Of a DNA stretch of 47,601 bases, positions 1-47,601 are shown in pieces. This stretch comes from an uncultured Bacteroidota bacterium. Lineage in GTDB: Bacteria; Bacteroidota; Bacteroidia; Flavobacteriales; Flavobacteriaceae. The position numbers were made by a program, and so were the translations under genes. The stretch is taken from positions 1 through 47,601 of the forward strand of contig CACJYD010000013.1 in NCBI GenBank assembly GCA_902597545.1, given 5' to 3'. The notes under the pieces were generated by a model that was given only the letters and a program-made list of their open reading frames with translations, made no database searches and had not been told where the DNA came from. Every line of letters starts with the position of its first letter. Within the stretch, counting starts at the first letter, position 1.

Positions 1-2943
1 TCAACTGGGTGTATAACAATAGATCCTCATAATTCATCAAAAATATGGCTTGGAACTGGAGAAAATGTTGGAGGCAGACATGTTGGTATTGGACATGGTG
101 TTTTTGTAAGTGACAATGGAGGAAAAAATTGGAAATCTATGGGATTAAAATCATCTGAACATATATCTAAAATTATTGTTAGTCCAAAAGATCCTAACAC
201 AGTATTTGTGGCTTCACAAGGTCCTCTTTGGTCACCTGGAGGAGAAAGAGGGTTGTACAGAACTGATAACGGAGGTAAAACATGGAAAAACGTTCTAAGT
301 GTTAATGAGTGGACAGGTGTTACAGACATAGTCATCGATCATATTAATCCAAATATTTTATATGCTGCAACATGGCAAAGACATAGAAATGTGGCTTCAT
401 ATATGGGGGGTGGACCAGGAACTTCTATATATAAGTCAACAGATCATGGAATAACATGGACAGAAATTAAAAATGGTTTACCAGGCTCTAATCTTGGAAA
501 AATTGGTTTAGCAATATCTCCTTTTGATAGTACTATCCTATATGCTGCTGTTGAAACTGACCGAAGAAATGGGGCTGTTTATAAGACAACTAATTCTGGC
601 GGAAGTTGGAAAAAAATGTCTGATACTGTTTCTGGAGCAACAGGACCTCACTATTATCAAGAGCTTGTTGCCTCTCCTCATGTATTTGATAAAATATATT
701 TGATGGATACAAAAGTTCAAGTTTCAGAGAATGGGGGAGAAGATTTTTATATTATGAATGAAAGTGATAAACACGTAGACAATCATTCACTGACTTTCAA
801 ACTTAGTGATCCAAATTATTTATTGATTGGAACTGATGGAGGTGTGTATGAATCTTTTGATGATACTAAATCATGGAAATTTGTTGCAAACCTCCCACTT
901 ACGCAGTTTTATAAACTTGCTGTTGATGATGCATATCCATTTTATAATATTTTTGGTGGTACGCAAGATAATAATACACAGGGAGGTCCAAGTAGAACAT
1001 TTAAAACGACTGGTATTACAAATTCTGATTGGTTTGTACTTCTTGGTGGTGATGGTCATCAACCTGCTACTGAGCCTGGTAATCCTGACATTGTTTATGC
1101 TCAGTCTCAACAGGGAAATATTCATCGTATTGACAGAACTAATGGAGAAGCTACATTCATTAAACCGCAAAATGATTTAAATGAAGACTATGAAAGATTT
1201 AATTGGGATTCACCAATATTAGTAAGTTCTCATGACCCTAAAACAATATTTTTTGGATCTCAAAGAGTTTGGGTTTCAAATAATAGGGGAGATGATTGGA
1301 GGGCAATTTCTGGTGATTTAACTCTTAATCAAGAAAGATTCTCACTGCCAATAATGGGCAAAGTCCAAAGTTGGGATAATCCATGGGATGTTTATGCTAT
1401 GTCCACGTATAATACAATAACATCTTTATCTCAATCACCTATTGATGAAAATATCATTTACGCAGGGACTGATGATGGAATCATTCAATATACACAAGAC
1501 TATGGTCAGACTTGGACTAAAGTTAACGTTGAAAAATTACCTGGTGTTCCAAAAGGATCTTTTGTAAATGATATAAAGGCGGATTTATTTGATGCAAATA
1601 CTGTTTATGTATTATTGGATAACCACAAGTTTGGAGATTATAAGCCTTATGTATATAAATCAACTGATGGTGGTAAATCATGGAAAAATATTGGGGAAGG
1701 AATACCAGATGGTTTTTTGTGCTGGAGATTAGTTCAAGATCATGTTGATAAGAATTTAATGTTTTTAGGAACAGAATATGGAATATATGTTTCAATTAAT
1801 GGTGGTAATAAATGGGTTAAGTTTTCATCTGGTCTACCTACAATTTCAATAAGAGATTTAGCTATACAAAAAAGAGAAAATGATTTGGTTGCTGCAACAT
1901 TTGGTAGAGGCTTTTATGTTCTTGATGATTATTCGTCTTTAAGATTTTTATCATCAAATTCATTAAAAAGTAATTTAGTTTTTACACCCAGAAAAGCACT
2001 TCAGTACAGTCCAATAAGATCAGGATCATCTTCTCAGGGAAGCAATACTTATTATGCCAAAAATCCTGACTATGGTGCAATTTTTACTTTTTATTTAAGT
2101 GATGAAGTATTAACAAAAAAACAAAAAAGAAAAAAAATAGAAAAAGAACTTGAAAAATCTAATTCTAACATACCTTTCCCAGGATGGGATGAGTTAGATG
2201 CTGAGTTGAATCAAGATTCACCTCAAATAGTAATTGAAATTTATGATACTAATAATGAATTTATTGATAGATTTTCTAGACCATATAAAAAGGGATTTAA
2301 TAGGGTTTCATGGGATTTAACTAAAAAATTAAATTCAAATGTTAACTCAGGATCCTCAAGATCTTATTCACGTGGTATTAGGGTTAATCCTGGGAAGTAC
2401 TCTTTTAATGTATATACAAGTTTTAATGGTGAAATTAACAAAATTGGAAGTAAATTCTTTGAAGTTCAAAGGATAAGATCAGGTGTTTTAGATAATCCAA
2501 ATTCAAATTCATTTGAAGACTATGTTGTAGAAATTGAAAATACTTATAAAATTTACTCTGTGATTAACAATAAATTCAGTAAAATTAAAGACAATCATAA
2601 AGCTCTAATGTCTTTAATATCAAAATCTACAAATTACAGCAACAATGTTAATTTGTATAATGAATTAGATAAGAGTATTAATGTAATTGATGTTTTTATC
2701 TCTGGAAATAAATCAAAAAAGGATGTGAGAGAAAAGGATGTCGAAACAATCTCAGATAGGTTAAGTGTGGCGGCTAGAGGATTAAATTCATCATATGGTC
2801 CTACTGGTATGCAGATTTCAAGTTTAGGTAAAGCTAAATCATTAATTAATAAATTTGAGCAAATGGTGGATACTTTAAGTTTGGAATTTACAAAGCTTAA
2901 AAATCAAGTAGAATCGGAATTAGATTCTTATATTTTAGATTGA
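1..2943 (+). CDS. BNR/Asp-box beta-propeller protein (VPS10/sialidase-like fold), 5' end missing
   Basis: The reading frame is open to the left edge, so the N-terminus is missing; the ATG at 139 is internal. Repeated Asp-boxes (S-x-D-x-G-x-x-W) are visible, for example TDNGGKTW, STDHGITW, SNNRGDDW, TQDYGQTW, STDGGKSW and SINGGNKW, which mark a multi-bladed propeller over roughly the first two thirds. The C-terminal third has a lysine-rich linker and a stretch (KKGFNRVSWDL) seen in large secreted Bacteroidota proteins usually labelled 'glycosyl hydrolase'. I see no catalytic residues that justify a glycosidase name. It is probably exported, but the signal peptide lies outside the window. The 3' end overlaps the convergent DUF3810 gene by 16 bp. 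Confidence 0.8.
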   Translation, partial: STGCITIDPHNSSKIWLGTGENVGGRHVGIGHGVFVSDNGGKNWKSMGLKSSEHISKIIVSPKDPNTVFVASQGPLWSPGGERGLYRTDNGGKTWKNVLSVNEWTGVTDIVIDHINPNILYAATWQRHRNVASYMGGGPGTSIYKSTDHGITWTEIKNGLPGSNLGKIGLAISPFDSTILYAAVETDRRNGAVYKTTNSGGSWKKMSDTVSGATGPHYYQELVASPHVFDKIYLMDTKVQVSENGGEDFYIMNESDKHVDNHSLTFKLSDPNYLLIGTDGGVYESFDDTKSWKFVANLPLTQFYKLAVDDAYPFYNIFGGTQDNNTQGGPSRTFKTTGITNSDWFVLLGGDGHQPATEPGNPDIVYAQSQQGNIHRIDRTNGEATFIKPQNDLNEDYERFNWDSPILVSSHDPKTIFFGSQRVWVSNNRGDDWRAISGDLTLNQERFSLPIMGKVQSWDNPWDVYAMSTYNTITSLSQSPIDENIIYAGTDDGIIQYTQDYGQTWTKVNVEKLPGVPKGSFVNDIKADLFDANTVYVLLDNHKFGDYKPYVYKSTDGGKSWKNIGEGIPDGFLCWRLVQDHVDKNLMFLGTEYGIYVSINGGNKWVKFSSGLPTISIRDLAIQKRENDLVAATFGRGFYVLDDYSSLRFLSSNSLKSNLVFTPRKALQYSPIRSGSSSQGSNTYYAKNPDYGAIFTFYLSDEVLTKKQKRKKIEKELEKSNSNIPFPGWDELDAELNQDSPQIVIEIYDTNNEFIDRFSRPYKKGFNRVSWDLTKKLNSNVNSGSSRSYSRGIRVNPGKYSFNVYTSFNGEINKIGSKFFEVQRIRSGVLDNPNSNSFEDYVVEIENTYKIYSVINNKFSKIKDNHKALMSLISKSTNYSNNVNLYNELDKSINVIDVFISGNKSKKDVREKDVETISDRLSVAARGLNSSYGPTGMQISSLGKAKSLINKFEQMVDTLSLEFTKLKNQVESELDSYILD

Positions 2944-3971
2944 TAATCATTAATTAACAGGTCAACAACCAAACTGTATGTTTTGATACCCGCTTTTTGG
3001 TTGTTGATTTTTAAGAAAATATCATAATTTTTTTTGAAAAAACTTTCGTATTTATTTTGGTATTTTAAATAATATTCATTTTTCTGCTGTATATTTTTAA
3101 TTACACCTACATTTAAATCTTTGATGTATAGTTTGTGTAATTGAGGGTTTATTTTTTTAATTTCTGCTAGCAAATACTGGACAGCCATTAAATTCCCAGA
3201 ATATCTTAAATAATTATTTTTACTATTTGATAAAGTTTCTATAGCTATATAATTTGCTTCATCTTCAAATGCATATCCTATTTGATGTGCAATTTCGTGA
3301 GAAATAGTAACTGGTAGTGAAATATCAGGTATATTAAAATTGATATTTGCCTCCAGTGTGAATGGGTTAATGTATCCAGAGAAGCCCATATATGAAAGTG
3401 GTGTTGAAAAGAGTGATTTTTTTACAGGAAAATTAGTTATTTCTTTATTAATTAAAATCCAATTACTTTTTTTAATTGAATTGATACATTCATTCTTAAC
3501 TTGATAAAAACTAAGTTTAGATTCAACTTTATCCTGACTGGATTTAGATAATGCAATTTGTAAATCATTTGTTTTTTTAATGTAATATTGAGTGGTTGAA
3601 TAGAGTTCCTCTCTAGAGTATTCATTAGTTTTTAATGATTCAAGCTCTGATTTTAGATTATAATTAAAACCCCATGACCAGTAAAAAAAACAATAAATTA
3701 TGATTGGAATTTTAATGATAAAATAAAACTTGTCTCTTCTTCTTTCAATTCTATAAAAATAAATGATTACAAATAATGGAAATATAACATAGATTATATC
3801 TCCAATAGCAATACTTGGATATATATATGCATAAGACAAAATACTAAACCATTGAGCATAAATTTGTGGATAAAAATTTTCAATATTAATTATGGAAGTT
3901 TTATTAATTGTTAATGTAAGTAAGAAAATAGTTAAAAAAACAAGAAATGATGTTTTTAAAATACTATTCAT
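2928..3971 (-). CDS. DUF3810 family membrane protein with zinc-protease-like HExxH motif
   Basis: The protein has 347 residues. Hydrophobic segments lie near residues 8–25, 43–72 and 85–103, followed by a soluble region. SHEIAHQIGYAFEDEAN puts H225, E226 and H229 in an HExxH motif, with acidic residues at 236 and 238 that could be a third zinc ligand. This layout is that of the Bacteroidota DUF3810 family, whose function is unknown; a membrane-tethered metallopeptidase is an inference. It is the last gene of a minus-strand unit, 2 bp after the PPIase stop, and its 3' end overlaps the convergent BNR gene. Confidence 0.8.
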   Translation of the reverse strand: MNSILKTSFLVFLTIFLLTLTINKTSIINIENFYPQIYAQWFSILSYAYIYPSIAIGDIIYVIFPLFVIIYFYRIERRRDKFYFIIKIPIIIYCFFYWSWGFNYNLKSELESLKTNEYSREELYSTTQYYIKKTNDLQIALSKSSQDKVESKLSFYQVKNECINSIKKSNWILINKEITNFPVKKSLFSTPLSYMGFSGYINPFTLEANINFNIPDISLPVTISHEIAHQIGYAFEDEANYIAIETLSNSKNNYLRYSGNLMAVQYLLAEIKKINPQLHKLYIKDLNVGVIKNIQQKNEYYLKYQNKYESFFKKNYDIFLKINNQKAGIKTYSLVVDLLINDYQSKI

Positions 3972-3973
3972 TT

Positions 3974-5050
3974 CTACTTTTGATCAACTATTTCAACTTC
4001 AAAAATTAAATTTGATTTTGCAGGAATACCTCTTGATTCTGTTTCACCATATGCAAGGTAATAAGGTAAAAATAAAGTAGCTTTATCACCCGTTTTTAAA
4101 AGCTTTAAGCCTTCTTTAAAACCCTGAATCATCATATCCTTAGCACCAACTTTTGCTTCAATTGGTGAGTATCCTCCTGCTTGTGCTCTTCTGTTGTCAA
4201 ACATATTGAACTTTTCAGCTACTTCAAGTATGGAAGTATCCAACAAATTACCATCCTCAAAATATACGGCATAATGAGTCAATATAACCTTATTTTCATC
4301 AACCATATCACCATCACCTTTCTCATTTATAAAAAATTTAAGACCGGTTTCTGTTTCTGTTGATTTTTCCTTAAGATCTGAATGAATTTTCGATACATCT
4401 TTTTTAAGTTTTTCAAGGGCTTTTTCTTTTTCCTTTTTTCTTTTTTCTTCCTCTTTAAAATGATTTGTAAAAATTTTAGGTGCATTAAATTTTTTTGCAC
4501 TATTACCTTGTCTTATTATTTCAATGTTAATTATTGAATCACCTTGTTCAATTTTATTTACAATATCCTGACCTTCCACAACATTTCCAAAAACAGTGTG
4601 AGCACCATCTAACCATGGTGTTTCTTTATGAGTAATAAAAAACTGACTACCATTTGTTCCAGGTCCGGCATTTGCCATTGAAAGTATACCGGCAGAATCA
4701 TGTTTAAGTTCATCTACGAATTCATCTTTGAAATTATATCCAGGTGAACCTGACCCGGTCCCAGTTGGATCACCACCTTGGATCATGAAGTCTGGAATAA
4801 CTCTATGAAAAGTAATCCCATTATAATATTTTTTTCCTTTATATTGATCACTCACTTCTTTATTCTCACCTTCAGCTAATGAAATAAAATTTGCTACTGT
4901 GACTGGAGTAAGATTAAAAAATAGTTGAGTTTTTATTATTCCTTTTGATGTTTCTATGGATGCATAGATAGTATCATTATTATTTTTTTGTGACATATTA
5001 CATGAAAAATTAATTATTAATATTATTAAAAAGTATTTTTTTAGATTCAT
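3974..5050 (-). CDS. Lipoprotein peptidyl-prolyl isomerase: cyclophilin domain fused to FKBP domain
   Basis: This 358-residue protein has a short hydrophobic leader ending in a Cys at residue 17, so it is probably an envelope lipoprotein. Residues about 30–180 are a cyclophilin domain ([19 protein letters not shown], then [10 protein letters not shown]). A charged, probably helical linker covers about 195–245, and residues about 250–358 are an FKBP domain ([20 protein letters not shown], ending LIFEVEIVD). Both domains are proline isomerases that assist folding of exported proteins. In related flavobacteria a separate FKBP lipoprotein, GldI of gliding motility, lies next to a DHH phosphoesterase, so the FKBP half may correspond to GldI; that link is inference from position. 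It starts 6 bp after the DHH gene. Confidence 0.9.
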
Positions 5051-5056
5051 AATTAG

Positions 5057-6061
5057 TTAGTGTTTAAATTCATTAAGTGATGACTTAAATTTTAGAATTG
5101 CATTTTCAATATTACCCTCATATTTTCCTCCAGCTGCATTTTTATGACCACCTCCAAAGAAGTATTTTTTTGCAAATTTATCGCAAGGAAAATTATTTTT
5201 TGACCTAAAAGAAATCTTAATTAAATCAGCTTCATTCTCATCTTCAATAAATATCGCTGTAAAGTCTATATTCTTCATTGTAAGCCCATAGTTTACGATT
5301 CCCTCTGAATCACCCTTTTTATAATCGTTTTTATTTAAATCTTCTTTAGTAAGAAATGAATAGCTTGCATTTTTGTTGTGAATTAATGACAAATTATTTA
5401 TCGCGCATCCTAATATTTTTAACTTACTAAGCGTATTGCTATTATAAATATTATTATAAATTTCACTTTGCTTAATCCCTTTATCTAATAAAAATGATAG
5501 GATTTTGTGAGTATCACCATTTACACCATTATATTGAAAAGACCCAGTATCAGTCATCATTCCTAAGTAGATACAAGTAGCAATATCTTTATCAATTAAT
5601 TTTTTTAAACCTAGTTTTTCAGCAATTATGTAAACTAATTCACAAGTTGATGAAATTTCAGGATTTGAAAACATAATTTTAGCATAGTTTGATGGTGATT
5701 GATGGTGATCAATCATAACCAAGTTTTGGGTATTTGGATTAATATTCTCTGAAATATTTCCACATCTTTTTAAATCATTGAAATCAAGAGTAAATATAGT
5801 ATCAGAATTATTTATTATTTCTCCAGCAAATTTTTGATTATTCTCATAAATAATAATTTCATCACAACCAGGAACCCAATTTAGAAATTCTGGGTGCTGA
5901 TTTGGTGTAATGACCTTCACATCAAGATCCATTTTTTTAAATAAAAGAAATAAAGCTAGACTACTGCCAATAGCATCTCCATCAGGATTCGTATGAGTTG
6001 TTATAGCAATTCTCTTTTTTTTGGAAAGTATATTTTTTAAGTCTTTTATTAAGCCTTCCAT
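5057..6061 (-). CDS. DHH/DHHA1 family phosphoesterase (NrnA-like oligoribonuclease/pAp phosphatase)
   Basis: A DHH-family phosphoesterase of 334 residues from the chosen start. HTNPDGDAIGSSLAL near residues 23–37, DHH at 118–120 and the C-terminal GGGHKNAAGG give the metal-binding DHH core and the DHHA1 substrate domain. NrnA-type enzymes degrade very short RNAs and dephosphorylate 3'-phosphoadenosine 5'-phosphate, using manganese in the cytoplasm. A TTG nine bases upstream (6070) is in frame but lies inside a TAnnTTTG promoter box, so the ATG at 6061 is preferred. First gene of the DHH–PPIase–DUF3810 unit. Confidence 0.88.
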   Translation of the reverse strand: MEGLIKDLKNILSKKKRIAITTHTNPDGDAIGSSLALFLLFKKMDLDVKVITPNQHPEFLNWVPGCDEIIIYENNQKFAGEIINNSDTIFTLDFNDLKRCGNISENINPNTQNLVMIDHHQSPSNYAKIMFSNPEISSTCELVYIIAEKLGLKKLIDKDIATCIYLGMMTDTGSFQYNGVNGDTHKILSFLLDKGIKQSEIYNNIYNSNTLSKLKILGCAINNLSLIHNKNASYSFLTKEDLNKNDYKKGDSEGIVNYGLTMKNIDFTAIFIEDENEADLIKISFRSKNNFPCDKFAKKYFFGGGHKNAAGGKYEGNIENAILKFKSSLNEFKH

Positions 6062-6067
6062 AATTTT

Positions 6068-6075
6068 CAAAGATA
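6068..6075 (-). promoter_or_regulatory. Bacteroidota -7 box (TATCTTTG) before the DHH phosphoesterase gene
   Basis: The minus strand reads TATCTTTG, an exact match to the Bacteroidota -7 consensus TAnnTTTG, six bases before the chosen ATG. No convincing -33 TTTG element is seen at the usual distance. The box argues for the ATG at 6061 over the TTG at 6070 and predicts a near-leaderless transcript. Confidence 0.5.
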
Positions 6076-6144
6076 AGGATTACTTTAGGAATTTTTAGAG
6101 TATAGTTGAAGTCATTTTTTGTAAATTTATTTTAAAATAATCAA

Positions 6145-6432
6145 GTGAGTTTAATAAATATTTTTAAGAGACCAAGGAATAAAAAGTTCAGATATTCACC
6201 TAGATATTCGAAGTCTAATAAATCCAACATCTATGGTTTTGATTCAGCCTATTCAAAACATAGAGAATCAAACAGTGTTTTTGATAAGTCTAATGCATGG
6301 GAAGAAGCTAGATTAAGATCAAGAACCCGATCAAATAGTTTATTTTCTAAAACCATACTATTTATTATTTTTCTTCTTACTTTAATTTTTCTTTACATTA
6401 TAGACTTTGATTTATCGATTTTCATTCAATGA
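6145..6432 (+). CDS. Conserved small membrane protein encoded just upstream of mutL
   Basis: A 95-residue protein starting at GTG. The N-terminal two thirds are basic and polar (KRPRNKKFRYSPRYSKS), the middle holds NAWEEARLRSR, and one membrane helix spans about 72–90, ending in DFDLSIFIQ. From memory, small proteins with this NKKF-x-Y-(S/T)-PRY start and a DFDLSIF end sit beside mutL across the Flavobacteriia and are often mislabelled 'riboflavin synthase subunit beta' because ribH is nearby. There is no riboflavin-synthase sequence here. Its function is unknown. It is translationally coupled to mutL by an ATGA overlap. Confidence 0.75.
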   Translation: MSLINIFKRPRNKKFRYSPRYSKSNKSNIYGFDSAYSKHRESNSVFDKSNAWEEARLRSRTRSNSLFSKTILFIIFLLTLIFLYIIDFDLSIFIQ

Positions 6433-8198
6433 AACCGTCAATTAATAAATTATCTTCTGACTTAATTAATAAGATTGCTGCAGGTGAAGTCATTCAGCGT
6501 CCTTCATCTGTTATTAAAGAACTTGTTGAAAATTCAGTTGATGCAAACTCAAAAAATATAAATATAGTAGTTAAAGATTTTGGTAAATCGCTAATTGAAA
6601 TAAGTGATGATGGTGATGGGATGAATAAGATAGATCTGTCACTATGTTTTCTAAAGCACACTACATCTAAAATTAAAAAATCTTCTGATTTGTTTTCGCT
6701 AAATAGTAAAGGATTTAGAGGTGAGGCTATTTCTAGTATATCTTCAGTAGCAAATATTACAATTTCATCATCAAAAAATGATCATGGAATTAGAAATGTA
6801 TTGTCAATTGTAGACAGTAAAATTATTGATCAGACAGAGGAAAGTGGTTTAAAAGGTACTAGGATTAGTGTTAGAAATTTATTTTACAATATACCTGCTA
6901 GGAGGAAGTTCTTAAAGTCAGATAATGTAGAATTAAGGCATATAATGAATGAATTTGTTCGTCAAGCATTATGTCATCCTGAATTATCTTTTACATTAAA
7001 ACATAATGATAAAGACTTATATATTCTAAAAAACTCTGGTTTAAAAGAAAGGATATTACGTTTATTCACTAAAAATATTAACAAAAAACTTATTCCAATA
7101 GATGAGAGCACAGATATTGTAAAAATAAATGGCTATGTTTTGAAGCCTGAGTTTTTAAATAAATCGAGATCAATGCAATATTTCTTTGTAAATGGAAGAT
7201 TTGTTAGAAATAATTATTTAAATCATTCTATTTTGACAGCATATGAGGGGTTAATTATGCCAGAGACTAGACCCTCTTACTTTTTGTTTATTGATGTTCC
7301 ACCAAACACAATTGATGTTAATGTTCATCCTAATAAAATTGAAGTTAAATTTGAAAATGAGAGTTCATTATATGCAATTTTAAGATCATGTATAAGACAT
7401 TCACTAGGAAAATTTAATATTTCACCTAATATTGATTTTACAGATAATATCAATATTTCTTCACCTGTTTTTGAATCCAAATCAGTATCTGCTCCAACTG
7501 TTGATTTTGATAGTAAATTTGATCCATTTTCTAAAACGGATAATGTTCCTAAGAGCAATTATGAAAAGGGAAAGAGTGAAGAAAATTGGATTAAACCCTC
7601 CGAAATATTTACTAAAGAAGACCTAAATAAATTTAACCATTATTCAAATTTTAATTTTTTAAAAAAGTTTATAATTACTAAAACAAAATCAGAATTATTA
7701 ATTGTAGATATAAAAAAAGCATATCAGAGAATAACATATGAAAGGATTCTTTCAGAGATGAATAATAAACAGAATGTGTCTCAAACTCTAATATTTCCTG
7801 TAAAATTAGAATTAAGTAAAGTTGATTTTGATGTTTTTATGGAATTAAAAGATATTTTAAATCATATTGGCTTTATTTTTGAAAAAGCTTCACCGAGCGG
7901 GATTGAGATTATTGGAATTCACCCTGTTTTTAACCATAACATGATAGATAATTTTTTTAAAGAGTTAATTGACAATAAAATTTTGGATTACAGGGATCAT
8001 TCCTCAAGTATTAACGACCACTTAGCCAAATTAATATGTATGTCAAAATCATTAAATTTAAGTCATTTAGAAAGTGAAAATGAGCAAGGAATTCTTTTAA
8101 ATCAGTTATTTGCTTGTAAAGAATCAATGATAACGCCGAATGGCAAAAAAATATATGTCTCAATTGAAGATAGTGATATAAAAAAAAGATTTAGATAA
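6429..8198 (+). CDS. mutL: DNA mismatch repair protein MutL, without an endonuclease motif
   Basis: A 589-residue MutL. The N-terminal GHKL ATPase is complete: KIAAGEVIQRPSSVIKELVE (15–34), DDGDGM (60–65), KHTTSKI and GFRGEA (95–100). GTRISVRNLFYNIPARRKF near 143–161 and VDVNVHPNKIEV-like residues near 296–306 complete the core; a polar linker (about 330–390) and a C-terminal dimerisation domain follow. Where endonuclease-type MutL has DQHAxxERxxYE this protein has DIKKAYQRITYE (427–438), and the C-terminal CPHGRP-type zinc motif is absent. It probably acts as a matchmaker between MutS and downstream factors. The ATG overlaps the upstream stop, and its TAA overlaps the rhomboid ATG by one base. 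Confidence 0.95.
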   Translation: MKPSINKLSSDLINKIAAGEVIQRPSSVIKELVENSVDANSKNINIVVKDFGKSLIEISDDGDGMNKIDLSLCFLKHTTSKIKKSSDLFSLNSKGFRGEAISSISSVANITISSSKNDHGIRNVLSIVDSKIIDQTEESGLKGTRISVRNLFYNIPARRKFLKSDNVELRHIMNEFVRQALCHPELSFTLKHNDKDLYILKNSGLKERILRLFTKNINKKLIPIDESTDIVKINGYVLKPEFLNKSRSMQYFFVNGRFVRNNYLNHSILTAYEGLIMPETRPSYFLFIDVPPNTIDVNVHPNKIEVKFENESSLYAILRSCIRHSLGKFNISPNIDFTDNINISSPVFESKSVSAPTVDFDSKFDPFSKTDNVPKSNYEKGKSEENWIKPSEIFTKEDLNKFNHYSNFNFLKKFIITKTKSELLIVDIKKAYQRITYERILSEMNNKQNVSQTLIFPVKLELSKVDFDVFMELKDILNHIGFIFEKASPSGIEIIGIHPVFNHNMIDNFFKELIDNKILDYRDHSSSINDHLAKLICMSKSLNLSHLESENEQGILLNQLFACKESMITPNGKKIYVSIEDSDIKKRFR

Positions 8199-8935
8199 TG
8201 GGTAAAACACCGGCCATAATTAAACATCTTCTAATAATAAATATTATTTTTTTTATTGGAACTAAGTTCTCAGGACAGATTAGTAATGATTTTTTAGCAC
8301 TACATTATTTTGAAAATGATAATTTTTTTATTTCTCAAATGTTAACTCACATGTTCATGCATGGAAATGAAGCTCATCTTCTTTTTAATATGTTTGGATT
8401 ATGGATGTTTGGATCAACACTTGCGAATTTATGGGGAGCAAATAAGTTCATTTTTTTTTATTTATCATCTGGTTTAGGAGCTGCGGCAATTCAAATGCTA
8501 GCATATTATGTAAATGTAGAGTCGGTTACATCTGATTTACTAAATTATGGTGTATCTAAAGAAGTAATTGCAGAATTATTCAGATCTGGATCTATTAATA
8601 CATCAGTGTTTGACTATGTTTCAAGAGAAACGTTGGCAAATGCGTATAATGATTACAATTCGGTTATGGTTGGAGCATCAGGTGCAATATATGGTATTTT
8701 AGTCGCATTTACATTTATGTTTCCTAATTCAAAACTGATGCTTTTATTCCCTCCAATCCCTGTAAAAGCTAAATATTTGGTACCATTTATCATATTAGGT
8801 GATGTATTTTTCGGATTTACCTCAGCATCTATAGGGCCAATTGCTCATTTTGCTCATTTAGGGGGAGCAATAACAGGATTTTTTATGATGTGGTACTGGA
8901 AAAAAAATCAATTCAACAATAATAGATGGAATTAA
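8198..8935 (+). CDS. Rhomboid family intramembrane serine protease (first of two)
   Basis: A 245-residue membrane protein with about six hydrophobic segments. The catalytic GxSG motif is GASGAIYG with Ser161, and the partner histidine is H220 in HFAHLGGAITGF. HGNEAHLLFNMFGLWMFG near 55–72 is the usual loop and helix with the oxyanion-hole HxxxN arrangement. Rhomboids cut transmembrane segments of other proteins inside the membrane; the substrate here is unknown. The start shares one base with the mutL stop (TAATG), and the 3' end overlaps the next rhomboid by 10 bp, so the three genes are probably co-translated. Confidence 0.92.
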   Translation: MGKTPAIIKHLLIINIIFFIGTKFSGQISNDFLALHYFENDNFFISQMLTHMFMHGNEAHLLFNMFGLWMFGSTLANLWGANKFIFFYLSSGLGAAAIQMLAYYVNVESVTSDLLNYGVSKEVIAELFRSGSINTSVFDYVSRETLANAYNDYNSVMVGASGAIYGILVAFTFMFPNSKLMLLFPPIPVKAKYLVPFIILGDVFFGFTSASIGPIAHFAHLGGAITGFFMMWYWKKNQFNNNRWN

Positions 8936-9756
8936 AAAATAGAATTAATCTTTTCATTTCTGGATTGAATATTTTAGAAAAAATAATTTTCTTGAATGTA
9001 GCTATCTACCTAGCTCCTTTTCTAATTAATACTATCCTTTTTCTATTTAATATCAAAAATATTGACTTGATAAAGTGGTTTACAATTGATGCAGATTTTA
9101 GTCAATTAATTTTCAAACCTTGGTCAATTATAACTTATGGTTTTTTACATGGAAGTTTTAGTCATATTTTCTGGAATATGATTATACTTTATTATTTTGG
9201 TAAAATTTTAAATAATCTTTTTGGAGATAAATTGTTAAAAAAACTTTATTTAAGTGGTATAGTTGCGGGGGGATTAACATATGTAATAAGTTATAATGTT
9301 TTTCCTGTTTTCAGAGGAGTTGAATCAGTTATGATTGGTGCTTCGGCCGGAGTTATGAGTGTGTTGTTTTATTTAGCTTCGTACAGTCCACAAATGGGTA
9401 TTCGAATATTCTTTTTTGATATAAAAATTATTTACATTGCCTTGTTTTTGTTTTTTTACGATATTATTCAGATTCCATTAAATAATTCTGGAGGTCATAT
9501 TGCGCACATTGGAGGCGCTATTTGGGGATATTACTATTGCATCAGTAATAATAAGGGGGAAGACTTTACTCAGTCTATTTTTAATATATTTAAAACAACC
9601 AAAAAGAAAAACACCAAAGCAAGCCAAAACAACAATAATTTTGATCAAAAAAAGATTGATTCAATTCTTGATAAAATCTCTGATTCAGGCTATGATAGTC
9701 TTACAAAAAAAGAAAAGGAATATTTATTTAAAGTAGGAAAAAATCAAGATAAATAA
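8926..9756 (+). CDS. Rhomboid family intramembrane serine protease (second of two)
   Basis: A second rhomboid, 276 residues, clearly divergent from its neighbour. It has HGSFSHIFWNMIILYYFG (75–92), an active-site GASAG with Ser140, and GGHIAHIGGAIWGY with the likely catalytic H194. A hydrophilic tail of about 65 residues (from about 210), rich in Lys and Asn and ending KKEKEYLFKVGKN, extends past the membrane domain and could be a cytoplasmic regulatory tail. Two adjacent rhomboids after mutL is an arrangement I recall from other flavobacteria; why they are paired is not known. Confidence 0.9.
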   Translation: MELKNRINLFISGLNILEKIIFLNVAIYLAPFLINTILFLFNIKNIDLIKWFTIDADFSQLIFKPWSIITYGFLHGSFSHIFWNMIILYYFGKILNNLFGDKLLKKLYLSGIVAGGLTYVISYNVFPVFRGVESVMIGASAGVMSVLFYLASYSPQMGIRIFFFDIKIIYIALFLFFYDIIQIPLNNSGGHIAHIGGAIWGYYYCISNNKGEDFTQSIFNIFKTTKKKNTKASQNNNNFDQKKIDSILDKISDSGYDSLTKKEKEYLFKVGKNQDK

Positions 9757-9799
9757 TATATAATAATTATTTAAATATTCATAAACAAAATACTGAATA

Positions 9800-10345
9800 T
9801 CAGTTATTTATATTTTGAAAAAAAGTGAATGTTGTATCTCCATAATTTTTAGATTTGTTAAAATTATGAGTTGATTTAAAATCAATTTTGGAAGAATGTT
9901 CAATAATTAATATCCCATTCTTTTTTAGGTATTTATTTTTAAATACTTGATTAATAATTTCAGTGTATTTTTTCTTATCTAAGTTATATGGTGGATCTGA
10001 AAAAATAATATCAAATTTTGATTGTATTTTTTTTAGATATGTAAATACATCAGATCTAATGGTTTCAATATTAAATCCATTTTCAACACTAAATTTTTTG
10101 ATAAAATTTAAAGCTTTTATATTACTTTCCACTGATATAACTCTTTTAGCACCTCTTGAGCAAAATTCATAACTAATATTTCCAGTTCCACTAAAAAGAT
10201 CTAGAACCTCACATTGATCAAGATCAAAATCATTATTTATTATATTGAACAGACTTTCCTTGCAGCGATCAGTTGTAGGTCTTAATTTTAGATTTTTAGG
10301 TGGATTAATTCTTATTCTAGCCTTATTTCCACCAATTATTCTCAT
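9800..10345 (-). CDS. rsmD: 16S rRNA (guanine966-N2)-methyltransferase RsmD
   Basis: A 181-residue protein beginning MRIIGGNKAR, with RPTTDRCKESLFNII (22–36), the SAM-binding LDLFSGTGN (48–56) and the catalytic SDPPYNL with DPPY at 117–120. These are the standard RsmD signatures. The enzyme methylates the exocyclic amine of G966 in 16S rRNA during 30S assembly. Its ATG overlaps the stop of the DUF3822 gene (ATGA), so the two are coupled. The gene converges on the second rhomboid gene with a 43-bp gap. Confidence 0.95.
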   Translation of the reverse strand: MRIIGGNKARIRINPPKNLKLRPTTDRCKESLFNIINNDFDLDQCEVLDLFSGTGNISYEFCSRGAKRVISVESNIKALNFIKKFSVENGFNIETIRSDVFTYLKKIQSKFDIIFSDPPYNLDKKKYTEIINQVFKNKYLKKNGILIIEHSSKIDFKSTHNFNKSKNYGDTTFTFFQNINN

Positions 10346-11121
10346 TTTTTATGTAGAAAATCAACATCATCATTGTGTATTACCTCAAAATTTTGAAAAA
10401 ACTTACCACATATCTCTAATAAATTATCAAAGCTTTTATCAATTATAAAATTGATTTTTGTATCTGTGGAATTTAAATTTTTCTCCTTAAATATGAGTAA
10501 AATATAATATATAATATCTAAACTGCTTTCAATTTCAAACGAGTTAAAAAAATTCAGTTCTTTATTTTTAAAAATGATCAATTTAAGTTTATTTGTGCTG
10601 ACATGAGCAAAAAAAGTTTTAGTTCCTTTTGCATGGAAAATCTTTTTTAATAGAGCTGAATTAAAATGGAAATAATTAATATTTCTAAACTTATCTACTA
10701 ATAAATTATTTACATTAATATAGGGAATATATACATTTTTGATATTTAATTCATTTATTTCATCAGCAGAGATATAATCACTATCATTAACTTTCGTATT
10801 ATATTTTAGATATGTTTTTTTCTCATCTTTATCGTATAATTCTTTAGGAACTAAGGTGTACAAATCATTTTCTTGATATAAATTGACATTATCTACTATT
10901 TTAAAATCGATTGAATTTTCATCAAGAAAGTTGCGAAGTATTGTGTTTAGTGAATTGGTATCAATCTTTTTAGAGAAGCTTTTTCTTTTATGAATAACTA
11001 TCTCATCAGAATTATTATCTTTTGCTGATAATGATATATAATGGTTGCCAACAGAAAGCTCTAAATTTAATTGATTGTATTTATTTTCTTTCAAAATCAA
11101 ATGTTGTAGGCCAATTACCAT
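10342..11121 (-). CDS. DUF3822 family protein
   Basis: A 259-residue protein with alternating beta and alpha character in two halves, resembling the actin-like fold proposed for DUF3822; that fold is family knowledge recalled, not proved here. No signal peptide or membrane segment is visible. The ATG start overlaps the upstream gene by 41 bp; TTG codons at 11100 and 11094, just before KENKYNQLNLELSVG where the conserved part begins, are alternative starts with less overlap. The gene is regularly placed directly before rsmD in flavobacteria, as here, but no function is established. Confidence 0.75.
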   Translation of the reverse strand: MVIGLQHLILKENKYNQLNLELSVGNHYISLSAKDNNSDEIVIHKRKSFSKKIDTNSLNTILRNFLDENSIDFKIVDNVNLYQENDLYTLVPKELYDKDEKKTYLKYNTKVNDSDYISADEINELNIKNVYIPYINVNNLLVDKFRNINYFHFNSALLKKIFHAKGTKTFFAHVSTNKLKLIIFKNKELNFFNSFEIESSLDIIYYILLIFKEKNLNSTDTKINFIIDKSFDNLLEICGKFFQNFEVIHNDDVDFLHKK

Positions 11122-11770
11122 TTGTACTTACATCAGATAACGATCCCAAAACAATATCAGGACCATTTACACCGTCAACAGAAACAGTTTGTTTTTCCTG
11201 AGTGATTAAATCCTTATTTTGATCAAATAATATTAAATCTTTTGAAACCCTGACTTCAAAAACTGGAACATTATATCCGTTTTTATCAATTATATCAGCT
11301 TTCAATTTGAATTTTTCATCAATACCATCAATTGGAATTGAGGCCATAGATTTGTACGAATCAGTGTTCGAGAAAAGGGAGTCTTTAACAGAAACATAGC
11401 CAAGGGTATCTACAACAATAACTTCTCTTAACATATCAATTCTGTAAACTCTGTCATATTGCATGTAGCTTGAGTCTCTCTTTTGTACAATTGTAAATTG
11501 TGCAGAATCAACAAATTTCACCAGTTCTTCAAAATCATTTGAGTATATTCCATTAACGCTTTTGAAAGCTACTTGTGCATTTCTTATATCTTTTAGCCTG
11601 TCAATAACTTTTAAATATCTTTCATTTTTAACCATATTAAACTCAATAGGGGCGTTAATAGAGTTATATATTGCAAATACTAACACTGCAGAAAAAAGGA
11701 AAAGAACATATGTAATTTGTTTTCTGTATTTCTCAATAAATTCGGATAATTGTTGTAGGATTTTTTTCAT
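11081..11770 (-). CDS. Single-pass membrane-anchored protein of unknown function
   Basis: A 229-residue protein from the ATG at 11770. A TTG four codons upstream is in frame, but it overlaps a TAnnTTTG promoter box. A basic N-terminus is followed by one membrane helix at about 20–38, then a helical segment NERYLKVIDRLKDIRNAQVAF (about 48–68) and a beta-rich C-terminal part that probably lies in the periplasm. The short helix after a single N-terminal membrane segment recalls pilin-like or secretion pseudopilin proteins, but there is no prepilin peptidase site. I recall similar proteins next to DUF3822 in flavobacteria. First gene of the unit with DUF3822 and rsmD. Confidence 0.7.
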   Translation of the reverse strand: MKKILQQLSEFIEKYRKQITYVLFLFSAVLVFAIYNSINAPIEFNMVKNERYLKVIDRLKDIRNAQVAFKSVNGIYSNDFEELVKFVDSAQFTIVQKRDSSYMQYDRVYRIDMLREVIVVDTLGYVSVKDSLFSNTDSYKSMASIPIDGIDEKFKLKADIIDKNGYNVPVFEVRVSKDLILFDQNKDLITQEKQTVSVDGVNGPDIVLGSLSDVSTNGNWPTTFDFERK

Positions 11771-11779
11771 AGACTCAAA

Positions 11780-11787
11780 CAAAACTA
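11780..11787 (-). promoter_or_regulatory. Bacteroidota -7 box (TAGTTTTG) before the anchored-protein/DUF3822/rsmD unit
   Basis: The minus strand reads TAGTTTTG, an exact TAnnTTTG match, nine bases upstream of the ATG at 11770. It excludes the overlapping TTG at 11782 as the start. No clear -33 element is seen. Confidence 0.45.
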
Positions 11788-11866
11788 CAATTTTTTTTAA
11801 TTTATGAAAATAATTTATTTGAATCGTTTTTTATATGTTTTTATTATCTTTCCTCAAATTTAAATT

Positions 11867-12598
11867 GTGACGGTTTCTGCTTTAATTCCTGCAAGACTAA
11901 ATTCAACTCGACTTGAAAAAAAACTTATTAAAAATCTTGAGGGAATTCCCTTAATTGTTAGGACATACCAAAACATAATTTCAACCAAACTATTTGATGA
12001 AGTTGTTGTAATTACAGATTCAGATGAGATTGTAAATATTTTGAAAAAATTTAATATAAAATTTCTAAAAAGCAAAAAGAATCATAACACAGGAACTGAT
12101 AGAATAGCGGAATTTTCAAAGGATTTTAAAAGTGATATTATTGTTAATGTACAAGGTGATGAACCTTTTGTTTGTAAGGATGATTTAAAAAAAATGATTA
12201 ATACATTCAAAAATGATATTGAAAATAGTATTAATGTAGTATCATTAATGATTAAGCTGGATACAAAAGATGAAATTAAAAATCCAAACAACGTAAAAGT
12301 AGTAGTTGATAAAAATAATAAGTCTTTATTTTTTTCCAGAAGTGCTATACCATTTAATCGCAGCTCCAATGATATAAATTATTTTAAGCATATAGGTATT
12401 TACGCATTTAGAAATTCATTTTTAAATATTTTCAAAAAATTTAAGCAAACTAAATTGGAACTTGCTGAAATGATTGAAGCTCTAAGAATTATAGAATATG
12501 GGTATGATATCCATATGATTGAGATAGATCATGAACATATTTCAATCGATACGATTGATGATTTTAAAAAAGCTAAATCCATGATTATTAAAAAATGA
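11867..12598 (+). CDS. kdsB: 3-deoxy-manno-octulosonate cytidylyltransferase (CMP-Kdo synthetase)
   Basis: A 243-residue nucleotidyltransferase. SALIPARLNSTRLEKKLI (4–21) is the CTP-binding N-terminal signature, VNVQGDEPFV (93–102) the metal-binding loop, and HIGIYAFR (near 175) the Kdo-binding region. The enzyme activates Kdo with CTP for lipopolysaccharide inner-core synthesis in the cytoplasm. The start is GTG; a stop two codons upstream leaves no in-frame ATG. The downstream acyltransferase overlaps by four bases (ATGA), so the pair forms an envelope-lipid unit. Confidence 0.93.
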   Translation: MTVSALIPARLNSTRLEKKLIKNLEGIPLIVRTYQNIISTKLFDEVVVITDSDEIVNILKKFNIKFLKSKKNHNTGTDRIAEFSKDFKSDIIVNVQGDEPFVCKDDLKKMINTFKNDIENSINVVSLMIKLDTKDEIKNPNNVKVVVDKNNKSLFFSRSAIPFNRSSNDINYFKHIGIYAFRNSFLNIFKKFKQTKLELAEMIEALRIIEYGYDIHMIEIDHEHISIDTIDDFKKAKSMIIKK

Positions 12599-13122
12599 TA
12601 AAATTTATCTTTTTCAAAATTTTAAAGTGGAAAATTATTGGTTTCAAAAAACTAAATAATAAGTGTGTTTTAATTGCTGGTCCTCATACGCATTGGGTTG
12701 ATTTTTTTTTAGGCTTAGCAATTAGAAATGTCATTAATGAGGATATCAAGTTCATTGGGAAAAAAGAGCTATTTTTTTTTCCACTTAATCTTTTAATGAA
12801 ATTCTTAGGAGGTATACCTGTTAATAGGAATAGTAATTCAAATACAGTTGATCAAATCTCTAATTATTTTATAAAAAGAAAACAACTCAAATTAGCAATT
12901 TCGCCAGAGGGAACCAGAAAAAAAGTATCAAAATGGAAAACAGGTTTTTATTATATTGCCAAACGTGCTAATGTTCCGGTAGTGGCAATTTCTTTGAATT
13001 TTTACGAAAGAACAGTTACATTTTCAAAACCATATTTTTTAACAAATAATAAAGAAAAGGATTTTAAGATTTTGAGAAAATATTTTAAAGGTTCAGTTGG
13101 AAAAATAAAGGAATTATCATGA
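12595..13122 (+). CDS. Lysophospholipid acyltransferase family protein (PlsC-like)
   Basis: A short acyltransferase of 175 residues. The catalytic H-x4-D is HTHWVD with H31 and D36, and the glycerophosphate-binding PEGTR is at 104–108 (SPEGTRKKVSKWKTGFYYIA). It probably transfers an acyl chain to a lysophospholipid or a related lipid acceptor at the inner membrane. It is shorter than typical PlsC and lacks an obvious N-terminal membrane helix. The gene is coupled to kdsB. Its TGA stop overlaps the yebC stop within a palindromic TCATGA. Confidence 0.85.
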   Translation: MIKFIFFKILKWKIIGFKKLNNKCVLIAGPHTHWVDFFLGLAIRNVINEDIKFIGKKELFFFPLNLLMKFLGGIPVNRNSNSNTVDQISNYFIKRKQLKLAISPEGTRKKVSKWKTGFYYIAKRANVPVVAISLNFYERTVTFSKPYFLTNNKEKDFKILRKYFKGSVGKIKELS

Positions 13123-13833
13123 ATTCCCTACATCATGAAAAACATTTTGGACATCATCATCATTTTCGCACATTTCTAAAAACTTTTCAAGATCATTTTT
13201 CTGTTCTTCATTTATTTGCTTAAAATTCAAGGGGATTCTTTCAAAGTCAGAACTTATGATTTCAATTTTCCTCCTTTCCAGCTCCTGTTGCATATCTCCA
13301 AATGAGTCAGTATTACAATATAAAATAAGTTGATTGTTTTCATCATCATGAACTATTTCTTCAAGACCATGATCAATTAAATCTAATTCTAAATTTTCCC
13401 TATTTACGTTGTTGCAAATTTTAAAAACAGAATATTTCGTGAATAAAAATTCAACAGATCCATTTGTTCCAAGACTGCCATTACATTTATTGAAATAACT
13501 TCTTATATTTCCAACTGTTCTATTATTATTATCGCTTGTACAGTCAATTATTACAGCTATTCCATGCGGTCCATAACCTTCAAGAGTAATTTCTTTAAAA
13601 TTATCATTATTTTTTTCGGAAGCATTCTTTATAGCTCTTAAAATGTTTTCCTTGGGCATATTGGCAGACTTAGCATTTTGAATGATTGCCCTAAGTCTCG
13701 AGTTTGATTCAGGATTTGACCCTCCCTCTTTAACGGCTACAACAATGTCTTTACCAATTCTGGTAAATGTTTTTGCCATTGTTGACCATCTTTTAAGTTT
13801 TCGAGCCTTTCTAAATTCAAATGCTCTACCCAT
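13117..13833 (-). CDS. YebC/PmpR family protein
   Basis: A 238-residue protein with the diagnostic start MGRAFEFRKARKLKRWSTMAK, then FTRIGKDI, EGGSNPESNSRLRAII and MPKENILRAI. The GYGPHGIAVIIDC segment near 104–116 and the FLFTKYSVF region are typical of the family. Members have been described as DNA-binding regulators and, more recently, as ribosome-associated factors that relieve stalling. It is the second gene after gcvT, overlapping it by 8 bp. The length matches the family. Confidence 0.93.
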   Translation of the reverse strand: MGRAFEFRKARKLKRWSTMAKTFTRIGKDIVVAVKEGGSNPESNSRLRAIIQNAKSANMPKENILRAIKNASEKNNDNFKEITLEGYGPHGIAVIIDCTSDNNNRTVGNIRSYFNKCNGSLGTNGSVEFLFTKYSVFKICNNVNRENLELDLIDHGLEEIVHDDENNQLILYCNTDSFGDMQQELERRKIEIISSDFERIPLNFKQINEEQKNDLEKFLEMCENDDDVQNVFHDVGNS

Positions 13834-14899
13834 TGAAAATTGGAAGTTTAATTATTTCTGCTTTGACTGACTTATTTCTTATTAATATGAAAATATTTTC
13901 TCCAATCTTATATTCATTATTAATGTATCCAATTCCAATTCCAGTTCTGTTGGTAGGAGAGAAGGTGCCAGATGTTACTTTGCCAATATTATTTCCTTCA
14001 TCATCAATTATTTCATAGCCACTTCTTGGTATTCCTTTATCAATCATCTTAAAGTTTATCATTTTTTTAGATGAATTTTTGATTGAATTAAGAATTTTTT
14101 CCTTTCCAATGAAATCTTTATCAAGGTTTGTTATCCACATTAAATTAGCTTCAAATGGAGTCGTTGTATCATCAATATCATTTCCATACAAACAATACCC
14201 CATTTCCATTCTTAGTGTGTCTCTCGCACCAAGTCCAATTGGATTTACATTAAATTCACATCCTATATCTAATAATTTTTTCCATAATATTGGAATTAAT
14301 TCATTTTCAGCATATAATTCAAATCCTAAAGACCCAGTATATCCAGTGTTAGAAATAATTAGATCCATATTATCAAAAATTATATTTTTAAATGAGAATT
14401 TTTTTATACCAATTCTTTCATTAAATATCTTTGAAATAAGATCTAATGATTTTGGACCTTGAACAGAAATTAAACCAGTATCATCAGAAATATTTTTTAA
14501 AATACAATTATAATTTTTGTGATTTTCTTTTATCCAATCCCAATCCTTATTAATGTTTGCAGCATTTACAACAAGCATATATTTATTATCATTTAACCTG
14601 TACACAATTAAATCGTCCACAATCCCCCCATTATGGTTTGTAAAACAATTATATTGAGCATTACCTACATTTATTTTTCCAATATCATTGCTACAAATAT
14701 TTTCTAGAAAAATTAAAGATTCTTTTCCCTCAACTATAAACTCTCCCATGTGAGAAACGTCAAAAATACCAACATCATTTCTTACACAATTATGTTCAAT
14801 AGAAATCCCTTTGTATTGAATTGGCATAATATAACCTCCAAAGTCAACCATTTTAGCATTGAGGTTAATGTGTTCGTTATACAGAGGTGTTTTTTTCAT
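13826..14899 (-). CDS. gcvT: Glycine cleavage system aminomethyltransferase (T protein)
   Basis: A 357-residue GcvT. KKTPLYNEHINLNAKMVDFGGY at the start, GIFDVSHMGEF (43–53), a folate-binding GYTGSLGFELY (near 181–191) and a C-terminal GxVTSGTFSP-type segment (KVTSGTFSPTNRTGIGIGY) are standard. It moves the aminomethyl group of glycine from the lipoylated H protein to tetrahydrofolate, releasing ammonia. The genes for the H and P proteins are not in this window. It is followed by yebC, whose ATG lies inside the last codons of gcvT. Confidence 0.95.
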   Translation of the reverse strand: MKKTPLYNEHINLNAKMVDFGGYIMPIQYKGISIEHNCVRNDVGIFDVSHMGEFIVEGKESLIFLENICSNDIGKINVGNAQYNCFTNHNGGIVDDLIVYRLNDNKYMLVVNAANINKDWDWIKENHKNYNCILKNISDDTGLISVQGPKSLDLISKIFNERIGIKKFSFKNIIFDNMDLIISNTGYTGSLGFELYAENELIPILWKKLLDIGCEFNVNPIGLGARDTLRMEMGYCLYGNDIDDTTTPFEANLMWITNLDKDFIGKEKILNSIKNSSKKMINFKMIDKGIPRSGYEIIDDEGNNIGKVTSGTFSPTNRTGIGIGYINNEYKIGENIFILIRNKSVKAEIIKLPIFNG

Positions 14900-14942
14900 T
14901 AAATTATATACAAATTAATGTCAAATTTTATTACTTTACAAT

Positions 14943-15389
14943 ATGTATTGTATTAAGTATTTTTTCTCAACCATATTTCTTCTTTTTATTCAAATATCAT
15001 TTTCTCAAATTTCTATTGACCAGGAGTTAAAAGGTAAGGTTGCTGGATTAACTGTTTTTTCCCAATCAGGAACACCTGGAACACCAAGTTACATTAGGAT
15101 TCGAGGAAACGGATCACTTATAGGAAATAATGCCCCACTGTTTATATTGGATGGTGTTCCTTATGAAAATTTTAATATTGGTGAAAATTCAAGATTTCCT
15201 GGTTTAAATATGTTGTCATTAATCAATACACTTGATGTGCATTCTGTGGCAGTATTAAAAAATGCTAAAGATGTTGCACCGTATGGTGTGAGAGGATCAA
15301 ATGGAGTTATTGTAATTACCACTAAAAAAGGATTAAAACCCGGTCCAACTCTAAAAGATCTTTTACTTAAAATGGATATAATAGACTGA
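14943..15389 (+). CDS. Stand-alone secreted SusC-type TonB-receptor plug domain protein
   Basis: A protein of only 148 residues: a signal peptide ending near FSQ (about 22), then a complete SusC/RagA-like plug. Visible blocks are LKGKVAGLTV, RIRGNGSLIG, PLFILDGVPYE, SVAVLKNAKDVAPYGVRG and SNGVIVITTKKG. It stops about 19 residues after the plug, with no beta-barrel; the next gene begins 6 bp later in another frame. It also lacks the N-terminal carboxypeptidase-like domain common in SusC proteins. It could be a free periplasmic adaptor that contacts TonB or another outer-membrane partner, or a remnant of a receptor. The intact signal peptide and clean coupling to the peptidase gene favour a functional protein. 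Confidence 0.8.
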   Translation: MYCIKYFFSTIFLLFIQISFSQISIDQELKGKVAGLTVFSQSGTPGTPSYIRIRGNGSLIGNNAPLFILDGVPYENFNIGENSRFPGLNMLSLINTLDVHSVAVLKNAKDVAPYGVRGSNGVIVITTKKGLKPGPTLKDLLLKMDIID

Positions 15390-15394
15390 AATTA

Positions 15395-16999
15395 ATGAAA
15401 AAATATATTATTATAATCCTTATTATACCTCAAATTATTTTTTCACAAAATTTTACTAGACAAGATACTCTCAGAGGTTCTATAACACCTGAAAGAGTAT
15501 GGTGGGATCTAACTTATTATCATTTAGATATTTCTGTTGATCCTGAAAATAAATTTATTAAAGGAAGTAATACCATTCAATACAAGGTTTTAGACTCAAA
15601 AGATGAAATGCAAATTGATTTACAAAAGCCTTTAAAAATAACGAAGATTTTACAAAAAAATAAAGAGTTGTCTTTTAGGATGGATGGATATTCGCATTTT
15701 ATTAAACTTAACAAGAAACAAAAGAAAGGAGATATTAATTCAATAAAAGTTTTTTATGAAGGAAACCCTAAAGTTGCAGTACGACCACCCTGGGATGGAG
15801 GCTTAACATGGACTAGAGACTCAAATGGAAAACATTTTGTTGCAAATAGTAATCAGGGAATTGGTGCGAGCATTTGGTGGCCCAATAAAGATCATATGTA
15901 TGATGAGGTTGATAGTATGCTAATAAGTGTTAACGTTCCTAAGGATTTAGTTAATGTATCAAATGGTAGGTTAAGGTCAGTGGATGATTTAGGAGAAACA
16001 AAAACTTATCATTGGTTTGTCTCAAATCCAATTAACAATTATGGTGTTAATATAAATATTGGTGACTATGTTAAATTTTCAGAAATATATGATGGGGAAA
16101 AAGGTGATTTAGATATGATTTATTATGTCCTTAGGGATAATATTTTATTGGCTAAATCTCAATTTAAAGATGCAATTAAAATGATGCAAGCTTTTGAGTA
16201 TTGGTTTGGACCATACCCTTTTTATGAAGATAGTTTTAAAATAGTAGAAGTTCCATATTTAGGCATGGAACATCAAAGCTCAATTACCTACGGGAATAAG
16301 TATATGAAAGGTTATCTTGGAAGAGATCTCTCAAGGACAGGATGGGGGCTAAAATTTGATTACATTATTATACATGAAGCAGGACATGAATGGTTTGCTA
16401 ATAACATCACTTATAAAGATATAGCTGATATGTGGATTCATGAATCATTTACAACATATTCAGAAAATCTATATTTAGATTATCACTATGGAAAAGAAGC
16501 TGCTTCAGAATATGTTATTGGAACTAGGTCCGGGATAGCTAATAGATCGCCAATTATTGGGAAGTATGGCGTTAACTTTAGAGGGAGTGATTTATATTCT
16601 AAAGGAGCTAATATTTTACATACTTTAAGGCAAATAGCTCGTGATGATGAAAAGTGGAGAAATATATTGAGAGGATTGAATGAAGAGTTTTATCATCAAA
16701 CAGTTACAACATCTCAAATAGAAAATTACATTTCTGAAAAAATGGAATATGATCTATCATTATTCTTTGATCAATATCTAAGAGATTTTAGAATACCAAC
16801 ATTGCAGTATTTTTATGCTGATGGTAATTTAAATTTTAAATGGATAAATGTAGTTGACAACTTTAAAATGCCAATAGAGTTATTTATTGACGGTGAGCCA
16901 GTCTTTGTTGAAATAGGTACAGATTATATTAAGATACCTGCAACTTCTGGAAATTTTAATATCAATCAAAATTATTACGTGTTCTCAAGAAAAATTTAG
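15395..16999 (+). CDS. Secreted M1 family zinc metallopeptidase (aminopeptidase)
   Basis: A 534-residue protein with a signal peptide (cleavage near FSQ, residue 17). The zinc site is HEAGHEW with H327, E328 and H331, and E350 lies 19 positions after H331, the HExxH-x18-E spacing of M1. The exopeptidase loop is YLGMEHQSS, a GMEH variant of the usual GxMEN. It is shorter than classical M1 enzymes and ends soon after the helical domain, as in secreted flavobacterial forms. It probably removes N-terminal residues from peptides in the periplasm or at the surface. The gene lies 6 bp after the plug-domain gene and only 6 bp from the clpC stop on the other strand. Confidence 0.92.
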   Translation: MKKYIIIILIIPQIIFSQNFTRQDTLRGSITPERVWWDLTYYHLDISVDPENKFIKGSNTIQYKVLDSKDEMQIDLQKPLKITKILQKNKELSFRMDGYSHFIKLNKKQKKGDINSIKVFYEGNPKVAVRPPWDGGLTWTRDSNGKHFVANSNQGIGASIWWPNKDHMYDEVDSMLISVNVPKDLVNVSNGRLRSVDDLGETKTYHWFVSNPINNYGVNINIGDYVKFSEIYDGEKGDLDMIYYVLRDNILLAKSQFKDAIKMMQAFEYWFGPYPFYEDSFKIVEVPYLGMEHQSSITYGNKYMKGYLGRDLSRTGWGLKFDYIIIHEAGHEWFANNITYKDIADMWIHESFTTYSENLYLDYHYGKEAASEYVIGTRSGIANRSPIIGKYGVNFRGSDLYSKGANILHTLRQIARDDEKWRNILRGLNEEFYHQTVTTSQIENYISEKMEYDLSLFFDQYLRDFRIPTLQYFYADGNLNFKWINVVDNFKMPIELFIDGEPVFVEIGTDYIKIPATSGNFNINQNYYVFSRKI

Positions 17000-17005
17000 A
17001 AAATA

Positions 17006-19543
17006 TTACTTGGAAGTAATTTTTATATCAAGTGCTTCAGAATTGTTTTTATGACTTATTTCAATTTTATCACCTTTTTTTACCTCACTATTAACAATTT
17101 TTTTTGCTAACGGGTCTTCAAGATATTTTTGTATTGCCCTTTTGATCGGTCTAGCCCCAAACTCTTTATCAAATCCTTTAACGGAGATAAATTTGTAAAC
17201 TTTATTATCAATCTTAACATCATAATCAATTTCTTTAAGACGATTTACAAAATTGCTTATTTCAATTTTAGCTATTTTTTCAATTTCAACTGAGCTTAGC
17301 TGATTGAAAACAACAATTTCATCAATTCTGTTTAAAAATTCTGGTGAAAACTTTTTACTTAAACTTTTCTTTAGAACTTCTGATGAAAGTTTGTTTTCAT
17401 CTTTTCTTTTATAGTCAGTATCAAATCCAACACCTGTTCCAAACTCCTTCAATTTTCTTGTTCCAATATTAGATGTCATAATGATCACTGTATTTTTAAA
17501 ATCAACTTTTCTGCCAATACTGTCAGTAAGGTAACCATCATCTAAAACTTGTAACAACATATTAAAAACATCTGGATGTGCTTTTTCAATTTCATCAAGT
17601 AAAACAACTGAATATGGTTTTCTTCTAACTCTTTCACTTAATTGACCACCTTCTTCATATCCAACATATCCTGGGGGCGCACCAATTAATCTACTTACGG
17701 AAAACTTTTCCATATATTCACTCATATCAATTCTAATTAGAGAATCTTTATTGTTAAACAATTCTTCCCCAAGAGATTTTGCTAGCTGAGTTTTACCGAT
17801 ACCAGTTTGACCTAAAAATATAAAAGATCCAATTGGCTTGTTGGGATCTTTGAGACCTGTTTTATTTCTTTGTATAGCATTTACAACAGCATCAACAGCA
17901 TCATCTTGACCAATTATTTTATCTTTTATACTTCTTTCTAGGTTAAATTCAATAACGTTTTCTGTTTGATCAATTTTTCGGAGCGGTACTCCAGAGATAA
18001 GTGAAACGACCTCAATTATATTGTCCTCTGAAACTAACTCTCTTTTTTTCTTTAGTTCATCATCCCACATTTTCTGCTGATCTAAAAGTTCCTTTTCTAT
18101 TTTTTTTTCATCATCTCTCAATCTTGCAGCTTCTTCATATTTTTGATTTTTAACAACAGAATTCTTTTTTATTCGGACAGATTCTAATTTATTTTCCAAA
18201 TCGACAATCTCTTTTGGAACATCCATATTTGTAATGTGAACCCTAGAACCAGCTTCATCCATTGCATCTATGGCCTTATCAGGAAGATTCCTATCATTTA
18301 TATACCTTTCTGTTAATTTAACACATGCTTCAATAGCATCATCAGTATATTTTACATTGTGGTGATCCTCATATTTATGTTTTATATCTTGAAGAATTTG
18401 AATAGTTTCCTTAACTGATGTAGGTTCTACAATAATCTTTTGAAATCTTCTTTCAAGTGCACCATCTTTTTCTATATATTTTCTATACTCATCGAGTGTG
18501 GTAGCTCCAATACATTGAATTTCACCCCTGGCTAAGGCTGGTTTGAACATGTTTGAAGCATCTAAACTACCCATTGCACCTCCTGCACCTACAATTGTAT
18601 GAATTTCATCAATGAATAAAATAATATCTTTATTTTTTTCAATTTCATTCATAACTGCTTTCATTCTTTCTTCAAATTGTCCTCTGTATTTTGTGCCTGC
18701 TACAACACTAGCAAGATCTAATGAAATAACTCTTTTGTTATATAAGAGTCTAGAAACTTTTCTTTCAACAATTCTTAGAGCTAATCCTTCAGCAATAGCT
18801 GATTTTCCAACCCCAGGTTCACCAATGAGTAGTGGGTTGTTTTTCTTTCTTCTACTTAAAATTTGAGATACTCTTTCAATTTCTTTATGACGACCAATTA
18901 TTGGGTCGAGCTTTCCTTCTGAAGCAAATAATGTTAAATCTCTTCCAAAATTATCAAGTACAGGTGTTTTAGATTTTTTTGTTTTATTTGAGTTTTGCTT
19001 AACATTAAAAGGGTTTTGTTCAATTGGATTTTCATCGTCTTCCTGCTCATCATCAAATGTTTGTGAAGAAGTAATATCTTCATAATTATCATTTGATTCT
19101 GAAATATGTTCTTTGAATTGATCTTTTACAATATCATAGCTGAGATTTAATTTCTCAAGAAGCTTGGTTGTAGGATCATTTTCATTTCTTAAAATACACA
19201 ATAAAAGATGAGCAGTATTGATTGAATTTCCTTGAAATAGTTTAGCTTCTAAAAAAGTTGTTTTCAATGCTCTTTCTGCTTGTCTTGTTAAATGAAGATT
19301 TTTTCTCAAATTTTCCTCATAATTAATAATTGGATTAGGAGGACTAAGAATTTCTATTTTTTTTCTCAAAAAGTCAAGATCAATATCAAGCGAGTTTAAG
19401 ATTTTAATTGCTTTGCCACCACCATCACGTAAAATACCTAACAATAAATGCTCTGTTCCAATAAAGTCATGACCAAGTCTGATGGCCTCTTCTTTACTGT
19501 AGGTTATTACATCTTTAACTCTTGATGAAAAATTATCGTCCAT
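17006..19543 (-). CDS. clpC: ATP-dependent Clp protease ATP-binding subunit ClpC
   Basis: An 845-residue Hsp100 protein. Two Clp_N repeats fill about 1–145, an acidic Asn/Gln-rich linker about 150–185, AAA module 1 has GEPGVGKSA and FIDEIHT, a coiled middle domain with a UVR-like segment (KKNSVVKNQKYEEAARLRDD) spans about 425–500, and AAA module 2 has GQTGIGKTQ and LLDEIEKAHPDV. The UVR-like segment and the middle-domain length indicate ClpC rather than ClpA or ClpB. It unfolds proteins for ClpP in the cytoplasm. It diverges from gyrA across 155 bp. Confidence 0.95.
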   Translation of the reverse strand: MDDNFSSRVKDVITYSKEEAIRLGHDFIGTEHLLLGILRDGGGKAIKILNSLDIDLDFLRKKIEILSPPNPIINYEENLRKNLHLTRQAERALKTTFLEAKLFQGNSINTAHLLLCILRNENDPTTKLLEKLNLSYDIVKDQFKEHISESNDNYEDITSSQTFDDEQEDDENPIEQNPFNVKQNSNKTKKSKTPVLDNFGRDLTLFASEGKLDPIIGRHKEIERVSQILSRRKKNNPLLIGEPGVGKSAIAEGLALRIVERKVSRLLYNKRVISLDLASVVAGTKYRGQFEERMKAVMNEIEKNKDIILFIDEIHTIVGAGGAMGSLDASNMFKPALARGEIQCIGATTLDEYRKYIEKDGALERRFQKIIVEPTSVKETIQILQDIKHKYEDHHNVKYTDDAIEACVKLTERYINDRNLPDKAIDAMDEAGSRVHITNMDVPKEIVDLENKLESVRIKKNSVVKNQKYEEAARLRDDEKKIEKELLDQQKMWDDELKKKRELVSEDNIIEVVSLISGVPLRKIDQTENVIEFNLERSIKDKIIGQDDAVDAVVNAIQRNKTGLKDPNKPIGSFIFLGQTGIGKTQLAKSLGEELFNNKDSLIRIDMSEYMEKFSVSRLIGAPPGYVGYEEGGQLSERVRRKPYSVVLLDEIEKAHPDVFNMLLQVLDDGYLTDSIGRKVDFKNTVIIMTSNIGTRKLKEFGTGVGFDTDYKRKDENKLSSEVLKKSLSKKFSPEFLNRIDEIVVFNQLSSVEIEKIAKIEISNFVNRLKEIDYDVKIDNKVYKFISVKGFDKEFGARPIKRAIQKYLEDPLAKKIVNSEVKKGDKIEISHKNNSEALDIKITSK

Positions 19544-19547
19544 TGTT

Positions 19548-19555
19548 CAAAAATA
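19548..19555 (-). promoter_or_regulatory. Bacteroidota -7 box (TATTTTTG) four bases before the clpC start
   Basis: The minus strand reads TATTTTTG, then AACA, then the clpC ATG. The match to TAnnTTTG is exact, and the spacing places the expected transcript start at or next to the start codon, suggesting a leaderless mRNA. An AT-rich match by chance is possible. Confidence 0.45.
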
Positions 19556-19698
19556 ATAATAAATAAAATTAAAGTAAAAAAAATAAATATACTCTTAAAA
19601 CCATAAAAAAAATGTTAATAAGTTTATAAAAATCAAACATATATAAATTTCATGTTTTTTCTCATATAATTATCTTTATAATTACAAAAAAAACAACT

Positions 19699-22194
19699 AT
19701 GGCAGAAGGTGAAAAATTAATTCCAATTAATATTGAGGAAGCTATGAAATCAGCATACATTGATTATTCAATGTCAGTAATTGTTTCAAGAGCTCTCCCT
19801 GACGTAAGAGATGGTTTGAAACCAGTTCACAGAAGAGTTCTGTTTGGTATGAGTGAGCTTGGTCTGAGATCAAATAGTAAATATAAAAAATCCGCGTTTA
19901 TCGTTGGGGAAGTTTTAGGTAAATATCATCCACATGGAGATAGCTCTGTATACGATACTATGGTCAGGATGGCTCAAGAGTGGAGTTTAAGATATATGCT
20001 TGTAGATGGACAAGGAAATTTTGGCTCAATTGATGGTGACAGTCCTGCTGCAATGAGATATACAGAAGCTAGACTCAAAAAAATATCCGAGGAAATGGTT
20101 GAAGATCTTGATAAAGATACCGTAGATTTTCAATTAAATTATGATGATTCTATTCAGGAGCCAACCGTATTGCCCACAAAGATTCCTAGTCTATTAGTCA
20201 ATGGAGCTTCGGGTATTGCTGTTGGTATGGCAACCAATATGCCTCCTCACAATCTTTCTGAAGTCATTGATGGTACTGTAGCATACATCGAAAATAATGA
20301 TATTGAAATTGAAGAGTTAATTAAGCATGTAAAAGCACCAGATTTCCCAACAGGTGGAGTTATTTATGGATATGATGGAGTTAAAGAGGCATTTGAAACA
20401 GGGAGAGGAAGAGTTGTCATGAGAGGTAAGGCTGCCTTTGAAGAAGTTGCTGGGAGGGAATGTATAATAGTTACTGAAATTCCATATCAGGTAAATAAAG
20501 CTGATATGATTCAAAGAACAGCTGAATTGATAAATGATAAGAAAATAGAAGGAATTTCAAATATAAGAGACGAATCCGACAGGAAGGGTATGAGGATTGT
20601 TTATATTTTAAAAAGAGATGCTATCCCAAACATTGTCTTAAATACTTTGTATAAGTATACCGCTTTACAGTCTTCATTTAGTGTAAATAACATTGCGCTT
20701 GTAAACGGAAGACCAAAACTTCTTAATCTAAAAGAAATGATTAAGCATTTTGTTGACCATAGACATGAGGTTGTAGTTAGACGAACCAAATATGACCTTA
20801 AAAAGGCTGAAGATAGAGCTCATATTCTTGAGGGTCTAATTATTGCATCTGATAATATTGATAAGGTTATTGAAATAATTAAAAAATCTTCCAATGCTGA
20901 TGATGCAAGAAAAAACCTAGTAACTGAATTTAAATTATCAGATATTCAATCAAAGGCAATAGTTGAAATGCGATTAAGACAGCTCACCGGTCTTGAACAG
21001 GACAAGTTAAGAGATGAGTATGATAGTTTACTGGAACTTATAAAGGATTTAAAAGATATTTTAAATGATAAAGAAAGAAGGATGTCCATCATTAGAGACG
21101 AACTTCTTGAAATGAAGGAGAAACATGGTGATGAAAGAAGGTCCGTTATTGAATTTTCCGGAGGTGAATTGAGTATTGAAGACATGATACCTGATGAAAA
21201 AGTAGTTTTAACTATTTCTCATGCAGGATATATTAAAAGAACTGCTTTAGCAGAATACAAGACTCAACATAGAGGCGGAGTAGGTCAAAAAGGATCAACT
21301 ACGCGAAGTGAAGACTTTTTAGAATATTTATTTGTCGGAACAAACCATCAATACATGCTATTTTTTACACAAAAAGGCAAATGCTTTTGGATGAGAGTTT
21401 TTGAAATTCCTGAGGGTAGCAAACTCTCCAAGGGTAGGGCAATACAAAACTTGATTAATATTGAGCCAGATGATAAAGTCAAAGCATTTATATGTACTCA
21501 AGACCTAAAAGATGAAAGTTACATTAATAATCATTATGTAATTATGTGTACAAAAAAAGGTCAGGTAAAAAAGACCTCTCTAGAGCAATATTCTAGACCA
21601 AGATCAAATGGAATTAATGCAATAACCATCAAAGATGATGATGAACTATTAGAGGCTAAATTAACTACTGGAAATTCACAAATATTAATAGCTGTTAAAT
21701 CCGGTAAATGCATAAGATTTGAAGAAAGTAAAACAAGACCGATGGGTAGAAATGCTTCTGGTGTTAGAGGAGTTAGATTAAAAGATAGTAAAGATGAAGT
21801 TGTAGGTATGCTTTCAGTAAATGACATGGATAGCGATATTTTAGTAGTGTCAGAAAACGGCTATGGTAAAAGATCAAAGCTTGATGATTACAGAATAACA
21901 AACAGAGGAGGGAAAGGAGTCAAAACAATTTCAATAACCGAAAAAACAGGCAATCTAGTTTCTATAAAAAATGTATCGGATGGTGATGATTTAATGATCA
22001 TAAATAAATCTGGAATTGCAATTAGAATGGAAGTCAACTCATTAAGAGTGATGGGGAGAGCAACCCAAGGAGTGAGACTTATTAGCTTGAAAGAAAATGA
22101 TTCAATAGCTGCTGTAGCAAAAGTTGTATTAGATGAGGATGAAGTTAAAGATATTGATGATATTGAAGTTGTTGATGATAATCAAATTAATTAA
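19699..22194 (+). CDS. gyrA: DNA gyrase subunit A
   Basis: An 831-residue GyrA. The breakage-reunion domain has [20 protein letters not shown] (23–42), [17 protein letters not shown] (77–93) and the catalytic Tyr121 in AMRYTEARL. The quinolone-determining positions are the susceptible type, Ser82 and Asp86 (E. coli 83 and 87). The C-terminal DNA-wrapping pinwheel contains the GyrA box [10 protein letters not shown] and later repeats of the GRxxxGVR type ([24 protein letters not shown]), with an acidic tail. With GyrB it introduces negative supercoils using ATP. The TATCTTTA at 19671 is a one-mismatch promoter candidate 20 bp upstream. Confidence 0.97.
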
Positions 22195-22213
22195 TACATT
22201 TAGAAAAAAAATT

Positions 22214-23506
22214 ATGAGAAATATTATTTGTTTTACATTGATAGCTTTATGTTTTAATACACAAGCTCAAAAAAAAGAACTTAGAAAAATTGATAAGCTT
22301 GTATTAGAATCTTTTTGGGAGGAAGCTAAAGATGAATTGGAGAAAGCAAAATCCTTAATACTTTCATCTGAAGAAAAATATAAAGCACAGTTTTATTTCT
22401 ATGATGCTAAAGTTAGTAATGAGCTTAAGGATTTTAAGAATGCAATTAACTCATTAAATAACTTAGATAAACTAAATCCTAATTCAAATTTACCAACAAA
22501 ATTGGAGCTTGAGTATTCAAACTTAGGTATTGTGATTTCTAATTCTGTAGTAAATTCTGCTGTCAAAGATAATCAGGATGGTAACTTTCTAGATGCGGCT
22601 GATAAATTAATTATGGCATATGAAATGGATAAAGATCAATATAAGGATTACTTGTATTTTGCTGCAGGAAGCTCTGTTAATGGGAAGGATTATGATAGGG
22701 CATTAGGATATTATGTTAGCCTTAAAGATATGGGATATACTGGTGTTGTTGATGAATACTTTGTCACAAACAATGAGACTGGAGTAGAGGAAAAGGTTTC
22801 AAAAACAGAATTTGATTTATTAAAATCTTCAAAGGATTATTCAAACCCACGAATAGGTCAAACTGCATCTAGGTTTCCCGAAATCGTAAAAAACATTGCA
22901 TTGATATATGTACAGCAAGGAAAAAATGATGTTGCAGAACAAGCAATAAAAGAGGCTAGAAAGATTCAGCCAGACGATGTTAGTTTGCTATTAAACGAGG
23001 CTGATCTTTACATTAGAATTAGTAACAGTTCTGAAGATGAGGAAGAGAGGCTTCTCTATAGAAATAAGTTTAAAGAATTAATGGAAAAGGCAATAGAATT
23101 AGATCCTGATAATGGTATTTTATATTATAATTTGGGTGTAATATATGCGGAACAGGGTGAATTTGAACTTGCAAAGGAGAAGTATAGCCAAGCAATTGAA
23201 CTTATTCCTGATTATGTAGATGCCTATTTAAATCTAGTTTCTGTAATTCTTGAAGATGAAGTGTCTATCGTGGAGCAAATGAACAGTTTAGGTAATTCAA
23301 AGAAAGATAATATTAGATACGATGAGTTAAAAGTTGAACGTGAAGATCTTTATAAAGAATGTGTGCCTCTACTGGAGGAATTATTAAAAGTATCTCCTGA
23401 AAACATCGATGCTCTTAATACACTAAAAAATATTTATGGGGTCCTTGGAAATAATGAAGGTTTTATGGAATTAAAAGCTAAGATCGAAGGACTTCAGGGA
23501 AATTAA
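22214..23506 (+). CDS. Secreted tetratricopeptide-repeat protein
   Basis: A 430-residue protein from the ATG at 22214, which gives a clean signal peptide (RNIICFTLIALCFNTQAQ). The frame is open 81 bp further into gyrA, but that extension is Lys/Ile-rich shadow sequence. Several TPR units are seen, best near the C-terminus: NGILYYNLGVIYAEQGEFEL followed by AKEKYSQAIELIPDYVDAYL. It is probably a periplasmic scaffold for protein interactions. I recall a TPR gene directly after gyrA in many flavobacteria; partner and function are unknown. Its TAA shares a palindromic TTAA with the stop of the convergent NlpC/P60 gene. Confidence 0.85.
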   Translation: MRNIICFTLIALCFNTQAQKKELRKIDKLVLESFWEEAKDELEKAKSLILSSEEKYKAQFYFYDAKVSNELKDFKNAINSLNNLDKLNPNSNLPTKLELEYSNLGIVISNSVVNSAVKDNQDGNFLDAADKLIMAYEMDKDQYKDYLYFAAGSSVNGKDYDRALGYYVSLKDMGYTGVVDEYFVTNNETGVEEKVSKTEFDLLKSSKDYSNPRIGQTASRFPEIVKNIALIYVQQGKNDVAEQAIKEARKIQPDDVSLLLNEADLYIRISNSSEDEEERLLYRNKFKELMEKAIELDPDNGILYYNLGVIYAEQGEFELAKEKYSQAIELIPDYVDAYLNLVSVILEDEVSIVEQMNSLGNSKKDNIRYDELKVEREDLYKECVPLLEELLKVSPENIDALNTLKNIYGVLGNNEGFMELKAKIEGLQGN

Positions 23507-24225
23507 TCCAATCTTTTGACAATTATTATTTCATGAGTAACACGGTTTTCTTCTTTATTGAAGATTCCGTTATCGTTGAGTGTATCAATTCTTACTCTGC
23601 CGTAAGAATGCAATATTTTGTTATTACGTAAGATAATCCCTACGTGAGTAATATTTTGTATACTTTTTCCAAAAAAAGCTAAATCACCAATTTTAAAGTT
23701 TTTAGAAACTGTTTTTCCAATTTTACTTTGATCTTTAGCGTCTCTTGGTAATATAATATTAATCGTTTTATAAATTGATTGTACTAGACCCGAACAATCT
23801 ATGCCGCTTTTAGTTTTTCCACCCCACAAATAGGGGGTATTTAAAAACCTTTTAGCAATTTTTTCAAAATTAACCTTAGAGTCGTTTAATTCATAACTGT
23901 AACCTAAAAATTCAGAAGAACTTATCAAACTTCCTGTTGGGACAGTTATTTCATTATTATTTTTAAATAACATTAATTCATTGGTTGAAAAAACCTTTTT
24001 TATTGATTGAATCTTATCATTTTCTCTTTTTGTTATTGACTTAAAATGTAAGTTTCTCACCCATCCTTTATAATTGTCTAAATTACTTTCAACGTAGCTC
24101 CATTTTTTTAATTTTTTAAGAATGGTTACTGATTCACCGAAAAAAAATTGACTTATCATTTCAGACTTAGCATTTTTTTCTGATCTAACTGCAATAACAT
24201 TTAAATCAATTATCCCGTGTTTCAT
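23503..24225 (-). CDS. C40 peptidase: SH3-like domain plus NlpC/P60 cell-wall hydrolase
   Basis: A 240-residue protein. A bacterial SH3-type domain occupies about 5–65 (SEMISQFFFGESVTIL, WSYVESN, GWVRNLHF). The NlpC/P60 domain follows at about 118–240, with catalytic Cys144 in GIDCSGLVQS, His194 in ITHVGIIL and a third polar residue, probably His206. Such enzymes cut the peptide stems of peptidoglycan, typically at D-Glu to diamino acid bonds. No signal peptide is seen, as in related Bacteroidota proteins of this type, so it may act on recycled muropeptides in the cytoplasm. Confidence 0.9.
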   Translation of the reverse strand: MKHGIIDLNVIAVRSEKNAKSEMISQFFFGESVTILKKLKKWSYVESNLDNYKGWVRNLHFKSITKRENDKIQSIKKVFSTNELMLFKNNNEITVPTGSLISSSEFLGYSYELNDSKVNFEKIAKRFLNTPYLWGGKTKSGIDCSGLVQSIYKTINIILPRDAKDQSKIGKTVSKNFKIGDLAFFGKSIQNITHVGIILRNNKILHSYGRVRIDTLNDNGIFNKEENRVTHEIIIVKRLD

Positions 24226-24279
24226 ATGTCTTTAAAATTAGTCTAAATAAAATAAAAAATTAATTCATCCTTATTTTTT

Positions 24280-24287
24280 TAAATTTG
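24280..24287 (+). promoter_or_regulatory. Bacteroidota -7 box (TAAATTTG) four bases before the MBL–rhodanese start
   Basis: TAAATTTG matches TAnnTTTG exactly and is followed by TAGA and then the GTG start codon. The expected transcript start falls on or beside the GTG, predicting a leaderless message. No -33 element is evident. Confidence 0.5.
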
Positions 24288-24291
24288 TAGA

Positions 24292-25659
24292 GTGTTAGTT
24301 GAACAATTTTACACATCATGTTTGTCTCAAGCATCATATTATATTGAGAGCAATGGAGAAGCTGCAGTGGTTGATCCTTCGCGAGAAATTAAACATTTTT
24401 TGGAGAAAGCTAATAAATCTAAATCTACAATTAAATATATTTTTCAAACTCATTTTCACGCTGACTTTGTTAGTGGACATTTAACACTTTCAAAAATCTC
24501 AAAATGTCCAATAGTATATGGCCCTAATGCTGATCCTAAATACGAGTGTATTATTTCAAATGATGGAGATATTTTTGAAATTGGCGATGTAAAAATTAAA
24601 GTTATTCATACACCTGGTCATACTTTGGAAAGTACATCATATTTACTTTTTGATCAAAATAATAAACAACATTCAATTTTTACTGGCGACACTTTATTTT
24701 TAGGGGATGTTGGCATTCCAGATGTTGCTCAACGATATAAAGGACTTAGTAAGCAAGATTTAGCAGGCCTTTTGTATGATTCAATTAATATGAAGATAAA
24801 GCCTTTAGACGATACAATTACTGTTTATCCAGGTCATGGTGCAGGTTCTGCATGCGGAAAGAGCATGATGAAAGAAACAGTAGATTTATTGTCCAATCAA
24901 AAAGTAGTCAATTATTCTCTAAATGGAAAGTTAAATAAAGATGAATTTGTTCAAGAACTGACTCAAAATCTTCCAGATCCTCCACCATATTTTCCATCTA
25001 ATGTTAAGCTTAACCAAGAGGGTTATACTGATTTAGATGATATATTAAAGAAATCATTAAAAAAAATAGACCCCATTAATTTTAAAGAATTAATGAGTGA
25101 TGATAGTATTGTTTTGCTTGATACTAGAAAAACAGATCAATTTGTAAAATGTCATTTGAAAGACTCAATATATATTGGTTTAGATGGTCGTTTTGCACCT
25201 TGGGTAGGTGAAATTTTAAAAGACATTAACACACCAATTGTGTTCATTTGTGAATTAAATAGAGAAAGAGAAGTAATTACTAGATTATCTAGAATAGGAT
25301 TTGATAATTGTTTGGGTTATATTTCAGTAGATAATAGTACTAATCTAGAATTATATCAAGAAACAAATTCACTTGAAAGTATTGATCCAAAAATATTTAT
25401 AAAAAATAATTCTAATTCGAAAATTTTAGATGTTAGAACTAACTCAGAGTATAATAATGGTTCATTTAAAAATGCTATAAATATTCCGTTAAATAAAATT
25501 GATTCTAGTTTATCTTATCCAAAGGATAAAAAGCTGCAATTATTTTGTGCAGGGGGATATAGAAGTGTTATAGCATGTTCAATTTTACTTAAAAATGGAT
25601 ATACAAACTTAGTTAATGTTGAAAAGGGATATTCAGGAATAAAAAAATTAATAAGCTGA
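24292..25659 (+). CDS. Metallo-beta-lactamase-fold hydrolase with two rhodanese domains (persulfide dioxygenase-like)
   Basis: A 455-residue protein starting at GTG; the stop four codons upstream and the family-typical VEQFYT-x-CL start support this choice. The MBL domain has H54, H56, D58 and H63 (HFHADFVSGH), H110, D133 and H182, as in ETHE1-type persulfide dioxygenases. A first rhodanese domain (about 262–345) has a non-standard loop CELNRER at Cys320; the second (about 362–455) has the active-type CAGGYRS at Cys419. The likely role is oxidation or transfer of sulfane sulfur from glutathione or other persulfides. Its TGA overlaps the ATG of the exported rhodanese gene. Confidence 0.9.
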   Translation: MLVEQFYTSCLSQASYYIESNGEAAVVDPSREIKHFLEKANKSKSTIKYIFQTHFHADFVSGHLTLSKISKCPIVYGPNADPKYECIISNDGDIFEIGDVKIKVIHTPGHTLESTSYLLFDQNNKQHSIFTGDTLFLGDVGIPDVAQRYKGLSKQDLAGLLYDSINMKIKPLDDTITVYPGHGAGSACGKSMMKETVDLLSNQKVVNYSLNGKLNKDEFVQELTQNLPDPPPYFPSNVKLNQEGYTDLDDILKKSLKKIDPINFKELMSDDSIVLLDTRKTDQFVKCHLKDSIYIGLDGRFAPWVGEILKDINTPIVFICELNREREVITRLSRIGFDNCLGYISVDNSTNLELYQETNSLESIDPKIFIKNNSNSKILDVRTNSEYNNGSFKNAINIPLNKIDSSLSYPKDKKLQLFCAGGYRSVIACSILLKNGYTNLVNVEKGYSGIKKLIS

Positions 25660-26039
25660 TGATTAAGATTAATTCACTTATAATTTTTTTCTTTTCTATA
25701 TATTCTTACTCTCAACCGTATTCAATTAACTACAATGAATATTTAGAATTAAGTAAAAAAAATAAATTTCAGTTAATTGATGTCAGAACCTATGATGAGT
25801 ACAATACCAACAGATTAAAAAATGCAATTAATATTGACTTCTATGATTCACTTTTTTTAAAAAGATTTAAAAAATTTGATAATGAAGATAATATATTGTT
25901 GTACTGTAGATCTGGAAGGAGGAGTTTGATTGGAGCAGAAATTTTGGTTAAAAATGGCTATAAAAAAATATATGATTTAAAAGGTGGTGTAATTTCCATT
26001 GATAAATCAATATTAGATTTTAATCCCTTGGATAACTAA
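25659..26039 (+). CDS. Exported single-domain rhodanese
   Basis: A 126-residue protein with a signal peptide (cleavage near YSQ, residue 19) and one rhodanese domain. LIDVRTYDEY (39–48) and the active loop CRSGRRS with Cys83 are intact, so sulfurtransferase activity is likely, in the periplasm. The start shares a base with the stop of the MBL–rhodanese gene, so cytoplasmic and periplasmic sulfane-sulfur proteins are made together. The 3' end overlaps the convergent methyltransferase by 27 bp. Confidence 0.88.
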   Translation: MIKINSLIIFFFSIYSYSQPYSINYNEYLELSKKNKFQLIDVRTYDEYNTNRLKNAINIDFYDSLFLKRFKKFDNEDNILLYCRSGRRSLIGAEILVKNGYKKIYDLKGGVISIDKSILDFNPLDN

Positions 26040-26624
26040 TGTCCCCATCCAAGATTTATTTTGACAGAATTGATATTTATTAACTTCTTTAAATCCAGTC
26101 TTTTTAAATAATTTTATCCAATCATTAATTTTCAACAGTTTCATTATAGATATCCCAGTTTGTTTTTGCCAATTGTGGCAATCAGGGTTTTCAAAATAAA
26201 AGTCTAGCCCAATAACTAATTGACCCCCAGGATTTAACCATTCATGATAAATTTTACTTATTAGACTTTTAGGGTCCTCGAAATAATAAAAAACTTCCAT
26301 AGACATTACCACGTCTACTTTTTTTTTGGGAATCCAAGTATTTAGGTCTCCATGAAAATATTTGTTTTTTTTATCAATTTTTTTAGCCTTTTTAATCATA
26401 AGTTTTGACCCATCAACCCCAGAAGCAACTAAACAATTTTTATTATTAGAGATTAGTCTTACTGCCCAACCATTTCCACATCCAGCATCGATAATCGAAA
26501 ATTGTTTGTTAGATGATAATATTAATTCAATCATTTTTTTTACAGGTTCTTTGTGGTTTTTCTCCATACCTTCATCTTTTCCTGTTTTTACCCAGTTTGT
26601 GAAAGTTTCTATTGGTGATTTCAT
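26013..26624 (-). CDS. Class I SAM-dependent methyltransferase
   Basis: A 203-residue protein from the ATG at 26624; the frame is open upstream to 26717, but that part overlaps the YwaF gene and looks non-coding. Motif I is IIDAGCGNGWAVRL (44–57), followed by GVDGSKLMIKKA, DVVMSMEVFYYFEDPKSLI and GGQLVIGLDFYFEN, a UbiE/Coq5-like class I arrangement. The substrate cannot be told. It is the last gene of the sulfatase–GH2–YwaF unit, 5 bp after YwaF, but may have a housekeeping role. Confidence 0.85.
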   Translation of the reverse strand: MKSPIETFTNWVKTGKDEGMEKNHKEPVKKMIELILSSNKQFSIIDAGCGNGWAVRLISNNKNCLVASGVDGSKLMIKKAKKIDKKNKYFHGDLNTWIPKKKVDVVMSMEVFYYFEDPKSLISKIYHEWLNPGGQLVIGLDFYFENPDCHNWQKQTGISIMKLLKINDWIKLFKKTGFKEVNKYQFCQNKSWMGTLVIQGIKI

Positions 26625-26629
26625 AGTTT

Positions 26630-27322
26630 TTACAATGATTTTCTCGTAGAAATTACATATGTAGTATATGTGAAAATAACAATTATGAATTCCCAATATA
26701 AAATGTAGTAAGGCCATTCACCCAGAATCAGTGGATTATTTACATTTGGTGGATATGCTAAATACATGTAGTTAGAATCTATCTGAAAGTTCAATGGCAT
26801 GACAAATGCAAGAACTATGTTTAAGTATAGTACAACTCTTAACCAAGAAAATTTTGTCAGTTCATAATTTAAGTATAAGTACATAAAAATTGGTAAGAAT
26901 ATAATACCGCCATGAGAAAAATGATAACTAAAATATTCAAAAAAAGAACCATCAAAATTATTTATTTGCGGTGTTAAAAATGCTTGAATTCCACCAATTA
27001 TTCCGGCATAAAATAAAAACTCAAACAACACTTTATTTCTTTTTGTGAAAAGAATAAAGCAAGCAATTAAATTTGAAATTCCACACAGGTGCAAAGGTAA
27101 ATTTTCAGACATATTCCAGTATCCATTGATTATATTACGTGAATGTTCCGTTATAGTAGAAATTATAAGAAGAACAGCAATGCCTTTGGCTAAATTTAAT
27201 CTTTGATTATAAGATGATATTCTTCCGATTAATAATAATGTAAGAATAACAACTAGTGAAACTAATGTATTTATAATCCATTCATTTGAAAAAAACTCAA
27301 TTACATAGTTTTCAGTTCCCAT
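26630..27322 (-). CDS. TIGR02206/YwaF-type integral membrane protein
   Basis: A 230-residue protein with about six or seven membrane helices. Family marks are LPLHLCGISNLIA (near 75–87), a conserved SYHFSHGGIIFLPIFM segment (near 131–146) and the loop SNYMYLAYPPNVNNPL (near 183–198). YwaF-type proteins have no assigned function. The start overlaps the GH2 stop by one base, so it is transcribed with the glycosidase and sulfatase. A role in moving or sensing the released sugar is possible, but only its position suggests it. Confidence 0.82.
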   Translation of the reverse strand: MGTENYVIEFFSNEWIINTLVSLVVILTLLLIGRISSYNQRLNLAKGIAVLLIISTITEHSRNIINGYWNMSENLPLHLCGISNLIACFILFTKRNKVLFEFLFYAGIIGGIQAFLTPQINNFDGSFFEYFSYHFSHGGIIFLPIFMYLYLNYELTKFSWLRVVLYLNIVLAFVMPLNFQIDSNYMYLAYPPNVNNPLILGEWPYYILYWEFIIVIFTYTTYVISTRKSL

Positions 27323-30291
27323 TATTTAAAATAATTAATCATGTTAAACAAGATAATCTCTGAGACTGGATCATAATTTAGGTTTTCTAACAACTTTAAT
27401 GTAGATAAAACCATTTTACCTTTACCATGCTTCACAATTGAAAGATCTGATCCTGACCATACTTCGCCAGAGCCAATATAATTTCTTTTTAGAATATTTC
27501 CATTAGGAATTCTATCAAATGCTATTGTCTGAACTATATTTTTCCCTTTAAAATTTCTTAAACTAATAGTTGGAGCAATATTTTCATAAATTCCACTCAT
27601 ATTCACGTTAACTGGAAGTTTATTAAAAAATGGATGCTTGGAATTTATATGTAAAATCCCATCCCAAAGTCCTTGGGATATATTTTTAATTGGTTTACTA
27701 GGTAAATAGTCAACTCCATCAGCTACAAATGTTAAGTTTGGTCCAATTCTTTTTCTAGTTTTCCCTGGTATTTTCAAGAAAATAACATTACCTCCTTTAA
27801 ATGTAAACTTGTTTATTTGATCCATTAATTTACTATAGTCCGTTAATGAGTCTTCATTGTTTTTCTCAACAATATTTCCATCTTTAGAGCTATAAAAATC
27901 TGTATCACTCTCATTTACTATAACTGTAGTGTTTAAATCAGTATTTTTACTAAAAATCTCATACTTTATCCCGTATTTATTAAAAAAATTAACTGTTCTT
28001 TTATCATCTTTTAATACAGCTACATTCAGGTTTTGATGATGCTTTGGCAAAGGAAAAATATTAAATTTTATGGATGTTTGATATTCAACTACATTACTTT
28101 TAGTTAATGTAACTTTTAATTCATACTCACTGGGCTCTAAGTCTTTTCCAAGATTTATTTTTCCAATGTCATTGATGCCATTTTTAATTTCATAACTATT
28201 ATTGGAATTATAAATTAATTCCTTTTTGTTTTTATTTAATTTATTAACTGATATTCTTACTTTATTATTTTCAGACTGTCTTTCGTTAATTATTAAGGTT
28301 GATATTTTAACAATTTCTCCTTTAAAATAATTTCTTTTATTGGTTCTTAAAACAGCTATTTTAGACAAATTTCCCTCTTTTGTTAGATCATAAGCAAGAC
28401 CTTTAGGATTTCTCCATAGATCTAGAAGCCCTGCACCAATTATCCAGTCACCAGCTGTTAAAGCATGCACGCAATAGCCAATAACATTATCGTTCGATCT
28501 TATTGCTTCAAGCATTCTTTTATTTGCAATTCCATGAATTTCTTGCTGTTTTTTATAAAAAGAACTAGCATTCTTAAACAGTTTAATTAAACCTGTTTCA
28601 ATTAACTTTTCTTTAATTTCTTTATTAAACCGTAAATGATATAAATAAGGATAAGTAATAGGGTTTCCTTTTTTTAGGAATTCAATTTCATTTTCCTCAA
28701 GATCAGGAAGACTTCCATATCCAATTTCAGATACATATGAAGGTATATTTGGTACAACATTTCTTCCAGGTGTTCTGGCATTAAGACCGAGTCTTTTGTT
28801 TTCTTCAGGTGTTTTTCCGATAGTAAGAAATCCATCAAACTTATTATTATTAATGTTAGGTCCAGGATAATTATGTATATCATTGAATTTGAAAGCTTTT
28901 GTACTGTATGGGAGATAAAGGTTGGCGCCCTCAGCCCATCCTCCTGACTCATCCAGTATTAGCCTTGTTGGATCGAGTTCTCTTGCTTTTAATGACATTG
29001 GTTTAAGCATGTTAGCTAGAACAGGTCTTCTTATTTCATTAAATAACTCCCATTGAACAATGGAGGGGTGATTTCTATCTCTTAAAATTGATTCAGTAAT
29101 TTCATTTTCAACTCTTTGTGGCAAATATGGTGTTTCTATGGGCATATCCATACATTCAATTGCCATACTTCCAACTGTAAGAACCCCAATTGAGTCTGCT
29201 AGGTGAAGCCACTCTTTTGGTGGTGGCTTTCTCCAAGGTCTAATCATATTAAATCCTGCATCTTTTGCCAAAAGAATTTCCTTTATCATCATTTCTTTTG
29301 AATCAGGGTATGATAGTTTTACAGGGTACAATCCTTCAAAAAAGGCTGCTTTTAAGTATAAAGGTTTATCATTGAGATAAAACTTATTGTTTTTAACAGT
29401 AAATTCTCTAAACCCAAAAGTTTCTTTGATTCTGTCAAGTTCAGTAATAATCGTATCCTTATTGGAAATATTGACCTTTTGTAATTTAATCTCAAACTCA
29501 TAAAGATTAGGGCTTTCTGGAGACCATATTTGGTGATTCTTAACAGTATTTTTAATTTTTTTTATGACTTTCAAATTTGTATTTTCTAAAGTAAATAGTT
29601 CTTCAAAACTTTGTTTTTTATTAATATCAAATATTAGTTTATAGAGTCCATCGCCAATACCATTATTTATCTCATTAATAATTTCAATATCACCATTTCT
29701 AAAGTTTCCAGTAATAAATACATCATTGATATGAGTCTGCCCAGTGTAAGAAAGAAATACATCCTGCCATATTCCACCAGTGTATGAACCTCTCCATTGC
29801 GGAGTTTCCATCTGACCAATTCCATCAATAATTTTGTCTTGAATTGTTATTGGACCCATTACCTTTACAATTAATACGTTTTGACTATCATAATTAATAA
29901 TGTGCTCAACATTAAAACTGAAAGGGCTGAAACCTCCCTCATGAAAACCTACAGAATTATTATTAAGAAATACTTCAGTTATGTAGTTTGAGGCATTAAA
30001 ATTGAGATGTATTTTTTTATCCTTATAATCATTATCTACTTTGAAACTAGTTCTGTAATAAACAACCCCTTCATAATCTTTTTTAAATCTCTCCCATACA
30101 CTTGGGACAGTAATTTTTTCAATTTTTCCGTTTGAGAATCCTTCATCTGTATTGTAAGCTTGTAATTTCCCAATATTATCATAATCATAGATTATTTCCC
30201 ATTCTCCATTCAAATAAGTGATGTCATCTCGAATTTGAGAGTAATTAATTATAAATAAAAAAATAGATACTATTGATAAAAGCTTTTTCAT
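27322..30291 (-). CDS. Secreted glycoside hydrolase family 2 protein (beta-galactosidase/beta-glucuronidase-like)
   Basis: A 989-residue enzyme with a signal peptide (end near YSQ, residue 19) and no lipobox. A GH2 sugar-binding domain covers about 25–190 (WQDVFLSYTG), an Ig-like domain about 195–295, and the TIM barrel about 300–600. Acid/base Glu419 lies in NHPSIVQWELFNEI, and the nucleophile is probably Glu522 in PSYVSEIGYG. The C-terminal 350 residues are additional beta domains. GH2 exo-enzymes release beta-linked galactose, mannose or glucuronic acid; with the sulfatase and sugar-acid genes nearby, beta-galactosidase action on a sulfated galactan is the most economical guess. ATGA overlap with the sulfatase stop shows co-translation. 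Confidence 0.92.
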   Translation of the reverse strand: MKKLLSIVSIFLFIINYSQIRDDITYLNGEWEIIYDYDNIGKLQAYNTDEGFSNGKIEKITVPSVWERFKKDYEGVVYYRTSFKVDNDYKDKKIHLNFNASNYITEVFLNNNSVGFHEGGFSPFSFNVEHIINYDSQNVLIVKVMGPITIQDKIIDGIGQMETPQWRGSYTGGIWQDVFLSYTGQTHINDVFITGNFRNGDIEIINEINNGIGDGLYKLIFDINKKQSFEELFTLENTNLKVIKKIKNTVKNHQIWSPESPNLYEFEIKLQKVNISNKDTIITELDRIKETFGFREFTVKNNKFYLNDKPLYLKAAFFEGLYPVKLSYPDSKEMMIKEILLAKDAGFNMIRPWRKPPPKEWLHLADSIGVLTVGSMAIECMDMPIETPYLPQRVENEITESILRDRNHPSIVQWELFNEIRRPVLANMLKPMSLKARELDPTRLILDESGGWAEGANLYLPYSTKAFKFNDIHNYPGPNINNNKFDGFLTIGKTPEENKRLGLNARTPGRNVVPNIPSYVSEIGYGSLPDLEENEIEFLKKGNPITYPYLYHLRFNKEIKEKLIETGLIKLFKNASSFYKKQQEIHGIANKRMLEAIRSNDNVIGYCVHALTAGDWIIGAGLLDLWRNPKGLAYDLTKEGNLSKIAVLRTNKRNYFKGEIVKISTLIINERQSENNKVRISVNKLNKNKKELIYNSNNSYEIKNGINDIGKINLGKDLEPSEYELKVTLTKSNVVEYQTSIKFNIFPLPKHHQNLNVAVLKDDKRTVNFFNKYGIKYEIFSKNTDLNTTVIVNESDTDFYSSKDGNIVEKNNEDSLTDYSKLMDQINKFTFKGGNVIFLKIPGKTRKRIGPNLTFVADGVDYLPSKPIKNISQGLWDGILHINSKHPFFNKLPVNVNMSGIYENIAPTISLRNFKGKNIVQTIAFDRIPNGNILKRNYIGSGEVWSGSDLSIVKHGKGKMVLSTLKLLENLNYDPVSEIILFNMINYFK

Positions 30292-31940
30292 TTATTTAAT
30301 TTGGAAAAACCTTGGGGAATCACAGGATGAGTCATTTTTTTTAATAATTCTCTCATTTCCTTAGTTTTTGGATGATTATCATTAAAAATTAAATTATTCC
30401 ACTCCTTTGGATCATTAGCATTATTATAAAGTTCCTCCTGTCCAGTGTTATATAAAATATACCTCCAATCTTTTGTTCTGATTGAATAATGATGATTCGA
30501 GGGTATTGTTTCATTTTCATCAGATGAATAAACAACTGTAAGTGCTGCTTCAGGTCCATCCCATTTATTTTTTTCTGGGTTTTTTAAAAAGGGTTTTAAA
30601 CTAAATCCATTAAGTGAACTTCCTTTATCATTTCTTTTAGTAATAAAATCCAACCCAGCTAGATCCAATAGGGTGGGATAGACATCGATCAAAGAGACTG
30701 GATGATTAACTTTTGTGTTTGGTTTTGATACTCCAGGCGCTCTAATGATTAATGGAACTCTTGTGCTTTCTTCCCATAAAGAGTTTTTATAAACATGTTC
30801 TTTTTCACCCATTGTCCACCCATGGTCACTTGCAATAATTACAATTGTATTTTCCTTAAGTTTAGTTTTATTCACGACATCCAATACTTGACCTATATTT
30901 TCATCTACAGCTGTAACACATGCCAAATATGCTTGCGTAAATCTCTTCAATCCTTCTTTATTATCATCATAAGAGGCAACTAAATTTTTATACATCTCGA
31001 TTGATCTAACTCTCCTGCCTTTTGTTTCAAATTGGTCAACTAAATGAAGGAAGGTATCATCCTTGTCATTTTCTAGAATATTTGCAAGTTGAATATCTTC
31101 AAGGGGATACATATCAAAATATTTCTGCGGGACGATTAAAGGGGTGTGAGGTCTTAAAAAACCAACAGCCATGAAAAAAGGATTCTCATCATCAGAATTA
31201 GCAAGCTCAAGAAGTCTTTTTTCGGCCCATTCAGCATTAATTTCATCAGGTGTCAAATCTCTATTATTATCATCTATATATTTGAAATCTCTACCTTGTC
31301 TTTGAGGTCCATATGCCCATCTAACTTGTTTCCCATCAACTTTAACACCCTCAAGGTTAATTAGGGGTCCATAGGATCCATCTATAGGACCACCTGCCAT
31401 GTTCCATCCATCTAATTCTTTTATAACTCTATATGGTTTGGGAACATCAGGATGAGCAATTCCTGGTTTTCCTTTTTTCCATTCACCAATATAAGCAATA
31501 GGGCTGTAGTCAGCTTCATGTTTAAACTCAGTCCAAATACTTTTTTCGTTTTGATGTAATAACTTTCCACTTCCTATGACGTTATAGTCATTTTCTTTAA
31601 ACTTTTCCATTATTGTCTTTGTGTTTTTTAATACTTCATTGTTTTTCCAATTGTATTGCCAAAGATGTGATGAAATGTGGGGATATACTCCTGTAAACAT
31701 GCTGGCTCTCGATGGCCCACACATTGGGTCATTTGAATAAGCATTTGTAAACGATAGGGCTGTTTCTGAAAATTTCTTGATGTTGGGCGTTAGTACTTGT
31801 GGATGCCCCATTAAGTCTTCATTATAGTCATTTAAATCATCAACCATTATTAATAAAATATTTGGTTTTTCAATTGATTGAGTATTACATCCTGAGAATA
31901 GAAAAAAGAGCAATATGGTGGTTAGAGTACTTCTTATCAT
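30288..31940 (-). CDS. Lipoprotein sulfatase (S1 family, iduronate-2-sulfatase-like)
   Basis: A 550-residue sulfatase with a lipobox ending at Cys18 (LLFFLFSGC), so probably anchored in the periplasm or at the outer membrane. VDDLND supplies metal-binding Asp33 and Asp34; C74-G-P-S-R is the CxPxR site whose Cys becomes formylglycine. Further sulfatase blocks are GSGKLLH, GFLRPHTPLIVPQKY and IIASDHGWTMGEKEH. The pattern resembles iduronate-2-sulfatase-like S1 enzymes, a group that in marine Bacteroidota also includes sulfated-galactan and ulvan enzymes. No formylglycine-generating enzyme lies in the window. First gene of the minus-strand unit, diverging from the beta-helix genes across 52 bp. 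Confidence 0.93.
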   Translation of the reverse strand: MIRSTLTTILLFFLFSGCNTQSIEKPNILLIMVDDLNDYNEDLMGHPQVLTPNIKKFSETALSFTNAYSNDPMCGPSRASMFTGVYPHISSHLWQYNWKNNEVLKNTKTIMEKFKENDYNVIGSGKLLHQNEKSIWTEFKHEADYSPIAYIGEWKKGKPGIAHPDVPKPYRVIKELDGWNMAGGPIDGSYGPLINLEGVKVDGKQVRWAYGPQRQGRDFKYIDDNNRDLTPDEINAEWAEKRLLELANSDDENPFFMAVGFLRPHTPLIVPQKYFDMYPLEDIQLANILENDKDDTFLHLVDQFETKGRRVRSIEMYKNLVASYDDNKEGLKRFTQAYLACVTAVDENIGQVLDVVNKTKLKENTIVIIASDHGWTMGEKEHVYKNSLWEESTRVPLIIRAPGVSKPNTKVNHPVSLIDVYPTLLDLAGLDFITKRNDKGSSLNGFSLKPFLKNPEKNKWDGPEAALTVVYSSDENETIPSNHHYSIRTKDWRYILYNTGQEELYNNANDPKEWNNLIFNDNHPKTKEMRELLKKMTHPVIPQGFSKLNK

Positions 31941-31992
31941 GATATTTTTTTTATATTTAATAAAATCACTTAAACATCATTATTACTAAGCT

Positions 31993-33768
31993 ATGAAAAA
32001 GAAAATTTTTTTACTAATTATATCAATTTTTGTTATCGCCTGTTCTTCAGACTCTGGAGGTGATTCTGGAGGCACAGATAATGGCGGTGGTAATAACAAT
32101 GGGGGAGGCAATAATAATGGAGGTGGAAATAATTCAGGAACTACAGATACTACAGATCCTAATGATTTTGATTCTACAACATCACCTGGAGATACTACTT
32201 ATTACATAAGTTATAATTCTGGAAATGATAACAATGATGGCAAAAGTGAAGATAAGCCGTTTAAAAATCTTGGTAAAGTAAATAGTATAACTTTTAAACC
32301 TGGAGATAAGTTAAAGTTTAAATCAGGTGAGACTTGGAAAGGATATTTTAAACTCAGAGGCTCCGGGTCAGTGGATAAACCGATTGAAATTGAAAGTTAT
32401 TCAAGTGGTAATAAGCCTAAAATTGATGGTAATGGTTTTCAAGCAGCTGTTTTTATTGAAAATCAAGAGTATGTTAATATTAGTGGTTTGGAGTTAACAA
32501 ATGAAGCATCACATAAAAATAGTAATGGGTCAGTTAAGTTGATGAATCAATCAAATCGTTCAGGCGAAGATGAAAGATTTGGGCTATTAGTTTTAAGACA
32601 TGGATCCTCAAACATAAATGGAATAAAACTAAATGATATTAAAATTTCTGAGATATATCCAACCCCTTCAAATTCAGATAACAATCATCAAGGTTATGCT
32701 GTAAGATTTGAATCACTTAATGATGATAATGTTTTAAATTATTATGATGGAATAGAGATTGACAATTTAGATATTTCTAATACTGGACACTATGGAATTC
32801 ATATTGTGAACAGAATGTCTGGCGCTCAAGCTGATTATTATCATAGAAATATTACTATTAAGAATAGCAAGTTTAATGATACTGGAGGCTCAGGAATAGT
32901 CTTAGCAAGATGTAAAAATGTTGTTGTTGAGAATTCTGAATTTAAGGGATCTGGATCTGGAAATGACAACAGAATGTGGAATAGAGGAAGTAGTTTATGG
33001 ACTTACACTTGTAATGATACAGTAATTCAGAATAATATCTTTGAAGATGTATATGGGCCGGCAGATTCATATGGAGCACATATTGATTGGGGATGTGAAA
33101 GAGTGGTAATTCAATACAACCTAAGTAAAAATAATTATGGTGGATTTGCTGAAATCCTAGGTGAAAATATTATGTGTGGATATAGGTATAATATCAGTAT
33201 TGCCGATGGGGGAAGAACAAATTCAAATATTGGAAAGACTTTTTGGGTTTCTGACTATGCAGGAAGTAATACAAGAAGAATTGGGTCTGAGGATAATTTC
33301 ATTTACAATAACACTGTTTTTATTCCAAGTCAAAATCCATCTAATAATAATGCTCCATTTGATCACTTAGAGATATTTATTAGACCAAATACAAAAGAGA
33401 CATATATATATAACAACCTAATTTATATAAGTGATAAAGCTAAATTGAAAATTGATACGAGAAATGATGGAACTATGAATGACTGGAAAAATAACTTATT
33501 TTTTGGAAATTTAGTAATTGATGGTGCATCAGATTATGAGCATAACGGAACAGAGTTGTTCACAAACCCAATGCTTGTTAATCCTGGTGGAACAACAGCA
33601 AACGATTATAAATTACAATCCACAAGCCCAGCTTTAGGAACAGGCTACATTATTAACGGAAGTGATGATGTTAAAAACTATATACAGAATAATGGCGGTA
33701 GAGATTACTTTGGAAATTCTGTTAGCTCCAATTCAAAACCTAATATTGGTGCATACAACGGAAATTAG
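31993..33768 (+). CDS. Right-handed parallel beta-helix lipoprotein 1, putative carbohydrate-active enzyme
   Basis: A 591-residue lipoprotein (lipobox ending at Cys17) with a Gly/Asn-rich tether at about 19–60 that would hold the domain off the membrane. From about 68 it is a classic beta-helix: short repeats of NI-x-I-x-(N/D)-(N/S)-x-F. The start YYISYNSGNDNNDGKSEDKPF resembles polysaccharide lyases and helical glycosidases, but I recognise no named family. The centre shares a long conserved block with the next gene: W-x-RGSxLWT, then GPADSYGAHID (355–365) and FAEILG (385–390). Asp358, Asp365, His363 and Glu387 are candidate active-site residues. Function is inferred from fold and context only. 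Confidence 0.85.
   Translation: MKKKIFLLIISIFVIACSSDSGGDSGGTDNGGGNNNGGGNNNGGGNNSGTTDTTDPNDFDSTTSPGDTTYYISYNSGNDNNDGKSEDKPFKNLGKVNSITFKPGDKLKFKSGETWKGYFKLRGSGSVDKPIEIESYSSGNKPKIDGNGFQAAVFIENQEYVNISGLELTNEASHKNSNGSVKLMNQSNRSGEDERFGLLVLRHGSSNINGIKLNDIKISEIYPTPSNSDNNHQGYAVRFESLNDDNVLNYYDGIEIDNLDISNTGHYGIHIVNRMSGAQADYYHRNITIKNSKFNDTGGSGIVLARCKNVVVENSEFKGSGSGNDNRMWNRGSSLWTYTCNDTVIQNNIFEDVYGPADSYGAHIDWGCERVVIQYNLSKNNYGGFAEILGENIMCGYRYNISIADGGRTNSNIGKTFWVSDYAGSNTRRIGSEDNFIYNNTVFIPSQNPSNNNAPFDHLEIFIRPNTKETYIYNNLIYISDKAKLKIDTRNDGTMNDWKNNLFFGNLVIDGASDYEHNGTELFTNPMLVNPGGTTANDYKLQSTSPALGTGYIINGSDDVKNYIQNNGGRDYFGNSVSSNSKPNIGAYNGN
32083..32136 (+). repeat. In-frame (GGGNNN)3 coding repeat
   Basis: Three imperfect 18-bp units encode GGGNNN, GGGNNN and GGGNNS (residues 31–48 of beta-helix lipoprotein 1). 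The DNA copies differ at several third positions, so this is a selected flexible linker rather than a recent slippage tract. Confidence 0.7.
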
Positions 33769-35322
33769 ATGTATAGGTCTCTAATTTTATGTATAGTAGT
33801 TACCTTTTTATCATGTAATCAGGTTCAGTATGGTGAAAAAAATGAAATAGGTCATTCCTACTATTTTAATTCTATTTCGGGAGATAATTCAAACCTTGGA
33901 ACCAAAGAAAAACCATTAAAAAGTCTAGATTATATTGAAAAAATTAGCCTAAAAGAAGGTGATAAAATTTTATTAGCCAATGGTTCAACTTTTACAAATA
34001 CAATCAATCTTATTGATAAAAATGGAGTTGAGGTTTCAAATTATATGACTGATAAAAATACTAAAATACCAATAATTAATTCAGAGGGTAAAATAGCTGC
34101 TGTTTTTGTTGAAAATTCATCAAATATAACAATCAATAATATTGAAATAACTGCAAATGGTGGAGGTCCAAATAAATCTTTTCATAATAAAATAAAAACC
34201 GACTTAAGAACTGGAATTTTATATCTAGTAACCGATAATGAAATTTATAATAACCTATATGTATCAGACCTAAAAATTCGAGATATTTTTTTTGAGAATC
34301 CTGGATATATTAGAAGTGAAAAAGAAGTTCGAACACCAAATGGAACTAAGAGTTATGGATGGGGTATAAGGGTTGTTAATCTTTCCGATGTGGGTAATCT
34401 TGTGAATGTTAAAATTAAAAACTCTTCATTTATTAACATATCCCATACTGCTATCCGTTTTAAAGGTATTAGAGAAAATCAATTCAATAATATTGAAATT
34501 CTTAATAATATTGTTTTGAGATCTGGTGGACCTGGAATGGTTTTTAACTCTACAAAAAACCTATATGCTAACGGAAATGACATAAATTATTCAGGGTCTT
34601 TTGATGATACTAGAAAATGGGGAAGGGGTAGTGGACTTTGGACTTGGGGAAGTTCATTTGCAGTAATATCAAACAATAAATTTCAAAATGCGAATGGACC
34701 TGCAGATTCAGCAGGATGTCATATAGATTTTAATTGTAATGATATTATAGTTGAAAATAATTTAAGTAAAAATAATGCAGGAGGTTTTATAGAGATTTTA
34801 GGAAATAATTATAATTGTGCTTATCGAAATAATGTTAGTATAAATGATGGTCACCGTGTAAAGGGAAAAAACGGTGCTTTCCAAGAAGGAAAAACTTTTT
34901 GGTTAAGTGGTTATATTGGTAGAGGAAAGGAAAGAAATGGTCCATTTAATTCTTATATATATGGGAATAAAGTGTACGTAGGAAAAGATATCATTCCAAA
35001 AATTGCTGTTGATAAAGCAGCTAGAGGAGTTTTTGTAGCTAATAATATTTTTTATTTTGAGAATGACCCAGTAATGGTTTTAGGAGATCAATACAAGCCA
35101 GATGTTGGGGGCGGTTCTCAAATCAAAAATGTTTTTTTTGAAAATAACATCTTTAAAAAAAATCATTGGCCTAAAGAAGTTTTAATTCAACCAATAAATA
35201 ACATATATCATCCTGGTGCAGTTAAAGTTGATGATATTATTGAGGGTTTAAATTTTTTTGAAAAAGAAATAGAAATAAATTACCTTGAAACAGATTCAAA
35301 AGGTCTATGGCAAGGCTTTTAA
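33769..35322 (+). CDS. Right-handed parallel beta-helix lipoprotein 2, paralogue of the upstream gene
   Basis: A 517-residue lipoprotein (leader ending at Cys16, VTFLSC) beginning directly after the stop of its paralogue. It lacks the Gly/Asn tether, starting its beta-helix near residue 30 (YYFNSISGDNSNLGTKEKPL). The shared central block is clear: W284-x-RGSGLWTW, GPADSAGCHID (310–320), NLSKNNAGGFIEILG (331–345) and GKTFWLSGYIG. Asp313, His318, Asp320 and Glu342 are conserved with the first protein. N- and C-terminal parts are quite different, so the two may act on different linkages of one polymer. The family is not one I can name. It is followed 4 bp later by the cycloisomerase gene. Confidence 0.85.
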   Translation: MYRSLILCIVVTFLSCNQVQYGEKNEIGHSYYFNSISGDNSNLGTKEKPLKSLDYIEKISLKEGDKILLANGSTFTNTINLIDKNGVEVSNYMTDKNTKIPIINSEGKIAAVFVENSSNITINNIEITANGGGPNKSFHNKIKTDLRTGILYLVTDNEIYNNLYVSDLKIRDIFFENPGYIRSEKEVRTPNGTKSYGWGIRVVNLSDVGNLVNVKIKNSSFINISHTAIRFKGIRENQFNNIEILNNIVLRSGGPGMVFNSTKNLYANGNDINYSGSFDDTRKWGRGSGLWTWGSSFAVISNNKFQNANGPADSAGCHIDFNCNDIIVENNLSKNNAGGFIEILGNNYNCAYRNNVSINDGHRVKGKNGAFQEGKTFWLSGYIGRGKERNGPFNSYIYGNKVYVGKDIIPKIAVDKAARGVFVANNIFYFENDPVMVLGDQYKPDVGGGSQIKNVFFENNIFKKNHWPKEVLIQPINNIYHPGAVKVDDIIEGLNFFEKEIEINYLETDSKGLWQGF

Positions 35323-35326
35323 GCTT

Positions 35327-36454
35327 ATGAAAATAGTAAAGATCATACCATATGTTTTAAATGAAAATTTAGAGAAAGAATTTTTCTTTTCACAGTGGGA
35401 GTATAGCAATCGAAAAATATGTATTGTCAAAGTTATATGTGATAATGGATTAGTTGGATGGGGTGAAGCATACGGACCAGCACCAGTTGTTAAAGAGAGT
35501 ATAAATTATATCAAACAAAATATAATTGGTATGAGTCCTCTCAAATCTGATGTTATTTGGTCAACATTATTTAGAAGAGTTCATGACTATGGACGATCTG
35601 GCGTATTTCTTTCAGCAATAAGTGCAATTGATGTTGCCTTATGGGATATAAAGGGAAAATATCACAATCAGCCAATTTCAACTCTTTTAGGAGGTTCACA
35701 CAGAGATCAAATTAGACCATATGCTACTGGCCTTTATTTTTCCAAATCAAAAACACTCACAGAAGAATTGTGCGAAGAAGCATTAGGATATGTAAAAGAT
35801 GGTTTTAAATCAATCAAGATGAAAGTTGGTCTAAACCTAAAAGATGATTTTAAAAATGTTAAAGAGGTCAGAAATGCAATTGGTTATGATATTGAATTAA
35901 TGATTGACGCAAATCATGCATATTCATATGATGAGGCTTTACAATTATCAAAAAAATTAGAAAGCTTTGATATTAAGTGGTTTGAAGAACCACTTTCCCC
36001 TGAATTTTATGATCAGTATTCTGATTTTAAAGCAAAATCATCAATTCCCGTCGCAGCAGGTGAGTGTGAATATCTTAGATATGGATTTCAAAAACTATTG
36101 GATAAAAATTGTATTGATTTTTTGCAAATGGATATATGCTCATGTGGAGGCTTAACTGAGGCAAAGCGGATAACAGCATTATCCTCTACAAAAGGTGTAA
36201 AGGTTATCCCTCATACCTGGGGCTCAGGAATTGCATTCTTTACAGCTATTAACTTTATATCTAATCTTGAACCAATCCCAGGAAGATTGTATCAAGAGGA
36301 TGCCTATATTGAGTATGACAGAACAGAAAATAAAATAAGAGAGAATATAATTAAAAATAATATTGTAATAAAAGATGGTTATATTGAAGTTAACACTAAA
36401 CCAGGTTTAGGAATTGATGTTGATGAAACCTATCTTAACAAAGTAAAAATCTAA
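35327..36454 (+). CDS. Enolase-superfamily sugar-acid cycloisomerase/dehydratase (anhydrogalactonate cycloisomerase candidate)
   Basis: A 375-residue MR/MLE enzyme from the ATG at 35327; an in-frame start at 35285 would lie inside the beta-helix gene. VGWGEAYGP (43–51) and AISAIDVALWDIKGK (97–111) are typical. Catalytic residues visible are Lys164 and Lys166 (SIKMKVG), metal ligands Asp194 (MIDANHAYS), Glu220 and Glu246 (AAGECEY), and base His296 (IPHTWGSGI). From memory its layout closely follows bacterial D-galactarolactone cycloisomerase, the same reaction type as 3,6-anhydrogalactonate cycloisomerases of carrageenan and agar pathways. Product would be 2-keto-3-deoxygalactonate, which suits the kinase and aldolase downstream. 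Galactonate, fuconate or rhamnonate dehydratase remain alternatives. Confidence 0.85.
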   Translation: MKIVKIIPYVLNENLEKEFFFSQWEYSNRKICIVKVICDNGLVGWGEAYGPAPVVKESINYIKQNIIGMSPLKSDVIWSTLFRRVHDYGRSGVFLSAISAIDVALWDIKGKYHNQPISTLLGGSHRDQIRPYATGLYFSKSKTLTEELCEEALGYVKDGFKSIKMKVGLNLKDDFKNVKEVRNAIGYDIELMIDANHAYSYDEALQLSKKLESFDIKWFEEPLSPEFYDQYSDFKAKSSIPVAAGECEYLRYGFQKLLDKNCIDFLQMDICSCGGLTEAKRITALSSTKGVKVIPHTWGSGIAFFTAINFISNLEPIPGRLYQEDAYIEYDRTENKIRENIIKNNIVIKDGYIEVNTKPGLGIDVDETYLNKVKI

Positions 36455-36456
36455 TT

Positions 36457-37890
36457 ATGGAATTTGGAAATCTTCAAATGTACATTGATGGTGATATGAA
36501 ATCATCAGTTGATAAACTCACAAAAGATATTTACAGCCCTTTGAATGGACAGAAAATTGCTTCTTTGGCTTGGGGTAACCAAAAAGATTCTCTCCTAGCC
36601 TTGGAATCTGCCTCAAAAGGATTTAAAGTCTGGTCGAAACTACCTTTGACAAAGAGGAAAGAGTGGATGTCTATCCTTAGAAAAAAAATACTGGAAAACG
36701 AAGTCTTACTAAGAAAAGCAATTTCATATGAAATGGGCAAACCATATTCAGCTACAGCTGAGGATATTGAATCCATAGCCAATAGTTTAGAATATTATGC
36801 TGATGTAATTGATGATTTTGTTAAAACCGAGAAGATAGCTTTAAACGATAAGACTCACAATCACAAACTAGTATCTAAACCAATTGGAGTAGTTGTGGCT
36901 TATTTAGCTTGGAACTTTCCCCTACTAAATGCTGGATTTAAAATTGGACCTGCTTTGGCCTCTGGATGTAGTCTTATACTAAAACCCTCAGAATTATCTC
37001 CAATATCTTTATATATCATAGGGAATCTCTTAAAAGAAATTAATTTTCCAGAAGGGGTAATTAATATTATATGTGGAGAGCCAACTGAAGTTGCTCAAAC
37101 TCTATCTAAAAGCACAATACCAAGTCTTATAACAATGATCGGTTCTACAGAAACAGCCAAAAAAGTTATTTCTGACTCCTCAACTTCAATTAAAAAATAC
37201 AGCATGGAATTAGGTGGAAATGCTCCGTTTATTGTTTTCGATGATGCTGATCTTGAAAATGCAATTAATATAGGTGCAGCTATAAAGTTTGGTAACTGTG
37301 GGCAAATCTGTGTTGCTGCTAATCGATTTTTTGTTCATGAAAAAGTATATGATAAGTTTTTAAATGGTTTGATTGAAAAAGCAAAAAATTTAAAAATCGG
37401 ATATTCTGAAGATTTAGATTTTGAAATCGGACCATTAATTTCTAAAAAATCGAGGGATAGAATAACTAATTTAATTAAAAATACTATTGATTCTGGTGGG
37501 AATTTAGAATATGGAGGAGGAATTCCTGAAATGAATGGTAATTGGTTTGAACCAACAGTCATCTCAGGAATTAATGAATCAATGTCTATTTTTCATGAAG
37601 AGATTTTTGGACCAGTGGCAAGTATAATTAAATTTAAATATGACGATGAGGTTTTAAATCAGGCTAATAAAACCCAATATGGACTTGCTTCATATTTATT
37701 TACTAAAGACAAAAAAAGAATTGATAAGTTTGTGGATGAGCTTGATTTTGGCGAAATTCATGTAAATGGGATTAAGTATGATATATATCTTCCTCATGGT
37801 GGAATAAAACAGAGCGGAATTGGACATGATTGCTCAGAATTGGCATTAGAGGACTACTTAATCAAAAAAAGAATCAGTATTGCTAAATAA
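36457..37890 (+). CDS. NAD(P)-dependent aldehyde dehydrogenase (candidate 3,6-anhydrogalactose dehydrogenase)
   Basis: A 477-residue ALDH. Catalytic residues are Asn153 (AWNFP), Glu251 (MELGGNAPFIVFDDADL) and Cys285 (FGNCGQIC); HEEIFGPVA near the C-terminus is also standard. The sequence type is the broad succinate-semialdehyde-like class. Anhydrogalactose cannot close to a pyranose and behaves as a free aldehyde, so its oxidation uses an ALDH, which explains an ALDH beside a sugar-acid cycloisomerase. The start is 2 bp after the cycloisomerase stop, and all five catabolic genes are tightly packed. Confidence 0.92.
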   Translation: MEFGNLQMYIDGDMKSSVDKLTKDIYSPLNGQKIASLAWGNQKDSLLALESASKGFKVWSKLPLTKRKEWMSILRKKILENEVLLRKAISYEMGKPYSATAEDIESIANSLEYYADVIDDFVKTEKIALNDKTHNHKLVSKPIGVVVAYLAWNFPLLNAGFKIGPALASGCSLILKPSELSPISLYIIGNLLKEINFPEGVINIICGEPTEVAQTLSKSTIPSLITMIGSTETAKKVISDSSTSIKKYSMELGGNAPFIVFDDADLENAINIGAAIKFGNCGQICVAANRFFVHEKVYDKFLNGLIEKAKNLKIGYSEDLDFEIGPLISKKSRDRITNLIKNTIDSGGNLEYGGGIPEMNGNWFEPTVISGINESMSIFHEEIFGPVASIIKFKYDDEVLNQANKTQYGLASYLFTKDKKRIDKFVDELDFGEIHVNGIKYDIYLPHGGIKQSGIGHDCSELALEDYLIKKRISIAK

Positions 37891-37896
37891 TTTATT

Positions 37897-38898
37897 ATGG
37901 AACTATTTTTACCTTTTTTACTGTTAATTTTTGCTAGCTTTTTTCAAGGAACCTTTGGATTAGGAATGAAGTATATGAATCCTATGTCTTGGGAATCTTG
38001 GTGGGTTGTGCATGTTTTGGTTGCAATGATTTTATTTCCAATGATATGGGCAATTGTAGCAATCCCAGATCTTTTTGAAATTATCTCAAATTCACCAAAT
38101 GATGCCATTTATTTAGCAATGTTATTTGGGTTCCTTTGGGGAATTGGTGGTATTATGTTTGGAGTTAGTGTTCCCTATATTGGATTATCATTAACAATGG
38201 GTATTGTGATGGGTTTAGCTGGTTCAGCTGGAAGTCTAATTCCTTTGTTTCAAATTGAAAATGCTACTTCTCAGCCCTCATTTCCTTATATAATTGCTGG
38301 TTTACTAATTTCGTTAATCGGTGTTGCTATTACTGCAAAAGCAGGAATTGAAAGAGATAAACTTTTAAGCAGTGATAATAAGTCAAGCAATATTGTAAAA
38401 GGAATTTTAATAGCAGTTACCTGTGGATTATTATCATCACTCTTAAATGTAGGATTTGCTAATGCTGCACCAATTGCTGAAAAGGCACAAGAATATGGTG
38501 TTATTGCCAGGAATTCAAGTTTAGCTGCATGGGTAGTTGTTCTTTTGGGTGCATTTGTGATGAATTTTGGTTATGCAATATTTTTATTAATAAAGAATAA
38601 TTCTTGGAATACATTTTCACTAAAAAATGCTAAGAATGCATATAAGTGGTCATTTATTGCAGGTTTCTGCTGGTTTGCTGCCCTCGGTGTTTATGGACAA
38701 GGAGCTGCATTACTTGGCGAAATAGGTCCAGTTATTGGATGGCCAATTTTATTAGGTTTATCACTTATTATAAGTAATTACTGGGCATATAGAGCAGGAG
38801 AATGGAAAAATGCAAGAAAACCATTCAATAAACTGCTTTTAGGTTTACTTGTACTTATTGTGTCTGCTGTTGTATTAGGGTTTGGCAACTCTGTATAA
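37897..38898 (+). CDS. RhaT-like sugar:proton symporter
   Basis: A 333-residue membrane protein with about ten helices. GLGMKYMNPMSWESWWVVHVL at the start, FGFLWGIGGIMFGVSVPYIG (about 72–91) and the end EWKNARKP match the L-rhamnose/proton symporter family in layout. It is the only obvious importer in the catabolic run and would bring a monosaccharide, not a long oligosaccharide, across the inner membrane. That fits complete periplasmic or surface breakdown of the polymer first. The substrate is inferred from neighbours; rhamnose itself is an alternative. Confidence 0.88.
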   Translation: MELFLPFLLLIFASFFQGTFGLGMKYMNPMSWESWWVVHVLVAMILFPMIWAIVAIPDLFEIISNSPNDAIYLAMLFGFLWGIGGIMFGVSVPYIGLSLTMGIVMGLAGSAGSLIPLFQIENATSQPSFPYIIAGLLISLIGVAITAKAGIERDKLLSSDNKSSNIVKGILIAVTCGLLSSLLNVGFANAAPIAEKAQEYGVIARNSSLAAWVVVLLGAFVMNFGYAIFLLIKNNSWNTFSLKNAKNAYKWSFIAGFCWFAALGVYGQGAALLGEIGPVIGWPILLGLSLIISNYWAYRAGEWKNARKPFNKLLLGLLVLIVSAVVLGFGNSV

Positions 38899-39888
38899 AT
38901 GACAAATATTCTAGGATATGGTGAATTGATGCTCAGACATACTCCTGTTGATAGTTATATAACAACTAATGGATCAAAGGAGTTTAAAACTAATTTTGGA
39001 GGATCAGAATCTAATTCATTATGTTTCTTAGCTAGTAAAGGACATAATTGCACATTTTTATCTGCCTTTCCTAAAAATGATCTTGGTTTAAAATCAATAA
39101 AGTTTCTTGAAAATCATAATGTAAAACCCAAAGTCATGTTTGATGATAATAGATTAGGATTATATTACACAATTCCAGGAAAGAATAATAAATTATCAAA
39201 AATTGTATATGATAGAAAAGATTCAAGTTTTTCTAAGTATCGAATATCGGAGGACTTTATCAATAAAATTTTAGAGGATATTTCATATTTAATTATTTCA
39301 GGAATAAGCCCTGCATTGTCAAAAATTTGTTATGATAATATTATGAAAATGGTAGATATTTCTAAAAAAAATGATATAAAAATTATCTATGACATTAATT
39401 ATAGAGAAAACCTATGGTCATTAGAAGATTGTAAAAAATTTAACCTTAAGATTCTAAAACATGTCGATTTTTTATTTACCAATGCAAATACATTATCAAA
39501 AGTATTTAATCATTTATTTAAAGTAAAAAATGACGAATTTTTCTTTCAAACAAAAGATGCTATTAATTTTATTAGTCAAAAATTTAAAATACCATATATA
39601 GGAATGACGGTCAGAGTAAATGATATGTTAGGTGGTGCACTCTTTAAAGATAAGAGTATTTATTTGAGTGAGCTTTACAAAGTAAATCAAATTGATAGAG
39701 TTGGTGCTGGTGATGTCTTTTTAGCTGCAAACATGAATTGTTTTTTTAATAATTATGATGCTCAAAATATTATTTCATACGCAACATCAGCTTTTGCTCT
39801 TTCTCACACTAAGTTTGGTGATGTTAATATCCTTAATGATGATGAAATTGAAGATTTTAAGATAAATTCGATTAAAAATGTTAATTGA
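38899..39888 (+). CDS. PfkB-family 2-keto-3-deoxy sugar-acid kinase
   Basis: A 329-residue ribokinase-fold kinase. The N-terminal ILGYGELMLRHTP and GGSESNSLCFLA give the sugar-binding part, IIYDINYRENLW (near 162–173) is typical of KDG kinases, and DRVGAGDVFLAAN places catalytic Asp272 in GAGD. It would phosphorylate 2-keto-3-deoxygluconate or -galactonate at position 6 with ATP. It begins directly after the permease stop, and its 3' end overlaps the aldolase gene by 11 bp. Confidence 0.88.
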   Translation: MTNILGYGELMLRHTPVDSYITTNGSKEFKTNFGGSESNSLCFLASKGHNCTFLSAFPKNDLGLKSIKFLENHNVKPKVMFDDNRLGLYYTIPGKNNKLSKIVYDRKDSSFSKYRISEDFINKILEDISYLIISGISPALSKICYDNIMKMVDISKKNDIKIIYDINYRENLWSLEDCKKFNLKILKHVDFLFTNANTLSKVFNHLFKVKNDEFFFQTKDAINFISQKFKIPYIGMTVRVNDMLGGALFKDKSIYLSELYKVNQIDRVGAGDVFLAANMNCFFNNYDAQNIISYATSAFALSHTKFGDVNILNDDEIEDFKINSIKNVN

Positions 39889-40486
39889 TAATAAAATAAT
39901 ATCTGTTTTAACCATTAAAGATTACAAGAAATCTTTAGATCTTGCAAAGTGCTTATATGACTCTGGTATTGTTAATTTAGATATTAGATTAAGAACACAA
40001 CAATCAAAAAAGGCTATAGAGCTAATCAAAAATTCTAAATTTAAATTTAATATTGGTATTGGTACAGTCTTATCTCTTGAGGATTTATATTTTGTTAAAT
40101 CATTAGGAATAAAATACGCATACTCACCAAATACAGATGTAGAGATTTTAAATAATGCGAATAAGTTAGATATTCAATTTATCCCAGGTATTTCAAATAT
40201 TGATAATGTAATTTCTGCTGCAAAATGCAATTGTAAATATTTAAAATATTATCCAGCTGAAAAATCAGGCGGTGTCTCTAATTTAGATTTAATTATAGCA
40301 AAAAGTACAATCAAAAATTTAAAATTCATAGCGATGGGTGGGATCACATCAATCAATATTAAGCCTTACTTAAAGCACAAAAATATAATTGGTATTGGTA
40401 CAAGTTGGATAGCAGAAGAAAGTTTAATAGAAAGTTCTAATTGGAAAGAAATTAGAAAAAGAGCATCCGTTCTTTTAGAATCATAA
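39878..40486 (+). CDS. KDPG/KDPGal-type class I aldolase
   Basis: A 202-residue aldolase of the Eda/DgoA family. The Schiff-base lysine is Lys123 in YLKYYPAEKSGG, IGTVLS (61–66) is the usual glycine-rich turn, and AMGGITSINI provides the phosphate site. The position of the catalytic Glu of E. coli Eda (LEVTLRT) is Asp35 here (LDIRLRT), an unusual conservative change. The product pair is pyruvate plus glyceraldehyde-3-phosphate, ending the pathway. Its stop lies within a 6-bp overlap with the opposing gene. Confidence 0.88.
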   Translation: MLIDNKIISVLTIKDYKKSLDLAKCLYDSGIVNLDIRLRTQQSKKAIELIKNSKFKFNIGIGTVLSLEDLYFVKSLGIKYAYSPNTDVEILNNANKLDIQFIPGISNIDNVISAAKCNCKYLKYYPAEKSGGVSNLDLIIAKSTIKNLKFIAMGGITSINIKPYLKHKNIIGIGTSWIAEESLIESSNWKEIRKRASVLLES

Positions 40487-41140
40487 GTTTAAAAACTCAA
40501 AAAACTCAACAAATAACATTTTTAACTCGTTATCATCACGGGGAGAAATTTTATTTTTTTTGTAAAAATTATTTATTTCTTTACTTTTTGCATTACTAAA
40601 CATTGAAATTAAAAAGTTTTTGCGTCTTTCTATATATGTAAAGCGATCATTATAATACAAAAAAACGGAATTATTTTTTCTGTATCTAGGATCAGGTTTT
40701 TCCTGAATACCTGGTTGATAGTCAGGAATATATGCTTCTAAAAAAGTATCTGCTAGCAAAGAAAAATCTGAATTTTCTTCAATAGACTCATAAAACTTAC
40801 CGTTTTTAGAAACAAAAACTCTATCATCAAAAGTTACTTTTAAGATTTTGTTAGGTAGTAGTTTTAAAGTTTTTTCCTTGCCATCAATGTCGAAGGTTTG
40901 ATCCAATAAATTATAATTAGTTTCAACTTCAATAGGTTCATCTGAGTCAATTAAAATCAATACAGCTTGTTTAGGCTTTTTATAAAAATATTTATTCCCT
41001 GTAAATGTCGTTGTTTTTGGATTGTATACCGAAGCAATTTCTCTCTGAACTAATTGGAAGTTTGACTCATACATGTCTGTAGAAACAAAATTAGTCTGAG
41101 AAAAAACTAAAATAGGTATAAATAAGAGGAGTAATCTCAT
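40481..41140 (-). CDS. Secreted protein of unknown function
   Basis: A 219-residue protein with a signal peptide (LLLLFIPILVFSQ, cleavage near 15). The mature part alternates short beta strands and charged loops, with a conserved-looking region TTFTGNKYFYKKPKQAVLIL and a helical, lysine-rich C-terminus. I recognise no family. It lies at the edge of the sugar cluster on the opposite strand and has its own promoter box, so it is probably not part of the pathway. Confidence 0.65.
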   Translation of the reverse strand: MRLLLLFIPILVFSQTNFVSTDMYESNFQLVQREIASVYNPKTTTFTGNKYFYKKPKQAVLILIDSDEPIEVETNYNLLDQTFDIDGKEKTLKLLPNKILKVTFDDRVFVSKNGKFYESIEENSDFSLLADTFLEAYIPDYQPGIQEKPDPRYRKNNSVFLYYNDRFTYIERRKNFLISMFSNAKSKEINNFYKKNKISPRDDNELKMLFVEFFEFLNL

Positions 41141-41144
41141 ATAA

Positions 41145-41152
41145 CAAAATTA
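41145..41152 (-). promoter_or_regulatory. Bacteroidota -7 box (TAATTTTG) four bases before the secreted-protein start
   Basis: The minus strand reads TAATTTTG, then TTAT, then ATG at 41140. This is an exact TAnnTTTG match with the same 4-base spacing seen at clpC and the MBL–rhodanese gene. Confidence 0.45.
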
Positions 41153-41222
41153 TAATTTATAAAATAAATTTTACTAATCATATGTTATACCTCATCAATA
41201 AGTAGACCAATTATCAATTATT

Positions 41223-42131
41223 TTAATTTTTTTTCCTGATTATAGGTAGTGTTGAACATCTAAATAGCCCCCCTAACTTGGCAATTTCAGAGTAATTAAC
41301 CTTTTCAACTTTCATACCAATATTAGAAAGCCAAGTATTTAATCTTTTAAATCTCTTATCTGAAATAACAGTTTCTTTATTTATTGACAAGAAGTTTGAA
41401 TATAATTTAGACATCTCTTTTAATGTTATTTCAAACATATTTTCATTACCATAAAGAGAAATCAAATAGTTTAATTCGATGGGATTTTTAAATGCTTCTT
41501 TGCAAATCACAGCCTTATTGTTTGATAATGGTTGAAAACAGCAGTCTAAATGCAATGCATTTGAAGTTGGAAGGTGAGGAGATTTAATTATTTCCAATGG
41601 AACCGTTTTTTTTTCTGGGAAATGTTTTCGAATTAATTTAATAGCCTTTTTGTTTGTTCTAGCTGTAATTTGATTTTTATAGTCATTCTGACCATAATAT
41701 CCTATAAAAATATGACCATCATCCAAAACCACATCACCACCCTCGACATGTGCATTCTTTGGAAGTTTAACTATACTCTTAATTTTTTTTAAAATACTCT
41801 TTAATCCTTCAATTTCAATTTCCCTATCAGGTAATATTGATGAAATAAAAAATTTATCCCTAATAATAAAACCCAAATCTCTCGCAAAAATTTGATTAGT
41901 ATTAATAACATCTAAATCGTGAATTTTAACATTATATTTTTTTAGTATTTTTTTTAAAACTGAAATCTGATTTTGAAGTTTAAATTTGTTTGGAAAACTT
42001 CCTTTCAAATAATGGAATAGAGAAATAGGATCATATAAATCTCTAAAATTAATTTGAGTTTTAAAATTAAACGAATTTCCGACTACTACCTCAGTTAATC
42101 TATCATACTCATTCTCAACGTAAATATCCAT
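41223..42131 (-). CDS. Guanidino-group hydrolase/amidinotransferase superfamily protein (arginine or dimethylarginine hydrolase-like)
   Basis: A 302-residue penteins-fold protein. Expected active-site residues are visible: FARDLGF with Asp85, HVEGGDVV with Glu130 and Asp133, His194 in NALHLDCCF, and nucleophile Cys292 in GGLFRCSTLPI. The family includes arginine deiminases, dimethylargininases, arginine dihydrolases and glycine amidinotransferases; sequence alone does not choose among them. It starts 4 bp after the ornithine aminotransferase stop, so an arginine-to-ornithine or citrulline-forming role feeding that enzyme is likely. The pair suggests use of arginine or related guanidino compounds as nitrogen and carbon source. 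Confidence 0.82.
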   Translation of the reverse strand: MDIYVENEYDRLTEVVVGNSFNFKTQINFRDLYDPISLFHYLKGSFPNKFKLQNQISVLKKILKKYNVKIHDLDVINTNQIFARDLGFIIRDKFFISSILPDREIEIEGLKSILKKIKSIVKLPKNAHVEGGDVVLDDGHIFIGYYGQNDYKNQITARTNKKAIKLIRKHFPEKKTVPLEIIKSPHLPTSNALHLDCCFQPLSNNKAVICKEAFKNPIELNYLISLYGNENMFEITLKEMSKLYSNFLSINKETVISDKRFKRLNTWLSNIGMKVEKVNYSEIAKLGGLFRCSTLPIIRKKN

Positions 42132-42135
42132 TTGG

Positions 42136-43365
42136 TTAAAAGTTTCTTAAACTTTTCTCAATTATTTTCAACGAAAGAATCAATTGTTTCTTTGAAATTA
42201 TGAGGGGAGGAGCAAATCTAATTTTATTACCCTGAGTTGGTTTTGCAAGCAACCCATTATCTCTCATCTTTAGACATATTTCCCAAGGAATCTGTGAATT
42301 TACAGGACAATTTAAAACAATTGCATTTAGTAAACCTTTGCCGCGAACTGATTTAATTATATTAAGATCATTTTTTAAATTATTTAAATATTCTCTAAAA
42401 ATAACTCCTAATTTTTCAGCTTTTTCAGAGAGCTTGTTTTCAATAGAAAATTTAATTGCTTCTTTTGCTACTGCACATGCTAGGGGATTTCCTCCAAATG
42501 TTGAACCATGTTGACCAACCTTCATTACATTCATAATTTTTTTACTAGTAAGAACACCAGACACAGGATAAAAACCTCCAGCTAGTGCTTTTCCAAGTAT
42601 TGTTATATCAGCTTTCACATTTTCGTGATGACATGCAAGTAGTTTTCCAGTCCTACACACCCCAGTTTGTATTTCATCAGCAATAAAAAGAACATTATAT
42701 TTTTTACAAAGATCTTTACATTTTGAAAGAAATCCTTCATCTGGAACAACAACTCCACCTTCACCTTGAATAGGTTCAACGAGAAAACCTACTATATTTT
42801 TATCTTTCTTAAATTTTTTTTCTAAAGATAGAGCATCATTGTATTGAATAGTTTCAAAACCAGTGGTTAAAGGACCAAAATTTTCTTTACTTCCATGATG
42901 AGATGAAAATGAAACTACTGTTGTTGTTCTTCCATGAAAATTTCCATCGCAAACAATAATTTTAGCGTGATTATTCTTTATTTTCTTTATTTCATAGCCC
43001 CATTTTCTGCAAATTTTGATTGCTGTTTCTACAGCTTCTGCTCCAGAGTTCATGGGTAACATTTTTTCATAACCGAAAATATTTGTTATGTATTCTAGAC
43101 TGGCACCTAACTCATTATTATAAAATGCTCGTGATGTTAAGGTCAGTTTTTTTGCTTGTTTAATAAATGTTTTAAGAATTTGTTTATTACAATGACCCTG
43201 ATTAACCGCAGAGTATGCTGAGAGATAATCAAAATATTTTTTATTATTTACATCCCATACAAATACACCTTTACCTTTTTTCAATACAACAGGAAGAGGA
43301 TGGTAAGTGTTGGAACAAAAGGTTTCCTCCTTTTTAATTAATTTTTTCTCTATGTCTGTTAGCAC
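42136..43365 (-). CDS. rocD: Ornithine aminotransferase
   Basis: A 409-residue class III PLP aminotransferase. NTYHPLPVVLKKGKGVFVWD at the start, the Tyr-containing YLSAYSAVNQGHC (47–59), NSGAEAVETAIK (106–117), ADEIQTG with Asp230, and PLP-binding Lys259 in ILGKALAGG fit RocD. It converts ornithine and 2-oxoglutarate to glutamate-5-semialdehyde and glutamate. The start is GTG at 43365; a stop two codons upstream rules out anything earlier. It is co-directional with the guanidino hydrolase, 4 bp upstream of it. Confidence 0.93.
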   Translation of the reverse strand: MLTDIEKKLIKKEETFCSNTYHPLPVVLKKGKGVFVWDVNNKKYFDYLSAYSAVNQGHCNKQILKTFIKQAKKLTLTSRAFYNNELGASLEYITNIFGYEKMLPMNSGAEAVETAIKICRKWGYEIKKIKNNHAKIIVCDGNFHGRTTTVVSFSSHHGSKENFGPLTTGFETIQYNDALSLEKKFKKDKNIVGFLVEPIQGEGGVVVPDEGFLSKCKDLCKKYNVLFIADEIQTGVCRTGKLLACHHENVKADITILGKALAGGFYPVSGVLTSKKIMNVMKVGQHGSTFGGNPLACAVAKEAIKFSIENKLSEKAEKLGVIFREYLNNLKNDLNIIKSVRGKGLLNAIVLNCPVNSQIPWEICLKMRDNGLLAKPTQGNKIRFAPPLIISKKQLILSLKIIEKSLRNF

Positions 43366-43421
43366 ATTCTAATTTAATATTTTGAGTTTAAATTAGATTG
43401 TTAAATAAATAAAAGTTATCA

Positions 43422-43913
43422 TCAATTTATCCTCTCAAATAAACCTTTATTTAAATTCTTTTTTACCTGATTCCAATAAAAATATTCTCCCTGCATTGTG
43501 ATGTAAACGCCTGGCTTTAGTGTTTGGACAAATGATAATGCACAACCTAAGTTAAAAAAACCATCAGAGGAACTACCAAATGCATAAGGAATCATTGCAC
43601 CAGTTAATATAATTGTCTTCTTTGTTAAATTCCTATTTGCTATGTACTCTGCAGTTCTAGTCATCGTGTCTGTCCCATGAGTAATAATTATATGACTACT
43701 TATTTCTTTTTCACATGCAGAGACAATTTTTAAAATATCTTTTTTTGTTAAATCTAAACTGTCTTTCATTACAATTGTTTCAACGTTAATTTTAAGGTTA
43801 CATTTACTTCTCTTGATCATTTGAGGAATATGTGTTTTTTCAAAGAAAAGTTGTCCGTTAATATGATTGTAACTCTTATCAAAGGTGCCTCCGGTAGTAA
43901 ATATCTTAATCAT
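43422..43913 (-). CDS. Short, single-domain asparaginase
   Basis: A 163-residue protein matching only the N-terminal domain of L-asparaginases: FTTGGTFDK (5–13) with the catalytic Thr, THGTDTM (78–84) with the second Thr-Asp pair, and ILTGAMIP (102–109). Full-length enzymes are about 330 residues. Nothing resembling the C-terminal domain follows, and the ending KNLNKGLFERI looks natural, so this is the known short form and not a broken gene. It would hydrolyse asparagine or a related amide. It lies 56 bp before rocD on the same strand. Confidence 0.85.
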   Translation of the reverse strand: MIKIFTTGGTFDKSYNHINGQLFFEKTHIPQMIKRSKCNLKINVETIVMKDSLDLTKKDILKIVSACEKEISSHIIITHGTDTMTRTAEYIANRNLTKKTIILTGAMIPYAFGSSSDGFFNLGCALSFVQTLKPGVYITMQGEYFYWNQVKKNLNKGLFERIN

Positions 43914-43929
43914 TACAATAAAGTTAATT

Positions 43930-43960
43930 AAAAAAGCTCTGTAAGTAAATTACAGAGCTT
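43930..43960 (-). terminator. Rho-independent terminator of tRNA-Ser
   Basis: Reading on the minus strand, AGCTCTGTAA, a 5-base loop and TTACAGAGCT form a perfect 10-bp stem followed by a run of six T. It lies a few bases after the tRNA 3' end and before the asparaginase gene, separating the two. It is the only clear intrinsic terminator I found in the window. Confidence 0.85.
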
Positions 43961-43964
43961 TGTG

Positions 43965-44049
43965 CGGAGAAAGAGGGATTCGAACCCCCGGTACCTTGCG
44001 GTACGCCGGTTTTCAAGACCGGTGCATTCGACCACTCTGCCATTTCTCC
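43965..44049 (-). tRNA. tRNA-Ser (anticodon UGA)
   Basis: The minus strand folds into a class II cloverleaf of 85 bases. The acceptor stem pairs GGAGAAA with TTTCTCC and the discriminator base is G. The anticodon arm is CCGGT-CTTGAAA-ACCGG with anticodon TGA, which reads UCA and other UCN codons. The long variable arm (GTACC-GCAA-GGTAC) is diagnostic of serine, and the T loop is TTCGAAT. The 3' CCA is not encoded. Confidence 0.95.
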
Positions 44050-44056
44050 CGGATTG

Positions 44057-44064
44057 CAAATATA
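44057..44064 (-). promoter_or_regulatory. Promoter -7 box (TATATTTG) of tRNA-Ser
   Basis: The minus strand reads TATATTTG, an exact TAnnTTTG match, seven bases before the mature tRNA 5' end. It gives a reference distance for judging the boxes found close to protein starts elsewhere in the window. No -33 element is obvious. Confidence 0.6.
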
Positions 44065-44118
44065 AACACTAATTTTTTTTATTAAATAAATTATAAACGA
44101 ATAATATGTATAATTTAG

Positions 44119-44889
44119 ATGAATATGTATTACTTAATAGAAATTCCATGGGAATACCCATTTCTAGTTTTGCTTGGTTTTGTGGTTTCTATAATAAATA
44201 CAATGGCTGGTGGAGCTTCTATTATAACATTGCCAATACTTATTTTTTTAGGATTACCATCAAATGTTGCTAATGGTACAAATAGAATTGGTCTAATGAT
44301 GACAGCTTTTTCTGCAAATATGGGTTTTAAAAGTAAAGGTATATCTACATACCCATTTAGTGCTTACACTGGAGCATTTGCTTTAATTGGATCTGTCATT
44401 GGTGCTCATATAGCAGTTGAAATTAATGATGAAATATTTAATAAAATTTTGTCAATAATAATGATTATTGTCATAACAATAATAATATTTAAACCACGCA
44501 TAGTCAACAAAAACCTATCTGTTAGGTTAACAGGAAAACACCTCAAAATTTCATGTCTTGTTTTTTTCTTTATTGGACTTTACGGGGGGTTTATTAATGC
44601 AGGAATAGGATTTATTATAATGTTATTTTTACATTTTTACAACAGGCTTAATCTGATTAGGGTCAATGCAACAAAAGTTGTAATAGTGCTTGTATATACT
44701 ATTGGGGCATTTTTAACTTTTTTCTTTAATGGTTTGGTTGATTTACCATATGGTTTATGTCTTGGTCTTGGAACATTAATAGGTGGTTGGAATGCAAGTC
44801 GATTTTCTGTAGAAAGGGGAGAAGGAGTTGTAAAAGTTTTTCTTGTCATTTCAGCTATAATTATAGCTGTAAAGCTTTGGTTTTTTTAA
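44119..44889 (+). CDS. TauE/SafE (DUF81) family membrane permease
   Basis: A 256-residue protein with about eight membrane helices in two halves. [20 protein letters not shown] (28–47) with NGTNRIG, and the repeat-half [20 protein letters not shown] (about 156–175) with NATKVV, are the paired signatures of the TauE/SafE family, which exports sulfite, sulfoacetate or other small organic anions. The substrate here is unknown. It stands alone, and its TAA shares a palindromic TTAA with the ribB stop. Confidence 0.9.
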
Positions 44890-46007
44890 AACTTGATTGT
44901 CTTAGTTATTTCTAAACCATATCCAGCCATTCCTACACGCTTTATTTTTCTATCTACGGTCGTAAGTAGCTTTATTTTACCAACCCCCAAGCTATGTAAA
45001 ATTTGTGCACCAATTCCATAATCTTTTTCATCCATTTTCCTGAATGGTTTATGGGATTTGCCTGATTTTTCTGCATTTTTTAAATTCTTTATCCTTTTCA
45101 TTAAAGGTTTTGTTTCATGATCCTGATTTATAAACACAATAACTCCAGCATTATCTTTTTTAATTAGATTGGTAATTTTTCTTATTTCTATATCCTCATT
45201 TAAAACTAAATCATCAATTGAATTATTTATAGATCCGAATGAATTAACTCTACACAAGACTGGAATATCTTTTTCCCATTTTCCATAAGTAAGCGCTAGG
45301 TGTAATTGATCATTATTTTTTTGTTTAAAAATATTCAAATTAAATATTCCATAATTTGTTTTAAGATCAAATTTTTCAATTAATTCAATTATTCCATCAT
45401 TTGACATCCTGTACGAAACTAAATCCTCAATGGATATAATCTTCAGGTCAAACTTTTTAGCAACAATAAATAAATCTGGAAGTCGAGCCATTGTTCCATC
45501 ATCGTTCATTATCTCACAAACAACACCAGCAGGTTTAAAGCCTGCAAGGCGTGATAAATCAATGGCAGCTTCTGTGTGTCCAGTTCTTCGCAAAACTCCA
45601 CCATCCTTTGCTGAAAGGGGAAAAATATGACCAGGCCTAACTAAGTCAGAGGGTTTTGTTTTTAAGTCTACCAATGCTTTTATTGTTTTTGACCTATCGC
45701 TCGCTGAAATTCCAGATGTGACCCCATGCCCCTTTAAATCAACTGAAATAGTAAATGCGGTCTTCATTAGTTCAGTGTTATTTTGGACCATTGGATCAAG
45801 ATTTAACACTCTACACCTGTCTAAGGTCAGAGGAACACATATTAAACCTCTACCATGGGTTGCCATAAAATTGACAATTTCTGGTGTTATAATTTCAGCT
45901 GGATAAATAAAGTCACCCTCATTTTCTCTGTTTTCGTCATCGACAACAATAATTACTTTATTATTTTTTAAATCTTCAATTGCCTCTTCTATAGTATTCA
46001 ATTTCAT
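44886..46007 (-). CDS. ribB: 3,4-dihydroxy-2-butanone-4-phosphate synthase with degenerate GTP cyclohydrolase II domain
   Basis: A 373-residue RibBA-type protein. The N-terminal synthase domain (about 1–205) is intact: DDENRENEGDFIYPAE (23–38), RPGHIFPL, LRRTGHTEAA and GVVCEIMNDDGTMAR. It makes the four-carbon riboflavin precursor from ribulose-5-phosphate. The C-terminal domain (about 206–373) aligns with GTP cyclohydrolase II in overall pattern (DYGIGAQILHSLGV, VGMAGYGLEI), but the zinc-binding cysteines and the GDxFxSxRCDCG segment are gone, so RibA activity is not expected. The upstream lptF/G-type gene overlaps it by four bases. Confidence 0.93.
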   Translation of the reverse strand: MKLNTIEEAIEDLKNNKVIIVVDDENRENEGDFIYPAEIITPEIVNFMATHGRGLICVPLTLDRCRVLNLDPMVQNNTELMKTAFTISVDLKGHGVTSGISASDRSKTIKALVDLKTKPSDLVRPGHIFPLSAKDGGVLRRTGHTEAAIDLSRLAGFKPAGVVCEIMNDDGTMARLPDLFIVAKKFDLKIISIEDLVSYRMSNDGIIELIEKFDLKTNYGIFNLNIFKQKNNDQLHLALTYGKWEKDIPVLCRVNSFGSINNSIDDLVLNEDIEIRKITNLIKKDNAGVIVFINQDHETKPLMKRIKNLKNAEKSGKSHKPFRKMDEKDYGIGAQILHSLGVGKIKLLTTVDRKIKRVGMAGYGLEITKTIKF

Positions 46008-47437
46008 CTCTCCTTAATAAACTTACTTTTTAGATTTGCAAATATATTATCAATATTTAGTATGGATTTATCAGATGATGCTCTTTTCAACAAATATAAT
46101 CCAATTGGTAACATAATTATATTAGATATCCAACTACCAATGAATGTTGAAATACTTCCATCTTCAGCTGCATTTTTAGCGAAAGTTCCGAGGAAATGAT
46201 AAAATAAAAACATTACTAGAGCAGTCACAACTGGAAAACCAAAACCACCTTTTCTAATAATTGCACCAAGAGGTGCTCCCAAAATAAATAAAATTAATGT
46301 TGAAATTGGTATTGCATATTTGTCATGGTAACTTGTTTTATGAAGATTTATAATTTTTTCTCGAATAAAAAAGTTTGATTTTTGTGTTTGTAAATTTGCA
46401 ATTTGGTTATTAATATTATTTTCAACAGAGTTGATTATAGATTTCTGATACGAAAAATCAAAATCTCTTAGAATTGTTTTATAGTTAGAAATATCAATAC
46501 TGTTTTTTTCATAAGGTCTATTGTATCTGGTTTGAAAATTAAATACACCTGTTCTTCTGTAAAAGTTTTCACTAAAACTTTCGTATTCATTTACAAGTTT
46601 GTTTTCCAACGAATCTATACTATAATTCAATTGATTCACATTTTGCATTCTAAATGTATTGTTATATCTCTCCTCAGAAAAATCTACATTATATATTTGT
46701 TTTAGATCAATATAAATTTCATGTGTATTAAAATAAATTTGAGTGTGTGGCTTAAATTGTTTTGAATTTGGATTTTCTGCTAAGATTTCCTCATATCTAT
46801 ATCCATCATTAAGTTTTATTTTTAAGATATCATTTTCTTCATCACTTACTAATTTTCCATTTTTTGCTTTTATAACAATAGTATTATCATTGTATCGATT
46901 TGTTTTATGGATTATTATATCTTCTAAGTTACTATTGTCAATCCCATACTTATTAGAGACTTTTATGTTCATCATTCCTATGTCATTAAAAATTCCCTCC
47001 GTGATTGCCATTGATGGTTTAACTTTTGCTAGATTTTTTCTGAGATTATATGATTTAAATTCAGAGTATGGTATTAGATTGTTTGAAACAAAATAAACAA
47101 CTAAACATAAAAAAATATTAAAAATCATTAAGCTTTTCATTGACCTAAAAAGTGATATTCCAGAAGATTTTATTGCAGCAAACTCATAATTCTCTGCTAA
47201 TTCTCCAAATGTCATAATTGAGGCTAATAGTACAGTAAGTGGCAATACCAATGGAATTAATTTTGGACAATAAAAAATTAAAAACTTGAAAATAATTTCA
47301 AAGTCAATTTCTTTTCCAGCTAAATCATCAATAAACATCCAAATAGTCTGAAAAATAAATACAAGCATAATAAGCAGGAAAAAATTAAAGAATTTTGTTA
47401 GATATGATTTTAAAATGTATTTATCTAAAATTTTCAT
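46004..47437 (-). CDS. LptF/LptG family lipopolysaccharide-export permease
   Basis: A 477-residue YjgP/YjgQ-type protein. Three membrane helices in the first 120 residues surround LIPLVLPLTVLLASIMTFGE and ENYEFAAIKSSGISLFRSMK, the coupling-helix region that contacts LptB; a large periplasmic beta-jellyroll-like part spans about 130–375, and three more helices follow near 385–465. It is part of the ABC transporter that pulls lipopolysaccharide from the inner membrane. Which of LptF or LptG it is cannot be decided. Its ATG overlaps the lolA stop (ATGA), and its stop overlaps the ribB start. Confidence 0.92.
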   Translation of the reverse strand: MKILDKYILKSYLTKFFNFFLLIMLVFIFQTIWMFIDDLAGKEIDFEIIFKFLIFYCPKLIPLVLPLTVLLASIMTFGELAENYEFAAIKSSGISLFRSMKSLMIFNIFLCLVVYFVSNNLIPYSEFKSYNLRKNLAKVKPSMAITEGIFNDIGMMNIKVSNKYGIDNSNLEDIIIHKTNRYNDNTIVIKAKNGKLVSDEENDILKIKLNDGYRYEEILAENPNSKQFKPHTQIYFNTHEIYIDLKQIYNVDFSEERYNNTFRMQNVNQLNYSIDSLENKLVNEYESFSENFYRRTGVFNFQTRYNRPYEKNSIDISNYKTILRDFDFSYQKSIINSVENNINNQIANLQTQKSNFFIREKIINLHKTSYHDKYAIPISTLILFILGAPLGAIIRKGGFGFPVVTALVMFLFYHFLGTFAKNAAEDGSISTFIGSWISNIIMLPIGLYLLKRASSDKSILNIDNIFANLKSKFIKER

Positions 47438-47601
47438 AGTTTATTTACATAATAATCCTTATAATTTTCTTTGTCAAAATAAAATAAATTATCATCAATC
47501 TTTTTATTGAAATTCGTTTTTTTAAAAACTATTGAATTAATATATCCATTAGTTATGGACTGATCAATTCTTGAGATTGAATAGTTATTTTTTATAAAAA
47601 T
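47434..47601 (-). CDS. lolA: LolA-like outer-membrane lipoprotein carrier, C-terminal 55 codons
   Basis: The frame is open to the right edge, so only the last 55 residues are present. They read as alternating strands ending FNKKIDDNLFYFDKENYKDY, much like the C-terminus of flavobacterial LolA, which carries lipoproteins across the periplasm. The gene order lolA, lptF/G, ribB is one I recall from other flavobacteria and supports the call. The TGA overlaps the permease ATG. Confidence 0.7.
   Translation of the reverse strand: MFIKNNYSISRIDQSITNGYINSIVFKKTNFNKKIDDNLFYFDKENYKDYYVNKL

Follow-up and report, generated by a model that had tools for sequence, protein, structure and literature searches.

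Two abutting genes of an uncultured Bacteroidota bacterium, ORF1 and ORF2, encode putative beta-helix lipoproteins. By sequence and fold they belong to a distinct sister branch of GH136 in Bacteroidota, in which the surround of the active site is altered, and they are followed by genes matching a pathway for 3,6-anhydro-D-galactose (D-AHG). We propose, with a probability of about one half, that both are surface-exposed retaining glycosidases acting on a sulfated D-AHG galactan, that ORF2 works in a biosidase-like manner, and that the D-AHG is catabolised. The features discussed here lie in the window, the whole stretch of 47,601 nucleotides that was analysed (Table 1).

Table 1. Features at and around ORF1 and ORF2 in the window.
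Feature	Position	Strand	Remark
GH2 glycosidase	27322..30291	-	beta-galactosidase and beta-glucuronidase models similar in score
S1-type sulfatase, divergent	30288..31940	-	CGPSR formylglycine-type motif at residue 74
52-bp gap between divergent sulfatase start and ORF1 start	31941..31992	.	
ORF1, GH136-related beta-helix putative lipoprotein, 591 aa	31993..33768	+	
ORF2, GH136-related beta-helix putative lipoprotein, 517 aa	33769..35322	+	
DauB-like 3,6-anhydro-D-galactonate cycloisomerase	35327..36454	+	PDB 5olc, E 3.9e-134
DauA-like 3,6-anhydro-D-galactose dehydrogenase	36457..37890	+	PDB 6pnu, E 2.6e-138
RhaT-type sugar/H+ symporter	37897..38898	+	
PfkB-type 2-keto-3-deoxy sugar-acid kinase (DauC role)	38899..39888	+	
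KDPG/KHG-type aldolase (DauD role)	39878..40486	+	

Relationship to GH136 and the active site

ORF1 and ORF2 follow each other with zero gap and are paralogous (BLASTP, 31% identity over 497 columns, 180 bits). The preliminary description had presented them as a paralogous pair of beta-helix lipoproteins, and its conserved motifs (WNRGSSLWT/WGRGSGLWT, GPADSYGAHID/GPADSAGCHID and an exact EILG) and residue equivalences (D358/D313, H363/H318, D365/D320 and E387/E342) were reproduced exactly in the alignment of ORF1 with ORF2. The Pfam Beta_helix model scores 36.3 bits in ORF1, above the cut-off of 25.9, and 23.2 bits in ORF2, slightly under it, and the AlphaFold2 models are rich in strands, with mean pLDDT values of 85.9 for ORF1 and 91.8 for ORF2. 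For the lipoprotein part, a loose pattern of our own, which is weak evidence, finds a lipobox in 16/20 ORF1 and 16/19 ORF2 proteins from 20 loci of the window type (one truncated ORF2 was omitted). Both proteins are probably exposed at the cell surface.

The same description regarded the pair as carbohydrate-active enzymes, a view backed by matches of sequence and fold, and could place them in no named PL or GH family; by both profile and Foldseek they adjoin GH136. The phmmer matches to characterised GH136 enzymes have E values of 3e-21 for ORF1 and 4e-15 for ORF2. A profile of the ORF2 clade matched five GH136 PDB sequences (E 6e-31 to 5e-21), with no other sequence reaching E<=0.01. In Foldseek searches of the PDB, the six best matches of each model are GH136 enzymes, with loose superpositions (TM 0.44–0.65, rmsd 6.6–9.4 Å). 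The closest members by sequence and fold are ErLnb136 (6kqs), LnbX (5gqc), TnX (7v6m) and BsaX (7v6i); among NCBIfam models, ORF2 has no match and ORF1 a partial match to LnbX well under the cut-off.

ORF2 residues D313 and D320 align with D570 and D577 of the 6kqs SEQRES record, which we take to be D568, the acid/base, and D575, the nucleophile, in the published numbering of ErLnb136 (PMC7335108). The pair is kept in all 77 family rows examined (76 distinct), more than chance would explain, and both positions coincide with aspartates already singled out as active-site residues in the preliminary description. The predicted acid/base and nucleophile are D358 and D365 in ORF1, and D313 and D320 in ORF2; both enzymes probably use the retaining mechanism of GH136. 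At the position of W548, on which galactose stacks in ErLnb136, ORF2 carries W293 (Trp in 43/43 ORF2 rows) and ORF1 carries an aromatic residue, Tyr338.

The right-handed beta-helix, the Asp pair seven residues apart and the aromatic platform at subsite -2 are shared with the GH136 lacto-N-biosidases, as would be expected if ORF1 and ORF2 were themselves lacto-N-biosidases whose substrates are glycans of a host or animal. We consider this very improbable, given that: (i) R286, H318 and E342 (ORF2 numbering; R331, H363 and E387 in ORF1) occur in 68/68 rows of the sister branch and in 0/9 rows of the lacto-N-biosidase branch, so that the DxxxxDxD of known GH136 enzymes (middle Asp in 9/9 rows) reads DxxxxHxD (His in 68/68), with an extra Arg and Glu; (ii) the locus genes that were scanned include none recognisable as a hexosamine gene; and (iii) known GH136 enzymes release lacto-N-biose from milk or mucin glycans, whereas the neighbours here are a sulfatase and D-AHG genes. 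Known GH136 enzymes also require a GH136I-type helical subunit or domain, whereas none was recognised for ORF1 or ORF2, a point that we counted against our reading. Strands in the ORF2 model begin near residue 29. A 219-aa ORF at 40481-41140, which lacks a Pfam match, is convergent and does not adjoin ORF1 or ORF2, was considered as an LnbY-like partner and set aside as unlike, judged by eye only.

That the two proteins might be polysaccharide lyases with a beta-helix like that of PL6 or PL9 is scarcely credible. The broad fold is shared, and PL6 forms the second Foldseek tier for both models, weaker than the best GH136 match by about thirteen orders of magnitude for ORF1 and about six for ORF2; the closest relatives are nevertheless GH136 enzymes rather than PL6 or PL9, and we dropped the lyase reading because GH136 scores ahead of the lyases in both sequence and fold. 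The sole lyase among the sequence matches is 6kfn, found with ORF1 at E 1.4e-4. The GH136 Asp pair is invariant, and no uronic-acid gene was recognised near ORF1 or ORF2.

Downstream genes and the proposed substrate

The preliminary description tied ORF1 and ORF2 to the sugar-acid genes downstream, and this connection is supported. The symporter, kinase and aldolase, together with DauB and DauA, match by sequence the D-AHG (carrageenan) route. The DauB candidate is far closer to 5olc than to AtGCI, the next best match (1.7e-86), or to an L-AHG cycloisomerase (4.8e-41), and it holds 7/7 published catalytic residues of DauB/AtGCI at matching spacing; its start is likelier to be the ATG at 35327 than the listed TTG at 35285, which overlaps ORF2. 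For the DauA candidate, 6pnu is the single match at the chosen limit of 1e-90. The kinase and aldolase, putative DauC and DauD, belong to the right superfamilies but are only 21-37% identical to those beside DauB in three other genomes (G238, G184 and G050). The agar pathway was rejected, as the cycloisomerase lies far nearer the D-AHG enzyme and the locus has no recognisable counterpart of the additional enzymes that L-AHG requires. PDB matches of the sulfatase and the GH2 do not discriminate between substrates, and no SusC/SusD was recognised in the locus. From the ORF coordinates, we presume that the 52 bp separating the sulfatase start from that of ORF1 hold a promoter region common to both.

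Because the downstream genes match the D-AHG route, our best guess for the substrate is a galactan of the carrageenan/furcellaran type, with ulvan and L-anhydrogalactose agar less likely. ORF1, ORF2, the sulfatase and the GH2 would jointly dismantle such a sulfated polymer, the symporter would import the released D-AHG, and DauA, DauB, the kinase and the aldolase would catabolise it. As the most likely chemistry, at least ORF2 would retain the logic of lacto-N-biosidases, accommodating a 1,3-linked disaccharide in subsites -2/-1 with W293 beneath the -2 sugar and cleaving the beta linkage formed by the -1 sugar, so that the product would be a neocarrabiose-like AHG-alpha-1,3-Gal unit. ORF1 may act like ORF2 on differently sulfated units or release D-AHG directly. 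The homology, the catalytic pair, the aromatic platform, the pathway and the conservation of the locus are results of computation, whereas retention, the surface location, the substrate and the bond that is cleaved are our inferences, the choice for the bond lying between release of a beta-linked disaccharide and of alpha-linked anhydrogalactose.

Distribution of the locus and the anhydrogalactose-releasing step

The locus is conserved: searches with ORF2, from which all retrieved loci with GH136-like genes stem, returned 80 named loci, 20 of them of the window type and from 20 genomes of uncultured Bacteroidota. In these 20, ORF1-ORF2 adjacency, DauA and the sulfatase are constant (20/20 each) and DauB is present in 18/20; in L094 and L098, two loci of different make-up, ORF2 likewise lies next to DauA, DauB and RhaT. 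Across 299 genomes of the family, an ORF2 match (17 carriers) and DauB (25 carriers) occur together in 7 (Fisher p 1.4e-4, or 0.014 after dropping three genomes with the window locus itself, kinship being ignored in both). With ORF1 as query, 8 of 30 carriers have DauB (p 0.0013, kinship likewise ignored), the 13 genomes beyond the ORF2 query being mostly short N-terminal matches. ORF1 at >=60% identity is found in the window-type locus only (3/299 family genomes with the ORF1 query; next best 37%).

Ten of the 17 genomes with GH136-like genes are without DauB, and DauA/DauB are absent from 58 of the 60 other ORF2 loci, within the at most ~10 kb per side that was examined; the substrate of ORF2 may therefore be broader. 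Those 60 loci contain sulfatase-like ORFs in 54 cases, GH2-like ORFs in 17 and Dau genes in 2, and a GH43 gene like exo-beta-1,3-galactanases is present in 16 loci, adjoining ORF2 in 11. These observations would fit a general sulfated beta-galactan (e.g. an algal beta-1,3- or mixed galactan) as substrate, with the Dau genes minor or accessory, which we regard as unlikely in view of the constancy of the Dau genes in the window-type loci and the confinement of close ORF1 relatives to them. A 378-aa GH43-like neighbour of ORF2, considered as a GH117 (agar) partner, proved to be an exo-beta-1,3-galactanase relative.

It is possible that ORF1 and ORF2 themselves release the D-AHG monosaccharide. 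One or both would then be an exo-alpha-1,3-(3,6-anhydro)-D-galactosidase replacing GH127/GH129 (DagA/DagB), with GH2 removing galactose, an alternative to be taken seriously that we nonetheless hold to be doubtful. The Dau pathway requires this step, and GH127 is the usual anhydrogalactose-releasing family. GH127 occurs in 2/23 carriers, and of 21 window-locus-type genomes searched, 20 have no GH127 match and one has a weak partial match. Genome G000 (85% complete) gave 0 matches to GH127 or GH129, the GH129 search being one without a responding control (a separate run gave one match over the cut-off). Strong GH127 matches are found in 17/18 DauB genomes without an ORF2 match versus 2/7 with one (p 0.002, confounded by completeness and ignoring kinship), and in 16/17 versus 3/8 with the ORF1 query (p 0.006). 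In genome G246 one Dau set is found with GH127 on contig C4 and a second on C6, which also bears the five GH136-like genes of this genome. In addition, GH110, which also appears in the beta-helix Foldseek list, is reported to act on alpha-1,3 bonds of lambda-carrageenan (PMC7939477).

Direct release would, however, run against the beta-D linkages cut by known GH136 enzymes, alpha-D-AHG having the opposite anomeric configuration, and ORF2 is common in Dau-free loci. MAG incompleteness confounds the GH127 contrast, which is not significant among genomes at least 90% complete (17/18 versus 2/3, p 0.27), and of the ten ORF2-matching genomes without DauB only G134 has a strong GH127 match, two others having weaker ones. 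Genome G050 has DauB and neither a convincing GH127 nor a GH136-like match; its weak GH127 match (2.2e-5) is a 677-aa ORF that was discarded because by eye it resembles another family and it has no BLAST match to a GH127 protein.

Comparison with described systems

The Zobellia galactanivorans cluster ZGAL_3145-3159 encodes DagA (GH127), a GH129-like DagB, DauA-D, a sugar/H+ symporter and sulfatases, with a GH2 beta-galactosidase encoded outside it (PMC5698469). The window locus resembles this cluster in its DauA/B/C/D functions, DMT-type sugar/H+ symporter and S1 sulfatases, and differs from it in having two GH136-like genes instead of GH127/GH129, a single sulfatase, no recognised SusC/SusD and carrier genomes of 0.9-1.9 Mb. 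The carrageenan cluster of Pseudoalteromonas PS47 contains GH16, GH167, S1 sulfatases and DauA (PMC6923384); in the available portion of its description it shares with the window locus the D-AHG pathway (its DauA, 6pnu, is the best match of our dehydrogenase) and the lack of GH127/GH129, whereas a GH136-like gene is not mentioned. Its authors state that the anhydrogalactosidase is still to be uncovered (PMC6923384), and ORF1 and ORF2 are candidates for this step, which is unassigned in some carrageenan degraders.

Marine loci combining GH136 and sulfatases have been termed enigmatic (PMC9723794); they resemble the present locus by annotation, having GH136, sulfatases and no assigned substrate. 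The sister branch, tied to the D-AHG pathway and sulfatases, gives such loci a testable substrate, and our analysis suggests, as a proposal of its own, that this is a D-AHG galactan. The fold and catalytic pair are known, and what is apparently new is the substrate role of GH136-type enzymes.

To our knowledge, the characterised GH136 enzymes are lacto-N-biosidases of gut bacteria. We tentatively suggest that the fold may have been recruited a second time, from milk/mucin-type glycans to a sulfated D-AHG galactan, as a further anhydrogalactose solution besides GH127/GH129. Carriers of the window locus are, we take it, open-water Flavobacteria distant from seaweed. A D-AHG polysaccharide is no obvious food in open water, which we also counted against the overall reading; if the reading is true, the conservation of the locus in open water would imply that plankton are an unrecognised source of a carrageenan-like galactan. 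Should the locus prove to be as pelagic as record titles suggest, the question becomes which plankton make D-anhydrogalactose polymers. GH16 genes, considered as possible carrageenases, are present in 20/23 carriers, so that another depolymerase is possible; the window genome has one GH16, laminarinase-like by eye.

Placement of the two proteins in GH136

ORF1 and ORF2, the two paralogous β-helix proteins of the window, are encoded in tandem orientation with 0 nt between the genes and share 31% identity over 497 columns. The listed TTG start of the following gene (35285) falls inside ORF2, and the ATG at 35327 is the likelier start.

Coordinates of the two genes in the window
Feature	Position	Length	Description
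ORF1	31993-33768	591 aa	GH136-related beta-helix protein
ORF2	33769-35322	517 aa	GH136-related beta-helix protein

In phmmer searches of the PDB, the leading matches of ORF1 are all lacto-N-biosidases (7v6m, 3.1e-21; 6kqs, 2.3e-17; also 5gqc, 7v6i and 24mr), followed by an alginate lyase (6kfn, 1.4e-4) and then by chains at chance level. ORF2 alone retrieved only 6kqs (4.3e-15) and 7v6m (3.2e-7); an ORF2 profile of 13 sequences retrieved the same five lacto-N-biosidases at 6e-31 to 5e-21 and no other PDB match at E ≤ 0.01. The NCBIfam LnbX model reached ORF1 at 6.2e-11, far under its cut-off and over an N-terminal stretch only, and the NCBIfam scan of ORF2 gave no match. AlphaFold2 models (mean pLDDT 91.8 for ORF2 and 85.9 for ORF1) each have GH136 enzymes as their six best PDB structure matches, at 9.8e-13 to 2.0e-12 for ORF2 (next PL6, 9.9e-7) and 1.9e-20 to 2.1e-14 for ORF1 (next 4.5e-7), although the superpositions are loose (rmsd 6.6–9.4 Å, TM 0.44–0.65). 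The preliminary description had left the pair without a named family; since both sequence and fold lead to GH136, that view is refuted for the family, not for the function.

Proposed active site and reaction

In ErLnb136, D568 is described as acid/base, D575 as nucleophile and W548 as the residue stacking galactose (PMC7335108), and the mechanism of LnbX is given as retaining (PMC8106489). We took the three ErLnb136 residues as 570, 577 and 550 of the PDB sequence, shifting the numbering by two as the Asp pair suggested; with these, D313, D320 and W293 of ORF2 align, as do D358, D365 and Y338 of ORF1. The fetched loci contain 136 GH136-like ORFs, a subset of which was used for the tree and alignment: 77 rows, 76 of them different, comprising locus ORFs, both window proteins and two PDB fragments, and excluding ORFs of ≤430 aa, twelve loci that nearly duplicate others and roughly two-thirds of the distant ORF2 loci. 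Both catalytic-position Asp residues are conserved in 77/77 rows, whereas R286, H318 and E342 (ORF2 numbering) occur in all 68 rows of the branch to which ORF1 and ORF2 belong and in none of the 9 rows (8 of them different) of the PDB lacto-N-biosidase branch. The Asp pair thus belongs to the chemistry of the whole family, and His and Glu mark the new branch. The two branches separate with support 100/99 (midpoint root for drawing only; the R286, H318 and E342 columns were left in the tree). The motifs and ORF1/ORF2 residue equivalences noted earlier proved exact in the alignment; of the active site proposed from them, the two Asp fall on GH136 catalytic positions. R286, D313 and E342 lie 27 and 29 residues apart, distances that would be compatible with consecutive turns of the β-helix.

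Lacto-N-biosidases cleave the β bond following a 1,3-linked disaccharide bound in subsites −2/−1, and the carrageenan unit AHG-α-1,3-Gal-β-1,4 has the matching topology. Since ORF2 retains the Asp pair and the −2 aromatic and the linkage topology is the same, we favour a reading of it as a retaining enzyme that would release neocarrabiose from a carrageenan-like galactan, the smallest change from known GH136 activity. From lipobox-like signals, both proteins would be located at the cell surface.

In the open-licence papers searched, we found no report of a GH136-type enzyme acting on galactan. GH136 was met together with carrageenan in work on Flammeovirga, where it is listed among the enriched families; a Winogradskyella PUL combines GH136 with sulfatases, its substrate not identifiable to its authors (PMC9723794), and the term GH136 is absent from two papers on plankton (PMC9122927, PMC10877868).

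Three Bacteroidota proteins with the DxxxxDxD motif (L034:5387-6844, L037:6119-7690 and L040:13038-14567) fall in the lacto-N-biosidase branch; those of L037 and L040 directly adjoin an ORF2 relative.

The locus and its predicted D-AHG genes

The cycloisomerase-like gene is closest to Zobellia DauB (5olc, 3.9e-134), with weaker PDB matches to a galactarolactone enzyme (4ggb, 1.7e-86) and an L-AHG cycloisomerase (4.8e-41), and K166, D194, E220, E246, H296, D87 and W298, as published in PMC5698469, all recur at matching spacing. The aldehyde dehydrogenase is closest to 6pnu (2.6e-138), described as Pseudoalteromonas DauA (PMC6923384). The Zobellia cluster, as reported in PMC5698469, likewise encodes a DMT sugar/H+ symporter, a kinase and an aldolase. 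The window kinase and aldolase belong to the right superfamilies, yet share only 21–37% identity with the kinases and aldolases that adjoin DauB in three further genomes, which makes it possible that they are analogous recruits.

HpcH/HpaI-type aldolases stand beside DauA at L166:4837-5604 (domain scan; also beside RhaT) and L172:506-1270 (by eye), possibly substituting for the KDPG-type aldolase in the last D-AHG step. Downstream of the locus, at a distance of a few kb, lies a TauE/SafE sulfite-exporter family gene (window 44119-44889).

Scanning the contigs with the ORF2 alignment yielded 237 pattern matches and 167 relatives, from which 80 loci were kept, 20 of them of the window type; L061 and L067 were taken together with genomes G004 and G149, each searched once. 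ORF1 adjoins ORF2 in all 20. At identity thresholds set by us, these loci carry the sulfatase (20/20), DauA (20/20), DauB (18/20), RhaT (18/20), kinase and aldolase (17/20; absent from L069 although its sequence continues) and GH2 (12/20, several stretches ending early). Record titles name uncultured Bacteroidetes, Cryomorphaceae and Flavobacteriaceae isolates and MAGs, the AG and AH isolates being presumably of single-cell, open-ocean origin. The ORF1 query matched 30 of the 299 genomes of the taxonomic family, at ≥65% only in G000, G149 and G004, each time in a window-type locus; the next-best matches reach 47% over a short or 37% over a long stretch.

The other 60 ORF2 loci have sulfatase-like ORFs in 54 cases, GH2-like in 17 and DauA/DauB in 2; these two, L094 and L098, place ORF2 beside DauA, RhaT and DauB. 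Neighbours elsewhere include GH16, GH43 (exo-β-1,3-galactanase kind), GH116, GH29, GH95 and GH78-like proteins. Given the rarity of Dau genes and these varied neighbours, the substrate range of ORF2 may be wider than D-AHG polymers.

Relatives of exo-β-1,3-galactanases (GH43; L103:11655-12791) form a cluster recurring in 16 sulfatase loci and adjoining ORF2 in 11 of them (Algoriphagus, Belliella, others), hinting at sulfated β-1,3-galactan as substrate. Compared with window 27322-40486, L053 is 94–99% identical in sulfatase, GH2, ORF1, ORF2, DauB, DauA and RhaT, and 76% and 68% in kinase and aldolase; in L058, ORF2 is 71% identical and the flanking genes 95–97%. Such mosaic divergence suggests recombination or exchange within the locus.

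Co-occurrence with DauB and GH127

Among the 299 genomes (DauB at E ≤ 1e-90, GH127 at E below 1e-80), ORF2 matches 17, DauB 25 and both 7 (p 1.4e-4, or 0.014 without the three genomes with the window locus; kinship ignored). The 30 ORF1 matches share 8 genomes with the 25 DauB matches (p 0.0013), the extra genome, G001, through a match of just 83 residues, and at E ≤ 1e-20 the counts are 19, 25 and 7 (p 3e-4; kinship ignored throughout).

As the main alternative to neocarrabiose release, ORF1 or ORF2 might free D-AHG directly, which would fill a genomic gap in α-anhydrogalactosidases (GH127/GH129) among carriers at the price of attack on an α-D bond. GH127 is present in 17/18 DauB genomes without an ORF2 match against 2/7 with one (p 0.002), and by the full ORF1 list in 16/17 against 3/8 (p 0.006), kinship ignored in both. 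When only DauB genomes of ≥90% completeness are counted, GH127 is in 17/18 against 2/3 (p 0.27), so completeness confounds the contrast. The ten ORF2-matching genomes without DauB have a strong GH127 match in one, a weaker one in two and none in seven. Over 23 carriers, GH127 occurs in 2 (strong in the 5.5-Mb genome of L094, and one weak partial match) and GH129 in 0, the latter in a search without a ringing control; GH129 was found in 2 of 35 genomes, above cut-off in 1.

In G246, one Dau set lies on contig C4 close to GH127; a second, on C6, is separated by about 40 kb from the closest of that contig's five GH136-like genes. G050, which has DauB, gave no GH136-like match and only a weak GH127 match, judged false. 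GH78-like proteins lie beside a GH2 relative in or near the D-AHG loci of G050 (overlapping stretches L170:1-1644 and L173:13056-14501) and G246 (L039:2980-5574). Because neither a convincing GH127 nor a GH136-like match was found in G050, its GH78-like protein is a candidate for releasing anhydrogalactose.
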